Shown piece after piece: positions 1-49,786 of a DNA stretch of 49,786 nt (position 1 is the stretch's first letter; the number at the start of each line of letters is the position of its first letter). This DNA is from an uncultured Eubacteriales bacterium (GTDB taxonomy: Bacteria > Bacillota > Clostridia > Oscillospirales > Oscillospiraceae): contig ONOL01000021.1 of assembly GCA_900319465.1 (NCBI GenBank), positions 1 to 49,786 on the forward strand. The letters run 5' to 3'. The translations under genes and the position numbers were made by a program. The notes under the pieces were generated by a model. It had not been told where the DNA came from. It saw nothing but the letters and a program-made list of their open reading frames with translations, and made no database searches.

Positions 1-270
1 TCAAGAACCCTTCTCTGGTGCTTATTTGCATAAGCTTTTCTTACATTGTTCAATTTTCAAGGTACACGCTTTCACTGCCCGCCTTCTCGGTGGCAGCTTA
101 TATAGGTTATCACAGGAGTTTCGCTTTGTCAAGAACTTTTTTATTCTTTTCAAAACTTTTCAAAACTTTTTTCCCGGCGCTTTCGGGATCGGCCTGCGCC
201 TCTCTCGCGCGCTTGGCTAATATACCACCCAAAACGGCGATTGTCAACTGCTTTTTTTCGTTTTTTTACA
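1..270 (-). promoter_or_regulatory. Tandem promoters and leader of a leftward rRNA operon
   Basis: Read on the minus strand, an upstream promoter has TTGACA (242-247), a 17-nt spacer and TATATT (219-224), with an extended TG and A-tracts at 248-270 resembling an UP element. A second TTGACA (127-132) has A-rich repeats just upstream (133-172); its -10 is less clear, the best 17-nt-spaced candidate being TAACCT (104-109). Downstream lies the boxA-like leader motif CCTTGAAAATTGAACAATG (44-62), typical of Firmicutes rrn leaders, and the sequence runs off the left edge. Tandem TTGACA promoters with A-tracts plus this leader point to a 16S rRNA gene just outside the window. No rRNA gene body is visible, so the assignment is by inference. 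Apart from the start of the germination operon, nothing else is seen in 1-323. Confidence 0.68.
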
Positions 271-323
271 CTTTTTTTGCAGGCACTAAATATTGTGGTA
301 TGATTCGGGAAATACTACACCAC

Positions 324-1835
324 ATGTATACCGAACCGATTTCCTACCCCCGTCCGCGGCCGAAAAAGGACCCGGAATACCGGGGGCCGATCTCCTCCTT
401 CGCGCTGGACGCCGTTTTTTCCTCCTGCGGCGATTTTGAATCGCGGCTGCTGGATTTCGGGCTGGAGGGGCGCGTTGCGGTCCGTGCCTGCTGGCTGGAC
501 GGGCTGGTCTCCGGCGCGGACGCCGCCGACGAGATCCTGCGCCCGCTGACAGACAGGCTCCGCGCGGGAGAGGCCGACGGCGAGGCTGCCGTCATCGAAC
601 GCATCCTGGCAGGCGGCGTGTACCGCGGCGCGGTGCACCGGCGCTCCGACATGGACCTGCTGGTGTCCGACCTCTGCCACGGGTATCTCGCGCTCATCTT
701 TGACGGGAGCGCGGTCGCCCTGAGCTTTGAGATCCGCTCCGCGGACGTGCGCGCCGTGGGCGAGCCCACGCTGGAGAAGTCCCTCAAGGGCGGCAAGGAC
801 GCCTTTACCGAAACCCTGCGCACAAACACGGCCCTCGTGCGCCGCCGCATCGCCTCCCCGAAGCTGAAGCTCGCCGAGAGCACGCTGGGACGGCGCTCGA
901 ACACCCGCCTTTCCGTCCTGTTTATGGAGGGGCTTGTCTCGCCGGACACGCTGCGCGAGCTCGCGCGGCGCCTGGACAAACTGGACGTGGACGCGCTGCT
1001 CTCCCTCGGCTCGCTCGAGGAAGCTATTGTGGACGCGCCGCTCTCGCCCTTTCCCCAGCTCCTGCACACCGAGCGGCCCGACCGCTTCGCCATGTACCTG
1101 ATACAGGGGCGGATCGGGCTGCTGGTGGACGGGCTGCCGGTCGGGCTCGTGCTGCCGGTGACGCTTGCGGAGTTCATGAAGGTCACCGACGACGCCGGCA
1201 GCCATTTCCTCGTGAGCAGCGCGCTTTCGCTGATGCGCTGGACGGCGCTGGCCGTCGCGGCGCTGCTGCCGGCCTTTTACGTGGCCGTGGCGATGTACCA
1301 CCAGGAGATGATCCCGACGAGGCTGCTGCTGTCGATCATCGAGGCTGAGCAGGACGTTCCCTTCTCCACGGCGCTGGAGGTGCTGGGGATGCTGGCGGCC
1401 TTCTGCCTCGTGCAGGAGGCGGGGCTGCGGCTGCCGAATCCCATCGGGGATACGGTCTCGATCATCGGGGCGCTGATCGTGGGGCAGGCGGCCGTAGAGG
1501 CCAAGATCGTCTCCCCGATCGCGATCATCGTGGTGGCCTTTTCGGCGATCGCCTGCTACGCGCTGCCGAGCCAGGATCTGGCCGCGGCGGTACGGCTGGC
1601 GCGCTTTCTGCTGCTGCTCGGCGCGATCTTCGCCGGGCTCTACGGCACGGCGCTTATCGCGGCGCTGCTCCTGCTGCATCTGGCGAGCCTCGACAGCTTC
1701 GGCGTGGATTACACCGCGCCGCTCAGCGACGGGCTGCGGGGCGGGCTGCGGAGGCTGCTGTTTTTGCCGCCGCAGCCCGCCGAAAAGTTCCGCGATCCGC
1801 ATTTGAACACACCGGACCGGAGAAAACAGAAATGA
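324..1835 (+). CDS. GerA-family spore germination receptor subunit A
   Basis: Inner-membrane A subunit of a germinant receptor, which senses nutrients and triggers spore germination. The protein (503 aa from Met at 324; an in-frame ATG at 300 is an alternative) has a soluble N-terminal half, a family motif region RTNTALVRRRI followed by SPKLKL, the conserved segment LGRRSNTRLSVLFMEGLVS, and a C-terminal half with about five hydrophobic segments including the GerA-typical LPNPIGDTVSIIGALIVGQ. It is the first gene of an A-C-B operon, overlapping the next gene by ATGA. There is no strong Shine-Dalgarno, so the start is uncertain. TTTGCA (276-281) and TATGAT (299-304) could form a vegetative-type promoter, although such operons are normally transcribed by forespore sigma-G. 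Which receptor (GerA, GerB or GerK type) cannot be decided. Confidence 0.9.
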   Translation: MYTEPISYPRPRPKKDPEYRGPISSFALDAVFSSCGDFESRLLDFGLEGRVAVRACWLDGLVSGADAADEILRPLTDRLRAGEADGEAAVIERILAGGVYRGAVHRRSDMDLLVSDLCHGYLALIFDGSAVALSFEIRSADVRAVGEPTLEKSLKGGKDAFTETLRTNTALVRRRIASPKLKLAESTLGRRSNTRLSVLFMEGLVSPDTLRELARRLDKLDVDALLSLGSLEEAIVDAPLSPFPQLLHTERPDRFAMYLIQGRIGLLVDGLPVGLVLPVTLAEFMKVTDDAGSHFLVSSALSLMRWTALAVAALLPAFYVAVAMYHQEMIPTRLLLSIIEAEQDVPFSTALEVLGMLAAFCLVQEAGLRLPNPIGDTVSIIGALIVGQAAVEAKIVSPIAIIVVAFSAIACYALPSQDLAAAVRLARFLLLLGAIFAGLYGTALIAALLLLHLASLDSFGVDYTAPLSDGLRGGLRRLLFLPPQPAEKFRDPHLNTPDRRKQK

Positions 1836-2974
1836 GGAAAAAAGGCTTTCGTGAATTTGCGCTCGCGCTCCTGCTGCTCCTGCTGCCGCAGCTTTGCGGC
1901 TGCGCGTCCCTGACGGGGCAGCGGCGGGAGGTGGAGCAGCTTCGCATCATCCAGACCGTGGGCGTAGACTATGCGCCGGGCGGCGTGCGCCTGACGCTGG
2001 CCGCCGCGGCCGGGCCGGAGGGAGAGAGCCCCGGCGCCGGACTCAGCGGCACGGGGCGCACCCTCTCCGCCGCCATGGAGCAGATCCGCGAAAGCTCCGT
2101 GGAGGAGGAGCTGTTCCTCGGTCACGTCCGCGCGATCCTCGTGGGGCAGGAGGCCGCCGAGCACGGGCTGGACGATCTGCTGGCCGCGATCTCCCGCTCC
2201 GCGGACCTGCGGCTGGACATCCCGCTCTATCTCGTGCGGGGCGGCACGGCAGAGGAGCTGATGAACGGCACCGCCGGGGAAAAGCTCGGCATCACGGAGA
2301 TCCTGCAGGCCGCGCGCCTCCGGGAGGAGCGCCGCCGGGGCGAAAAACGGAGCACGGCGGACGCCGTTGAGCGCTCCCTGATCCGCAGCGGCAGCGCGCT
2401 GGTCACCGCGCTCCGCTTCGGCGACGCGGCCGAGGCAGGGGAAAAAAGCGCCGTGCCCGCGGGCTTCGGGGTTCTGCAGGACGGGAAGCTCTGCGCCTGG
2501 ATCGAGCCGGAGGACGCCGTCGGCGCGGAGCTGCTCTGCGGCGGCACCGCCAGCCGGGAGCTGAGCGTGCTGGATCTGGGCGGTCTGCCGGTCAGCCTGG
2601 AGCTGGAGCGCGGCGAGAGCGCCGTCGCGCCCGTCTGGAACACGGACGGGAGCCTGCGCGGGCTCGACGTGACAGCGAAGGTGCGCGCCTGCGTGCTTGA
2701 GACCGCCGCCGGCAGCGCAGACGGCCTCGCCCGCTACGACGATTATCTGACCGGGCAGCTCGAGGCCGCGGTCTCCGAGCGGATCGGGCGCGTCCTGCAG
2801 CTTGCGCGGCAGCAGGAGCTGGATCTGGCGGGGCTCGGCGGAAGGCTCGCGCGCGCCGACCCCAAGCGCTATTCCGTTTCGGATCAGCAGCTCGGCGCGC
2901 TGCTGCCCTCGCTGGAGATCCGCATCGCCGTGCAGGGCGAGCTGACGCACAGCTATGACGCAAAGGATGTTTGA
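1832..2974 (+). CDS. Ger(x)C-family germination lipoprotein (C subunit)
   Basis: Lipoprotein subunit of the germinant receptor, held on the outer face of the spore inner membrane. The 380-aa protein has a lysine/arginine start, a hydrophobic core and the lipobox LCGC (Cys about residue 24), then a body matching the Ger(x)C family (for example IIQTVGVDYAPGG early on, and a C-terminal region with repeated helical charges). Its ATG overlaps the stop of the A-subunit gene as ATGA, indicating translational coupling. It ends 3 nt before the permease gene. Length fits the family (about 370-400 aa). Confidence 0.88.
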   Translation: MRKKGFREFALALLLLLLPQLCGCASLTGQRREVEQLRIIQTVGVDYAPGGVRLTLAAAAGPEGESPGAGLSGTGRTLSAAMEQIRESSVEEELFLGHVRAILVGQEAAEHGLDDLLAAISRSADLRLDIPLYLVRGGTAEELMNGTAGEKLGITEILQAARLREERRRGEKRSTADAVERSLIRSGSALVTALRFGDAAEAGEKSAVPAGFGVLQDGKLCAWIEPEDAVGAELLCGGTASRELSVLDLGGLPVSLELERGESAVAPVWNTDGSLRGLDVTAKVRACVLETAAGSADGLARYDDYLTGQLEAAVSERIGRVLQLARQQELDLAGLGGRLARADPKRYSVSDQQLGALLPSLEIRIAVQGELTHSYDAKDV

Positions 2975-2977
2975 ACC

Positions 2978-4099
2978 ATGAACGATGCTCGTCTTTCCCG
3001 GCGGCAGCTTCTGAGCCTCGGCGCGGCGGCCGCGCTGTCGCCCGCGCTGCGGCTCTATCCCGCCGCCTCCGCCTCCATTGCGGGGCGGGCGGCCTGGCTC
3101 TCCGCGCTCTGCTGCCTGCCCCCGCTGCTGCTCTACGCCTGGCTGTTTGGCCGCCTGATCGGGCGGCGGCGGGACGGCGAGGGCCTCGCGGAGCTGACGC
3201 TGCGCGCCCTCGGCGATAAAGCCGGCAGGGCGGCGCTGCTGCTGTACGGGCTGTGGCTGCTGCTGTACGCGGGCTTCGTGCTGCGCGCGGCGGCGGAGCG
3301 CTTCACGGTCGCGCTCTTTCCCCAGAGCGAGCCCGCCTTCTTCGTGCTGACGCTGGGGCTTGCGGCGCTGGCAGCCTCGCTCTGTCCGCCGCGGGCGCTC
3401 GCGCGCATGGCCCGGATGCTCTTCCCGGCGCTGCTCGGGGTGATCCTGCTGCTGCTTCTGGTTTCCCTGCGGCAGATCGAAGCGGAAAACCTGCTGCCCC
3501 TCGCCGGGCGGGACGCGCTGCCGGCGCTCCGCGGCGCGCTGCCCGTGGCGGAGGTGCTGCTGCTCGGCCTCTACGCGCCCGGCTTCCTGCTGGGCGGGCT
3601 GGAAAAACGGCCGGGCGCCTTCCGCGCGCTCGCGCTCTGGCTGACGGGGATGTGCCTGCTGCTGGCGGGGCTCTGCGCGGCGGTGCTGGGCTGCTTCGGC
3701 GCGGAGATCACCGCCCGGCTCTCGCTGCCCTTTTTCACGCTGGTGCGCAACCTCGTCTTCTTCCGCACCCTTGAGCGCATGGAGGCGCTGGTGGTCGCGC
3801 TCTGGCTCTTCCCGGATTTCCTGCTCGCGTCTCTGAGCCTGCTCGCGGCGCATCGCTGCCTGCGGCTGCTGCCGGGCGCGGCGCCGGCCGGCGGGGGAGA
3901 GGAACCCGCCGTTCCTGCCGCCGGGCGCTGGATGATCTGGCCGGGCGGCGCGGCGGCGGTCACGGCGGGACTGCTGCTCGCGCCGACCGGGAGCGCGCTC
4001 ACGCTCTGGTCCGAGCGCATCGTCCCCGCCGGCCAGTATCTCGCCGCCGGGCTCTTCCTTATTATATATATGGTAGGAACTGTAAAAAAGCGCCTGTGA
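2978..4099 (+). CDS. GerB-family germination permease (B subunit)
   Basis: Integral membrane B subunit of the germinant receptor, a member of the APC transporter superfamily as known for endospore germination permeases; it probably forms the ligand-binding membrane core. The 373-aa protein is almost wholly hydrophobic with about ten membrane segments and very rich in Ala and Leu. Conserved GerB-like features include the RQIEAENLLPL stretch after the fifth segment and the charged FFRTLERMEAL segment before a late helix. It completes the A-C-B operon. The stop codon lies within the stem of a terminator hairpin. The family call rests on topology, size and operon context more than on diagnostic residues. 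Confidence 0.85.
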   Translation: MNDARLSRRQLLSLGAAAALSPALRLYPAASASIAGRAAWLSALCCLPPLLLYAWLFGRLIGRRRDGEGLAELTLRALGDKAGRAALLLYGLWLLLYAGFVLRAAAERFTVALFPQSEPAFFVLTLGLAALAASLCPPRALARMARMLFPALLGVILLLLLVSLRQIEAENLLPLAGRDALPALRGALPVAEVLLLGLYAPGFLLGGLEKRPGAFRALALWLTGMCLLLAGLCAAVLGCFGAEITARLSLPFFTLVRNLVFFRTLERMEALVVALWLFPDFLLASLSLLAAHRCLRLLPGAAPAGGGEEPAVPAAGRWMIWPGGAAAVTAGLLLAPTGSALTLWSERIVPAGQYLAAGLFLIIYMVGTVKKRL

Positions 4100-4119
4100 C
4101 CGCTTGGTCACAGGCGCTT
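4088..4119. terminator. Bidirectional terminator between ger operon and prsA-like gene
   Basis: Perfect 14-bp stem AAGCGCCTGTGACC (4088-4101) with GGTCACAGGCGCTT (4106-4119) and a GCTT loop. On the minus strand the stem is followed by TTTTTTACA, a strong U-tract for the leftward prsA-like gene. On the plus strand the trailing run is weak. The permease stop codon (4097-4099) sits inside the stem. Confidence 0.85.
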
Positions 4120-4140
4120 ATGTTTTATGCTCGGATACGC

Positions 4141-5391
4141 TTACTGCAGATAGTCCGTGAGCTTCGGCAGGGCGAAGCCGTCGGCGTAGCTCACCGTCAG
4201 GCCGTCGTAATAGTCCTGGAGCTGCTGGCCGTAAGCCTCGTTGGCGGCCTTGCTGCGGGCAGTCAGGGGCGTGCCCGCGCTCGAGTATTCGATGACGCCG
4301 TCCGGGTCGAGGGGCAGGCGCATGACCACATGGTACCCGTAGTCGGACAGCACCGGGTCGGAGACCTGGTAGTCCTCAAGGGCGAGCACCGCGTTTTCAA
4401 ACACCGGCTCCATCTTGCCGGGCAGGAAGGTATAGCCGTCGGGATAGGCGGTCTTGCCCGTATCCTCGCAATACTTCTCCTTGAGTTCGGAAAAACGGGC
4501 GAGCCGCTCCGCGTCGTCCCCGATGGCCTGCAGCTCGGCGGCGATCTCCTCCGCCTGCGCCTTCCTGGCGGCAGCGGTCTCCTCGTCGAGCGCCTTGAAG
4601 GTATCCGGGTCGATGGTCATGAGCAGGATGTGGGTGGCGGCGAGGTAGTTGTTGTCCGTGAGGTACCGGACGGCGGCCTCGTCCTCCACCAGCTCGCCGT
4701 TTTCGCCGTAGGCCTGCACGAAGCTCTGGCGGTAGAGGAAGTTGATGCGGTTCATGCGGTCATAGAGCGTGCGGGGCAGGAAGATGGTTTTGATATAGGC
4801 GTTGAAGTCCTCCTCCGTCCCGTTCTCACCGACGGCGCCGGCGATGTCCTGCTCCTCCTGCGTGCGGATGGCGGCAAGCTGCTCGTCGCTCAGCTCCACC
4901 TTGCTCTGCGCGGCGAGACCCTCGATCGCACAGATCTCCTTGAGGGTGGATTCCGCGCCCTCAGCCACGGAGTCGGCGAAGGTCCGGTCGCTGTCTTCGC
5001 TGATCTGCGAATCCCAGTCGGGCGCGGCGCCGTAGTAGGCGGCCATGTTGCTGAAATAGGTCTCGATCTGCTTGGCCTGGGAGAAATAGAGGTAGAAAAG
5101 CTCGCCCCAGGTCACGTCCTTCCCGTCCACGGCCGCGACGACCTCGTCGGGCTCGTGCAGGGCGTACATGGCCTCGTAATCGGGCACGCGGAGCTGGTAG
5201 GCCTCCGCGTCCTGTGCGGAAGCATCGGCGTCGGAAGGCCCGGAAGCGTCGGCGTCCTGCGCGGGGGCGGCCGTGACGACGGAATCGGCCAGCGTGACGG
5301 TGCCGCTCTTCTCCCCACAGGAGGCCAGGAAGCCGAGCGCGCCCGCCGCAAGCAGGCAGACGGCCAGCAGTGCGATAATCATTTTTTTCAT
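4141..5391 (-). CDS. PrsA-like peptidylprolyl isomerase lipoprotein
   Basis: Membrane-anchored extracytoplasmic foldase expected to help secreted proteins fold. The 416-aa protein has a lipoprotein signal peptide (MKKMIIALLAVCLLAAG) with lipobox LASC, a low-complexity Ala/Asp linker, a SurA/PrsA-like N-terminal helical region (AAVDGKDVTWGELFYLYF) and a parvulin-like C-terminal domain containing AATHILLMT and the closing SDYGYHVVMRL strand. It is monocistronic: its own promoter lies upstream, and the hairpin at 4088-4119 follows. The parvulin domain is divergent, so isomerase activity is inferred and a purely chaperone role is possible. Confidence 0.85.
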   Translation of the reverse strand: MKKMIIALLAVCLLAAGALGFLASCGEKSGTVTLADSVVTAAPAQDADASGPSDADASAQDAEAYQLRVPDYEAMYALHEPDEVVAAVDGKDVTWGELFYLYFSQAKQIETYFSNMAAYYGAAPDWDSQISEDSDRTFADSVAEGAESTLKEICAIEGLAAQSKVELSDEQLAAIRTQEEQDIAGAVGENGTEEDFNAYIKTIFLPRTLYDRMNRINFLYRQSFVQAYGENGELVEDEAAVRYLTDNNYLAATHILLMTIDPDTFKALDEETAAARKAQAEEIAAELQAIGDDAERLARFSELKEKYCEDTGKTAYPDGYTFLPGKMEPVFENAVLALEDYQVSDPVLSDYGYHVVMRLPLDPDGVIEYSSAGTPLTARSKAANEAYGQQLQDYYDGLTVSYADGFALPKLTDYLQ

Positions 5392-5421
5392 TGGTATCAG
5401 ATCCTTTCTGCATTCCCGTTG

Positions 5422-5450
5422 ACTATACCACGCCAGGCGCGGGCAAACAA
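5422..5450 (-). promoter_or_regulatory. Promoter of the prsA-like gene
   Basis: On the minus strand, TTGTTT (5445-5450), 17-nt spacer, TATAGT (5422-5427) with an extended TG two bases upstream. It lies about 30 nt before the ATG of the foldase gene, with an AAAGGA ribosome binding site between. Confidence 0.6.
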
Positions 5451-5496
5451 GAGGGAAACGGAAGAATTCACAGACTCTTCAAGAGCGCCGGCGAGG

Positions 5497-5570
5497 CCGC
5501 GCGCTGTCCCGGGCGTCAGGTTGGCCGCGCGCTGTCGGGCGTCAGGTTGGCGGCGCGCTGTCCCGGGCGC
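5497..5570. repeat. Short tandem repeat at the 3' end of mfd
   Basis: Two nearly complete units and one partial unit of about 26-28 bp (core CGCGCTGTC followed by GGGCGTCAGGTTGGC) at 5497-5525, 5526-5551 and 5552-5570. The mfd stop codon (5542-5544) falls inside the second unit and the last Mfd residues are encoded by the repeat. Confidence 0.7.
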
Positions 5571-8500
5571 CGGACGCGCCCCAGTCGCGCACGAATCTGC
5601 GCGCCTCGTCGATGACGCGGCTCTTGGCCTTGATCTTCAGGCTCAGGCAGGGCTTGGAGCCCGCCTCGACCCGCAGCCGTCCCTTGTATTCGGGCCGGGC
5701 GTAGAGCGCGGAGACCTTCTCCATGTCGAAATCCTTCACGGTAAAGCGCAGGCAGCCCTGCTTCTGCGCGATGTCGGTGACGCCGGCCCTGCCCGCCTCG
5801 CCGCGCAGCAGCGCCACGTGTACGAGGGCGTTCACGCCCGGCGGCGGATCGCCGAAGCGGTCGATGAGCTCGTCGGTCAGATCGTCGGCCTCCGCCTCGG
5901 TGCGGATGGCGGCGATACGGCGGTAGAGGTCCATGCGCTGCTCGGAGGAGGAGACGTAGCGGTCGGGGATGTTCGCCGCGACGGCGAGATCCGCCGAGCA
6001 CTCGGCGGGCTTCGGCACCTCGACGCCCCGCGCCTCCAGCACGGCCTCGCTCAAGAGCTTCATGTACATATCGTATCCCACGTCGATCATGTGGCCCGAC
6101 TGCTCCGCGCCGAGCAGGTTGCCCGCGCCGCGGATCTCGAGGTCGCGCATGGCGATCTTGAAGCCGGAGCCGAAGGCGGCGAAGTCCCGGATGGCGGTGA
6201 GGCGCTTCTCGGCGATCTCGGTGAGCACCTTGTCGCGCCGGAAGGTGAGATAAGCGCTGGCCTTGCGCGTCGAGCGGCCGACGCGCCCGCGGATCTGGTG
6301 CAGCTGTGCGAGGCCGAGCTTATCCGCGTCCTCGATGATGAGGGTGTTGACGTTGGGGATGTCGATGCCGGTCTCGATGATGGTGGTGCACACGAGCACC
6401 TGCGTCTCGCCGCTCGCGACGCTCTCCATCACGGAGGCGAGCATGTTTTTATCCATCTGCCCGTGCGCCACGGCGACCGTCACGTCGTCCAGCAGCGCCA
6501 TGAGCTTCGTGGCGGTGCGCTCGATGTCGTCGATGCGGTTGTGCAGGTAGTAGACCTGCCCGCCGCGCTGGATCTCGCGGCGGATCGCGTCGGCCAGCAC
6601 GCCCCAGTCGTGCTCCATCACGAAGGTCTGCACGGGCAGGCGGTCCTCCGGCGGCTCCTCGATGCTGGACATATCCCGGATGCCGGACATGGCCATGTTG
6701 AGCGTACGGGGGATGGGCGTGGCCGAGAGGGTCAGCACGTCGATCCCCCGCGAGAGCTCCTTGATGTGCTCCTTGTGCGTCACGCCGAAGCGCTGCTCCT
6801 CGTCCACCACCAGCAGCCCGAGGTCGTGGAAGCGCACGTCCTTCGAGAGCAGGCGGTGGGTGCCGATCACGAGATCGACCTTTCCGGTCGCGATGTCCGA
6901 GAGGGTTTTGGTCATCTGCGCGCCGGTGCGGAAGCGCGAGAGCACCGCGATCTCCACCGGGAAGCCGAAAAAGCGCTGCAGCGCGGTCTGGTAATGCTGC
7001 TGGGCGAGCACCGTGGTCGGTACGAGGATGGCGGCCTGCTTGCCGTCGAGCACGCACTTCATCACCGCGCGCAGCGCGACCTCGGTCTTGCCGAAGCCCA
7101 CGTCGCCGCAGAGCAGCCGGTCCATCGGCACGCCCGATTCCATGTCCGCCTTGATCTCCGCGGTGCAGCGGAGCTGGTCGTCGGTCTCGGTGTAGCCGAA
7201 GTTTTCCTCGAACTCCCGCTGCCACTCGGAATCCGGCGAGAAGGCGAAGCCGGGGAGCCGCTGGCGCTCGGCGTAGAGGGCGATGAGCTTTTTGGCCATA
7301 TCCCTGGCCGCGCTCTTGGCGCGCGAGCGGGTCTTCGCCCACTCGGCCCCGCCCATCCGGGAGAGCTTGACGGGCTTTTCCTCCCCGCCGCCGGTGTATT
7401 TGGTCACCAGATCGAGCTGTGTTGCGGGGACGTACAGGCAATCCGTCCCGGCGTAGGCGATCTTGACGTAGTCCTTCTCAAAGCCGTCCACCTGCATCTT
7501 GATGATGCCGGCGAAGCGGCCGATGCCGTGGTTTTCATGCACCACGTAGTCCCCGACCGAGAGGTCGCCGTAGGATTCGATGCGCTGGCGGTTGGCGGGG
7601 AGCTTTTTGGCGCTCTTTTTCTTATGGCCGCCCCGGCGCAGCAGCTGGCTGTCGGTGAGGACGGCGAGCTTCAGCCCCGGGTATTCGATGCCCGCCGAGA
7701 TCGCGCCGATCGCGATGCAGCACGCGCCCGGCTCGGGGAGCTTTTCGAGCTTTTCCCGGATCAGCGCCGGGAGCCCGTGCTCCTTGAAGAAGTCCTGCAG
7801 CACTTTGGCGCGGCGCTCGTCCCCGGCGAGGACGACGACGCGGTAGTCCTGCCTGACGTAGAGCTTCACATCCTCGGCGGCGGCCTGCGCGCTGCCGGCG
7901 TAGGAGGGGAGCTGCTTGGCCGGGATGCTGACGAGCGTCTTCGGCGGCAGGGGCGCCCTGCCCACGGTGAAGGCGTCGGCCATGTAGACGGGAAAGTCCT
8001 CGAGGCGCTTTGCGAGCGCCTCAAAGCCCGCGCAGAAACCGTCGGGCGACATTGCGAGCTGGCCGCGCTTCTGCAGCTCCCGGATGTCCTCGGCGAGCTG
8101 TTTGGCGTAATCCCGCGCGCGCTCGCTGCAGCGCCCCGGCTGGTCGAGAAGGACGATCGCGTCGGCCGGGATGTAATCCATGGCGGTCGCCGGGGGATAG
8201 ATGACCGGCAGATAGCGGTCGGCGTCGGACATGTTGACGCCCCCGCGCAGCCGCTCCGCGTCGGCGCGCAGCACGGCGGCGAGCGCCGCGGCGTTTTCGC
8301 CCGTGCGGCGCCTGGCGTACCGGTCGGCAAAGCTCTCGATCTGCCGCGCGAGCGTCTCGCAGCCGCCCACGGTCATGGTCGGCAGCGTCTCCGCCGCGGG
8401 CAGAATCGTGCAGCGCCCGATCTGCTCGGTGCGCCGCTGGGTGGAGACGTCGAAGCGGCCCATGGAGTCGATCTCGTCGCCCCAGAATTCGATGCGCACC

Positions 8501-9069
8501 GGCTCCGTGTCCGAGGGGGAGAAGAAATCGAGGATGCCGCCGCGCCGCGCGAACTGGCCGGGCCCCTCCACCTGCGTGCAGCGGCCGTAGCCGCAGCGCA
8601 GGAGCGCGTCCTCGACGTCCTCGATCGGATAGCTGCCGCCGTCCTCGATCGTAAAGGCGGCCTGCCGCAGCGTCTCCGGGGGGATCGTGCGCTGCAGCAG
8701 CCCCGAGACGGACACCGCCGTCACCGGGCTTGCGCCCTGCGCGAGCGCGTAGAGCGTGTCGAGGCGCTTCTGCTCGGCCTGCCGGGAGACGGCCTCCGCG
8801 GCGTAGAAGGTGAAGTCCCGCATGCCCAGCACGCGGCAGTCCTCGCCGAGCATGGCGCGCAGGTCGTTGGCGAAGTTCTCCGCCGCGGTGTCGTCCGGGC
8901 AGATCACGAAGAGGGGAGCGCCCGTCCGGTCGCGCAGAGCCGCGGCGAGATTCGCCCGGTGCACCGCCGAAAGCCCGGAAACGAGCGCAGGAAGTCCTCC
9001 GCTCTCCGGCAGGCAGGGGAGGGCGGCGGCTTCCTTGTTTTCGAATATTTGGTTGATCAGCAGATTCAT
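5542..9069 (-). CDS. mfd: Transcription-repair coupling factor Mfd
   Basis: ATP-dependent DNA translocase that removes RNA polymerase stalled at lesions and recruits the UvrABC repair system. From Met at 9069 the protein is 1175 aa, normal for Mfd. In order it shows a UvrB-like N-terminal module (GSYPIEDVEDALLRCGY, then ARRGGILDFFSPSD), the RNA polymerase-interaction domain (GDYVVHENHGIGRFAGI), a RecG-like helicase core with Walker A GDVGFGKTEVALRA, DEEQRFG, SATPIPRTLNMA and GRVGRS, and a C-terminal TRCF domain. The reading frame stays open upstream, but homology begins at MNLLINQIFENKEAA. The extreme C-terminus runs into a tandem repeat. A consensus -10 lies only 10 nt before this start and no Shine-Dalgarno is seen. 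Confidence 0.96.
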   Translation of the reverse strand: MNLLINQIFENKEAAALPCLPESGGLPALVSGLSAVHRANLAAALRDRTGAPLFVICPDDTAAENFANDLRAMLGEDCRVLGMRDFTFYAAEAVSRQAEQKRLDTLYALAQGASPVTAVSVSGLLQRTIPPETLRQAAFTIEDGGSYPIEDVEDALLRCGYGRCTQVEGPGQFARRGGILDFFSPSDTEPVRIEFWGDEIDSMGRFDVSTQRRTEQIGRCTILPAAETLPTMTVGGCETLARQIESFADRYARRRTGENAAALAAVLRADAERLRGGVNMSDADRYLPVIYPPATAMDYIPADAIVLLDQPGRCSERARDYAKQLAEDIRELQKRGQLAMSPDGFCAGFEALAKRLEDFPVYMADAFTVGRAPLPPKTLVSIPAKQLPSYAGSAQAAAEDVKLYVRQDYRVVVLAGDERRAKVLQDFFKEHGLPALIREKLEKLPEPGACCIAIGAISAGIEYPGLKLAVLTDSQLLRRGGHKKKSAKKLPANRQRIESYGDLSVGDYVVHENHGIGRFAGIIKMQVDGFEKDYVKIAYAGTDCLYVPATQLDLVTKYTGGGEEKPVKLSRMGGAEWAKTRSRAKSAARDMAKKLIALYAERQRLPGFAFSPDSEWQREFEENFGYTETDDQLRCTAEIKADMESGVPMDRLLCGDVGFGKTEVALRAVMKCVLDGKQAAILVPTTVLAQQHYQTALQRFFGFPVEIAVLSRFRTGAQMTKTLSDIATGKVDLVIGTHRLLSKDVRFHDLGLLVVDEEQRFGVTHKEHIKELSRGIDVLTLSATPIPRTLNMAMSGIRDMSSIEEPPEDRLPVQTFVMEHDWGVLADAIRREIQRGGQVYYLHNRIDDIERTATKLMALLDDVTVAVAHGQMDKNMLASVMESVASGETQVLVCTTIIETGIDIPNVNTLIIEDADKLGLAQLHQIRGRVGRSTRKASAYLTFRRDKVLTEIAEKRLTAIRDFAAFGSGFKIAMRDLEIRGAGNLLGAEQSGHMIDVGYDMYMKLLSEAVLEARGVEVPKPAECSADLAVAANIPDRYVSSSEQRMDLYRRIAAIRTEAEADDLTDELIDRFGDPPPGVNALVHVALLRGEAGRAGVTDIAQKQGCLRFTVKDFDMEKVSALYARPEYKGRLRVEAGSKPCLSLKIKAKSRVIDEARRFVRDWGASGARDSAPPT

Positions 9070-9079
9070 AGCAGGGGCT

Positions 9080-9108
9080 ATTATAGCAGATTCTCCGAGG
9101 GGAAGCAA
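9080..9108 (-). promoter_or_regulatory. Candidate mfd promoter giving a near-leaderless transcript
   Basis: On the minus strand TTGCTT (9103-9108), 17-nt spacer, TATAAT (9080-9085). The predicted transcription start would be about 4 nt before the mfd ATG, leaving no room for a ribosome binding site. Confidence 0.5.
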
Positions 9109-9131
9109 ACGGAAATGACGGAAAAACGAAG

Positions 9132-9218
9132 AATGAATACTGAAAAACTGCGGTTTCGCTTCGCGACGATGGCAATTCGTTCGCCGCAGGCGAATACCGT
9201 CATTCTTCAATATTCATT
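9132..9218. repeat. Imperfect inverted repeat after the HAD gene
   Basis: AATGAATACTGAA (9132-9144) pairs with TTCAATATTCATT (9206-9218) with one mismatch; the interior is GC-rich. The right arm overlaps the last codons of the HAD gene, so the element may act as its terminator. The rest of 9086-9199 holds no gene. Confidence 0.4.
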
Positions 9219-9871
9219 TTCTCTCTCAGATATTCCCCGGCCTCGTACAGACTCGGAAAGATCCGCTCGGCCTTCGCGCGCATCTCCTCATCGGGTGCGA
9301 GCAGGTCGGGCACCATCAGCACGCGCATCCCGCCGGCGCAGGCGGCGCGCACACCGTTGTACGAGTCCTCGATCACAAAGGCGTCCGCGGGCTGTACGCG
9401 CAGCGCCGCGCAAGCTCTGAGAAAGATCTCCGGGTCCGGCTTGCTTTTCGTCACCATATCGCCGCTCACGACCGCGTCGAAGCAGTCGAGCAGCCCCGCC
9501 TCGGAGAGCCAGCAGCGCACGAGCTCTCCCTTCGTCGAGGAAGCGAGCGCCAGCGGCACGCGTTTCGCGCGCAGCGACAGCAGCAGCTCGCGCGCGCCGG
9601 GCTTGAGCGGCAGCCTGCCGCCCGCGTAGCGTTCCCGGTAGAGCGCGGTGCTGCGGCGGCGGAAGTCCCGCCAGGGAAAGTCCCCGCCGTAGGCCTCGCA
9701 GAGGATGCCGCCCGTCACCTCCTCGGTCACGCCGATGCAGCGGTGATAGACGCGCTCCATGTCCGCAAGGCCGTCCTCGGCCGCGAGCGCCAGCCAGCAG
9801 CCCATCAGCGCCCGTTCGGAGTCAAAAATCACGCCGTCCATGTCGAACAGCACGGCAGAATGTTTTTCCAT
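9200..9871 (-). CDS. HAD-superfamily phosphatase (beta-phosphoglucomutase-like)
   Basis: Predicted small-molecule phosphatase or phosphoglucomutase of the haloacid dehalogenase superfamily. The 223-aa protein has motif I FDMDGVIFDSE (nucleophile and acid Asp), a helical cap, motif II ALASSTKGE, the Lys in TKSKPDPEIF, and motif III/IV VIEDSYNGVRAA. All expected catalytic residues are present. The DxDGxxxDSE form and small cap resemble beta-phosphoglucomutase and GS1/YcjU-like enzymes; the substrate cannot be read from sequence. It lies downstream of the repeat-flanked GIY-YIG gene on the same strand. Confidence 0.88.
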   Translation of the reverse strand: MEKHSAVLFDMDGVIFDSERALMGCWLALAAEDGLADMERVYHRCIGVTEEVTGGILCEAYGGDFPWRDFRRRSTALYRERYAGGRLPLKPGARELLLSLRAKRVPLALASSTKGELVRCWLSEAGLLDCFDAVVSGDMVTKSKPDPEIFLRACAALRVQPADAFVIEDSYNGVRAACAGGMRVLMVPDLLAPDEEMRAKAERIFPSLYEAGEYLREKMNIEE

Positions 9872-9890
9872 TTGGTATCCTCTTCCTGAT

Positions 9891-10118
9891 GAGATCCTTC
9901 GTCGCTCCGCTCCTCAGGATGACAAGCGGGGGCGGGCAAAGCGACAGGCGGGGTTGGTCGAGGCGACCGGCCGTGCTGTCAAAGCGAGCGGCGGGGCTGG
10001 TCGAGGCGACCGGCGGGGTTGGTCGAGGCGACCGGCAGGGCGGGCAAGCTGACCGGCCGCCCGCCCGCTCCTGTGTCCGTTCGGCGCTTTCTGCTCCCCG
10101 CGCAGGCCTTCCCCTCTG
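9891..10118. repeat. Direct repeat array L (left of the GIY-YIG gene)
   Basis: About 228 bp. It begins with the dispersed palindrome half GAGATCCTTCGTCGCTCCGC, continues with GC-rich modules containing three copies of the dyad GGTCGaggCGACC (9956-9968, 9999-10011, 10021-10033), and ends with CGCTCCTGTGTCCGTTCGGC and GCAGGCCTTCC. The same blocks in the same order make up array R (10477-10701). No gene is seen in 9872-10165. Confidence 0.85.
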
Positions 10119-10142
10119 TCATCCTGAGCGCAGCGAAGGATC
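10117..10142. repeat. Dispersed palindrome half, inverted relative to array start
   Basis: TGTCATCCTGAGCGCAGCGA then AGGATC, the same family as 9891-9922 but in opposite orientation, so array L is bounded by an inverted pair. It ends 23 nt from the GIY-YIG stop codon. Confidence 0.75.
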
Positions 10143-10165
10143 CCGCCCCCGGCGCAAGCCGGGTC

Positions 10166-10450
10166 CTACCGCCATTCTTCCGATAAATCCCGCCACTCCG
10201 GGTTTACGCTCTCTACCAGGGCATTCTTTCTCGACCGCAGCCAGCCTTTCAGCTGTTTTTCCCGCCCGATGGCGGCACGTACGTCAGGAGTCGTCTCATA
10301 ATACACAAGCTTGTGGACGTGATACCGCTTTGTAAAGCCCTCAACCAATTCCTGCTTATGTTCAAAAACTCTGCGCTCCAAATTGTTTGTTACGCCGATA
10401 TACATGACACGGTCGCTCTTATTGGTCAGGATATAAACGTAATAATTCAT
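10166..10450 (-). CDS. Small GIY-YIG nuclease-domain protein between repeat arrays
   Basis: Single-domain GIY-YIG endonuclease of the small UvrC-N/YhbQ-like type, 94 aa from Met at 10450; upstream codons in the same frame only translate the palindrome. The GIY motif is VYI (residues 5-7) and YIG lies at 17-19 within VMYIGVTNNLERRVFEHK, providing the catalytic Tyr and Arg. The C-terminal half has REKQLKGWLRSRKNALVE, usual in this family. A purine-rich AGAAGAAG precedes the ATG. The gene has repeat array R 26 nt upstream and an inverted palindrome half 23 nt downstream. Free-standing members have no settled cellular role. The context suggests, by inference only, that it may be linked to maintenance or movement of the repeats. 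Confidence 0.88.
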   Translation of the reverse strand: MNYYVYILTNKSDRVMYIGVTNNLERRVFEHKQELVEGFTKRYHVHKLVYYETTPDVRAAIGREKQLKGWLRSRKNALVESVNPEWRDLSEEWR

Positions 10451-10476
10451 GCTTCTTCTGCGCTTTCCTCTGTTTT

Positions 10477-10701
10477 GAGATCCTTCGTCGCTCCGCTCCT
10501 CAGGATGACCGGCGGGGGCGGGCAATGCGACCGGCGGGGTTGGTCGAGGCGACCGGCCGTGCTGTCAAGCTGACCGGCCGTGCTGTCAAAGCGAGCGGCG
10601 GGGCTGGTCGAGGCGACCGGCGGGGCGGGCAGGGCGACCGGCAGCCCGCCCGCTCCTGTGTCCGTTCGGCGCTTTCTGCTCCTCCGCAGGCCTTCCTCTC
10701 T
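10477..10701. repeat. Direct repeat array R (right of the GIY-YIG gene)
   Basis: About 225 bp, starting with the same palindrome half as array L, containing two GGTCGaggCGACC dyads (10542-10554, 10606-10618), a repeated GACCGGCCGTGCTGTCAA module, and the same CGCTCCTGTGTCCGTTCGGC / GCAGGCCTTCC end. Same orientation as L; 586 bp start to start. Confidence 0.85.
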
Positions 10702-10705
10702 GCCC

Positions 10706-11278
10706 TTATTCCACCGGATGCAGCTCGACCATCCTCTCGTAGCTCACGGGGCGCAGGACCCGGGAATAGAAGTCGAGGATCATGCGCGGCGCAACGGGGG
10801 CGATCTCCGCCGTGCCCCGGATGGGCTTGCACATGAGGTCCACCATCGCGCCGCCGAGCCGGTAGTCGCTCGGCACATCCTGATAGCCGAAGCGGGCGAA
10901 GAATTTCCGCAGCTTGCGCAGATAGTCCCCGGACTCGTCGTCAAAGACCGTGAGCTCCGCGAGGATCCCCTGCCGGTCGGCGTAGCGCTTGTTCAGAAGC
11001 CGCATGGCCAGCACGCCCAGCCCCTGTTCCCGGAACCATGGCAGGATGGCGAAGTATTTGAGCAGCACATAACCGTACACGCTGCGGCACATCACCAGCG
11101 CATAGCCGAGGGTCATTTCGCTTTCCTCGTCGTAAAAGACCAGCAGCTCCTGCTCGCCGCGCATCATGGCCTTGTGGATCGCCAGCTTCGGCAGCAGCTC
11201 CCGTTTGTCAAAATCCATCTCCATGGCGGAATAGAGCCGCTCCAGATCGCGGTGTCCGCCTTTTCGTATCGTAAGCAT
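10706..11278 (-). CDS. GNAT-family N-acetyltransferase
   Basis: Predicted acetyl-CoA-dependent N-acyltransferase of unknown substrate, 190 aa. It shows an N-terminal beta-alpha region (MLTIRKGGHRDLERLYSAME), the strand EMTLGYALVM, and the acetyl-CoA-binding motif A region ILPWFREQGLGVLAMRLLNK, where a Q/R-x-x-G-x-G/A loop is recognisable. The C-terminal part is longer than a minimal GNAT domain. It starts 5 nt after the ABC transporter gene and is probably cotranscribed with it. Array R begins about 5 bp past its stop. Confidence 0.8.
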   Translation of the reverse strand: MLTIRKGGHRDLERLYSAMEMDFDKRELLPKLAIHKAMMRGEQELLVFYDEESEMTLGYALVMCRSVYGYVLLKYFAILPWFREQGLGVLAMRLLNKRYADRQGILAELTVFDDESGDYLRKLRKFFARFGYQDVPSDYRLGGAMVDLMCKPIRGTAEIAPVAPRMILDFYSRVLRPVSYERMVELHPVE

Positions 11279-11282
11279 CCTT

Positions 11283-13019
11283 TCAACCTCCCAGATCCTG
11301 CGCCCGGCACAGGGACGCGTAGATCCCGTTTCGATTCATCAGTTCCTCGTGGCTGCCCAGCTCCACGATGCGCTCGTCCTCCACCACGGCGATGCAGTCG
11401 GCATGGCGCACGGTGGAAAGGCGGTGGGCGATGACGATGCTGGTGCGCCCCTCGCTCAGCGCATCCATGGATCTCTGGATGCGCTGCTCGGTGACGGTGT
11501 CGAGGGCCGAGGTGGCCTCGTCCAGGATCAGCACCTTCGGGTTTTTCAGAAAGACCCGGGCGATGGAGACGCGCTGCTTCTGCCCGCCGGAGAGCATGAC
11601 GCCCCGCTCGCCTATGTAGCTGTCATAGCCGTCGGGCATGGCCATGATCTCCTCGTGGATCTCGGCGCGTTTTGCCGCCTCCTCGATCTCCGCGTCGCTC
11701 GCGTCGAGCCGCCCGTAGCGGATGTTTTCCCGGATCGTCCCGGCAAAGAGGAATACGTCCTGCTGCAGAATGCCGATGCTGCGGCGCAGGGAGCGCTGCG
11801 TCAGAGAGCGCACGTCCCGCCCGTCCACGCAGACGCTGCCGCCCGTCACATCGTAAAAGCGGGGGATCAGCTGGCACATGGTGGTCTTGCCGCCGCCGGA
11901 GGAGCCCACGACCGCGAGCGTCTCGCCCGGGGCGATATGCAGGTCCACGTGGCGGAGGACCGGCACGCCGTTGTCGTAGTGGAAGCTCACGTCGTTGAGG
12001 TCGATGCGCCCCTCGACCTCGCCCAGCTCTTCGGCGTCCGGCGCGTCCCGGATCTCCGGCTCGGTGCGCATGATCTCAAGGAAGCGCTCGAAGCCCGCCG
12101 TGCCCTGCATATACTGCTCGGCGAACATGACGAGCCGGCGCAGGGGAGAGAGGAAGGTGGAAACGTAGAGCGTGAAGGTCACGAGATCCACGTAGTCCAT
12201 CTGTCCCCGCATGATGAGCAGACCGCCCGCGGCGATGACCAGCACCTGCATGACGCCGGTGGTAAACTCCATCCCGCTCATATACAGGCCCATGCTGCGG
12301 TAGTACTCGACCTTGGCGCCCTTGAAGAGGGTGTTGGCCTCGTCAAACTTGTCAAGCTCCCTGTGCTCGTTGGCGAAGGCCTTGGCCGTGCGCACGCCGG
12401 AGATGCTGCTCTCGATGGCGGCGGTGATCTCGGCGGTCTTGCGTTTGACCTCGACGTTGGTTTTCCGCATCCGGATCCGCTGGGAGAGCGTGAACCATAC
12501 GCACAGCGGCAGCGCCACGCTCAGCACGAGCGCGAGCTGCCAGCGGATCGTGAACATCATCACGAGCGCGCCGACGATGCTCAGCGAGCAGATCAGGACG
12601 TTCTCCGGCCCGTGGTGGGCAAGCTCCGTCACCTCGAAGAGGTCGCTGACCACGCGGCTGAGCAGCACGCCGGTGCGGTTGTGGTCGTAGAAGCTGAAGG
12701 ACAGCTCCTGCAAATGGGCGAAGAGGTCGCGCCGCATATCCGCCTCGGTCAGCACGCCCATCTTGTGCCCGAGCACGGTGATGACGTAATACAGCACGCT
12801 CTTGAGCACGTAGGACAGCACCAGAACGGCCATCACGGCAAAAAACGCGCCGAACAGCTTCTGCGGCAGCAGCGCGTTCATGGCGCTGCGCGAGGCGTAG
12901 GGGAACACGAGGTCGATCACCGCGACCAGAACCGCGCAGCTCATGTCAAGGAAGAAGAGCGTTTTGTGCCGCGAAAGGTAGCGCAGGAAGATTTTAAGAT
13001 TGGCTTCGTTGTAATTCAT
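11283..13019 (-). CDS. ABC-type exporter, fused membrane and ATPase half-transporter
   Basis: ATP-driven exporter of lipids, peptides or drugs, acting as a dimer in the cytoplasmic membrane. The 578-aa protein has an N-terminal six-helix membrane domain (about 1-310) and an ATPase domain with Walker A VGSSGGGKTT, Q-loop ILQQDVFLFAGTIRENI, signature MLSGGQKQR, Walker B VLILDEATSALD and the switch His in VIAHRLSTV. All catalytic residues are present, so it is probably active as a homodimer. The next gene is an acetyltransferase 4 nt downstream. Substrate unknown; the family resembles MsbA/BmrA-type exporters. Confidence 0.93.
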   Translation of the reverse strand: MNYNEANLKIFLRYLSRHKTLFFLDMSCAVLVAVIDLVFPYASRSAMNALLPQKLFGAFFAVMAVLVLSYVLKSVLYYVITVLGHKMGVLTEADMRRDLFAHLQELSFSFYDHNRTGVLLSRVVSDLFEVTELAHHGPENVLICSLSIVGALVMMFTIRWQLALVLSVALPLCVWFTLSQRIRMRKTNVEVKRKTAEITAAIESSISGVRTAKAFANEHRELDKFDEANTLFKGAKVEYYRSMGLYMSGMEFTTGVMQVLVIAAGGLLIMRGQMDYVDLVTFTLYVSTFLSPLRRLVMFAEQYMQGTAGFERFLEIMRTEPEIRDAPDAEELGEVEGRIDLNDVSFHYDNGVPVLRHVDLHIAPGETLAVVGSSGGGKTTMCQLIPRFYDVTGGSVCVDGRDVRSLTQRSLRRSIGILQQDVFLFAGTIRENIRYGRLDASDAEIEEAAKRAEIHEEIMAMPDGYDSYIGERGVMLSGGQKQRVSIARVFLKNPKVLILDEATSALDTVTEQRIQRSMDALSEGRTSIVIAHRLSTVRHADCIAVVEDERIVELGSHEELMNRNGIYASLCRAQDLGG

Positions 13020-13098
13020 ACGATACGATCCTAAGTCCTAAGAAAGAATTATCCATCCTTTGCCGCCAGACCGTCAAAAAAGGGCGGCGGAAGCACCG

Positions 13099-13168
13099 TC
13101 AAAGAAGCCCGGACCGGGCTTCTTTGACAAGCTGCGGAGAAAGCAATCGATTCTCGATTGCTTTCTCC
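13099..13168. terminator. Double hairpin with shared CTTTGACAAGCTG linker
   Basis: Two perfect stem-loops: TCAAAGAAGCCCG (13099-13111) with its complement at 13115-13127, and GGAGAAAGCAATCGA (13136-13150) with its complement at 13154-13168. The 16-nt string CTTCTTTGACAAGCTG (13119-13134) recurs exactly at 38800-38815, again between two hairpins. Lying between rnhA and the ABC gene it could terminate or attenuate leftward transcription; no long U-tract is seen. Confidence 0.55.
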
Positions 13169-13189
13169 TGCGATGTTCATGATGATCCC

Positions 13190-13627
13190 TTATTGATACT
13201 TTTCCCGCTCGGCGACGGCCATGGCGTCGCAGCGGTTGTTGTACTCATTCTCGGCGTGGCCCTTGACCCAGTGGTAGCGCATCTCGTGCTGGCTCGTCAG
13301 GTCGAGCAGCTTCTCCCAGAGGTCGGGGTTGAGCGCGGGCTTTTTGTCGGACTTGATCCAGCCCTTTTTGCGCCAGCCCCAGGCCCAGCCCTTCTCCAGC
13401 GCGTCGATGACGTACTTGGAGTCGGAGTAGAGCTCCACGGCGCACTTTTCGCGCAGGGCGAGCAGGGCCATGATGACGGCGGTCAGCTCCATGCGGTTGT
13501 TGGTGGTCTGCGCCTCGCCGCCGGAGAGCTCCTTTTCCGCGCCGCGGTAGACGAGGATCGCGCCCCAGCCGCCCGGGCCGGGGTTCCCGCTGCACGCCCC
13601 GTCGGTGTAGATTTCAACGGTTTTCAT
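13190..13627 (-). CDS. rnhA: Ribonuclease HI
   Basis: Cleaves RNA in RNA-DNA hybrids, removing primers and R-loops. 145 aa from Met at 13627 (MKTVEIYTDGACSGNPGPGG); the frame extends further upstream but homology starts here. Catalytic acids are visible: Asp in YTDGAC, Glu in NRMELTA, Asp in YSDSKYV and Asp in NNRCDAMA. The basic protrusion WGWRKKGWIKSDKK and the YHWVKGHAENEYNN segment with the flexible-loop His are also present. It is the full-length bacterial RNase HI type. Confidence 0.95.
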   Translation of the reverse strand: MKTVEIYTDGACSGNPGPGGWGAILVYRGAEKELSGGEAQTTNNRMELTAVIMALLALREKCAVELYSDSKYVIDALEKGWAWGWRKKGWIKSDKKPALNPDLWEKLLDLTSQHEMRYHWVKGHAENEYNNRCDAMAVAEREKYQ

Positions 13628-13643
13628 AGCAAAGTTCCCGATT

Positions 13644-13666
13644 GCCTCCCCTGTGCAAGGAGAGCC
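13644..13666. repeat. Partial copy of the CCTCCCCT-type repeat
   Basis: GCCTCCCCTGTGCAAGGAGA followed by GCC, an inverted-repeat end like those at 17170-17189 and 42603-42623. It lies between the SHOCT-domain gene and rnhA. Confidence 0.55.
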
Positions 13667-13668
13667 AT

Positions 13669-14187
13669 TTACAGATCCCGCTCGTAGCGGTCTCTGAGCA
13701 CCCGGTATTCCTCGCGGTCGATCAGGCCGTTTTTCAGCCACTCGTCGAGCTGCGCGATGCGCTGGGCCTTATCCCGGACGAAGTGGTCCTCCCCGGTATG
13801 GTCGCAGACGATGCAGCTCGGCTCCGGCGCGGTAAAGCTGCGGGTGCGCGGATCGGGGCGCTGGGCGGCGGCGGAGGTGCGTCCGGCCGCGGAATTGGTC
13901 GTCCTTCCCGCTGCGGAGGAATAGGCCGTGCGGCCCGCCTTCCTCCTGGACGACGCCTTCACGACGGCAATCAGCACCACGAGGAATACCACGAGGCCGA
14001 TGAACATCACCGGCAGCAGGCCGGGGTCGATATGGTTCATGATCGCCCAGCGGCGGAGGCGCCAGCGAAGGGTCTCAAAATCCGCGTCGTTGAGAGCCGC
14101 AAAGAGCCGCGATATGAGCATGATCGCCAGAAATACGATCACCACGCCTCCGCCGCCGCTCTTTTTCTTTTTGTTCATGTTCTCCAT
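13669..14187 (-). CDS. Membrane protein with C-terminal SHOCT-like motif
   Basis: Function unknown. 172 aa: a Lys-rich start, hydrophobic segment at about 14-32, a second at about 57-77, a Ser/Ala/Arg-rich linker, then a cytoplasmic tail with CIVCDHTGEDHF, which could bind a metal through its two Cys and His residues, and RIAQLDEWLKNGLIDREEYR, which matches the short C-terminal (SHOCT-type) helix pair seen on many bacterial membrane proteins. A good AAGGAG ribosome site sits 6 nt before the ATG. It lies in a leftward run from gyrA to rnhA. Confidence 0.72.
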   Translation of the reverse strand: MENMNKKKKSGGGGVVIVFLAIMLISRLFAALNDADFETLRWRLRRWAIMNHIDPGLLPVMFIGLVVFLVVLIAVVKASSRRKAGRTAYSSAAGRTTNSAAGRTSAAAQRPDPRTRSFTAPEPSCIVCDHTGEDHFVRDKAQRIAQLDEWLKNGLIDREEYRVLRDRYERDL

Positions 14188-14223
14188 GGCTTTCTCCTTC
14201 CTCCGTTAAAACAGACTGGTTTG

Positions 14224-14489
14224 TTATCGTCGGCTTTCGTTTTTTCCATCGAAGCCCCGGCCGGTCTTCTTTCCGGAGGCCGTCCGGCCGACGGGAGCTT
14301 TGTTTTTCCTTTTGTCCCTGATCAGAAACACGCAGGCAAGATACGCAAGCGCGAGCAGGATCAAGAAAGCGGTGAACCCGTACAGGATCGCCGGCGCGGC
14401 GCGGCGGGCGAGCAGGCGCTTCCCGATCACGGCGCAGACGCCGATCAGGGCGGCGAGCACGGAAGCCGCCTTGTTTGGCTGGGGGAGAC

Positions 14490-14493
<4 letters not shown>
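14224..14493 (-). CDS. Small membrane protein coupled to gyrA
   Basis: Function unknown. 89 aa with two hydrophobic segments (about 10-25 and 35-58) and a basic C-terminal tail ([12 protein letters not shown] onward). Its ATG overlaps the gyrA stop as ATGA, so it is very likely translated with gyrA. No family recognised. Confidence 0.62.
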
Positions 14494-16997
<2,504 letters not shown>

Positions 16998-17017
16998 ACT
17001 CAATCCTTTCCTTATTG

Positions 17018-17189
17018 GCTCCCCCGAAAGGGGAGCTGTCAGCCGCCGTCTCACGCAAGGCGGATGACTGAGGGGTTTGTCCGTTCTTCCGACGCGATAA
17101 TTCGGGGCGTTGTACCGCTACGGACAAGCCCTCCGCCCCCGTGTGAGCACCGGGGCACCTTTGCCCTTACACAGGGGAGGCAAAGCGGA
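17018..17189. repeat. 172-bp palindromic repeat element between gyrB and gyrA
   Basis: MITE-like structure without coding capacity. GGCTCCCCC/GGGGAGC hairpin at the left end (from 17018), then TGAGGGGTTTGTCCG (17069-17083) facing CGGACAAGCCCTCC (17121-17134), and CCTTACACAGGGGAGG near the right end. Shorter relatives occur at 13644-13666, 20904-20944 and 42603-42632. It fills the gyrA-gyrB gap (16998-17198). Confidence 0.7.
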
Positions 17190-17198
17190 ATTTTTTGA

Positions 17199-19130
17199 TC
17201 AGATATCCAGATTCACAACGTATTTGGCGTTCTGCTCGATCCACTCGCGGCGCGGCTCGACCTCCTCGCCCATGAGCACCGTAAACACCTGGTCGGCCAT
17301 GATGGCGTCGCCGAGCGTGATGCGGCGCAGGGAGCGCTTTTCCGGGTCCATGGTGGTCTCCCACAGCTCGTGCGGGTCCATCTCGCCGAGGCCCTTGAAG
17401 CGGTTGATGTCGACCTTCGCGTTGGGATTGTCGGCGCGCAGCTCGGCGCTGATCCGATCGCGCTGCTCGTCGGAATAGGCGACGCGCTGGGTCTTGCCGC
17501 GCGTGAGCTTATAGAGCGGCGGCACCGCGGAGTAGACGTAGCCGTGCTCGATGAGCGGGCGCATATAGCGGAAGAAGAAGGTCAGCAGCAGGGTGCGGAT
17601 ATGGCTGCCGTCGACGTCGGCATCGGCCATGATGATGATCTTGTGATAACGGAGCTTGTCGATGTTGAACTCGTCCCCGATGCCGGCGCCGAGCGCGACG
17701 ATCAGGGGATAGAGCTTGTCGTTGCCGTAAATTTTGTCAGCCCGCGCCTTCTCCACGTTGAGCATTTTGCCCCACATGGCGAGGATGGCCTGGAAGCGGC
17801 TGTCGCGGCCCTGGATGGCGGAGCCCGCGGCGGAATCGCCCTCGACGATGTAGATCTCGCAGAGCGACGGGTCGCGCTCGTTGCAGTCCTGCAGCTTGTC
17901 CGGCATCTGGCCGCTCTCCAGCCCCGTCTTGCGGCGCACGGACTCGCGGGCCTTGCGCGCGGCCTCGCGGGCGCGGTTGGCCATCATGGCCTTTTCGAGA
18001 ATGGACTTGGCCGCCGCCGGGTGTTCCTCGAAGTATTCGGTGAGCTGGTCGTTGACGATGCTGTCCACGAGCGTGCGGATGTAGGCGTTGCCGAGCTTCT
18101 GCTTGGTCTGGCCCTCAAACTGCGCCTCGGGGAGCTTGACGGAGATGACGGCGGAGATACCCTCGCGCACGTCGTCGCCGGAGACCTTGTCGTCGCCCTT
18201 GATGATGTTGTTTTTCTGCCCGTAGGCGTTGATGACGCGGGTCAGGGCCGTCTTGAAGCCCGTTTCGTGCATGCCGCCCTCGGGGGTGTGGATATCGTTG
18301 GCGAAGGAGACGAGGATCTCGCTGAAGCCGTCGTTGTACTGCATGGCGACCTCGGCGATGGCGTCCCCCTTCGAGCCGGAGAGATAGATGACCTCGCTGT
18401 GGATGGGGTTCTTGTTCTTGTTGAGGAAGCTCACGTACTCCCGGATGCCGCCCTGATAGCACATCTGCTCGCGGCGCTCGCGTCCCTCGCGCCGGTCCTC
18501 GATGGCGATCGTAAGGCCGCCGTTGAGGAAGGCCTGCTCGCGCATGCGCGTGTGCAGGATCTCATAGTCGTAGACCGTGTCGTCGAACATCTCGGGGTCG
18601 GGCTTGAAGCGCACGGTGGTGCCGCTCCTGTCGGTCTCGCCGACCACGTGGATAGGCTCGAGGATGTCGCCGCGGCTGAAGCGCATCTGGTAGATCTTTC
18701 CGTCCTTGTGGACCTGGACCTCCAGCCACTCGGACAGGGCGTTGACCACCGAGGCACCGACGCCGTGCAGACCGCCGGAGACCTTGTAGCCCCCGCCGCC
18801 GAACTTGCCGCCGGCGTGCAGGACCGTAAAGACGACCTCAAGCGCGCTCTTGCCGGTCTGCTCCTGGATATCCACCGGGATGCCGCGCCCGTTGTCGGAC
18901 ACGCGGATGATGTCCCCCGGCTCGATGACGACGTCGATCTGCGTGCAGTAGCCGGCCAGGGCCTCGTCGATGGAGTTATCCACGATCTCATATACGAGGT
19001 GGTGCAGGCCCGAGGACGAGGTGGAGCCGATGTACATGCCCGGCCGCTTGCGCACGGCCTCCAGGCCCTCGAGGACCTGGATCTGCGAAGCGTCGTATTC
19101 CTGTGTGACTTTTTCCGTGATATCTGCCAT
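17199..19130 (-). CDS. gyrB: DNA gyrase subunit B
   Basis: ATPase subunit of DNA gyrase. 643 aa from Met at 19130 ([20 protein letters not shown]) with GGAGG just upstream. GHKL ATPase motifs: [19 protein letters not shown] and [15 protein letters not shown]; Lys in [16 protein letters not shown] metal-binding motifs [10 protein letters not shown] and [14 protein letters not shown]; and the C-terminal GyrA-interaction segment [19 protein letters not shown]. It lacks the E. coli-type insertion, as usual in Firmicutes. It follows remB in the conserved recF-remB-gyrB-gyrA order. Confidence 0.97.
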
Positions 19131-19144
19131 AGTTTCCTCCAAAG

Positions 19145-19215
19145 TGTCATTCTGAGCGCAGCGTAGAAGCCCACAGGGTATCAAAGGGAGATCCTCCGCT
19201 TCGCGCGGGATGACA
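19145..19215. repeat. Dispersed GTCATTCTGAG palindrome upstream of gyrB
   Basis: TGTCATTCTGAGCGCAGCG at the left and GATCCTCCGCTTCGCGCGGG then ATGACA at the right form an imperfect inverted repeat of the same family as 27552-27623, 30048-30122 and 31595-31639. It lies between remB and gyrB. Confidence 0.65.
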
Positions 19216-19227
19216 GGGTAAAAAAAT

Positions 19228-19485
19228 CTAAAGTATGCCGCTTTCCGCGCGGCGCAGCAGCGTGGACGAGGCCATCTGGCTCAGATACACGCTGCTCCTC
19301 TCCCCCTCCCGGCACACAACGAAGGACTTGGGAATGTCCTCGGCGGCGTTCACGACCTGTCCGGCCTTTTCGGCGGAGGAGAGGTATTTTCGCGTCAGGT
19401 GGGACTGGGAGGTGATGTCAAGGTCGAAGATACCGACGATGCTGTCGGTCCGCACGACCGTTCCTTTTCCTAAATGCAAATACAT
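19228..19485 (-). CDS. remB: RemB/YaaB-like DUF370 regulatory protein
   Basis: Small DNA-binding regulator of the DUF370 group; in Bacillus subtilis YaaB (RemB) sits between recF and gyrB and activates matrix genes. 85 aa from Met at 19485 ([20 protein letters not shown]) with GGAGGCG upstream; longer in-frame starts are not supported. It has the characteristic [21 protein letters not shown] and PKSFVV segments. The position between recF and gyrB supports orthology. Its targets in this organism are not known. Confidence 0.87.
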
Positions 19486-19573
19486 GCGCTCGCCTCCGGC
19501 TCCGCGGTTTTGAGATTTGAGTGTTGCGGAGCCGAGGGAAACGGATCCTTTTCTCAAAACGCACGACTCAAAG

Positions 19574-20677
19574 CTATCCCCGGATTCTTCCTTTTTCGAC
19601 AAAGATCACCCGGCCGCCGGTGCGGCTGGAGATCTCGTCGTCCTCGCAGCAGGTGATCAGCGTCTGTCCGCCGCCGATGCGGTTGAGGACAAATTCCTGC
19701 CGCCGGGTGTCCAGCTCGGAGAGCACGTCGTCCAGCAGCAGGATCGGGGTCTCCCCGGTCTCCGCGAGGAAGATCTCCCGCTCGGCGAGCTTCAGGCTCA
19801 GCGCGGCGGTGCGCGTCTGCCCCTGGGAGGCGAAGCTGCGGGCCGGACGGCCGTTGATGTCGATCTCCAGATCGTCCTTGTGCGCGCCGGTCAGGCACTG
19901 GCCGCTCTCGAGCTCGGCCTGCCGGTGCTTCTCCTGGTGCTCACAAATATCGTAATAGATCTCCCGCGCCGGGGCGGCGGGGTCGCGCACGGTGCTGACC
20001 GTCTGATAGCGGATCGCAAGCTCCTCACCCTCCCCGGAAAACGCCCGGTGGATGGGGGGCGCGGCCTCGTTGAGCCGGGCCGCGAAGGCCGCCCGGTAGC
20101 GGATCAGGTGGGCGGAGGCGCGGGCCATCCCGTCGGAAAACTCGTCGAGCGTATCGAGCAGGGAGGGCTTCTCCCGCCAGTCCTTCAGGATGCGCGTCTT
20201 GTGCTCGTAGAGCCTGTTGAAGTCCGACAGGATCTCCGCGTAGCGCGGCCGGATCTGGGAGATGGCGTTGTCCAGCAGCCGCCGGCGCACGGCGGCGCCG
20301 TCCTTGATGAGGTTCAGATCGTCCGGGCAGAAGAGCACGGCGTTTACCTGTCCGGACAGCTCCGCGGCGGTCTTTTTCACGCCGTTGACGAGGATCTTCT
20401 TGGTTTGCCCCGGCTTCAGGCGGATCGATACGGTCTGATCCCGCTCATGGCTGCGGATCTCGGCTAGGATCTCCGCCTCGGAATAGCCGAAGCCCACCAG
20501 CTCCCGGTCGAAGCGGGTGCGGAAGCTCCGCCCGCACGAGAGCATATAAACGGCCTCCAGCAGATTGGTCTTCCCCTGGGCGTTCTGCCCGGAGATCACG
20601 TTGGTGCCCGGCGCGAAATCCACCGTCTCCCACTCGTAATTGCGAAAGCCGTTGAGGGCGATTTTGTCGATCCTCAT
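19574..20677 (-). CDS. recF: DNA replication and repair protein RecF
   Basis: SMC-like ATPase that helps load RecA at gaps. 367 aa from Met at 20677 ([15 protein letters not shown]). Walker [11 protein letters not shown], the ABC signature region [19 protein letters not shown], and Walker [14 protein letters not shown] are all present. Its ATG overlaps the yaaA stop by 4 nt (ATGA), indicating coupling, as in many Firmicutes. Confidence 0.96.
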
Positions 20678-20886
20678 GCCTGCGTCACTTCGAGGGTGAA
20701 GCGCTCGAAGCGCACCACGTCGCCGGGGCGCAGCTTCTTGCCCCTCATGGTGCATACTTCCCCGTTGACTGTGACCAGTCCCTCGCTGATGACCGTTTTG
20801 GCCTCGCCGCCGGTCCCGACCAGCGCGGCGTATTTCAGCAGGGAATCCAGCTTGATGTATTCGGTTTGAATGGCAATTTTTTCCAT
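20674..20886 (-). CDS. yaaA: S4-domain RNA-binding protein YaaA
   Basis: Small S4-domain protein, 70 aa, encoded between dnaN and recF in Firmicutes. The S4 fold is visible as [33 protein letters not shown] and [10 protein letters not shown]. In Bacillus the homologue is linked to ribosome assembly; that role is inferred here. Stop overlaps the recF start. Confidence 0.9.
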
Positions 20887-20903
20887 CTAATTTATTCCTT
20901 ACA

Positions 20904-20944
20904 GGCTCCCCTTTCGTGGGAGCTGCCGCGGCAGAGGGGTTTTC
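20904..20944 (-). terminator. Hairpin pair after dnaN, related to the CCTCCCCT repeats
   Basis: GGCTCCCCTTTCGTGGGAGC folds as a stem-loop and CTGCCGCGGCAG is self-complementary; GAGGGGTTTTC follows. Lies between dnaN and yaaA on the transcribed (minus) strand, so it may attenuate read-through. The ends resemble the repeat at 17018-17189. Confidence 0.45.
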
Positions 20945-20976
20945 TCTTATATAATGGCGTTTTGGACTTTGACCGC

Positions 20977-22089
20977 TCAGTCCCCCGCCCGCAGACGGAC
21001 CGGCAGGATCATATAAGTGAAGCTGTCGCTGCCGTCGGCCGCGCGGAGCACGCAGGGGGACGAGGCGGTGTTGAGGCAGACGTTCAGCTCGTCGGTCCCG
21101 GCGGCCTTGAGCGCGTCCATCAGATAGCGGTCGTTGAAGCCGATCTCCAGCCCGTCGCCGCTGCCCTCGCAGCCGCAGACGTCCTCGGCCTTGCCGATGG
21201 GCGTGGCGCAGGCGCAGTCGATGCTGTCCTCGTTGAAGAACATATGGACGGGGCTGCTGTTGCGCTCGCTGATGATGAGGGCCACGCGGTCGATGACGGA
21301 CATGAACTCGCCGCGGTCGACCTTGACGATATAGCGGAAGTTCTCCGGGATGGACTTGCGGTAGTTGAGGAAGTCGCCTTCGAGGCGGCGGGAGATGACC
21401 ACCGTGTCGCCGATGGAGAAGGAGATATGCTTGGCCCCGACGGCGATGGCGACGGGATCGTCCTTATCTTCGCAGATGCGTTCGATATCGGAGAGGGCGG
21501 AGCCGGGCACGACAAAGCTGCAGTCGCTGCCCTCCCCGTCTTCAAGCGTTTCGCTGCGCTTGGCGAGGCGGTAGCCGTCCACGGAGACGAGCGTCAGCTC
21601 GCTGCCCTTCTTCTCAAACAGCGTGCCGGTGTAGATGGGGCGCACGTCGCTGTCGGAAACGGCGAAGATGGTCTGGTTGATCATGCTGCGCAGGGTCTTC
21701 TCTGGCAGTCGCAGGGTATTAAGACCGTCCACACCGGGGATCTCGGGGTAATCCTCCGCGCTCATACCCATGAAATTGAACTCGCTGCGTCCGCATTTGA
21801 CCTTGACGCCGCAGCCGCCGTCGGTGCTGATGGTTACGATGCCGTCGGGCAGCTTGCGGATCATCTCACCCAGGAAGCGGGCGCCGATCACAACGGAGCC
21901 GGCCTCGGCGATATCCGCCTGCACAAAGGTGTAGATGCCCTTTTTCAGGTCGTAGCCCGTAATTTTCAGATCGCTGTCCGCCTGCAGCAGCAGGCCCTCG
22001 AGGGCCTGGATGGGGCTTTTGGAGGCTGCCGCGCGGGAAGCGACGGCGATAGCGGCCTGCAGGACGTACTTTTCACAAGAGAACTTCAT
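20977..22089 (-). CDS. dnaN: DNA polymerase III beta subunit (sliding clamp)
   Basis: Ring-shaped processivity clamp for the replicative polymerase. 370 aa from Met at 22089 (MKFSCEKYVLQAAIAVASRA) with GGAGG 7 nt upstream. Three clamp domains are recognisable: ASKSPIQALEGLLLQAD, LPEKTLRSMINQTIFAVSDSDVRPIYTGTLF and the C-terminal DGSDSFTYMILPVRL, the usual MPMRL-like end. It follows dnaA across the candidate origin. Confidence 0.96.
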   Translation of the reverse strand: MKFSCEKYVLQAAIAVASRAAASKSPIQALEGLLLQADSDLKITGYDLKKGIYTFVQADIAEAGSVVIGARFLGEMIRKLPDGIVTISTDGGCGVKVKCGRSEFNFMGMSAEDYPEIPGVDGLNTLRLPEKTLRSMINQTIFAVSDSDVRPIYTGTLFEKKGSELTLVSVDGYRLAKRSETLEDGEGSDCSFVVPGSALSDIERICEDKDDPVAIAVGAKHISFSIGDTVVISRRLEGDFLNYRKSIPENFRYIVKVDRGEFMSVIDRVALIISERNSSPVHMFFNEDSIDCACATPIGKAEDVCGCEGSGDGLEIGFNDRYLMDALKAAGTDELNVCLNTASSPCVLRAADGSDSFTYMILPVRLRAGD

Positions 22090-22313
22090 TTCATTTCCTC
22101 CGTTAATCAAAACGCTTTCTGTCTGTCAATCAATCTTATTTTTTTAGTAGCGCTCGTAGTAGAGCGATTTTTTGTGGAAAAGTCGGAAAAAGCCTGGGAG
22201 CGGGCGGCCTTGCGCTGTTGAGAAAATTGTGAACAAAAAATGACTTGTCCACACGGCGCCTCGTCAAAACGTTCTCCACACGGGGCTTTTCCACTTTCCA
22301 CATGAAATTGTGG
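22090..22313. other. oriC: Candidate chromosome origin (oriC) between dnaA and dnaN
   Basis: A 224-bp AT-rich gap with several near-consensus DnaA boxes (consensus TTATCCACA): TTGTCCACA (22245-22253), TTCTCCACA (22272-22280), CTTTCCACA (22294-22302), TTTTCCACT (22287-22295), and on the other strand TGTGGAAAA (22173-22181) and TGTGAACAA (22228-22236). Towards dnaN there is TAGTAG twice (22145-22150, 22157-22162), which could be DnaA-trio elements, and an AT-rich tract (22115-22147). Gene context (dnaA-dnaN) matches known Firmicutes origins. No perfect DnaA box is present. Confidence 0.7.
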
Positions 22314-23633
22314 TCAGAGCACGGCGCTGTTGGTGGTGATGTTCGACGTGATGTCGCGGATGATCTCGGCCATCTGCGGGTCCTTGAGCGTCAAGTCCTC
22401 CACCTTCCGGATGGAGGAGAGCACGGTGGCGTGGTTCCTGCCCTCGTACTGCTCGCCGATGTCCTTGAGGGAGAGGCTGGTGAGCGTCCGGATCAGATAC
22501 ATGGAGACCTGGCGGGCCATGGCGGTATTTTTCGAGCGGCTCTGCCCGCGCAGATCCTCTTCCCGGAGGGAGTAGTATTTCGCGGTTTCCCGGATGATGC
22601 GCTCGGGCTTGGGGATATCGGGGCCGTTGCGCGTGACGTCCTTGATGGCGCGCTCCACGGCGTCCTTGTTGATCACGTCGTTCAGGATCTCCTTATAGGC
22701 CGTCAGGCGCTTGATGACGCCCTCGAGCTGGCGCACGTTCGCAGTGATGTTCTTCGCCACGTGCTCCACCGCCTCGTCGGAGAGGATGAGGCCGAGCTGC
22801 GCGGCCTTGTTGCGCGTGATGGCGATGCGCGTCTCCAGATCGGGCGGGTCGATGCTCGCCATCAGGCCGCCCTCGAAGCGGGTGCGCAGGCGGTCGTCCA
22901 GCAGGGACATCTCCAGAGGCGGTCGGTCGGAGGTGATGACGATCTGGTGACCGGCCTCGTAGATATTATTGAAGGTATGGAAGAACTCCTCCTGCGTGCT
23001 CTGCTTGCCGGCGATGAACTGGATGTCGTCCACCAGAAACAGGTCGACGTTGCGGTATTTGGTGCGGAACTCCTCCGCCGTGCCCTCGCGGATTGCCTTG
23101 ACCATCTGGTTGGTGAACTCGTCGCCCTTGATGTAGGCGATGCGCTGCCTCGGGTCGCGGGTGTGGATCGCCTGGCCGATCGCCAGAAGCAGATGGGTCT
23201 TGCCGAGACCGGAGTTTCCGTAAATGAACAGGGGGTTGTAGTTCTTGCCCGGCTTGTCCGCCACGGCGATGGCTGCCGCGTGGGCGAACTTGTTGGAGTT
23301 GCCGACGATGAAGCGGTCGAAGGTGTAGCCTTCCATCTCGGGCAGGGCGTTTTCCTCCCGGGCGGTGGACTCAAAATCGTTGATCTCGTCCCCGGCCAGC
23401 ACCAGCAGCTCGAAATTCGCGGAAAACAGGTCGGAAAGGGCGGAACGGATGGCCTCCCCGTAGCGCTGCGTGATGATGGTCCGCTTGAAATCGGTGCTGG
23501 TGTGCAGGATCAGCCGGCAGTCCTCCAGCTCGACGGGCCTGCAGTCGGCAAACCATGCGTTGATGGCCGTGGGCGTAAGCTGGCGGGAGAGGATCTTTAA
23601 TATTTCTTCCCAAAGTTCCTGGAGAGAATTCAT
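22314..23633 (-). CDS. dnaA: Chromosomal replication initiator DnaA
   Basis: AAA+ initiator that binds DnaA boxes and opens oriC. 439 aa from ATG at 23633 (MNSLQELWEEILKILSRQL), chosen because GAGGTG lies 6 nt upstream; a GTG three codons earlier is less likely. Domain I is at the N-terminus; domain III has Walker A YGNSGLGKTHLLLAIG, Walker B LFLVDDIQFIAGK, sensor ITSDRPP and the arginine-finger region LLDDRLRTRFEGGL; domain IV carries the DnaA signature YEGRNHATVLSSIRKVEDL. It has its own promoter. Confidence 0.97.
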   Translation of the reverse strand: MNSLQELWEEILKILSRQLTPTAINAWFADCRPVELEDCRLILHTSTDFKRTIITQRYGEAIRSALSDLFSANFELLVLAGDEINDFESTAREENALPEMEGYTFDRFIVGNSNKFAHAAAIAVADKPGKNYNPLFIYGNSGLGKTHLLLAIGQAIHTRDPRQRIAYIKGDEFTNQMVKAIREGTAEEFRTKYRNVDLFLVDDIQFIAGKQSTQEEFFHTFNNIYEAGHQIVITSDRPPLEMSLLDDRLRTRFEGGLMASIDPPDLETRIAITRNKAAQLGLILSDEAVEHVAKNITANVRQLEGVIKRLTAYKEILNDVINKDAVERAIKDVTRNGPDIPKPERIIRETAKYYSLREEDLRGQSRSKNTAMARQVSMYLIRTLTSLSLKDIGEQYEGRNHATVLSSIRKVEDLTLKDPQMAEIIRDITSNITTNSAVL

Positions 23634-23682
23634 GGCGAGCACCTCAAATAATGCATGCGCGAAGCGTAATCTAATTCAAATT

Positions 23683-23711
23683 ATTTTACCACAAAAACAG
23701 AAAACTTTCAA
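23683..23711 (-). promoter_or_regulatory. dnaA promoter
   Basis: On the minus strand TTGAAA (23706-23711), 17-nt spacer, TAAAAT (23683-23688) with extended TG. It is about 50 nt before the dnaA ATG. A weak DnaA-box-like TTTACCACA overlaps the -10, so autoregulation is possible. Confidence 0.7.
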
Positions 23712-23727
23712 GAACTAAATATAATAT

Positions 23728-23763
23728 AGAAAGAGGACTCACCGAAGGGTGCGTCCTCTTTCT
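23728..23763 (-). terminator. mscL terminator
   Basis: Stem AGAAAGAGGAC (23728-23738) with GTCCTCTTTCT (23753-23763), extended by an inner CACC/GGTG stem. On the minus strand it is followed by TATATTATATTT. It separates mscL from the dnaA promoter. Confidence 0.8.
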
Positions 23764-23783
23764 GCCGTTGCCGTTTCTTTGTC

Positions 23784-24224
23784 TTACTTTTTCTTCAGCT
23801 CCTCGAGGATGGCGGTGAGCAGCTCCTCGGAAGTGGGCTTGGGGTCCTCCGCCTCGGCTGCTGCTGCAGCTTCCTCTTCCTTCTTCTTCATGTTCTCGGA
23901 CATCTCGTGCGCCTTGTTGATCGCTTTGATGACGGAGAAGAGCACAAGCGCGATGACGAGGAAGTTGATGATAGCGCCCACGAAGGTGCCGAAGCCGAGC
24001 ACGATGGCCTCGGTGCCGGCCGCTTCGTCCGCCGCGCGCAGGGTGACGTTCAGGGCGTCGGTGTTCGGAGAGCCGAAGATCCACGCCAGCAGCGGGGTAA
24101 TGACGTCGGAAACGAGGGAGCCCGTGATCTTGCCGAAGGCGCCGCCGACGATCACGCCGATCGCCATGTCGATGACGTTGCCGCGGGAGATGAAGGCCTT
24201 GAATTCATCAAAGAACTTTTTCAT
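23784..24224 (-). CDS. mscL: Large-conductance mechanosensitive channel MscL
   Basis: Membrane channel that opens at high tension to release solutes on osmotic downshock. 146 aa from ATG at 24224 (MKKFFDEFKAFISRGNVIDM) with GGAGG upstream; a TTG further up precedes that ribosome site and is not used. TM1 is VIDMAIGVIVGGAFGKITGSLV with the pore-lining Gly/Ala pattern; a periplasmic loop follows, then TM2 (AIINFLVIALVLFSVIKAIN) and a Glu/Lys/Ala-rich cytoplasmic helix. Usual length. Confidence 0.95.
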   Translation of the reverse strand: MKKFFDEFKAFISRGNVIDMAIGVIVGGAFGKITGSLVSDVITPLLAWIFGSPNTDALNVTLRAADEAAGTEAIVLGFGTFVGAIINFLVIALVLFSVIKAINKAHEMSENMKKKEEEAAAAAEAEDPKPTSEELLTAILEELKKK

Positions 24225-24288
24225 TTTATTTTCCTCCAATATATATAAAATTTTGGATATTTATGTATTTTACTTGATATTCAATTTG

Positions 24289-24317
24289 TTTTTCCCGCAG
24301 CTTTGCCGCGGGAAAAA
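24289..24317 (-). terminator. serS terminator
   Basis: Perfect 10-bp stem TTTTTCCCGC (24289-24298) with GCGGGAAAAA (24308-24317), about 100 nt after the serS stop on the minus strand. The stretch 24318-24418 holds a short CTCGT/ACGAG dyad and no gene. Confidence 0.6.
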
Positions 24318-24418
24318 CTCTGATAGGCGAGCCGAGCGAGCCCTCGTTCCGACCAAACGAGGCGTTCCCCCGCAAGCCGAGTGCGATAAGAGCGAGTATT
24401 AAAAAGTAAAACGCAGAT

Positions 24419-25738
24419 TCACTTTTGAGGAACCAGAACTTTTTTCCCGCCCATGTACGGCCAGAGCACCTCGGGGACCGTGACGCTGCCGTCGGCCTGC
24501 AGGTGGTTTTCGAGGAAGGCGATGAGCATGCGCGGCGGTGCGACGACGGTGTTGTTGAGGGTGTGGGGCAGGTAGGTCTTGCCGTCGGCGCCCTTGACGC
24601 GCATCTTCAGGCGGCGGGCCTGTGCGTCGCCGAGGTTGGAGCAGGAGCAGACCTCAAAGTATTTCTGCTGGCGCGGGGACCAGGCTTCGATATCGCAGGA
24701 CTTGACCTTCAGGTCTGCCAGGTCGCCGGAGCAGCACTCGAGCTGGCGGACGGGGATTTCCAGGCTGCGGAACAGCTCGACGGAGAAGCGCCACATCTTT
24801 TCGTACCAGGCCATGGAATCCTCGGGCTTGCAGACGACGATCATCTCCTGCTTCTCGAACTGGTGGATGCGGTAGACGCCGCGCTCCTCGATGCCGTGCG
24901 CGCCCTTTTCTTTGCGGAAGCAGGGGCTGTAACTCGTGAGCGTCTGGGGCAGGCTCTCCTCGGGGATGATCTGGTCGATGAATTTTCCGATCATCGAATG
25001 CTCGGAGGTGCCGATCAGATACAGATCCTCGCCCTCGATCTTGTACATCATAGCGTCCATATCGGTCTGGCTCATCACGCCCTCGACGACGTTGCCGTGG
25101 ATCATGAAGGGCGGGATGCAGTAGATAAAGCCCTTGTCGATCATGAAGTCGCGCGCGTAGGCCAGCACGGCGGAGTGCAGCCGCGCGATATCGCCCATGA
25201 GATAATAGAAGCCGTTGCCGGAGACGCGGCCGGCGGCGTCCATGTCCACGCCGTTGAAGCGCTCCATGATCTCGGTGTGGTAGGGGATCTCAAAATCTGG
25301 CACGACGGGCTCGCCGAAGCGCTCGACCTCGACGTTGGCGCTGTCATCCGGGCCGATGGGCACGGAGGGGTCGATGATGTTCGGGATATTGAGCAGGAGC
25401 GTGCGGATGCGCGCGGCGTACTCGTCCTCGAGGCGCTCAAGCTCCGCGAGCCGCTCGTCGTTGGCCTTGACGGCGGCCATGTTGGCGTCGATCTGCGCCT
25501 GGATGGCGGCTTTCTCATCCCCGTCCGCCTTTTTCAGTTTGCCGAAAAGGGGACCGTTTGCCTTGCTGAGCTGGTTCTTTTTGGCGCGCAGATCGCTTGC
25601 CTCGGTGATGGCGGCGCGGTTCTTCGCGTCAAGATCCAGCACCTCGTCCACCATCGGGAGCTTGGCGTCCTGGAACTTTTTCCTGATATTTTCCTTGACG
25701 ATCTCGGGATTTTCTCTGATAAAGCGAATGTCCAGCAT
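24419..25738 (-). CDS. serS: Seryl-tRNA synthetase
   Basis: Class II synthetase charging tRNA-Ser (and tRNA-Sec). 439 aa. The N-terminal antiparallel coiled coil (about 30-105, rich in Lys/Asp/Ala) binds the tRNA long arm; motif 2 is FRKEKGAHGIEERGVYRIHQ with HQFEKQE, and motif 3 region is TLNNTVVAPPRMLIAFLENH. AGGAGA precedes the ATG. It lies 15 nt after parB on the same strand, suggesting a parA-parB-serS transcript. Confidence 0.96.
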   Translation of the reverse strand: MLDIRFIRENPEIVKENIRKKFQDAKLPMVDEVLDLDAKNRAAITEASDLRAKKNQLSKANGPLFGKLKKADGDEKAAIQAQIDANMAAVKANDERLAELERLEDEYAARIRTLLLNIPNIIDPSVPIGPDDSANVEVERFGEPVVPDFEIPYHTEIMERFNGVDMDAAGRVSGNGFYYLMGDIARLHSAVLAYARDFMIDKGFIYCIPPFMIHGNVVEGVMSQTDMDAMMYKIEGEDLYLIGTSEHSMIGKFIDQIIPEESLPQTLTSYSPCFRKEKGAHGIEERGVYRIHQFEKQEMIVVCKPEDSMAWYEKMWRFSVELFRSLEIPVRQLECCSGDLADLKVKSCDIEAWSPRQQKYFEVCSCSNLGDAQARRLKMRVKGADGKTYLPHTLNNTVVAPPRMLIAFLENHLQADGSVTVPEVLWPYMGGKKVLVPQK

Positions 25739-25753
25739 AAGTATTCTCCTATT

Positions 25754-26620
25754 CTATCTGAGATGGCGCAGCGCGTCGATCAGCTTTTCCCGATCGTCTG
25801 CGTCGTAGTATTCCAATTCGATCCTGCCGCCCTTGCGCCCGTCGTTCAGATGGACGCGGCGGCCGAGGATGCGGCTGAGCTCGTCGGAGATCTCCGCCGC
25901 GTAATCCACGGCGAGGCCGTCCTTCTCCCCGCCCTTCTTTGCGGAGGTCTGCCGCAGGAGGCGGTTGGCGAGCTGCTCGGTACGCCGTACGGAGAGGGAC
26001 TTGCTGATGACCTCTCTGGCCGCGTCGAGCTGCCGCGCGCTGTCGGTGATGGGGATGAGGGCACGCGCATGGCCGGCGGAGAGCTCCTTCTTCTCCACCA
26101 GCTCCATGACCGCGGGACTCAGGCTCAGCAGGCGCAGGGAATTGGTCACGGCGGGACGGGAGCGGCCCACGCTCCGCGCCGCCTCCTCCTGCGTCAGACC
26201 GTAGTCGTTGATGAGGCTTTGGTAGCCCTTCGCCTCCTCGATCGGGTTCAGATCCTCGCGCAGCAGGTTCTCGACCAGTGCCAGCTCCGCGGTGCGGCGG
26301 TCGTCGGCCTCCAGGACGCGGACCGGGACTTCCTCCAGCCCTGCCATCCTCGCCGCGCGCCAGCGGCGCTCGCCGGCGATGATCTGGTAGTAACCGCTCT
26401 CCAGCCTGCGCGCGACGATGGGCTGGATCACGCCGTACTGCGCGATCGAGTCCGCCAGCTCGCTGAGCGCCTGCTCGTCAAAGTATTCCCGGGGCTGCTC
26501 GCTGCGCGGCTCCACCTTGCTGATCGGCAGCGTCAGCAGTTCCCCGGCCTCGTCCTCGTAGGCGTCGCCGCCGAAGAGCGCGTCCAGACCGGTACCGAGG
26601 CCTTTTTTCTCTTTTGCCAT
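25754..26620 (-). CDS. parB: Chromosome partitioning protein ParB (Spo0J)
   Basis: CTP-dependent clamp that loads at parS and spreads to organise the origin. 288 aa: the N-terminal AKEKKGLGTGLDALFGG segment (ParA-stimulating type), the GERRWRAARMAG CTP-binding motif, ENLLREDLNPIEEAKGYQSL, the helix-turn-helix GLTQEEAARSVGRSRPAVTN, and a C-terminal dimer region. It starts 3 nt after parA and has two parS sites about 0.8 kb upstream. Confidence 0.95.
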   Translation of the reverse strand: MAKEKKGLGTGLDALFGGDAYEDEAGELLTLPISKVEPRSEQPREYFDEQALSELADSIAQYGVIQPIVARRLESGYYQIIAGERRWRAARMAGLEEVPVRVLEADDRRTAELALVENLLREDLNPIEEAKGYQSLINDYGLTQEEAARSVGRSRPAVTNSLRLLSLSPAVMELVEKKELSAGHARALIPITDSARQLDAAREVISKSLSVRRTEQLANRLLRQTSAKKGGEKDGLAVDYAAEISDELSRILGRRVHLNDGRKGGRIELEYYDADDREKLIDALRHLR

Positions 26621-26623
26621 GCT

Positions 26624-27382
26624 TTACTCCTTCTGTTTGGCCAGAAATTCCGCCGCGAGCGCCATATACGCCCGGCTCCCCTTGTTGCTGCGGTCGTAGA
26701 ACACGCCGGGGATGCCGTGGCTGGGGGCCTCGGACAGACGGATGCTGCGCGGGACCACCGTCTCGTAGACCTTGTCGGGCAGGTGCCTGCGCAGCTCGTT
26801 GGCCACCTGCGTGGTGAGGTTGGCGCGCGCGTCGTACATGGTGAGGATGATGCCCTCAACCTGCAGCTTGCGATTGAGCTTTTTGGAGCACATGCGGATG
26901 CTCGTCATGAGATCCGCGATCCCCTCCAGCGCGTAATATTCGCACTGCATCGGGATCAGCACGCTGTCGGCCGCCACAAGGGCGTTGACCGTCAGCAGCT
27001 CCAGAGACGGCGGACAATCGATAAAAATGTAATCATAGTCGCTGTAAAGCTTCTGCAGCGCGTCTTTCAGGATAAACTCGCGACGGTCCGCCTCGATCAG
27101 CTCTACTGAGGCGGCGGCCAGCTCCTTCCCGGTGGGGATCACGTCGCCGCAGTCTGTATGACGGACGCAGGCCTCGGGCAGGACGCCGTTGATCAGCATG
27201 TCATAGGTGTTGGGACGGCTGCTTTTGGCCACACCCATGCCGGAGCTCGCGTTGCCCTGCGGGTCGCAGTCCACAAGCAGCACGCGCTTGCCCATGCTGC
27301 TGAGTGCAGCCGTCAGATTGACGCAGCTTGTGGTTTTTCCCACGCCGCCCTTTTGGTTTGCAAAAGCGATAATCTTTGCCAT
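26624..27382 (-). CDS. parA: Chromosome partitioning ATPase ParA (Soj)
   Basis: Walker-type ATPase working with ParB in origin segregation and, in Bacillus, in regulating DnaA. 252 aa: deviant Walker A FANQKGGVGKTTSCVNL, LLVDCDPQGNASSGMG, Walker B YIFIDCPPSLELLTVNAL and MQCEYYALEG. The short form without an N-terminal helix-turn-helix is the chromosomal type. A good promoter directly abuts a parS site upstream. Confidence 0.96.
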   Translation of the reverse strand: MAKIIAFANQKGGVGKTTSCVNLTAALSSMGKRVLLVDCDPQGNASSGMGVAKSSRPNTYDMLINGVLPEACVRHTDCGDVIPTGKELAAASVELIEADRREFILKDALQKLYSDYDYIFIDCPPSLELLTVNALVAADSVLIPMQCEYYALEGIADLMTSIRMCSKKLNRKLQVEGIILTMYDARANLTTQVANELRRHLPDKVYETVVPRSIRLSEAPSHGIPGVFYDRSNKGSRAYMALAAEFLAKQKE

Positions 27383-27408
27383 AGGCTCTCTCCTGTTTCA
27401 GTGAGTGC

Positions 27409-27437
27409 ATTATAGCAGGACTGGGCGCTAAATTCAA
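27409..27437 (-). promoter_or_regulatory. parAB promoter
   Basis: On the minus strand TTGAAT (27432-27437), 17-nt spacer, TATAAT (27409-27414), about 27 nt before the parA ATG with AGGAGAGAG between. The -35 directly touches the parS site at 27438. Confidence 0.75.
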
Positions 27438-27453
27438 TGTTTCACGTGAAACT
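27438..27453. other. parS: parS site 1
   Basis: TGTTTCACGTGAAACT, one mismatch in the last base from the 16-bp parS consensus TGTTTCACGTGAAACA. It is adjacent to the parAB promoter. Confidence 0.93.
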
Positions 27454-27473
27454 TTCTGCGTTTTTTACCCCAA

Positions 27474-27489
27474 TGTTTCACGTGAAACA
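27474..27489. other. parS: parS site 2
   Basis: Perfect TGTTTCACGTGAAACA, 36 bp from site 1 (start to start). Two sites in tandem strengthen the assignment as a ParB loading centre. Confidence 0.96.
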
Positions 27490-27551
27490 CATTGGAGGGA
27501 AAACGATCCGCTCCGTTTCCGCAAAGCGCCGCGAAAACCGCGCGTCTCCTA

Positions 27552-27623
27552 TGTCATCCTGAGGAGCATAGCGACGAAGGATCTCGCGCGGATGCGAGAT
27601 CCTTCGCTTCGCCCGGAACGACA
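27552..27623. repeat. Dispersed GTCATCCTGAG palindrome near gpr
   Basis: TGTCATCCTGAGGAGCATAG with AAGGATCTCGCG on the left, and CGAGATCCTTCGCTTCGCCC with GGAACGACA on the right, form an imperfect inverted repeat of about 72 bp. It lies about 25 bp past the gpr stop on that gene's strand. Confidence 0.75.
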
Positions 27624-27648
27624 GGGGGGTAGGCGGAAAATCATCCGA

Positions 27649-28509
27649 TCATCCCACCAACAGGTCGACGTCCTCGATGCTGAGACCCGGATGCAGCGCG
27701 AGGTTGATCCCGTATGCCAGCACCCGGGCGACCGAGCGCACCGCGCTGTCGATAAAGCGCGGTGTGACGAACAGGTCGCCCAGCTCGCCGCAGGGCGAAA
27801 GCGCCGAGGCGTCGATCACGGTCGGCACGCCGACCGCGATCACGGGTACCCCCAGCGAGCGCTCGTTGAGTGCCTCCCGGTCGTTGCCCACGCCGGAGCC
27901 GGGCGCGATCCCGGTGCTGCAGATCTGGACGGAGCGGCACAGACCCTCCAGCGCCGAACCGGCCAGCGCGTCGATGGCGATGACGCAGGCGGGGTGCACA
28001 GCGTCGCAGAGTGCGCGCACCTGCGCGGCGCTCTCCAGCCCCGTGGTCCCCAGCACCCCGGTGCGGCAGAGCAGGGTCGGGGAAAAGGCGGCGAAGGCGG
28101 GATCTCCGCGTTCCTTGAGATGGCGGGTCACCAGCAGGCTCCCGGCGGCCAGCGAGCCGAGCGCGTCGGGCGTGACGTCGGGGTTGCCCAGCGCCGCGAT
28201 CAGGACGCAGCGCTCCCCCGTCTCCGGCAGGCAGCGCCGAAGAAGCTCCGCCACGGCGGCCGCGCCGTCGACAAAACGCCCGTCCCCCCGCGAGAGCGGG
28301 GAAGGGAGCTCCAGCGTGTAATACCGGCCCGGCGCCTTCCCCAGCGCCGCGGCGCCCCGCGCGTCCAGGATCTCCACGGCGGTCAAGGGCAGTCCGTGCA
28401 GTTCTCCGCTCTCGGCGCGCACGCCGGGCAGCGCCGCCGTCTCTCCCTCGCCGCGCAGCCAGAGGCTCCTCGCCTCGCTGGCGAGGTCAGTTCTTCCAAA
28501 GATTTCCAT
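27649..28509 (-). CDS. gpr: Germination protease GPR
   Basis: Aspartic-type spore protease that degrades small acid-soluble proteins during germination. 286 aa. The start MEIFGRTDLASEA has the TDLA-E propeptide cleavage-like site. Family blocks include IAALGNPDVTPDALG, VIAIDALAGSALEGL, STGIAPGSGVGNDREALN, and LGVPVIAVGVPTVIDAS with the conserved Asp. It is shorter than the usual 320-370 aa. GAGGAGC precedes the ATG. It diverges from rpsT, the same neighbour pair as in Bacillus. Normally made in the forespore under sigma-G; no clear sigma-G promoter could be picked out. Confidence 0.93.
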   Translation of the reverse strand: MEIFGRTDLASEARSLWLRGEGETAALPGVRAESGELHGLPLTAVEILDARGAAALGKAPGRYYTLELPSPLSRGDGRFVDGAAAVAELLRRCLPETGERCVLIAALGNPDVTPDALGSLAAGSLLVTRHLKERGDPAFAAFSPTLLCRTGVLGTTGLESAAQVRALCDAVHPACVIAIDALAGSALEGLCRSVQICSTGIAPGSGVGNDREALNERSLGVPVIAVGVPTVIDASALSPCGELGDLFVTPRFIDSAVRSVARVLAYGINLALHPGLSIEDVDLLVG

Positions 28510-28618
28510 ATATTTCCCGGGCTCCTCTCATGATGGATCTATATATTGTGGTGAAATTTGCGAAAAAATAACCCTTGCTACAAGAAGAAAAAAACTCAAA
28601 AAAATTGTGAAAAAATGC

Positions 28619-28647
28619 TTGCTTTTCAAGGCTTTCTTTGCTATAAT
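28619..28647 (+). promoter_or_regulatory. rpsT promoter
   Basis: TTGCTT (28619-28624), 17-nt spacer, TATAAT (28642-28647), about 69 nt before the rpsT ATG, with GGAGGAGG as ribosome site. The rest of the gpr-rpsT gap (28510-28618) is A-rich with no gene. Confidence 0.75.
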
Positions 28648-28715
28648 CTCTAAACGCGAATGTTATGATTACAGCATCGCAGGCAATTTTTGTAGGAGGA
28701 GGTGGCGATTGAAAC

Positions 28716-28979
28716 ATGGCCAACATTAAGTCTTCCGCCAAGAGAGACGAAAAGTCCAAGCAGCTCAGAGCGAAGAACCGCGCCGACAAGACCGAGCTCA
28801 AGACCATGATGAAAAAGTTTGACGCAGCTGTTGCCGAAGGCAACCGCGAGACAGCCGTCAGTGCCTATAAAGTTGCTGTTAAGACTGTTGACCGCGCGGC
28901 CGGTAAGGGTCTGCTGCACAAGAACAACGCAGCGCACAAGAAGTCCGCGATGGCAGGCAAGCTCAACGAGATGGCGTAA
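28716..28979 (+). CDS. rpsT: 30S ribosomal protein S20
   Basis: Small-subunit protein binding 16S rRNA. 87 aa, Lys/Ala-rich and all-helical: MANIKSSAKRDEKSKQLRAK at the start, and GKGLLHKNNAAHKKS near the end, typical of S20. AGGAGGAGG lies upstream and a clean terminator follows, so it is monocistronic. Confidence 0.97.
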   Translation: MANIKSSAKRDEKSKQLRAKNRADKTELKTMMKKFDAAVAEGNRETAVSAYKVAVKTVDRAAGKGLLHKNNAAHKKSAMAGKLNEMA

Positions 28980-28998
28980 TCTGCCGAAATGGCAACGT

Positions 28999-29022
28999 AA
29001 GGGGACGCGAAAGCGTCCCCTT
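28999..29022 (+). terminator. rpsT terminator
   Basis: Stem AAGGGGACGC (28999-29008), GAAA loop, GCGTCCCCTT (29013-29022), then TTGCGTTTTTT. Ideal intrinsic terminator 20 nt after the rpsT stop. Confidence 0.93.
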
Positions 29023-29137
29023 TGCGTTTTTTCACAGATTGTTTACGAATCCGGCGGCGGCCGGCGCGCCTCCCGGCTTGACGCGGCGGAGCGGAGCGGG
29101 TATACTTTTCTTTGTTCATCGCAAAGGAGACGCTTCC

Positions 29138-30028
29138 ATGGAAAAAAAGCTGATGCTGATCATCAATCCCGCGGCAGGCCGCGGGGCGTACAAGCTGAAT
29201 ATCGGCGACGCGCTGCAGATTCTGGACGCGGGCGGATACCGCACCACGCTCTACTATACCGCCGCGCCGACCGACGCCACCCGCTTTGCCGCGCAGTACG
29301 GCGCGGCGTACGACGTGGTGGCCTGCATCGGCGGCGACGGGACGCTCAGCGAGGTGATCGCCGGGCTGATGCGGCTCGAGCGCAAGCCGCGCATCGGGTA
29401 TATCCCCATGGGTACCGCGAACGACGTGGCCACGACGCTCAACCTGCCGAAGAACGACACGGTGGGCGCCGCGCGGCGCATCCTGAGCGGCACGCCGCAC
29501 CCCTACGACGTGGGCGGCTTCGGCGGGAAGGAGTATTTCGCCTATATCGCGGCCTTTGGCGCCTTTACGGATGTGAGCTACGCCACGCCGCAGGACCAGA
29601 AGAAGGCGCTGGGGCATCTGGCCTATGTGCTGCAGGGCATGGCCTCCCTGTCCAAGCTGGAGACCTATCACACGCTCGTCGAGTACGACGACGGCGTGAT
29701 CGAGGAGGATCTGCTGTACGGCAGCATGTCCAACTCCACCTCGGTCGGCGGGCTGGTCCGTTTCACGGAGGAGATGGTCGGCCTCGGCGACGGCATGAGC
29801 GAGCTTGTGCTGGTGAAGGACCCCAAGACCGTGGACGGTCTGGGCGATCTGGTGGGGAGCGTTTTAAGCCAGAGCTATGAGAGCGAAAAGCTGATCATCC
29901 TGCACACGAAGAAGGCCCGCTTCACCTTCACCCGTCCGGTGGCCTGGACGCGGGACGGCGAGGCCGGCGGCGAGCACAGGAGCGTGGAGCTGTGCAACTA
30001 CCACGCGCCGATCGAGTTTATCTTCTGA
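29138..30028 (+). CDS. Diacylglycerol/lipid kinase of the DagK/YegS family
   Basis: ATP-dependent lipid kinase, probably recycling diacylglycerol to phosphatidate in the membrane. 296 aa from Met at 29138 (MEKKLMLIINPAAGRGAYKL) with AAAGGAGA upstream; the longer open frame is not conserved. Conserved DagK catalytic motifs: IINPAAGRG, CIGGDGTLSEVIAG and GYIPMGTANDVATTLNLP. The C-terminal beta domain includes YGSMSNSTSVGG. In the middle is a second glycine-rich segment FGGKEYFAYIAAFGAF. Substrate within the lipid kinase family is not certain. Confidence 0.88.
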   Translation: MEKKLMLIINPAAGRGAYKLNIGDALQILDAGGYRTTLYYTAAPTDATRFAAQYGAAYDVVACIGGDGTLSEVIAGLMRLERKPRIGYIPMGTANDVATTLNLPKNDTVGAARRILSGTPHPYDVGGFGGKEYFAYIAAFGAFTDVSYATPQDQKKALGHLAYVLQGMASLSKLETYHTLVEYDDGVIEEDLLYGSMSNSTSVGGLVRFTEEMVGLGDGMSELVLVKDPKTVDGLGDLVGSVLSQSYESEKLIILHTKKARFTFTRPVAWTRDGEAGGEHRSVELCNYHAPIEFIF

Positions 30029-30047
30029 ATCGCAAAGCCTTCGAACC

Positions 30048-30122
30048 TGTCATTCTGAGCGCAGCGAAGAATCTCGGCGTTTACGCACGGATTTGAGATC
30101 CTTCGCGCCGCCCGGGATGACA
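30048..30122. repeat. Dispersed GTCATTCTGAG palindrome after the lipid kinase
   Basis: TGTCATTCTGAGCGCAGCGA at the left, and GAGATCCTTCGCGCCGCCCG with GGATGACA at the right, followed by TTTTTTTC, so it could end rightward transcription. Same family as 19145-19215, 27552-27623 and 31595-31639. Confidence 0.75.
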
Positions 30123-30157
30123 TTTTTTTCGGCGAAGTGCAAAGACGCAGGTTTTTC

Positions 30158-30185
30158 TTGCAATCCCGGGAGAGAATGGTATAAT
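30158..30185 (+). promoter_or_regulatory. asnS promoter and leader hairpin
   Basis: TTGCAA (30158-30163), 16-nt spacer, TATAAT (30180-30185) with extended TGG. In the leader, GTGCCGC (30205-30211), AAAA loop and GCGGCAC (30216-30222) form a small stem-loop upstream of the AAAGGA ribosome site. No T-box structure is evident. Confidence 0.65.
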
Positions 30186-30241
30186 AAAGCCCTGTTAAAT
30201 TTGAGTGCCGCAAAAGCGGCACAAAGAAAGGATGGCGTCCC

Positions 30242-31583
<1,342 letters not shown>

Positions 31584-31594
31584 TTGATCACAGG

Positions 31595-31639
31595 AAATGT
31601 CATTCTGAGCGAAGCGAAGGATCTCTCAGAATGACATTT
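31595..31639 (+). terminator. Palindromic repeat acting as asnS terminator
   Basis: AAATGTCATTCTGAG (31595-31609) pairs perfectly with CTCAGAATGACATTT (31625-31639) and is followed by a short T run. It is a compact member of the dispersed GTCATTCTGAG family, 11 nt after the asnS stop. Confidence 0.8.
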
Positions 31640-31659
31640 TTCTATACGGAGAGAGCATC

Positions 31660-32844
31660 ATGGCAAGACAAAGGAAAAGAAAAAACAGCGTCGTCCCGGC
31701 GCTGCTTCTGCTGTTGTTGCTGCTTGCGGCGTGTGCGCTGCTGCTTCTGCGCGTGCGCGGCGGCGCGCCCGCGCCGACGGCGCCCGTCGAGACCGTGACG
31801 CCCGCGCCCACGCCGGAGCCGACGCCCGACCCGACCCCGGAACCCACCCCCGAACCCACGCCTGAGCCGACCCCGGAGCCGACGCCGGAACCGATCCCCT
31901 ATACGATCGACGAGAACGTGCTGATCGCCCCCGCGCCCGACCCCGCCCGCTTCGGCGAGAGCGAGGAAACGGCGGAGCTTGTGTCGCTCCTGCAGACGGA
32001 GGAGGCGCAGCGCCTGATCGCGGGGCGGGAGCTGGTATGGAACCCGGAGATCGAGCGCTTCCCCGGCTCTACGGTGCGCTGGTATTTTGACGAGACGATC
32101 CTCTGCATCGTCTGGCAGGAGGTGGAGGCGCGCGAGGTCGGCACCTTTGCCGAGGTGATCGTGGCGGACGGCTCGCAGCTTCGCCGCCGCATCGCCGGGG
32201 ACGAGCCCTTCAGCCTCCAGTTTGCCACGACCACGGACTTTGCACAGGACTCCAACGCCGTGCTGTGCCTCGGCGGCGACTTCTATCACCACGGCCGCGC
32301 CTGCGGTGTGGTGGTGTATCAGAGGCAGATCCTGCGCTTTGAGCCGGTGACGAGCGACAATTGCTATATCACGGCGGACGGGGATATGCTCTTTAGCTAT
32401 CGCGGCCAGTTTGCGACGCAGGAGGAGGCGGAGCGCTTCCTTGCGGAAAACGACGTGCTCTTTTCCCTCTGCTTCGGGCCGGTGCTCATTGACGACGGGG
32501 TGGACGTCACGCCCACGAGCTACCAGTGGGGCGAGATCAACGATACCTATGCCCGCAGTGCGCTGGGACTTCTGGACCGGCACCACTACCTGACCATGAA
32601 CCTCAACTGCGGCAGACCCGGCACGGAGTACTACTATCTGGCGACGCTGCGGCAGGAGGCGGACGCGATGCTCGCGCGCGGCTGCGTCAAGGCTTACGCG
32701 CTCGACGGCGGTCAGACCGCGACAACGGTCTTCGGCGGCGAGCGGGTGAACCCGGTGCAGTTCGGCTGGGAGAAGCCGATCAGCGACGTGATCTACTTCT
32801 GCACGGCCCTGCCGGAGGCGCAGAAGACTTTGCCTGAAAACTGA
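31660..32844 (+). CDS. Membrane-anchored phosphodiester glycosidase-like protein
   Basis: Predicted extracytoplasmic protein with a NAGPA/DUF2233-type (phosphodiester glycosidase) domain; substrate unknown, possibly cell-wall or surface glycan phosphodiesters. 394 aa: basic N-terminus, a membrane segment at about 13-30, a Pro/Thr/Glu linker of PTPEP repeats (about 45-77), then the domain. Conserved-looking motifs are VLCLGGDFYHHGRACGVVVY and the C-terminal YALDGGQTATTVFGG, matching the family's DGGGS-T-like core. GGAGAG precedes the ATG. Flanked by a terminator hairpin on either side, so probably a single-gene unit. Confidence 0.78.
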   Translation: MARQRKRKNSVVPALLLLLLLLAACALLLLRVRGGAPAPTAPVETVTPAPTPEPTPDPTPEPTPEPTPEPTPEPTPEPIPYTIDENVLIAPAPDPARFGESEETAELVSLLQTEEAQRLIAGRELVWNPEIERFPGSTVRWYFDETILCIVWQEVEAREVGTFAEVIVADGSQLRRRIAGDEPFSLQFATTTDFAQDSNAVLCLGGDFYHHGRACGVVVYQRQILRFEPVTSDNCYITADGDMLFSYRGQFATQEEAERFLAENDVLFSLCFGPVLIDDGVDVTPTSYQWGEINDTYARSALGLLDRHHYLTMNLNCGRPGTEYYYLATLRQEADAMLARGCVKAYALDGGQTATTVFGGERVNPVQFGWEKPISDVIYFCTALPEAQKTLPEN

Positions 32845-32848
32845 AAAC

Positions 32849-32892
32849 TGACAAACGAGGCGGCGACCGTTCGGTCGCCGCCTCGTTTGTCA
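32849..32892. terminator. Bidirectional terminator between glycosidase gene and spoVT
   Basis: Perfect 20-bp stem TGACAAACGAGGCGGCGACC (32849-32868) with its complement at 32873-32892 and a GTTC loop. The spoVT stop codon (32890-32892) is inside the stem. Confidence 0.85.
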
Positions 32893-33432
32893 CGCCTCCA
32901 TCTGCCGCCCGAGAAAGAGAGCGGCCGCCATGGCGAGCTTGTATTCCACCTCGCCGCCGGGCGCGCTGCCTCTGGGTGTGATGAAGAGCACGCAGCCGAG
33001 CACGTCGCCCTCGGCGAGGATCGGCACGGCGACGGACAGACAGAATTTCTCGTCCGCCGGGGATACGGGCAGGGTGCTGCCGCCGGTGAGCTGCCGGTAG
33101 GCGCTGCGCCCGTCCATGATCTCGCCGAGCTGGGGGCTGACGGCCTTCTCCAGCAGCTCTTTTTTTGCGCCGCCCGAAATGGCGATCACCGCGTCCCGGT
33201 CGCAGACGGCGGCGATGGCGTCCGCGCTCTTGCGCAGGCTCTCGCAGACCTGCGCGGCGAAGTCCGTCAGCTCCCCGATGGGGGAGTATTTCTTGAAAAT
33301 CAGCTCCCCGTCTTTGTCGGTGAAGATCTCCAGCGGGTCGCCCTCGCGGATGCGCATGGTGCGGCGGATCTCCTTCGGGATGACCACCCTTCCCAGGTCG
33401 TCGATGCGCCGCACGATCCCTGTTGCCTTCAT
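32890..33432 (-). CDS. spoVT: Stage V sporulation protein T (SpoVT)
   Basis: Forespore transcription factor modulating sigma-G-dependent genes. 180 aa from ATG at 33432 (MKATGIVRRIDDLGRVVIPK); an in-frame TTG two codons earlier is less likely. The N-terminal AbrB-type swapped-hairpin DNA-binding domain reads RRIDDLGRVVIPKEIRRTMR with IREGDPLEIF; the C-terminal GAF-like domain covers about 55-180. The leader forms a hairpin that pairs the ribosome binding site CAGGAGG with an upstream CCTCCTG. The stop codon lies inside a terminator stem. Confidence 0.95.
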   Translation of the reverse strand: MKATGIVRRIDDLGRVVIPKEIRRTMRIREGDPLEIFTDKDGELIFKKYSPIGELTDFAAQVCESLRKSADAIAAVCDRDAVIAISGGAKKELLEKAVSPQLGEIMDGRSAYRQLTGGSTLPVSPADEKFCLSVAVPILAEGDVLGCVLFITPRGSAPGGEVEYKLAMAAALFLGRQMEA

Positions 33433-33436
33433 ATGC

Positions 33437-33493
33437 AAAATTCCTCCTGTTTTTCTATCTGTTGTCTCAGATAGTATTTGCAGGAGGATTTTT
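33437..33493 (-). promoter_or_regulatory. spoVT leader hairpin sequestering its ribosome binding site
   Basis: On the minus strand (spoVT mRNA), AAAAATCCTCCTG (33481-33493 reversed) pairs with CAGGAGGAATTTT (33437-33449 reversed), 8 bp plus a mismatch plus 4 bp, and an inner 7-bp stem CTATCTG/CAGATAG (33455-33461 with 33468-33474) lies between. The Shine-Dalgarno AGGAGG is therefore inside the outer stem, predicting translational control. On the plus strand the same element ends in ATTTTTC. A diverged copy lies at 35185-35245. Confidence 0.7.
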
Positions 33494-33534
33494 CGTTATA
33501 CAGACCCGTGCCGGACACTTGCGTCGGCGGCGTG

Positions 33535-33563
33535 TTGAAAGAAGCTTCGCCGGATGATATAAT
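33535..33563 (+). promoter_or_regulatory. Promoter upstream of the histidine phosphatase gene
   Basis: TTGAAA (33535-33540), 17-nt spacer, TATAAT (33558-33563), pointing right. The gap 33494-33754 otherwise holds only a 52-codon open frame (ATG 33573 to TAA 33729) without a ribosome site or recognisable product, and no RNA gene is seen. The phosphatase ATG is about 190 nt downstream, so the leader would be long. Confidence 0.65.
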
Positions 33564-33754
33564 GAATATCAAATGATGAAACGCCGCAAAGCGTCTCGCG
33601 CGCCGTGTTGCGGCGCAGCAAAACAGCGGGGCTGCTTTACCCGATGTTCATTGCCATGGGCATTGGGCGAAGGATTCCGATCGTCCTTGGACGGTTGGGC
33701 GGCAGGAAGTCTTTTTGACGCGACTTTTTAAACGGGAAAGCGAGGGAGCGGGAC

Positions 33755-34297
33755 ATGAAAAGCGTCTACTTTGTTCGCCACGGCGAATCCCGGTGGAATG
33801 TAGAGGACAGGATCTGCGGCGTGACGGATTCTCCTCTCACGGAAAAAGGCCATCGGCAGGCGATCGAAACGGGCAAAGCGATCCTCGCGGCCGGGGTCCG
33901 CGCCGATTGGATCCTCAGCTCCCCTCTTAAAAGGGCTTTTGCGACCGCGCAGCACATTTCGGAGATGACCGGGCTTCCGCTCCGGGAGGAGCCGCGGCTG
34001 ATCGAGCAGGCCTTCGGGATCTGGGAGGGCAGCAGCCCGCGAAACAGCGAGGCCTTCTTTCGGGCCAAGCAGAACTTCATTGATTCCTTCGGCGGCGGCG
34101 AGTCGATGTTCCGGGTCGCGCAGCGGATCTACAATCTGCTCGATGAGCTCAGGCTTGATGAGCATACGGTTATCCTCGTCGCGCACAACGGGATCGCCCG
34201 CTTCGTAAAATCCTATTTCCGGGACATGGGCAACGAGGAATTTGCGGACTTCGGGGTAAAGAACGGCGAGATCTGCCGTTTTGACTTCACGCCGTGA
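33755..34297 (+). CDS. Histidine phosphatase family protein (phosphoglycerate mutase-like)
   Basis: Predicted small-molecule phosphatase of the histidine phosphatase superfamily. 180 aa: catalytic motif VYFVRHGESRWN at the N-terminus (phospho-accepting His), conserved Arg in LSSPLKRAFATAQHI, acid region LIEQAFGIWEG, and the second catalytic His in VILVAHNGIARFV. The size and the single domain fit the SixA/PhoE/cobC-like branch; substrate unknown. It is in an island bracketed by the hairpin copies at 33437-33493 and 35185-35245. Confidence 0.9.
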   Translation: MKSVYFVRHGESRWNVEDRICGVTDSPLTEKGHRQAIETGKAILAAGVRADWILSSPLKRAFATAQHISEMTGLPLREEPRLIEQAFGIWEGSSPRNSEAFFRAKQNFIDSFGGGESMFRVAQRIYNLLDELRLDEHTVILVAHNGIARFVKSYFRDMGNEEFADFGVKNGEICRFDFTP

Positions 34298-34461
34298 CGA
34301 AGTCGGCGCCAAGCGTGAGCTGATCGCCCCGCTCTGGAGCGCGGACAAGAAGCGGGCGCTCAACGCGATCCACCAAGCCTTTGAGCGGGACGGCGTGCGG
34401 CAGGGAAAGCGCCGGAACGAGGGATCAACGGAAAAAATCGGCATTTGAGGAGGCTGAGCAG

Positions 34462-34830
34462 ATGGACACGAAGGCTTTTTGGCACGATGTATTGTCAAAG
34501 AAGCGAGAAGCGTTACTTACATATTTTTGGGACGACGCCATCATTCGCTGGCATTGCTCCAATGAGTGTTTCACCGTTTCGGAGTATGTGAGGGCAAATT
34601 GCGAGTATCCGGGCAAATGGGACGGAGAGATTGAACGTATGGAGGAAATGGGAGATACCGTCATTTTGGCGGGACGTGTATTTCCGGCAGAGGAAAGAGC
34701 ATCCTTCCATGTTGTTAGTTTTATCAAGCTGAGGGAGAGGAAAATCTCCGAACTGGACGAATACTGGGCTGCTGACGGTGATGCGCCAACATGGCGCAAG
34801 GAAATGATGATAGGAAAGCCGATTCGTTAA
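34462..34830 (+). CDS. NTF2/SnoaL-like small protein
   Basis: 122 aa from Met at 34462 with GAGGAGG 8 nt upstream. The fold signature is that of an NTF2/SnoaL-like cone: an N-terminal helix (FWHDVLSKKREALLTYFWDD), the AIIRWHCSNECFTVSEYVRA segment, then the strands DTVILAGRVFPAEERASFHV and VVSFIKLRERKISELDEYW. Such proteins are ligand-binding or small enzymes and the specific function is unknown. Base use is clearly more AT-rich than its neighbours, suggesting recent transfer. Between it and the phosphatase, 34298-34445 contains a stretch reading ELIAPLWSADKKRALNAIHQ in one frame that may be an old gene fragment. Confidence 0.75.
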   Translation: MDTKAFWHDVLSKKREALLTYFWDDAIIRWHCSNECFTVSEYVRANCEYPGKWDGEIERMEEMGDTVILAGRVFPAEERASFHVVSFIKLRERKISELDEYWAADGDAPTWRKEMMIGKPIR

Positions 34831-34875
34831 ATACCGGTTTGCCGAACAAAAAAACGGGGTCATAGAGAAAGGAAT

Positions 34876-35151
34876 ATGCGGAATTGTCCGAAGTACGGGA
34901 AAGGACGGACGCGGGAAGATCAGATGGTCCGTGCCCGCCTGCTGGAAGAGGTAGAATATCATCCGTTTCGCGGCCTTCCGGAGGTATATCGGGATCTATC
35001 CCGGCGGCGAGGCACCGAGGTGTTCGCGGACCGGCAGGGCGATTACCACACGAGCAAAGGAACAATCCGGCTTCCGCACGATAAGGAGCTGCCGCTGGCG
35101 CAGATCCGGTACATAGCCGTCCGGGGTTATAAGAAGAACGCCAAGCGGTGA
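34876..35151 (+). CDS. Small protein with DUF1801-like C-terminus, possibly truncated
   Basis: 91 aa. The C-terminal half, HTSKGTIRLPHDKELPLAQI then RYIAVRGYKKNAKR, resembles the end of DUF1801 (YdhG/iron-chaperone-like) proteins, where SKGTIxFPLDxPLPxxLI is typical. The N-terminal half (MRNCPKYGKGRTREDQMVRA) is not recognised, and the family is normally about 120-150 aa, so this may be a shortened or rearranged copy. AGAAAGGAA precedes the ATG. Followed 34 nt later by the second hairpin copy. Confidence 0.55.
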   Translation: MRNCPKYGKGRTREDQMVRARLLEEVEYHPFRGLPEVYRDLSRRRGTEVFADRQGDYHTSKGTIRLPHDKELPLAQIRYIAVRGYKKNAKR

Positions 35152-35184
35152 CGCGGCGGGATGGCGCATGAATTACCGTAAAAG

Positions 35185-35245
35185 GCAAAAATCCTCCTGC
35201 CGTTCCATCTGTTGGTTCAGACAGCTTTTGCAGGAGAATTTTTTA
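35185..35245. repeat. Diverged second copy of the spoVT leader hairpin
   Basis: About 85% identical to 33435-33495, exactly 1,750 bp away and in the same orientation. Outer arms AAAAATCCTCCTG (35187-35199) and CAGGAGAATTTTTT (35231-35244); the inner stem is weaker (TCTG/CAGA). Read rightward, it resembles a terminator with a T6 tail for the gene at 34876-35151. The similarity stops just where the spoVT start codon would lie. Confidence 0.8.
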
Positions 35246-35282
35246 TAAGGCGGCGCGGCCGGGAAAGGGGCGCGGGCGCGTG

Positions 35283-35810
35283 TCAGAGCGTGATCCAGTA
35301 CTGCTCGAGCAGCTCGCCGTCGTCCGGCTCAAAGACCGTGCGCTCGTACACCCCGCCGTTTGCGAGGATCGTGCGGCGGCTGCCCTCGTTATCCGGCAGA
35401 CAGGCCACCATGACTTTTTCGAGCCCCAGCGCGCGGCAATAGTCCAGCGATTCGCGCAGCATCCATTTTGCGACGCCCTTGCGCCGCTCGTCCGGTCGGA
35501 CGGAGTAGCCGATATGCCCCGCGTACTGCGCGAGGTACTCGTTGAGCCGGTGGCGCACCTGGAGCATGCCGAGCACGCGCCCGTCGTCCTTGCGCACGCA
35601 GAGAAACTGCGTGGCCTGCACGAGATGCGGCGGCACAGTCGCGGGGTCCTCGTAGAGCCGCACCTGCCGCAGCCAGTCGGCGGGGTCCTCGAAACGGCGC
35701 AGCGGCCCCGCACCGTCGAGGCCGTCCCCGGCGGCCAGAAAGGCCTGCCGGTATTCGCGCACCTGCTCCAGATGTTCCTCGCAGGGGCGCACAAGCTTCC
35801 AGCGTTCCAC
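35283..35810 (-). CDS. GNAT-family N-acetyltransferase
   Basis: Predicted acetyl-CoA-dependent acyltransferase, 175 aa. Motifs: VRKDDGRVLGMLQVRHRLNE (strand with RLNEYL), the acetyl-CoA loop GHIGYSVRPDERRKGVAKWM with R-x-x-G-x-A, and the terminal MVACLPDNEGSRRTILANGG, usual in this GNAT branch. The RHRLNEYLAQYAGHIGYSVR pattern is shared by many Firmicutes GNATs of unknown substrate. Separated by 3 nt from the next upstream small membrane protein gene, so part of a leftward group. Confidence 0.9.
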   Translation of the reverse strand: MERWKLVRPCEEHLEQVREYRQAFLAAGDGLDGAGPLRRFEDPADWLRQVRLYEDPATVPPHLVQATQFLCVRKDDGRVLGMLQVRHRLNEYLAQYAGHIGYSVRPDERRKGVAKWMLRESLDYCRALGLEKVMVACLPDNEGSRRTILANGGVYERTVFEPDDGELLEQYWITL

Positions 35811-35813
35811 GGT

Positions 35814-36017
35814 TTACTTTTTGCGCATCTTTTTGGCGTACCAGAACATCCAAATCACGATACAGACCAGGACGACGGCTACCACAATGCCGAGGATCAG
35901 GTTGAACAGACTGCCGACGACGCCGGCGGTGCCCTGGATGAGCTTGACGATCAGCAGAAAGCCGAACACCAGCACCGCAAGCAGCACGACCAGACGGGAG
36001 ATCTCTTTGGTACTCAT
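35814..36017 (-). CDS. Small two-helix membrane protein
   Basis: Function unknown. 67 aa from Met at 36017 (MSTKEISRLVVLLAVLVFGF) with GGAAAAGGAA upstream. Two hydrophobic helices (about 8-25 and 35-58) and a short Lys/Arg-rich tail. No family recognised. Confidence 0.7.
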   Translation of the reverse strand: MSTKEISRLVVLLAVLVFGFLLIVKLIQGTAGVVGSLFNLILGIVVAVVLVCIVIWMFWYAKKMRKK

Positions 36018-36078
36018 CGTTCCTTTTCCTTTCCTGCCAGCGCCCCGAAGGGCGATAATGAAGAGAATCCGTATAGAC

Positions 36079-36759
36079 TCAGTCGCCCAGGAGCCTTTTG
36101 ATCTGCCGTTCGCCCGCCTCCGGGCAGACCGCCCGCAGCAGCGCGCAGACGCGCTCCCGGGAGAGGGCCGGGTCTTCCCGATAGGCCTCGCGCATGAAAT
36201 CCGCGCCGAAGAGCGCCTCCGGCACGGCATAGCGCGCCACGCCCCAGCCGTATTCTTTCCCCAGCCGGTCGCGCATATACGCGAAATCGGCGATCACGAC
36301 GTAGCACTGCATCTGCAGGCGGGTGATGCGCGGATCGAAGCCCTTCTCCCCGCCCTTGCCGAAGCCGGAGAGGAGCTTGAGCTCCCTGCTCAGGAGCGTC
36401 CCCCGCTGCGCCAGCGCGTCATAGATCTGCTTGTCGGCAAAGGGGGCGAAGCCGTCGTCGTACAGGGCGTCGAAATCGTAGCCGCGGCGGCGGTAGTTGG
36501 CGAAGACCGGGAAGAGATCCCGGCGGATGAAGCCCGCGCGCCCCCGGAAAAACTTGCCGTATACGGCCTCGCCCGTGCGGGCGACGGGCCCCTTCCATTC
36601 CCACGGGCCCTCCCGCTCGTCGGAAAACCAGAGCTCCGGCGGCGTATGCTCGGCGATGGAGAAGCCGGGGATCTCGTTTTTGAAGAAGGGCAGAAAGCCC
36701 AGGCGGCGCACCGCGTCGAGGAGGGCTTTGGGGCTGTTCAGAACGCCGACGGATTCCAT
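36079..36759 (-). CDS. Uncharacterised protein, possibly AlkZ-related
   Basis: 226 aa, soluble. Distinctive segments: LGFLPFFKNEIPGFSIAEHT, PPELWFSDEREGPWEWKG, GKFFRGRAGFIRRDLFPVFA and QMQCYVVIADFAYMRDRLG. The W-x-W-K-G segment and general layout recall proteins labelled AlkZ-related in Clostridia; I cannot confirm the fold or a DNA-glycosylase role. It starts 4 nt after the upstream membrane protein gene (36763-37599), so they are probably cotranscribed. Confidence 0.6.
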   Translation of the reverse strand: MESVGVLNSPKALLDAVRRLGFLPFFKNEIPGFSIAEHTPPELWFSDEREGPWEWKGPVARTGEAVYGKFFRGRAGFIRRDLFPVFANYRRRGYDFDALYDDGFAPFADKQIYDALAQRGTLLSRELKLLSGFGKGGEKGFDPRITRLQMQCYVVIADFAYMRDRLGKEYGWGVARYAVPEALFGADFMREAYREDPALSRERVCALLRAVCPEAGERQIKRLLGD

Positions 36760-36762
36760 GCC

Positions 36763-37599
36763 TTAACCGAGGCGCTCGAAGCCGTCTTCGGGCTGCGGCG
36801 CGGGCGCGGCGCGGACTTCGCGCAGGTTGCAGACCATGGCCCAGTTATAGAGCATCAGCAGCATCGAGGTGCCGATCAGCATGATCTGCATGCCGGTGTG
36901 GCGGTTGTCCGCGAGGCAGAGCAGGCAGAGCGTCCCGCCGAGCATGGCGTCAAAACGGGCGCGCTCAGGTTTGGGAGCGCCGAAAACGAAGCCCGCAAAG
37001 CGGGTGAAGGCGAACATGACCACCGCGGCGGTGAACATTTCGGGCACGTAGGCCCAGAGGACGCTGTTGATGGAGTTGGCGCGGTAGAGATAGACGATCC
37101 AGGCCGCGAAGAGCAGGATGGGCGGCAGGCTCACAAGGCACAGGAGGCCGGAGCGGTCCTCCTCCCGGTGGGCAAGCTCGAGCAGCAGCGGCGCGGACAG
37201 GCCGCTGAGGACGCCGAGGACGGAGAGCAGGCGCAGAAAGCCCGCGAACTTGTCGGTCTCGGACCTGGCCAGCAGGGCCAGCGACCCGAGCACGAGGACG
37301 GCGCCGGCGACCCAGCAGAGGACGCTGAAGAGGCGGTAGTCGTTGCCGAGCGCGCCGACGAAGTCCTCCGGGACGGCGAGATGCCGCGTTCTGTCCTTAT
37401 CCAGAAAACGGTAAAAAACCACGGCGGCGGCGATGAGGAAGGCGGGCACCAGGACGTTGAAGGCGCTGCGGTCGACGAGGCCGAGGTCGTTGAAAGCGAT
37501 CATGACCTGCAGCCAGCGCAGGAAGACGCCGAAGGCGCCGGCGCCGGCCACATAGCAGGTGATCTCCAAAGCTTTTTTTTGCATATTGTTCGTTCCCAT
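36763..37599 (-). CDS. Polytopic membrane protein of unknown function
   Basis: 278 aa with about seven predicted membrane segments and short loops; cytoplasmic Pro/Ala-rich C-terminal tail. MGTNNMQKKALEITCYVAGA at the start; a Met at residue 6 is an equally plausible start because no clear ribosome site precedes either. No conserved catalytic motif recognised. Confidence 0.65.
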   Translation of the reverse strand: MGTNNMQKKALEITCYVAGAGAFGVFLRWLQVMIAFNDLGLVDRSAFNVLVPAFLIAAAVVFYRFLDKDRTRHLAVPEDFVGALGNDYRLFSVLCWVAGAVLVLGSLALLARSETDKFAGFLRLLSVLGVLSGLSAPLLLELAHREEDRSGLLCLVSLPPILLFAAWIVYLYRANSINSVLWAYVPEMFTAAVVMFAFTRFAGFVFGAPKPERARFDAMLGGTLCLLCLADNRHTGMQIMLIGTSMLLMLYNWAMVCNLREVRAAPAPQPEDGFERLG

Positions 37600-37731
37600 C
37601 CCATAGAGTATAGAGAAATCAAAAGAGCTCCTGACGGATCGCCGGGGATTCCCGGCATGAAAATGCGTATCTTATATTTTATACGCATTTCCATCCTGCG
37701 TCAAGACTTGCGGCTTGAAACGGAGGAACCG

Positions 37732-38721
37732 ATGAAAAAATCGATCCTGTGCGCGTATCTCTGCCTGCTTGCCTGCTTCCTGCTGCTCTGCGTGCCGGGG
37801 ACGCCGCGGGAGCCGGCGCCCCCGGCGCCTGCGGCGGAGAGCGCCGCCCCCTCGCCGGGGACGGCGGGCTTCCCGGCGCCGGAGACGCTGCGGCTGCTGA
37901 AGCCGGACGGCACGGTTACGGAGATGGACATGCAGGACTATCTCGTCGGCGTGCTGGCGGCGGAGATGCCCGCGGACTTTCCCGAGGAGGCGCTGAAGGC
38001 ACAGGCGGTGGCGGCGCGCACCTACGCCCTCTACTGCGCCGACGGCGGCAAGCACGGCGGGGCGGACGTCTGCGCGGACCCCGGCTGCTGCCAGGCCTGG
38101 CAGGACGGGCAGGCGCGCCGGGACAAGTGGGGCGGGGACTGGGAGCGCTGCGAGACCCGTCTGGCGGCGGCCGTCTCGGACACGGCGGGGGAGATCCTGC
38201 TCTACGAGGGCAGGCCGGTGTTCGCGGCCTTCCACTCCTCCTCCGCCGGGGCGACCGAGGACTGCGGCGAGGTCTGGAACCCCCGCCCCTACCTCGTGAG
38301 CGTATCCAGCCCGGAGACGGCGGAGACCGTGCCGAATTTCATCAGCAGCCTGCGCTGCGCGGCGCTGGATTTCCGGGATACCATCCTCTCGGCCTGCCCG
38401 GAGGCGGACTTCTCCGGTCCGGAGGAGGAGTGGGTCGGGGAGCTGCGCCGGGACGCGAGCGGCCGCGTGGCCAGCGTCACGGTCGGCGGGGCGGAGCTCC
38501 GGGGGACGGCGCTGCGCAGCCTCTTCTCCCTGCGCTCGACGGCCTTCACGCTTGCGTATGAGGAGGGCTGGTTTGTCTTTACCGTGGCGGGCTTCGGCCA
38601 CGGCGTGGGGATGAGCCAGTACGGCGCGCGGCTGATGGCGGAGGGCGGCGCGAACTACCGGGAGATCCTCGCGCACTACTATCCGGGCACGGCGCAGGGC
38701 GTGATGGAAAAGGAAAAATAA
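37732..38721 (+). CDS. spoIID: SpoIID/LytB-family sporulation lytic protein
   Basis: Lytic transglycosylase acting on septal peptidoglycan during engulfment. 329 aa from Met at 37732 with GGAGG 7 nt upstream: N-terminal membrane anchor (about 4-22), Pro/Ala-rich linker, then the SpoIID domain with DYLVGVLAAEMPADFPEEAL, KAQAVAARTYALY, AFHSSSAGATEDCGEVWN and the C-terminal FGHGVGMSQYGARLMAEGG, all hallmarks of the family. The predicted catalytic Glu is in AAEMP. SpoIID is normally sigma-E controlled; no clear promoter was assigned in 37600-37731, which holds an AAATGCGTAT/ATACGCATTT hairpin. Confidence 0.94.
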   Translation: MKKSILCAYLCLLACFLLLCVPGTPREPAPPAPAAESAAPSPGTAGFPAPETLRLLKPDGTVTEMDMQDYLVGVLAAEMPADFPEEALKAQAVAARTYALYCADGGKHGGADVCADPGCCQAWQDGQARRDKWGGDWERCETRLAAAVSDTAGEILLYEGRPVFAAFHSSSAGATEDCGEVWNPRPYLVSVSSPETAETVPNFISSLRCAALDFRDTILSACPEADFSGPEEEWVGELRRDASGRVASVTVGGAELRGTALRSLFSLRSTAFTLAYEEGWFVFTVAGFGHGVGMSQYGARLMAEGGANYREILAHYYPGTAQGVMEKEK

Positions 38722-38815
38722 AGGAAGCACGGAACCGCTTCGCGGTGAACAATAAAACGGACGCCGCTTCGGAGGCGTCCGTAAAAAAGTCCGATCGGAC
38801 TTCTTTGACAAGCTG

Positions 38816-38847
38816 AAAAGCTCCCGTTCGAGAGAACGGGAGCTTTT
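38816..38847. terminator. Bidirectional terminator between spoIID and rplA
   Basis: Stem AAAAGCTCCCGTTC (38816-38829), GAGA loop, GAACGGGAGCTTTT (38834-38847); T/A runs on both sides make it work in both directions. Just upstream are the hairpin ACGGACGCC/GGCGTCCGT (around 38758-38782), the self-complementary AAGTCCGATCGGACTT (38787-38802), and the CTTCTTTGACAAGCTG string shared with 13119-13134. Confidence 0.85.
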
Positions 38848-38865
38848 TCGTCCGTATGGGAGCGA

Positions 38866-39558
38866 TTACAGCTGCTTCTGGGCGTTGATCTTCACGCCGG
38901 GGCCCATGGTGGAGGCGGTGACGCAGGAGCGGATGTACTGACCCTTCGCGGCGGCGGGCTTGGCCTTGATGATGGCGCTCAGCAGAGCCGCGTAGTTCTC
39001 GTACAGCTTCTCGGCGCCGAAGCTGACCTTGCCGATGGGGCAGTGGATGATATTGGTCTTGTCCAGACGGTACTCGACCTTACCGGCCTTGGCTTCCTTG
39101 ACAGCCTGGCTGACGTTGGGGGTGACGGTGCCGGCCTTGGGGGAGGGCATCAGACCCTTGGGCCCGAGGATCTTACCGAGACGGCCGACGGTGCCCATCA
39201 TTTTGGGGTTGGCGATGACGGTGTCGAACTCGAACCAGTTCTCCTTCTGGATCTTCTCAACGTACTCCATGCCGCCGGCATAGTCGGCGCCTGCGGCGAG
39301 GGCTTCCTCGACCTGTTCGGGCGGGCAGAACACGAGGACGCGGACGGTCTTGCCGGTGCCGTTGGGCAGCACGATGGCGCCGCGGACCTGCTGGTCGGCG
39401 TGGCGGCCGTCGACGCCGAGCTTCACGTGCAGCTCGACGGTCTCGTCGAACTTGGCCTTGCTGGCGTTGATGACCAGCTGGAGGGCCTCCTGGGGATCAT
39501 ACAGGGCCTGCTTATCGATGAGCTTTGCGCTCTCTTTATAATTTTTACCTCTAAACAA
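38866..39558 (-). CDS. rplA: 50S ribosomal protein L1
   Basis: Large-subunit stalk protein and translational repressor of its own operon in many bacteria. 230 aa; [20 protein letters not shown] start, [31 protein letters not shown], and [18 protein letters not shown] are family blocks. The start codon appears to be TTG at 39558 with AGGAGG 8 nt upstream; no better ATG exists. Last gene of the operon; a terminator lies just after the stop, so rplJ-rplL are not adjacent. Confidence 0.96.
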
Positions 39559-39618
39559 TGTTGTTTCCTCCTAAAAGTGTGGTGTAATGGATTGAAACGA
39601 TCCTCCCACTGGGCTCCC

Positions 39619-40044
39619 TTAGTCGCCGACGACGACGCCCATGGAGCGGCAGGTGCCGGCGATCATGCTCATGGCGGATTCGATGTCGGTGCAGTTCAGG
39701 TCGGGCATCTTCTGCTCGGCGATCTTGCGGACGTCTTCCTTGCTGATCGTGGCGACCTTGTCGCGCTGGGGAACACCGGAAGCGGTATCAATGCCGCAGG
39801 CCTTCTTGATCAGAAGGGCGGCAGGAGGAGTCTTGGTGATGAAGGTGAAGCTGCGGTCGGAGTACACGGTGATGACGACGGGGATCATCAGACCCATATC
39901 GCCCTTGGTGCGCTCGTTGAAGTCCTTGGTGAACTGACCGATGTTCACGCCGTACTGGCCCAGAGCGGGGCCGACGGGGGGCGCCGGCGTAGCTTTGCCG
40001 GCGGGAACCTGGAATCTTACGTATCCAACTACTTTCTGTGCCAT
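39619..40044 (-). CDS. rplK: 50S ribosomal protein L11
   Basis: GTPase-centre ribosomal protein. 141 aa with [20 protein letters not shown] and [22 protein letters not shown], the conserved proline/glycine core, plus a C-terminal rRNA-binding domain ending in [11 protein letters not shown]. Preceded by an AGAGGTG-like ribosome site. In the usual nusG-rplK-rplA order. Confidence 0.97.
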
Positions 40045-40062
40045 AAGAGCACCTCTTTCTTA

Positions 40063-40590
40063 TTAATCTTTAATCACTTCGACCTGGTCGAGCTCCAGAT
40101 CCACCGGAGTCTCTCTGCCGAACATGGAAACGACCACGCGGACCCGATCCTTGTCGGGCTCCAGCTCGTCCACCACGCCGATGAAGCCGGCGAGCGGGCC
40201 GTCGTTGACCTTCACGCTGTCGCCGACGGCGTAACCGACGACGATCTCTCTGTGTTCCACGCCCAGGTCCAGAATTTCCTGCTCCGTCAGGGGGACGGCC
40301 TTGCCGTCGGAGCCTACGAAGCCCGTCGCGCCGCGCACGTTGTGGATCAGGTGCCAACTGTCGTCGGTGAGGATCATCTTCACCAGCACGTAGCCGGGGA
40401 ACACCTTGCGCTCCACCGTCTTGGCCTCGCCGCTCTCGGTGATCTCGGTGACGGTCTCCATGGGGATGTTGACCTCGCGGATCAGGTCCGTCATGCGGCG
40501 GTTTTCCGCAGCCTTCATCACGGCGGCGGCGACTGCGTTTTCATAACCGGAGTACGTGTGGACCACGTACCATTTTGCCTCTTCCGCCAT
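40063..40590 (-). CDS. nusG: Transcription termination/antitermination factor NusG
   Basis: RNA polymerase-binding elongation factor. 175 aa: N-terminal NGN domain (WYVVHTYSGYENAVAAAVMK, FPGYVLVKMILTDDSWHLI, VRGATGFVG) and C-terminal KOW domain (VGDSVKVNDGPLAGFIGVVD). It follows secE by 3 nt; secE-nusG pairing is standard. Confidence 0.97.
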   Translation of the reverse strand: MAEEAKWYVVHTYSGYENAVAAAVMKAAENRRMTDLIREVNIPMETVTEITESGEAKTVERKVFPGYVLVKMILTDDSWHLIHNVRGATGFVGSDGKAVPLTEQEILDLGVEHREIVVGYAVGDSVKVNDGPLAGFIGVVDELEPDKDRVRVVVSMFGRETPVDLELDQVEVIKD

Positions 40591-40593
40591 CGC

Positions 40594-40866
40594 TTAACCC
40601 GCCAGCGTAAAGAGGAGGCGAACCAGCATCTGCGCCAGCTCGTCAAAGCCCCAAAGCACCACGGAGGAGACCAGCATCACGCCAACGGCGATCAGCGAAT
40701 TCTGGGTGAGCTGCTTGTGAGTCGGCCAAATGACCTTCTTGAGCTCACTCTTCATTTCGCGGAACCACTTGCCAATCTTCTGGAAGAAATTGGACTTGGT
40801 CTCGTCCTTCTTCACGGCGGTGACGGCCTTGGTCGGAGCAGCGTTGCTTTTCTTTTCTTCAGCCAT
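40594..40866 (-). CDS. secE: Preprotein translocase subunit SecE
   Basis: Essential membrane subunit of the SecYEG channel. 90 aa from Met at 40866 (MAEEKKSNAAPTKAVTAVKK): a charged N-terminal tail, the amphipathic KWFREMKSELKKVIWPTHKQ conserved motif, and one membrane helix at about 58-80. The short single-helix form is normal for Firmicutes. Confidence 0.95.
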   Translation of the reverse strand: MAEEKKSNAAPTKAVTAVKKDETKSNFFQKIGKWFREMKSELKKVIWPTHKQLTQNSLIAVGVMLVSSVVLWGFDELAQMLVRLLFTLAG

Positions 40867-40887
40867 TTTCACACATCCTTTCCGAAC

Positions 40888-41049
40888 TCACTTGGTCTCA
40901 ACATGCTTGGTGTGCTTTCTGCAGAAGGGGCAGTACTTGCTCCGCTCCAAACGGTCTGAGGTATTCTTCTTGTTCTTGACCGTGTTGTAGTTTCTCTGCT
41001 TGCATTCTTCGCATCTGAGTGTAATCTTAACTCTTGCGCCTGCAGCCAT
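40888..41049 (-). CDS. rpmG: 50S ribosomal protein L33
   Basis: 53 aa, first gene of the rpmG-secE-nusG-rplK-rplA operon. [20 protein letters not shown] at the start; two CxxC pairs (CEEC and CPFC) give the zinc-binding form of L33. Too short for common length cut-offs. GGAGGTGCC precedes the ATG. Confidence 0.95.
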
Positions 41050-41173
41050 ATTTCGGCACCTCCTATATTATTTACCCGCGCAGCGCGGGCATTGCCTCCC
41101 TGTATGGAACGAAAGCCGCGTTCTCGCAAAAAAGCGCGCGAAAAAAACACCTCTCGTCCGACAGGTAATGCAT

Positions 41174-41202
41174 ACTATAACACAGCGCGCGGCCGAGGTC
41201 AA
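41174..41202 (-). promoter_or_regulatory. Promoter of the rpmG-secE-nusG-rplK-rplA operon
   Basis: On the minus strand TTGACC (41197-41202), 17-nt spacer, TATAGT (41174-41179), giving a leader of about 120 nt with a CCCGCGC/GCGCGGG hairpin (around 41080-41092). The stretch 41050-41336 holds no gene. Confidence 0.75.
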
Positions 41203-41336
41203 CAGTTTTTTCGGGAAAAATGAGGGGGAAATCACGGTTTTTCCCGCGTCCGGGGCGGGAGAGGCGCTTCCCGCGGCCTTCTTGCGCCGAAGCGCAAATC
41301 GTGCTACACTGTGCGCAGATAAAGGAGATCGTGCGT

Positions 41337-42602
41337 ATGGATTACAGGGAAGCCTTACAGTATATCGACGGGGTCAGCTGGCTCGGCTCGCGGCCGGGGC
41401 TCGAGCGGGTGGCGGCGCTGCTGCACCGCCTGGGCGACCCCCAGGAGAAGCTCAGATTTGTCCACATCGCGGGCACCAACGGCAAGGGGAGCTGCGCGGC
41501 GATGACGGCCTCGGTGCTCAGGGCTGCGGGCTACCGCACGGGGCTGTTTACCTCGCCCTACCTCTTCCGCTTCAACGAGCGCATGCAGATCAACGGCGAG
41601 CCCATCGGCGACGAAGAGCTCGCCGCGCTCGTAACCCAGATCCGCCCGATTGCCGACGCGATGGAGGATCACCCCACGGAGTTCGAGCTGATGACCGCCG
41701 TGGCCCTGCTCTGGTACCTGCGCGAGCGCTGCGAGATCGTGGTGCTCGAGGTCGGGCTCGGCGGCCGGCTCGATGCGACGAACGTCATCGGCGCGCCCGA
41801 GGCCGCCGTCATCATGAACATCGGCCTCGACCATACCGCCGTCCTCGGCGACACCGTGGAGCAGATCGCCGCGGAGAAGGCGGGGATCGTAAAGCCCGGC
41901 TGCGCGGTCGCGCTCTACCCGCAGACGCCGGAGGCGGAGGCCGTGGTGCGCGAGCGCTGCGAGGCGGTGGGCGCGTCCCTGCGCGTGGCGGATCTGACGC
42001 AGCTGCAGGGGGAGTTTGACAGCCTCGAGGGGCAGGTCTTCCGCTATCGCGGCGCGTCCTACGCCATCCCCCTGCTGGGGGAGCATCAGCTCAGGAACGC
42101 CGCCGTGGTGCTGGAGGTCGCGGAGATCCTGCGCGAAAAGGGCTGGAAGCTGCCGCACGAGGCGGTGGAGCACGGGCTCTATGCCGTCTCCTGGCCCGCG
42201 CGCTTCGAGCTGCTGCGCGCCGAGCCGCCCTTTGTGGTGGACGGCGGGCACAACCCCCAGTGCGCCATGACCGTGGCGGAGAGCCTGCTGCGCTATTTCC
42301 CCGACAGGCGGCGCGTACTGCTCGTCGGCGTACTGGCGGACAAGGATTACGAAGGGCTGTTTGACATTCTGGACGTCGCGGCGGACGCCTATTTCTGCGT
42401 CACGCCCGCAAGCGCGCGGGCGCTGCCGGCGGACCGCCTCGCGGCCTTCCTCTCGCGCTATGGCAAGCCCGTCACGGTGTGCCCCGACATCCCCGCCGGG
42501 GTGGAGGCCGCCTCCGCCGCAGCCGGGGAGGACGGCGTCGCCTGCGCGGTGGGCTCGCTGTATATGGCCGGCGCGGTGCGCGCCTGCTTCGGACTGTACT
42601 GA
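41337..42602 (+). CDS. folC: Folylpolyglutamate/dihydrofolate synthase
   Basis: Adds glutamate to folates and, in bifunctional forms, makes dihydrofolate. 421 aa from Met at 41337 (MDYREALQYIDGVSWLGSRP) with AAAGGAGATC upstream. P-loop HIAGTNGKGSCAAM, SPYLFRFNERMQING, VVLEVGLGGRLDATN, NIGLDHTAVLGDT, GEHQLRNAAVVLE and FVVDGGHNPQCA are all family blocks. Mono- versus bifunctional cannot be told from these motifs. Confidence 0.95.
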   Translation: MDYREALQYIDGVSWLGSRPGLERVAALLHRLGDPQEKLRFVHIAGTNGKGSCAAMTASVLRAAGYRTGLFTSPYLFRFNERMQINGEPIGDEELAALVTQIRPIADAMEDHPTEFELMTAVALLWYLRERCEIVVLEVGLGGRLDATNVIGAPEAAVIMNIGLDHTAVLGDTVEQIAAEKAGIVKPGCAVALYPQTPEAEAVVRERCEAVGASLRVADLTQLQGEFDSLEGQVFRYRGASYAIPLLGEHQLRNAAVVLEVAEILREKGWKLPHEAVEHGLYAVSWPARFELLRAEPPFVVDGGHNPQCAMTVAESLLRYFPDRRRVLLVGVLADKDYEGLFDILDVAADAYFCVTPASARALPADRLAAFLSRYGKPVTVCPDIPAGVEAASAAAGEDGVACAVGSLYMAGAVRACFGLY

Positions 42603-42632
42603 GCCTCCCCTTGCACAGGGGAGCCAAAGCGG
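42603..42632. repeat. Partial CCTCCCCT-type repeat
   Basis: GCCTCCCCTTGCACAGGGGA then GCCAAAGCGG, a small stem-loop of the same family as 17018-17189 and 13644-13666, between folC and ruvX. Confidence 0.6.
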
Positions 42633-42645
42633 AAGGAGTGAAGAT

Positions 42646-43065
42646 ATGCGAATCATGGCGATCGATTACGGCGACCGGCGGATCGGCCTTGCGGTCTCGG
42701 ACCTGCTGGGGATGCTGGCGGGCGAAGCCTGGACCATGCAGGAGTGGGACCGGGAGCGCGCCGCGCGGCGCATCGCCGAGGAGGCGAAGCGGCGGGAGGT
42801 CGGCACGCTGGTGCTGGGGCTTCCGAAGAACATGGACGGCACGGAGGGCCCGCGGGCCGCGCTGAGCCGGGAATTCAAGGCGATGCTGGAGGAGGCGGCG
42901 GGGCTGCCCGTGGTGCTCTGGGACGAGCGCCGCAGCAGCATCGAGGCGCACGCCATCCTGCACGCCGCCGGAAAGAAGGAGCGCGCCCACCGCGGGACTG
43001 TGGACGCCGTCGCCGCGAGCCTGATCCTCGAGGGCTACCTTGACAGCCAAAAGTATACAAAATGA
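42646..43065 (+). CDS. ruvX: Holliday junction resolvase-like protein RuvX (YqgF)
   Basis: RNase H-fold nuclease of the YqgF family, linked to 16S pre-rRNA processing and Holliday junction resolution. 139 aa: MRIMAIDYGDRRIGLAVSDL with the first catalytic Asp, LVLGLPKNMDGTEGPRA, LWDERRSSIEAHAIL with the Glu, and the last Asp in GTVDAVAASLILEGYL. GGAAGGAG lies before the ATG. Confidence 0.93.
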   Translation: MRIMAIDYGDRRIGLAVSDLLGMLAGEAWTMQEWDRERAARRIAEEAKRREVGTLVLGLPKNMDGTEGPRAALSREFKAMLEEAAGLPVVLWDERRSSIEAHAILHAAGKKERAHRGTVDAVAASLILEGYLDSQKYTK

Positions 43066-43068
43066 AGA

Positions 43069-43097
43069 TTTACTTTCTACCCTTATTGTACTACAAT
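43069..43097 (+). promoter_or_regulatory. mscS promoter
   Basis: TTTACT (43069-43074), 17-nt spacer, TACAAT (43092-43097), about 31 nt before the mscS start; AAGGAG lies between. Confidence 0.6.
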
Positions 43098-43128
43098 ATC
43101 AAAAGAATAAAGTTAAGGAGTGGTTTCC

Positions 43129-43929
43129 ATGGATCAAGTTCTTGAAGCGCTTGGCATCAGCTCTGCCGGCGCAGTTTTCTCCGCGGCCTTGACGATGCTT
43201 GTCTGCCTCATCGCCATCAAGGTCGTAACCAACCTTCTCGACAAGGTTCTTGCCCGCAACGCCAAGATGGACAGCAATCTGCGCCACTATATCAGCTCCG
43301 CCGCACGGACGCTCATGTGGGTGCTGACGGTGATCATCGTCGCCAACGCCCTCGGCATCAACACCGCTTCCCTTGTGGCTCTGGTCAGCGTCGCCGGCGT
43401 CGCCCTGTCCCTGTCGGTGCAGAACATCATGTCAAACCTCTTCTCCGGCATCACGCTGCTCCTCACCAAGCCCTTCGCGGCCGGTGATTTCGTCGAGGTG
43501 GCCGGCAAGACGGGCACGATCAAGACCGTTGGCCTGTTCTACACCCAGCTCGACACGCTCGACAATGTGGCCGTCTCCATCCCCAACAGCGACGTGACCG
43601 GCTCCGCTGTGAACAACTTCAGCCGCGAGCCCCTGCGCCGGGTGGACCGTGTATTCTCCGCCTCTTATCAGGACGCTACGGAGGATGTGAAGGCCGCCAT
43701 CCTTGACGCCGTTGCCAAGGACGAGCGCATCCTCGCCGACCCCGCGCCCTTCGTCCGCCTGCTCGAGTACAAGAACAGCACCGTGGACTATGTCGTGCGC
43801 GTCTGGTGCAAGAACGCCGATTACTGGAACGTCTACTTCGACCTCAATGAGAACGTGCGCGAGAGCTTCGCCGCCAGAGGCGTCGAGTTCAGCTACGAGC
43901 ACGTTAACGTCCACATCGTGGAGAAATAA
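43129..43929 (+). CDS. mscS: Small-conductance mechanosensitive channel (MscS family)
   Basis: Tension-gated channel protecting against osmotic downshock. 266 aa from ATG at 43129 (MDQVLEALGISSAGAVFSAA). Three membrane helices (about 14-38, 60-80, 85-115), the third being the pore helix ASLVALVSVAGVALSLSVQN; then the beta domain SNLFSGITLLLTKPFAAGDF and the cytoplasmic vestibule ending at HVNVHIVEK. Length is that of a minimal MscS. Confidence 0.94.
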   Translation: MDQVLEALGISSAGAVFSAALTMLVCLIAIKVVTNLLDKVLARNAKMDSNLRHYISSAARTLMWVLTVIIVANALGINTASLVALVSVAGVALSLSVQNIMSNLFSGITLLLTKPFAAGDFVEVAGKTGTIKTVGLFYTQLDTLDNVAVSIPNSDVTGSAVNNFSREPLRRVDRVFSASYQDATEDVKAAILDAVAKDERILADPAPFVRLLEYKNSTVDYVVRVWCKNADYWNVYFDLNENVRESFAARGVEFSYEHVNVHIVEK

Positions 43930-43948
43930 GAAACAGAGAGTTTTTCGG

Positions 43949-43980
43949 GGAGCTTTGCAGCGATGCAGAGCTCCTTTTTC
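43949..43980 (+). terminator. mscS terminator
   Basis: GGAGCTTTGCA (43949-43959), gcga loop, TGCAGAGCTCC (43964-43974) with one T-G wobble, then TTTTTC. The next promoter starts immediately after. Confidence 0.88.
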
Positions 43981-44009
43981 TTGACAGGGGAGAGTGCAGA
44001 GGCTACAAT
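43981..44009 (+). promoter_or_regulatory. Promoter of the M16C metallopeptidase gene
   Basis: TTGACA (43981-43986), 17-nt spacer, TACAAT (44004-44009), followed by AAAAGGAGCG as ribosome site before the ATG at 44042. Confidence 0.85.
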
Positions 44010-44041
44010 AAATCATCCTCAAAAAAGGAGCGTGTGATCCG

Positions 44042-47000
44042 ATGAAAAAACTGCTTTCCGTCTTCCTGGCGCTGGCGCTGCTGCTCGGCGCGGGGTTTGC
44101 CGACGGCCGCAGCGCGGCCTCTGCCGAGACGCCCGACGCCGCGCTGCCCGCCGTGGGCGACACGGTGGAGGGCTTCACCGTGAAGGAGCTTCGCGATTTC
44201 CCGCTGGTCGGCGCGACGGCTGTCCTCTTCGAGCATGACCGCACCGGCGCGCAGCTCATGTACATCGCCAACAGCGATACGAACCGGATCTTTGATCTGA
44301 CCTTCTTCACCCGCGCGGTGGACAACACGGGCCTTCCCCACGTCTTCGAGCACTCCACGCTCGACGGCTCGGAGAAATACCCCTCCAAGGCGCTCTTCTT
44401 CAACCTGATCTACCAGACCTACAACAGCTACATGAACGCCTTCACCTATCCGCTCTTCACCTCCTACCCGGTGGGGAGCCTGTCGGAGGCGCAGCTTCTC
44501 CGCTACGCCGATTACTATACCGACAGCTGCCTGCACCCGAGCATCATGACGGACGAGAGCATCTTCCGGGAAGAGGCCTGGCGCTACCGTCTGGCCGACG
44601 CGGAGGACGAGCTTGCCATCGAGGGCACGGTCTACTCCGAGATGAAGGGCGCCATGGACCTGCAGAGCACCGCCTCCCGCAACTACCTGCGCACGGCCTT
44701 CCCCGGTTCCCTGATCGGCAACGTCTCCGGCGGCGAGCCGGAATTCATTCCGGATATGACCTGGGAATCCCTGCAGGATTTCCACAACCAATACTATCAC
44801 CCCTCCAACTGCATCGCCTATCTCTACGGCCAGTTTGAGGACTACACCGCCTTCCTCAAGCTCCTCGACGAGGCCTTCGCGCCCTTCGAAAAGCAGGAGT
44901 TCCGCTTCGAGGATCCCGACTACGTCCCGCTCACCGAGAGCGTGGAGGAGAGCTTCGCTTTCCCGGTTGAGGCCTCCGCCAATACGGAGAACCGCTCCGC
45001 GATCTACTACGCCTTCCTCTGCCCCGGCGTGAAGGACGATCCGAAGACCGAGCTCGTCCTCAACACCCTGACCGATCTGATGGCCGACGACGCCTCGCCT
45101 CTGCAGCAGCGGCTCAAGAAGGCGCTGCCCAGCGGCTCCTTCGCCACCTATATCGAGACCACGGGCCCCGAGGACGCGATCGTCTTCTACGCGCAGAACG
45201 TCAACGCCGAGGATGCGCCCGTCTTCCGTGAGACGGTGGACGCGGCGCTCGCCGAGATCGCCGAAAAGGGCTTCGCCCAGGAGCTGGTGGACAGCGTGAC
45301 GTCCTCCCTGTCGCTGAGCATGAAGCTCATCGGCGAAGGCGACGACGTGGGCGTGAACGTGATCTCCCAGATCGCGTATTCCCACGCCTCCTCCGGCCGC
45401 GTCTTCGACTACATGGACTATGTGGACGCGATGGGCAAGCTGGACGACTGGAACCGGGAGGGCCTGTATCGGAAGGCCGTCGCCGAGCATCTGACCGACG
45501 GGCTCACCGCTCTGGTCAGCACCTATCCCGAGCCGGGCCTGCGCGAGGAGCTTGACGCCGCGGAGGCCGCCCGTCTGGCCGAGGTCAAGGCGGCCATGAG
45601 CGCCGAGGAGCTCCAGGCCATTATTGACGCCACCAACGCCGAAGACGAGGAGGACGACGCCTCCGCCTACGTCGCCGCGCTACAGGCCGTGAACGCCGCC
45701 TCCCTCCCGGAGGAGATGCGCAGCTACGCGATCACGGACGAAACCGGGGACGACGGCGTGCGGCGCATCAGCGCCGAGGCCGGCGTGGACGGCGTCAGCC
45801 AGGTCATGCTCCTGCTGGACGCCTCCGGCCTGCCGCAGGAGGACATCCACTGGTTCGCGCTCTACACGGCCCTGCTGGGCGAGCTGGAAACCGCCGAACA
45901 CAGCCGCGAGGAGCTGGCCGCGCTGACCGGCCGCTACTTCTACGACGGCGAGATCCGCCTCTCCCTGATGGACCGCTACGGCACCGACGAGTACCGTCCG
46001 AACCTGCGCGCCTCCTGGATCGCCGAGGACGAGGATCTGGACGAGGGCTACGGCCTGCTCTACGAGCTGCTGTATGAGACCTCCTTTGAAGACAGCGAGA
46101 CCCTGCTGGGCCTGATCCAGCAGAACAAGGCCTCCCTCAAGAACGACGTCAACAACGCCCCCTACAACGTCATGATCTACCGCGCCTTCGGCGCGTACTC
46201 CCCGCTCTACGCCTACTACAGCTACTTCAACTACCTGGACTACTACGCCTTCCTTGAGCAGGTCGAGGCCTTGATGGCCGAGAATCCCGCGGCGGTGGCA
46301 GGGAAGCTGCAGGAGGTGCAGCAGTACTTCCACAACCGCACGAACGCCATCGCGGCCTGCGCCGCCAGCGCCGACGGCATCGCCGTCAACGCCCCGCTCG
46401 CCGACGCCTTCCTCGAAAAGCTCGACGCCGAGCCCATCGAGCCGCAGAGCTACCGCTTTGAACCCTGCGCCGCCAGCGAGGCGCTGGTCGTGGACAGCTC
46501 CGTGCAGTTCAACGGCGTCATCGCCGACTTCAAAGCGCTCGGGCTGGACGGCTACTCCGCCGCGCAGGACGCCGTCGCCTCCCTCATCAGCGATTCCTAT
46601 CTCTACCCCATGCTGCGCGATCAGTACGGCGTATACAGCGTGTTCCACGCCTTCTCCGAGGATGTGGGGACCTATGTGGTCACCTACCGCGACCCGAACG
46701 TCAAGGAGAGCTTCGCGGTCCTCGAAGACATGGCCGGATATGTCTCCGGCCTGGAGCTCGACCAGGAGAGCCTTGACGGCTATATCCTTTCCTCCTACTC
46801 CGGCTACGCCATGCCCGAGGGCGAGCTGAGCGGCGCGCTCAGCGCGATCCTCTCCCGCCTGTCCGAAGAACCGGAGGATCTCAAGCTCCAGCATATGCGC
46901 GAGCTCAAGGCCCTCACGCCCGAGGCGCTGCAAAGCTATGCCGACGTCTATGCGAAGCTGCTGGAGGAGGGCGTCCGCTTCACGGCCGGCGGCGCGGCTG

Positions 47001-47458
47001 CCATCAACGAAAATGCCGAGCTCTACGACGCGATCCTCAACCCCTTCGGCTCGGTCGACAGCACCCAGGTCGTCTTAACCGATCTGCCCGAGGACGCGGA
47101 GCACTACGAGGCCGTCCGCTTCGTCTTTGAGAACAAGCTGATGAACCCGCTGGGCGAGGACAGCTTCGGCGTCGACGAGCCCGGCACCATGGGCGACCTC
47201 GCCGGCGCGCTGTACGCCTTGATCGGCGGCGACGCTTCCGCGCAGCAGGACGCGCTGGATACCCTGAGCCTCTACGAGATCCTGCCTGCGGGCAGCGCGC
47301 CGGACGATCCCCTGACCGGCGCGCAGGCGGAGGAGATCCTCACCGTCTTCGGCACGGCTGCCGAGGTGCCCTACACGGCGCAGGGCGCCGCGGACGAGGC
47401 CGTCACCCGCGCCGAGCTTGCCGAGCTGCTCATGAGCTTTGTCCAGCAGGCCGGATGA
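44042..47458 (+). CDS. Secreted M16C (presequence protease-like) metallopeptidase
   Basis: Large zinc peptidase of the insulinase/presequence protease family, here exported. 1138 aa: signal peptide MKKLLSVFLALALLLGAGFA, catalytic domain with inverted zinc motif HVFEH (His100, Glu103, His104 in NTGLPHVFEHSTLDGSEKYP) and third ligand Glu200 (VYSEMKG), then the repeated PreP-type domains. The C-terminal ~75 residues (ILPAGSAPDDPLTGAQAEEI and later VTRAELAELLMSFVQ) look like an S-layer homology (SLH) unit, which would hold the enzyme on the cell surface. Cytosolic homologues lack the signal and this tail. Substrates are presumably extracellular peptides. Confidence 0.88.
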   Translation: MKKLLSVFLALALLLGAGFADGRSAASAETPDAALPAVGDTVEGFTVKELRDFPLVGATAVLFEHDRTGAQLMYIANSDTNRIFDLTFFTRAVDNTGLPHVFEHSTLDGSEKYPSKALFFNLIYQTYNSYMNAFTYPLFTSYPVGSLSEAQLLRYADYYTDSCLHPSIMTDESIFREEAWRYRLADAEDELAIEGTVYSEMKGAMDLQSTASRNYLRTAFPGSLIGNVSGGEPEFIPDMTWESLQDFHNQYYHPSNCIAYLYGQFEDYTAFLKLLDEAFAPFEKQEFRFEDPDYVPLTESVEESFAFPVEASANTENRSAIYYAFLCPGVKDDPKTELVLNTLTDLMADDASPLQQRLKKALPSGSFATYIETTGPEDAIVFYAQNVNAEDAPVFRETVDAALAEIAEKGFAQELVDSVTSSLSLSMKLIGEGDDVGVNVISQIAYSHASSGRVFDYMDYVDAMGKLDDWNREGLYRKAVAEHLTDGLTALVSTYPEPGLREELDAAEAARLAEVKAAMSAEELQAIIDATNAEDEEDDASAYVAALQAVNAASLPEEMRSYAITDETGDDGVRRISAEAGVDGVSQVMLLLDASGLPQEDIHWFALYTALLGELETAEHSREELAALTGRYFYDGEIRLSLMDRYGTDEYRPNLRASWIAEDEDLDEGYGLLYELLYETSFEDSETLLGLIQQNKASLKNDVNNAPYNVMIYRAFGAYSPLYAYYSYFNYLDYYAFLEQVEALMAENPAAVAGKLQEVQQYFHNRTNAIAACAASADGIAVNAPLADAFLEKLDAEPIEPQSYRFEPCAASEALVVDSSVQFNGVIADFKALGLDGYSAAQDAVASLISDSYLYPMLRDQYGVYSVFHAFSEDVGTYVVTYRDPNVKESFAVLEDMAGYVSGLELDQESLDGYILSSYSGYAMPEGELSGALSAILSRLSEEPEDLKLQHMRELKALTPEALQSYADVYAKLLEEGVRFTAGGAAAINENAELYDAILNPFGSVDSTQVVLTDLPEDAEHYEAVRFVFENKLMNPLGEDSFGVDEPGTMGDLAGALYALIGGDASAQQDALDTLSLYEILPAGSAPDDPLTGAQAEEILTVFGTAAEVPYTAQGAADEAVTRAELAELLMSFVQQAG

Positions 47459-47495
47459 GCGGAAGCAGTATTTCACGAATGACACAAACCGATCG

Positions 47496-47521
47496 ACGCG
47501 GGAAGCATCTGCTTCCCGCGT
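47496..47521 (+). terminator. Terminator after the metallopeptidase gene
   Basis: ACGCGGGAAGCA (47496-47507) and TGCTTCCCGCGT (47510-47521) form a perfect 12-bp stem with a minimal loop; TTGTCTG follows. Confidence 0.65.
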
Positions 47522-47710
47522 TTGTCTGTCGGAGAAGCAAGACGAAGAAAGCCGTCGGCGCGTAAAACGCAAGCTCCGCCCAGCGTTCAGCAAAAAAATG
47601 CGGCGAGTTTTTCCAACTAAAAAGTGCCGCGTTTTCTTTTTCTCCTGCCGCACATACTGTTTTTTGCGGACAATGCCTTGCAAGCAGTATCTGCGGAGGG
47701 GAGATTTTTT

Positions 47711-48631
47711 ATGAAAAAATGGATTTTGACGGCGCTTGCCGTCTTTGCGATGGCCGCGGCGGCGCCCACGGCCTTCGCCCGGGAACTGGAGCTCGGCGGG
47801 CAGATCGTCGGCATCCAGATCCAGACCGAGGGCGTGCTGGTGGCGGGCGTCGGCGCGGTGGAAACCGCCGAGGGCAGCCGGTCCCCGGCGGAGGAGGCCG
47901 GCGTCCGTCAGGGCGATATGATCGTCGCGGTCGCGGGCGAAAAGGTGAGGAACGCGGGCGAGCTGATCGCGGCGGTCGGCGCGCTCGAAGGCGGGCGCGC
48001 GGAGCTGACCGTCCTGCGCAGCGGAAAGCTCCTGCTGCTGACCGTGGAGCCGGCGCGCTCCGCCGAGGACCAGTGGATGCTGGGTATGTGGCTGCGGGAC
48101 GGGATCTCCGGCATCGGCACGGTGACCTTCTGCGATCCGGCGACCGGGCTCTACGGCGCGCTCGGCCACAGCATCAGCGACGCGGAGAGCGGCGCGATGG
48201 TGCCGATGGAGAACGGCAGCATCACCGAGGCGGAGATCGTCTCCGTTAAGCCGGGCGCGGCGGGCGTCCCCGGCGAGCTCAACGGCTGCGCCGATCTCGG
48301 TCGGGTGCTGGGCAGCATCGAACGCAACACCGAGCACGGCATCTACGGCCACATGAACCGGACGGGCGACGGCCGGCTGGTGGAGACGGGCGAGATCCGC
48401 ACCGGCCCGGCCACCATCCTCGCCACCGTGGACGGCGGGCAGACACGGGAGTTCTCCGCGCGCGTCAGCCGCATTTACCGCGACGGCGACGGCGAGCACG
48501 TCATGCTCAGCGTGACCGATCCGGAGCTCTGCGCCCGCACGGGCGGCATCGTGCAGGGCATGAGCGGAAGCCCCATCCTGCAAGACGGGAAGCTCGTCGG
48601 CGCGGTGACGCATGTGTCAGTACCCACATGA
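47711..48631 (+). CDS. spoIVB: SpoIVB sporulation serine peptidase, C-terminally truncated
   Basis: Secreted forespore serine peptidase (family S55) that triggers pro-sigma-K processing. 306 aa: signal/anchor MKKWILTALAVFAMAAAAPT, a PDZ domain (about 40-115), and the peptidase domain with catalytic His in GLYGALGHSISDAESG (His153) and GIVQGMSGSPILQDGKLVGA (GMSGSP at 293-298). SpoIVB normally continues past GAVTHV with a conserved tail (HVFVNDP...GYG). Here the frame reads VTHVSVPT and stops, so roughly 20-35 residues are lost. The break at about 48616 coincides with a mobile-element remnant. Activity is doubtful. Confidence 0.88.
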   Translation: MKKWILTALAVFAMAAAAPTAFARELELGGQIVGIQIQTEGVLVAGVGAVETAEGSRSPAEEAGVRQGDMIVAVAGEKVRNAGELIAAVGALEGGRAELTVLRSGKLLLLTVEPARSAEDQWMLGMWLRDGISGIGTVTFCDPATGLYGALGHSISDAESGAMVPMENGSITEAEIVSVKPGAAGVPGELNGCADLGRVLGSIERNTEHGIYGHMNRTGDGRLVETGEIRTGPATILATVDGGQTREFSARVSRIYRDGDGEHVMLSVTDPELCARTGGIVQGMSGSPILQDGKLVGAVTHVSVPT

Positions 48632-48745
48632 TACCTACCAAAAAACAGGCGTTTCCTCATACAAGATTACATAGTCACGGAAGAGCGAAGATACGGAAAT
48701 AGCAACAAGAGCGCGGCGGGTAAGCTGCGCTCTTGCTGCGTCAAA

Positions 48746-48906
48746 TACTAAACACTAATAAGATGAAGGCAAAGATTTGCGAGGCATATTTGTGCCAGGC
48801 GAGGCGGCGGCCGCAGCGAATAATGGAGATATATTTGCAAGGCCGCCAACGAAGCACGGCGCAAATCTGACCGCAAAGATTGCCTAATTTCTATTAGCGT
48901 TTAGTA
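48746..48906. repeat. Large inverted repeat upstream of the rep gene
   Basis: TACTAAACACTAATA (48746-48760) pairs with TATTAGCGTTTAGTA (48892-48906) with one mismatch; GGCAAAGATTTGCG (48768-48781) is complemented in 48860-48884 except for an 11-nt insertion. The GC-rich centre contains GGCGGCC/GGCCGCC. The position before a replication-initiator gene suggests an element origin. A CAAGAGCGC/GCGCTCTTG hairpin lies at 48706-48735. The rest of 48632-48745 holds no gene. Confidence 0.6.
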
Positions 48907-48918
48907 TAAGGAGGTTTT

Positions 48919-49230
48919 ATGACAGACTTACGCCCTCAGAGCGAGGGCTTTTCTTTTTACCGAATCCCCAAGCAGCTTGTCAAAGGGCGGGAATACCGCC
49001 CGCTGTCGCCCGCAGGGAAGCTGCTGTTCGGCCTCCTGCTCGACCGCGTGAGCCTGTCCGTCAGGAACAGCTGGCAGGACGGGGAGGGCCGGGCGTATGT
49101 GTATTATGCCATTGCGGAGATCTGCGAGGACTTTGGCTGCAGCCGCGTCACCGCCGGAAAGCTGCTTTCGGAGCTGGAGCGGATCGGCCTGATCGAGCGC
49201 AGGAAGCAGGGCCAGGGCAAGCCGGAATAA
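48919..49230 (+). CDS. Replication initiator protein A, N-terminal fragment
   Basis: 103 aa matching the N-terminal winged-helix region of RepA-type initiators found on Firmicutes integrative elements and plasmids: MTDLRPQSEGFSFYRIPKQL, VKGREYRPLSPAGKLLFGLL and the helix-turn-helix AEICEDFGCSRVTAGKLLSE. Full-length relatives are about 250-290 aa; this one ends at QGQGKPE, so the C-terminal part is missing. AAGGAGG lies 8 nt before the ATG. It is a remnant of a mobile element next to truncated spoIVB. Confidence 0.8.
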   Translation: MTDLRPQSEGFSFYRIPKQLVKGREYRPLSPAGKLLFGLLLDRVSLSVRNSWQDGEGRAYVYYAIAEICEDFGCSRVTAGKLLSELERIGLIERRKQGQGKPE

Positions 49231-49249
49231 AAAACTTTACATCAAGAAG

Positions 49250-49546
49250 TCAAATACTTATAATATCATTCACTTCTTGAATATAGTAAAAATAATTATT
49301 CTGCTCTTTACGGGCTTCAACACTCCAATTTGTAAGAATCTCCTCATATAAAACTCGAGCGTTTTCAGGGAGTTCGGCCTTTTTTGGTTGATGCAACATT
49401 GCGTTCTTGCGCTTCTCTCTGCAATTTTTGCATCTCGTAGGTATAGTCAGTCCTTTAGATTCGTAGAATTCTTTTTCTCCCTCAGTAAAAAAGCCTGCAC
49501 CACAGTCAATACAGTATAAAAGATATGTTTCATTCGTTACTTCCAT
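49250..49546 (-). CDS. Zinc-ribbon protein of unknown function
   Basis: 98 aa with CIDCGAGFFTEGEKEFYESK and, further on, CKNCREKRK: two CxxC knuckles of the probable zinc-ribbon type (zf-Tbcl-like). The second half is helical and charged, without recognisable motif. DNA is clearly AT-rich relative to the core genome, and it lies in the accessory tract after the rep fragment, so it was probably acquired. Confidence 0.7.
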   Translation of the reverse strand: MEVTNETYLLYCIDCGAGFFTEGEKEFYESKGLTIPTRCKNCREKRKNAMLHQPKKAELPENARVLYEEILTNWSVEARKEQNNYFYYIQEVNDIISI

Positions 49547-49680
49547 AGAATAACTCCTTCACCCAGAAATAAGATTGCTTATGTTTCGACAGTATAGCAT
49601 AATATATTTTATATCAAATTTCAATATAAATATATTTTTTCGCGATTGCCGCAAGTTTAATATGCAAGAACAATCTGCCG

Positions 49681-49709
49681 TTGACAATTAGCGTAATTAT
49701 GCATATAAT
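49681..49709 (+). promoter_or_regulatory. Promoter of the antitoxin gene
   Basis: TTGACA (49681-49686), 17-nt spacer, TATAAT (49704-49709): a perfect consensus, followed by AAGGAGG. The AT-rich stretch 49560-49680 has no gene. Confidence 0.85.
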
Positions 49710-49733
49710 AATGCTAAGTAAGGAGGTGGCGAG

Positions 49734-49786
49734 ATGCCGAATATTCGTCCTGTTTCCGATCTGAGAAATCATTTCGCTGAGATCAC
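49734..49786 (+). CDS. Phd/YefM-type antitoxin, 5' end only
   Basis: Cut by the right window edge. The 17 visible residues MPNIRPVSDLRNHFAEI match the conserved N-terminus of Phd/YefM antitoxins (PxSDLRNxF), DNA-binding proteins that pair with RelE/ParE or Doc-type toxins. AAGGAGG lies 8 nt upstream. A toxin gene would be expected just beyond the window. Confidence 0.75.
   Translation, partial: MPNIRPVSDLRNHFAEI

Follow-up and report, generated by a model that had tools for sequence, protein, structure and literature searches.

REPs are widespread bacterial repeats which, in the sections of the 2013 survey cited here, fall into GTAG and CGTC superfamilies, the first of them tied to RAYTs (PMC3733652). 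In the cited part of another paper RAYT (TnpA-REP) is described as processing single-stranded REPs and as requiring a folded structure (PMC8266576). CGTC REPs are stated in the same sections of the survey to 'apparently lack a dedicated transposase'; they carry a CGTC, TGTC or CCTC tag, a stem starting with AT and a short loop, and are mostly found as inverted dimers (PMC3733652). The superfamily includes dRS3 of Neisseria and RPE-4 and RPE-6 of Rickettsia, and among the carriers named in those sections are Azospirillum lipoferum, Sinorhizobium meliloti and Neisseriae, the Neisseria copies being equated with dRS3 (PMC3733652). These sections report no associated transposase gene, and the string 'giy' is absent from the main text (PMC3733652). 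A 2025 REP survey contains, in the text covered by a term search, no word beginning with 'nuclease' or 'transposase' (PMC12306157), and in the cited part of a further paper a RAYT and a GIY-YIG gene occupy separate rows of one gene table (PMC9465073). Among the open-licence PMC papers listed by our searches, no title or abstract opening ties a GIY-YIG nuclease to REPs, and as far as these papers go the association of gene and palindrome described below is unreported.

A GIY-YIG nuclease gene between paired repeat arrays

The window analysed here is the whole 49,786-nt stretch of contig ONOL01000021.1 (assembly GCA_900319465.1) of an uncultured Eubacteriales bacterium; it is C10 among the contigs of a draft genome of 2.0 Mb and 88.5% completeness. 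An initial annotation of this DNA had described two arrays with the same ordered blocks, one small GIY-YIG gene between them and an opening palindrome scattered through the rest of the window. Alignment of positions 9890-10118 with 10476-10702 ran over the full length with a score of 179 (at most 18.2 in 200 shuffles), so that the pairing holds from end to end; the sameness of the blocks does not extend to the closing inverted short palindrome, which the right array lacks. The gene itself was recovered as described, at a spacing of 25 nt from the right array and 22 nt from the inverted short palindrome of the left one (Table 1). The dyad GGTCGAGGCGACCGGC occurs five times in the window, three times in the left array and twice in the right, against 0.01 expected. 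The scattering of the opening palindrome was borne out as well, since CCTGAGCGNAGCGAAGGATC with up to three mismatches has six matches in the window (0.03 expected), one of them the copy beside the gene, and TGAGCGNAGCGAAGGATC with up to two mismatches has 15 in the 2.0-Mb genome, where the reversed pattern has none.

Table 1. Coordinates of the nuclease gene, its arrays and neighbours, and the dispersed palindromes in the window.
Feature	Position	Strand	Basis
GIY-YIG nuclease gene, 94 aa, single domain	10166..10450	-	translation; PF01541 E=1.3e-16; AF2 model pLDDT 96; 15 invariant columns
Long-form palindrome GTCATCCTGAGGAGCGGAGCGACGAAGGATCTC, GTCAT head, ATCT tail; opens left array	9890..9924	-	
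Left array spacer with three GGTCGAGGCGACCGGC dyads, within the window confined to the two arrays	9925..10116	.	
Short-form palindrome GTCATCCTGAGCGCAGCGAAGGATC; closes left array, inverted relative to the long form	10117..10143	+	pattern matches, alignment
Long-form palindrome, second copy GTCATCCTGAGGAGCGGAGCGACGAAGGATCTC; opens right array, 25 nt from the nuclease start codon	10476..10510	-	
Right array spacer with two GGTCGAGGCGACCGGC dyads; closing short palindrome absent	10511..10702	.	
Dispersed long-form palindrome 27553-27586 (+) with degenerate inverted partner 27598-27617 (-)	27553..27617	.	
Dispersed dimer: palindrome 30049-30076 (+), degenerate inverted partner 30097-30116 (-)	30049..30116	.	
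Dispersed palindrome terminating in an inverted half-site	31599..31635	.	
Degenerate dispersed pair: half-site at 19146 (+), palindrome match 19190-19209 (-)	19146..19209	.	
Left neighbour, HAD hydrolase	9200..9871	-	PF13419 E 2.2e-28
Right neighbour, GNAT-like protein	10706..11278	-	PF13508 22.6 bits, under cut-off 27

The 94-aa protein matches PF01541 with 61.1 bits (curated cut-off 22.6), and T5orf172, barely reached, is its sole other Pfam match. Its sole NCBIfam match is a homing-endonuclease model, below cut-off, and six other small GIY-YIG proteins gave a single NCBIfam match, likewise below cut-off. Fifteen columns, including Y6, Y17, G19, R27, E64 and N83, are invariant and H31 is nearly so in 80 proteins, namely the window protein and those of 79 of the 80 loci introduced below (L094 was excluded for its stop). 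Among the invariant columns are Tyr, Tyr-x-Gly, Arg, Glu and Asn, the catalytic-type residues of GIY-YIG nucleases. With the AlphaFold model (pLDDT 96) the best Foldseek match was 1zg2 (UPF0213; E 3.1e-5), the only one under 0.001, followed by Slx1-Slx4 structures (6seh, 6sei and 7cq3; E 0.007-0.03, probability 1.0, TM 0.57-0.60), and 1ln0 (I-TevI) was found at E 1.5. Profile comparison returned UPF0213 structures only, 1zg2 (27% identical) and 1ywl, as relatives of solved structure.

Two further GIY-YIG matches are present in the window genome. A scan of the order, covering 295 genomes taken out of a larger set, placed the family in 16 genomes including that of the window (at least 91 bits; 51-72% identity besides the window); the remaining full-length matches reached at most 39% identity and 36.9 bits, and one partial match of 53 bits fell between the two groups. 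A profile search of genome contigs gave at least 576 relatives, the best 80 of which (L049-L128) form our main locus set and come from 11 named phyla and two unplaced records. By tblastn the family occurs in 35 plasmid records, some of them chromosome-sized, which add Cyanobacteriota and 14 of which form the plasmid set; no match was found by tblastn in phage records. Across many bacterial phyla one small GIY-YIG gene sits between copies of a genome-dispersed palindrome.

Linkage of palindromes to the gene and their structure

Palindromes were counted within 400 nt of the gene, either as a structural palindrome (GTC, a stem of at least 5 bp beginning with AT, a loop of 3-21) or as a half-site. 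They were present at all of the best 80 of at least 576 loci, on both flanks at 61 of them. Because the half-site rule was designed on these 80 loci, the other sets are a fairer test: palindromes lie beside the gene at 16/16 loci of the order set (both flanks at 11), at 8/9 of the genus set (both flanks at 8, the one miss being a truncated copy with a stop) and at 10/14 of the plasmid set (both flanks at 8), and an exact-match test found no order or genus locus among the 80. Among the controls, a palindrome on either flank was found at 1/16 other GIY-YIG genes, 7/30 Y1_Tnp genes and 156/988 far windows, and on both flanks at 0/16, 0/30 and 7/988; the gene positions are approximate for the other GIY-YIG genes (two from the window genome and 14 more distant matches of the order) and for the 30 Y1_Tnp loci returned by the search. 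The initial annotation had set two outcomes against its own idea, homologues that usually lack nearby repeats and repeats equally common beside random genes in nuclease-free genomes. The first did not occur in any of the four homologue sets, and the second occurred neither in these controls nor in the genome comparison given below.

A count made without any motif gave the same picture. The commonest 10-mers within 500 nt of the gene are halves of the window palindrome, with GTCATCCTGA near the gene at 39/80 loci against 5/80 in a six-fold larger far flank, and the density of palindromes falls from 5.7 per kb at 0-200 nt to 1.1 at 200-400 nt and 0.09-0.25 beyond 700 nt. Linkage is thus not explained by chance, by GIY-YIG genes in general, by Y1 transposases or by repeat-rich neighbourhoods, all of which were tested. 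The nearest palindromes point head-out on both sides at 25/80 loci, 20 of these 25 units being 336-397 bp long; another or a one-sided layout was seen at 39/80, and 16/80 have none by the strict structural rule. All of the latter satisfy the half-site rule and by eye carry mostly altered or long-loop palindromes; five candidate palindrome-free negative controls (L050, L076, L087, L089 and L121) were rejected since they satisfy the half-site rule. Four loci of the plasmid set (L200, L209, L210 and L211) fail both rules and are counted as misses. By eye variant palindromes (CGTCGCCCC..., CGTCACCCC..., CTCATTCC...) can be made out at these four. A relaxed rule (a 6-bp stem with a loop of up to 45 nt and any [CT][GC]TC head) was dropped for its poor separation and because it misses 5-bp stems; it found 22/80 family loci, 12/14 in the plasmid, 7/16 in the order and 5/9 in the genus set, and among controls 5/16 other GIY-YIG genes, 6/25 Y1_Tnp genes and 229/1092 far windows.

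Of 222 near-gene palindromes, 202 have a T and 14 a C before GTCAT; palindromes of the window begin with TGTC or GGTC and most proteobacterial examples with CGTC. Window-type palindromes have a 5-bp outer stem with an interior of 11-17 nt at five of six places, and the outer stem is mostly followed by GA on both sides and then by an inner stem. A stem of 8 bp with a loop of 4 was found in A. lipoferum, N. gonorrhoeae, Photobacterium and Aeromonas, and a stem of 9 with a loop of 5 in S. meliloti, Rhizobium CIAT894, Shinella and Neorhizobium. Among 145 distinct near-gene palindromes 63 have a centred x-CGN(N)AG-y (shuffled mean 5.3, maximum 11) and 101 have GA on both inner sides of the first five stem bases. 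Of the four-base loops, 10/15 have a pyrimidine as third base, which sets them apart from the GNRA loops of RNA. Loops of this kind are known to be unusually stable in DNA. When four window palindromes were folded as DNA with ViennaRNA, the results were no better than for shuffles (the 27-nt short form takes the expected fold at -2.7 kcal/mol, equalled by 52/200 shuffles), and the hairpin argument therefore rests on sequence patterns: the CGNAG or CGNNAG loops with complementary neighbours, together with the GA/GA pairs, suggest a folded DNA form.

Type matching, dispersal and presence or absence of the unit

The stems vary between loci (ATCCT, ATTCT, ATTGC, ATTTC, ATCTC, ATGTC and others) and the GTC head is constant. 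We counted two stem types, YCT and TGC, in 29 genomes, where the reversed-pattern control was 0 throughout. The nine genomes with a YCT-flanked gene hold 17, 181, 54, 36, 59, 129, 30, 66 and 113 YCT copies and, in the same order, 0, 1, 0, 0, 0, 0, 0, 0 and 51 TGC copies; the nine with a TGC-flanked gene hold 51, 43, 12, 31, 67, 47, 23, 10 and 26 TGC copies and 2, 2, 13, 6, 1, 0, 45, 0 and 118 YCT copies. Four genomes with a YCC-flanked gene have 11, 3, 3 and 13 YCT and 0 TGC copies, two with a TTC-flanked gene have YCT/TGC counts of 0/3 and 40/95, and five that the strict rule leaves unclassified have 225/33, 0/0, 1/0, 0/0 and 1/0. At least 20 copies of both types occur in five genomes. Three of these (G302, G313 and G318) carry separate paralogues, one YCT-flanked and one TGC-flanked by the counted pattern; G311 has a second paralogue with five GTCATCCTGA half-sites and without the full counted pattern; and G309 has a single paralogue, with 45 YCT copies yet no YCT paralogue. 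The type beside the gene is thus matched by the repeats of the genome and, where both types abound, mostly by separate paralogues. Among the carriers with type-matched repeats are two non-pathogens, Hymenobacter aerophilus and Azospirillum lipoferum.

A paralogue search in 27 genomes gave 62 matches, and 33 of the 35 new ones were examined (a 474-aa frame, G302:C4, and the second piece of G305:C92 were left out). A palindrome by either rule lies within about 500 nt of 23/25 paralogues scoring at least 73 bits and of 2/8 scoring below 66 bits, each of the latter two being a single odd stem. In G358, of the window genus, one paralogue has YCT and another TGC-type palindromes. On a protein tree in which 63 of 93 inner branches are open, the TGC type requires 3 changes (shuffled mean 13.3) and the YCT type 21 (32.2), and both are clustered; the YCC and TTC types are not clustered on the same poorly resolved tree. 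A within-phylum permutation of stem type against protein was significant (0/2000 shuffles), though at a difference of 2 points of identity, and a test on the best cross-phylum neighbour was not significant (reached by 176/2000 shuffles). Specificity of the nuclease for the stem is supported mainly by the type matching and the paralogues.

Gene and repeats also occur together between genomes. In the order, at least three palindrome copies were found in 7/16 gene-bearing and 9/279 other genomes (Fisher p 2.8e-6), and in the genus at least two copies in 8/8 gene-bearing and 10/33 others (p 4.6e-4), p values that are indicative only, as the genomes are related and many are drafts. Palindromes in genomes in which no gene was detected are on these counts not rare, the repeat-rich drafts G328, G349 and G359 of the window genus being examples; loss of the enzyme or draft gaps would explain them, but the repeats may also be independent of the gene.

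The initial annotation had called for a comparison of strains for the whole unit, and this revealed empty sites. The HAD and GNAT-like genes frame the insertion site and are adjacent to one another in congeners: in four of them the two genes lie 8-23 nt apart (alignment ends) against 834 nt in the window, a comparison made across species at 54-73% protein identity that leaves the unit boundaries inexact. In a fifth congener, G358, no gap separates the HAD and GNAT-like genes, and palindromes with an 83%-identical nuclease stand on the far side of the HAD gene. This unit is a close relative of the window element, placed across one gene from the site that the latter occupies. A dimer-gene-dimer unit, one arm imperfect, lies between sufB and sufC in Azospirillum lipoferum 4B; three relatives whose flanks are about 95% identical, A. 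oryzae, A. ramasamyi and B510, lack the unit and have 87, 91 and 129 nt at this place. Shinella strains about 81% identical differ likewise in presence or absence of the unit at another site.

The dispersed copies sampled in two genomes are, but for one, discrete dimers. In G313 all 11 copies sampled are GTCAT...ATGAC dimers of 86-97 bp, bounded by GTC and GAC; their flanks are unrelated and their spacers, found in both orientations, are similar. In G334 8/9 copies sampled are head-out dimers with 32-33 nt between the palindromes; both samples were picked from paired listings. In the far flanks of the loci 12/23 adjacent palindrome pairs are oriented +-. Target duplications of at least 4 nt were looked for at 19 dispersed dimers (19 of 20 copies, L243 being left out) and none was found; 3 of the 19 show a 3-nt duplication, a weak excess matched in 45/2000 permutations.

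A candidate REP-type element and its relation to known systems

Taken as a whole, these data make it rather probable in our view that the GIY-YIG gene and its flanking palindromes form an autonomous REP-type element, RAYT-like and built on an unrelated nuclease fold, and that the CGTC-type repeat family, so far without an enzyme, is probably spread or maintained by this nuclease. The layout is that of a REPtron, since the gene lies between repeats, the repeats are dispersed as dimers, and enzyme and repeat types are matched. The RAYT-for-REP analogy drawn in the initial annotation, whose nuclease would recognise, copy or maintain the repeats, is in this respect supported well past the window, with linkage in four homologue sets. 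Beyond the linkage itself we infer binding, cleavage, mobilisation, a single-stranded state and a copying step. The palindromes (GTC head, 5-9-bp stem beginning with AT, short loop, ATC tail) would be the ends of the element, and the scattered palindromes and inverted dimers its non-autonomous derivatives. The target of the nuclease is probably its own palindrome type, folded into a hairpin in single-stranded or cruciform DNA, and like a one-domain relative of the structure-selective Slx1 the enzyme probably nicks near the GTC head or the base of the stem. From there, spread of the dimers, and less often of the gene-bearing unit, would proceed by excision, copying or repair-driven gene conversion. 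A stronger form of this proposal, which we regard as evenly poised, is that a nuclease of about 94 aa alone drives a new class of bacterial mobile element, occurring in at least 12 phyla as a unit of roughly 350-400 bp bounded by REP-like hairpins and as non-autonomous dimers of about 90 bp. Each paralogue would be dedicated to one palindrome type and, as the frequent CGNAG/CGNNAG loops suggest, act on a single-stranded DNA hairpin, and the class would account for the CGTC REPs including Neisseria dRS3 and probably the Rickettsia RPEs.

The main rival, which we judge unlikely, is that the gene encodes a free-standing homing endonuclease that targets the palindrome and inserts into repeats spread by another enzyme. 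GIY-YIG folds are typical of homing endonucleases, palindromes on both flanks at 61/80 loci would fit such insertion, and type matching is equally expected. Yet all four counted palindromes of the order genome G090 lie beside the gene, as do both counted YCT palindromes of G304 beside its one YCT-flanked paralogue, so that in these two genomes the palindromes seem to arrive with the gene and not to precede it; moreover, the dispersed copies are dimers with similar spacers, and among loci of Y1 transposase genes in the same genomes 0/30 are flanked on both sides. Less probable still is a maintenance or housekeeping role without spreading, in which the nuclease trims or resolves palindrome cruciforms or the palindromes regulate the gene. 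The fold neighbours UPF0213 and the branched-DNA nuclease Slx1 would suit this role, as would the nearest upstream palindrome, which ends 8-50 nt ahead of the start codon at 39/57 loci having one within 400 nt; the presence or absence of the unit at syntenic sites, its patchiness (16/295 genomes of the order) and the several paralogues with different palindromes are contrary to what housekeeping predicts. That gene and repeats merely gather in the same permissive intergenic spots while RAYT or another IS200-type enzyme moves the repeats is very improbable: some Y1_Tnp protein is found in 23/29 genomes, but no match to Y1_Tnp was obtained in the drafts of the window genome (17 palindromes) and of G300 (30), Y1_Tnp loci have a palindrome on both sides in 0/30 cases and on one side in 7 (gene positions approximate), and low-scoring GIY-YIG genes found in the same genomes are free of palindromes save for single odd stems in 2/8.

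Returning to the element reading, a dedicated GIY-YIG partner means that the enzyme question of the CGTC REPs can be put to a direct test using a single small protein and an oligonucleotide. If the nuclease mobilises the repeats, a further nuclease fold, beyond those known to us, would drive bacterial mobile elements, and enzymes and hairpins would come in natural matched pairs, several of them in some genomes.

Several of the palindromes we describe correspond to a known family. The gene-flanking palindromes of A. lipoferum, S. meliloti and N. gonorrhoeae fit CGTC REPs, as their tag is CGTC (TGTC in one), their stem begins with AT and has 8-9 bp, and their loop has 4-5 nt, whereas the window-type palindromes, with their 5-bp outer stem, GA/GA and inner stem, are unlike CGTC REPs as described in the cited text (PMC3733652). 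Novosphingobium aromaticivorans, another carrier named in that text (PMC3733652), fails both of our rules, and by eye has a CGTC-headed variant.

GIY-YIG homing endonucleases such as I-TevI share with the window protein the catalytic domain in a mobile setting, and differ in that no intron or intein is seen here, that the boundaries are palindromes and that 94 aa are too short for a separate DNA-binding domain; in the window the nuclease gene has a gene on either side, and in the annotated plasmid records it likewise falls between annotated genes, not in an intron, an intein or an interrupted gene. Slx1 and UPF0213 have the same fold at about 25-30% identity. Slx1 partners with Slx4, whereas the window protein is a single domain, and we know of no repeat association for either Slx1 or UPF0213. 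REPINs are inverted palindrome dimers of about 90 bp that are replicated as a unit; they resemble the inverted dimers of similar length described here and differ in palindrome and partner gene. A parallel is offered by the REPtrons of RAYT/TnpA-REP, likewise made of a repeat-flanked gene, dispersed repeats and a match of enzyme and repeat in the accounts cited (PMC8266576, PMC3733652). RAYT is there an HUH/Y1 enzyme acting on GTAG-tagged REPs, in contrast to the GIY-YIG nuclease and the CGTC/TGTC tag found here (PMC3733652). The window gene has neither the HUH/Y1 domain (PF01797) nor a GTAG-tagged flanking repeat, and the draft window genome gave no match to Y1_Tnp. The architecture is that of REP systems, among which an enzyme of this class would be a novelty.

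Nuclease copies and palindrome sets

The Dehalococcoidales record (G305, locus L109) contains 11 matches to the nuclease profile in ~1.6 Mb, of which several have differing palindrome types and one is interrupted by stops. Hymenobacter terrestris (G309, L119) carries 45 palindromes of the YCT stem type as against a single nuclease match, itself flanked by palindromes of the TGC type, and its YCT palindromes are an orphan repeat set. Internal stops were also found in the nuclease copies at loci L290 (genome G318, contig C3) and L227 (G355, C4), where neither the strict structural palindrome rule nor the half-site rule detected a palindrome near the gene; these two copies are possibly dead elements. 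In genomes G032 and G051 the start of a contig is only a few hundred bases away from several of the palindromes, so assemblies may be broken at such palindrome arrays and nuclease genes thereby missed in draft genomes.

Genomic surroundings of the nuclease

The gap between sufB and sufC holds the nuclease together with CGTC-headed palindromes in both A. lipoferum (L199) and Shinella sp. PSBB067 (L216), the latter placement being derived from blastn pieces on a record without annotation. Despite this common site the two nuclease proteins share only 50% identity. The coincidence reflects either a common preference for the gap or an old insertion that has since been lost elsewhere.

The plasmid collection includes chromosome-sized records filed as plasmids (CP090106.1, NZ_CP119140.1 and NZ_AP026896.1). 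On plasmid p1 of Planktothrix agardhii the nuclease unit (L204, 2678-3594) is flanked by an annotated MmeI-type restriction-modification gene and the DISARM gene drmA, surroundings that look like a defence region.

Composition of the palindrome dimers

Inspection by eye of the dimers, two inverted palindromes each, in genomes G334, G326 and G358 showed that a long form (~30-36 nt) is often paired with a short form (~25 nt), and that these long/short dimers are heterodimers. The same pairing of long and short forms is found in the left array of the window.
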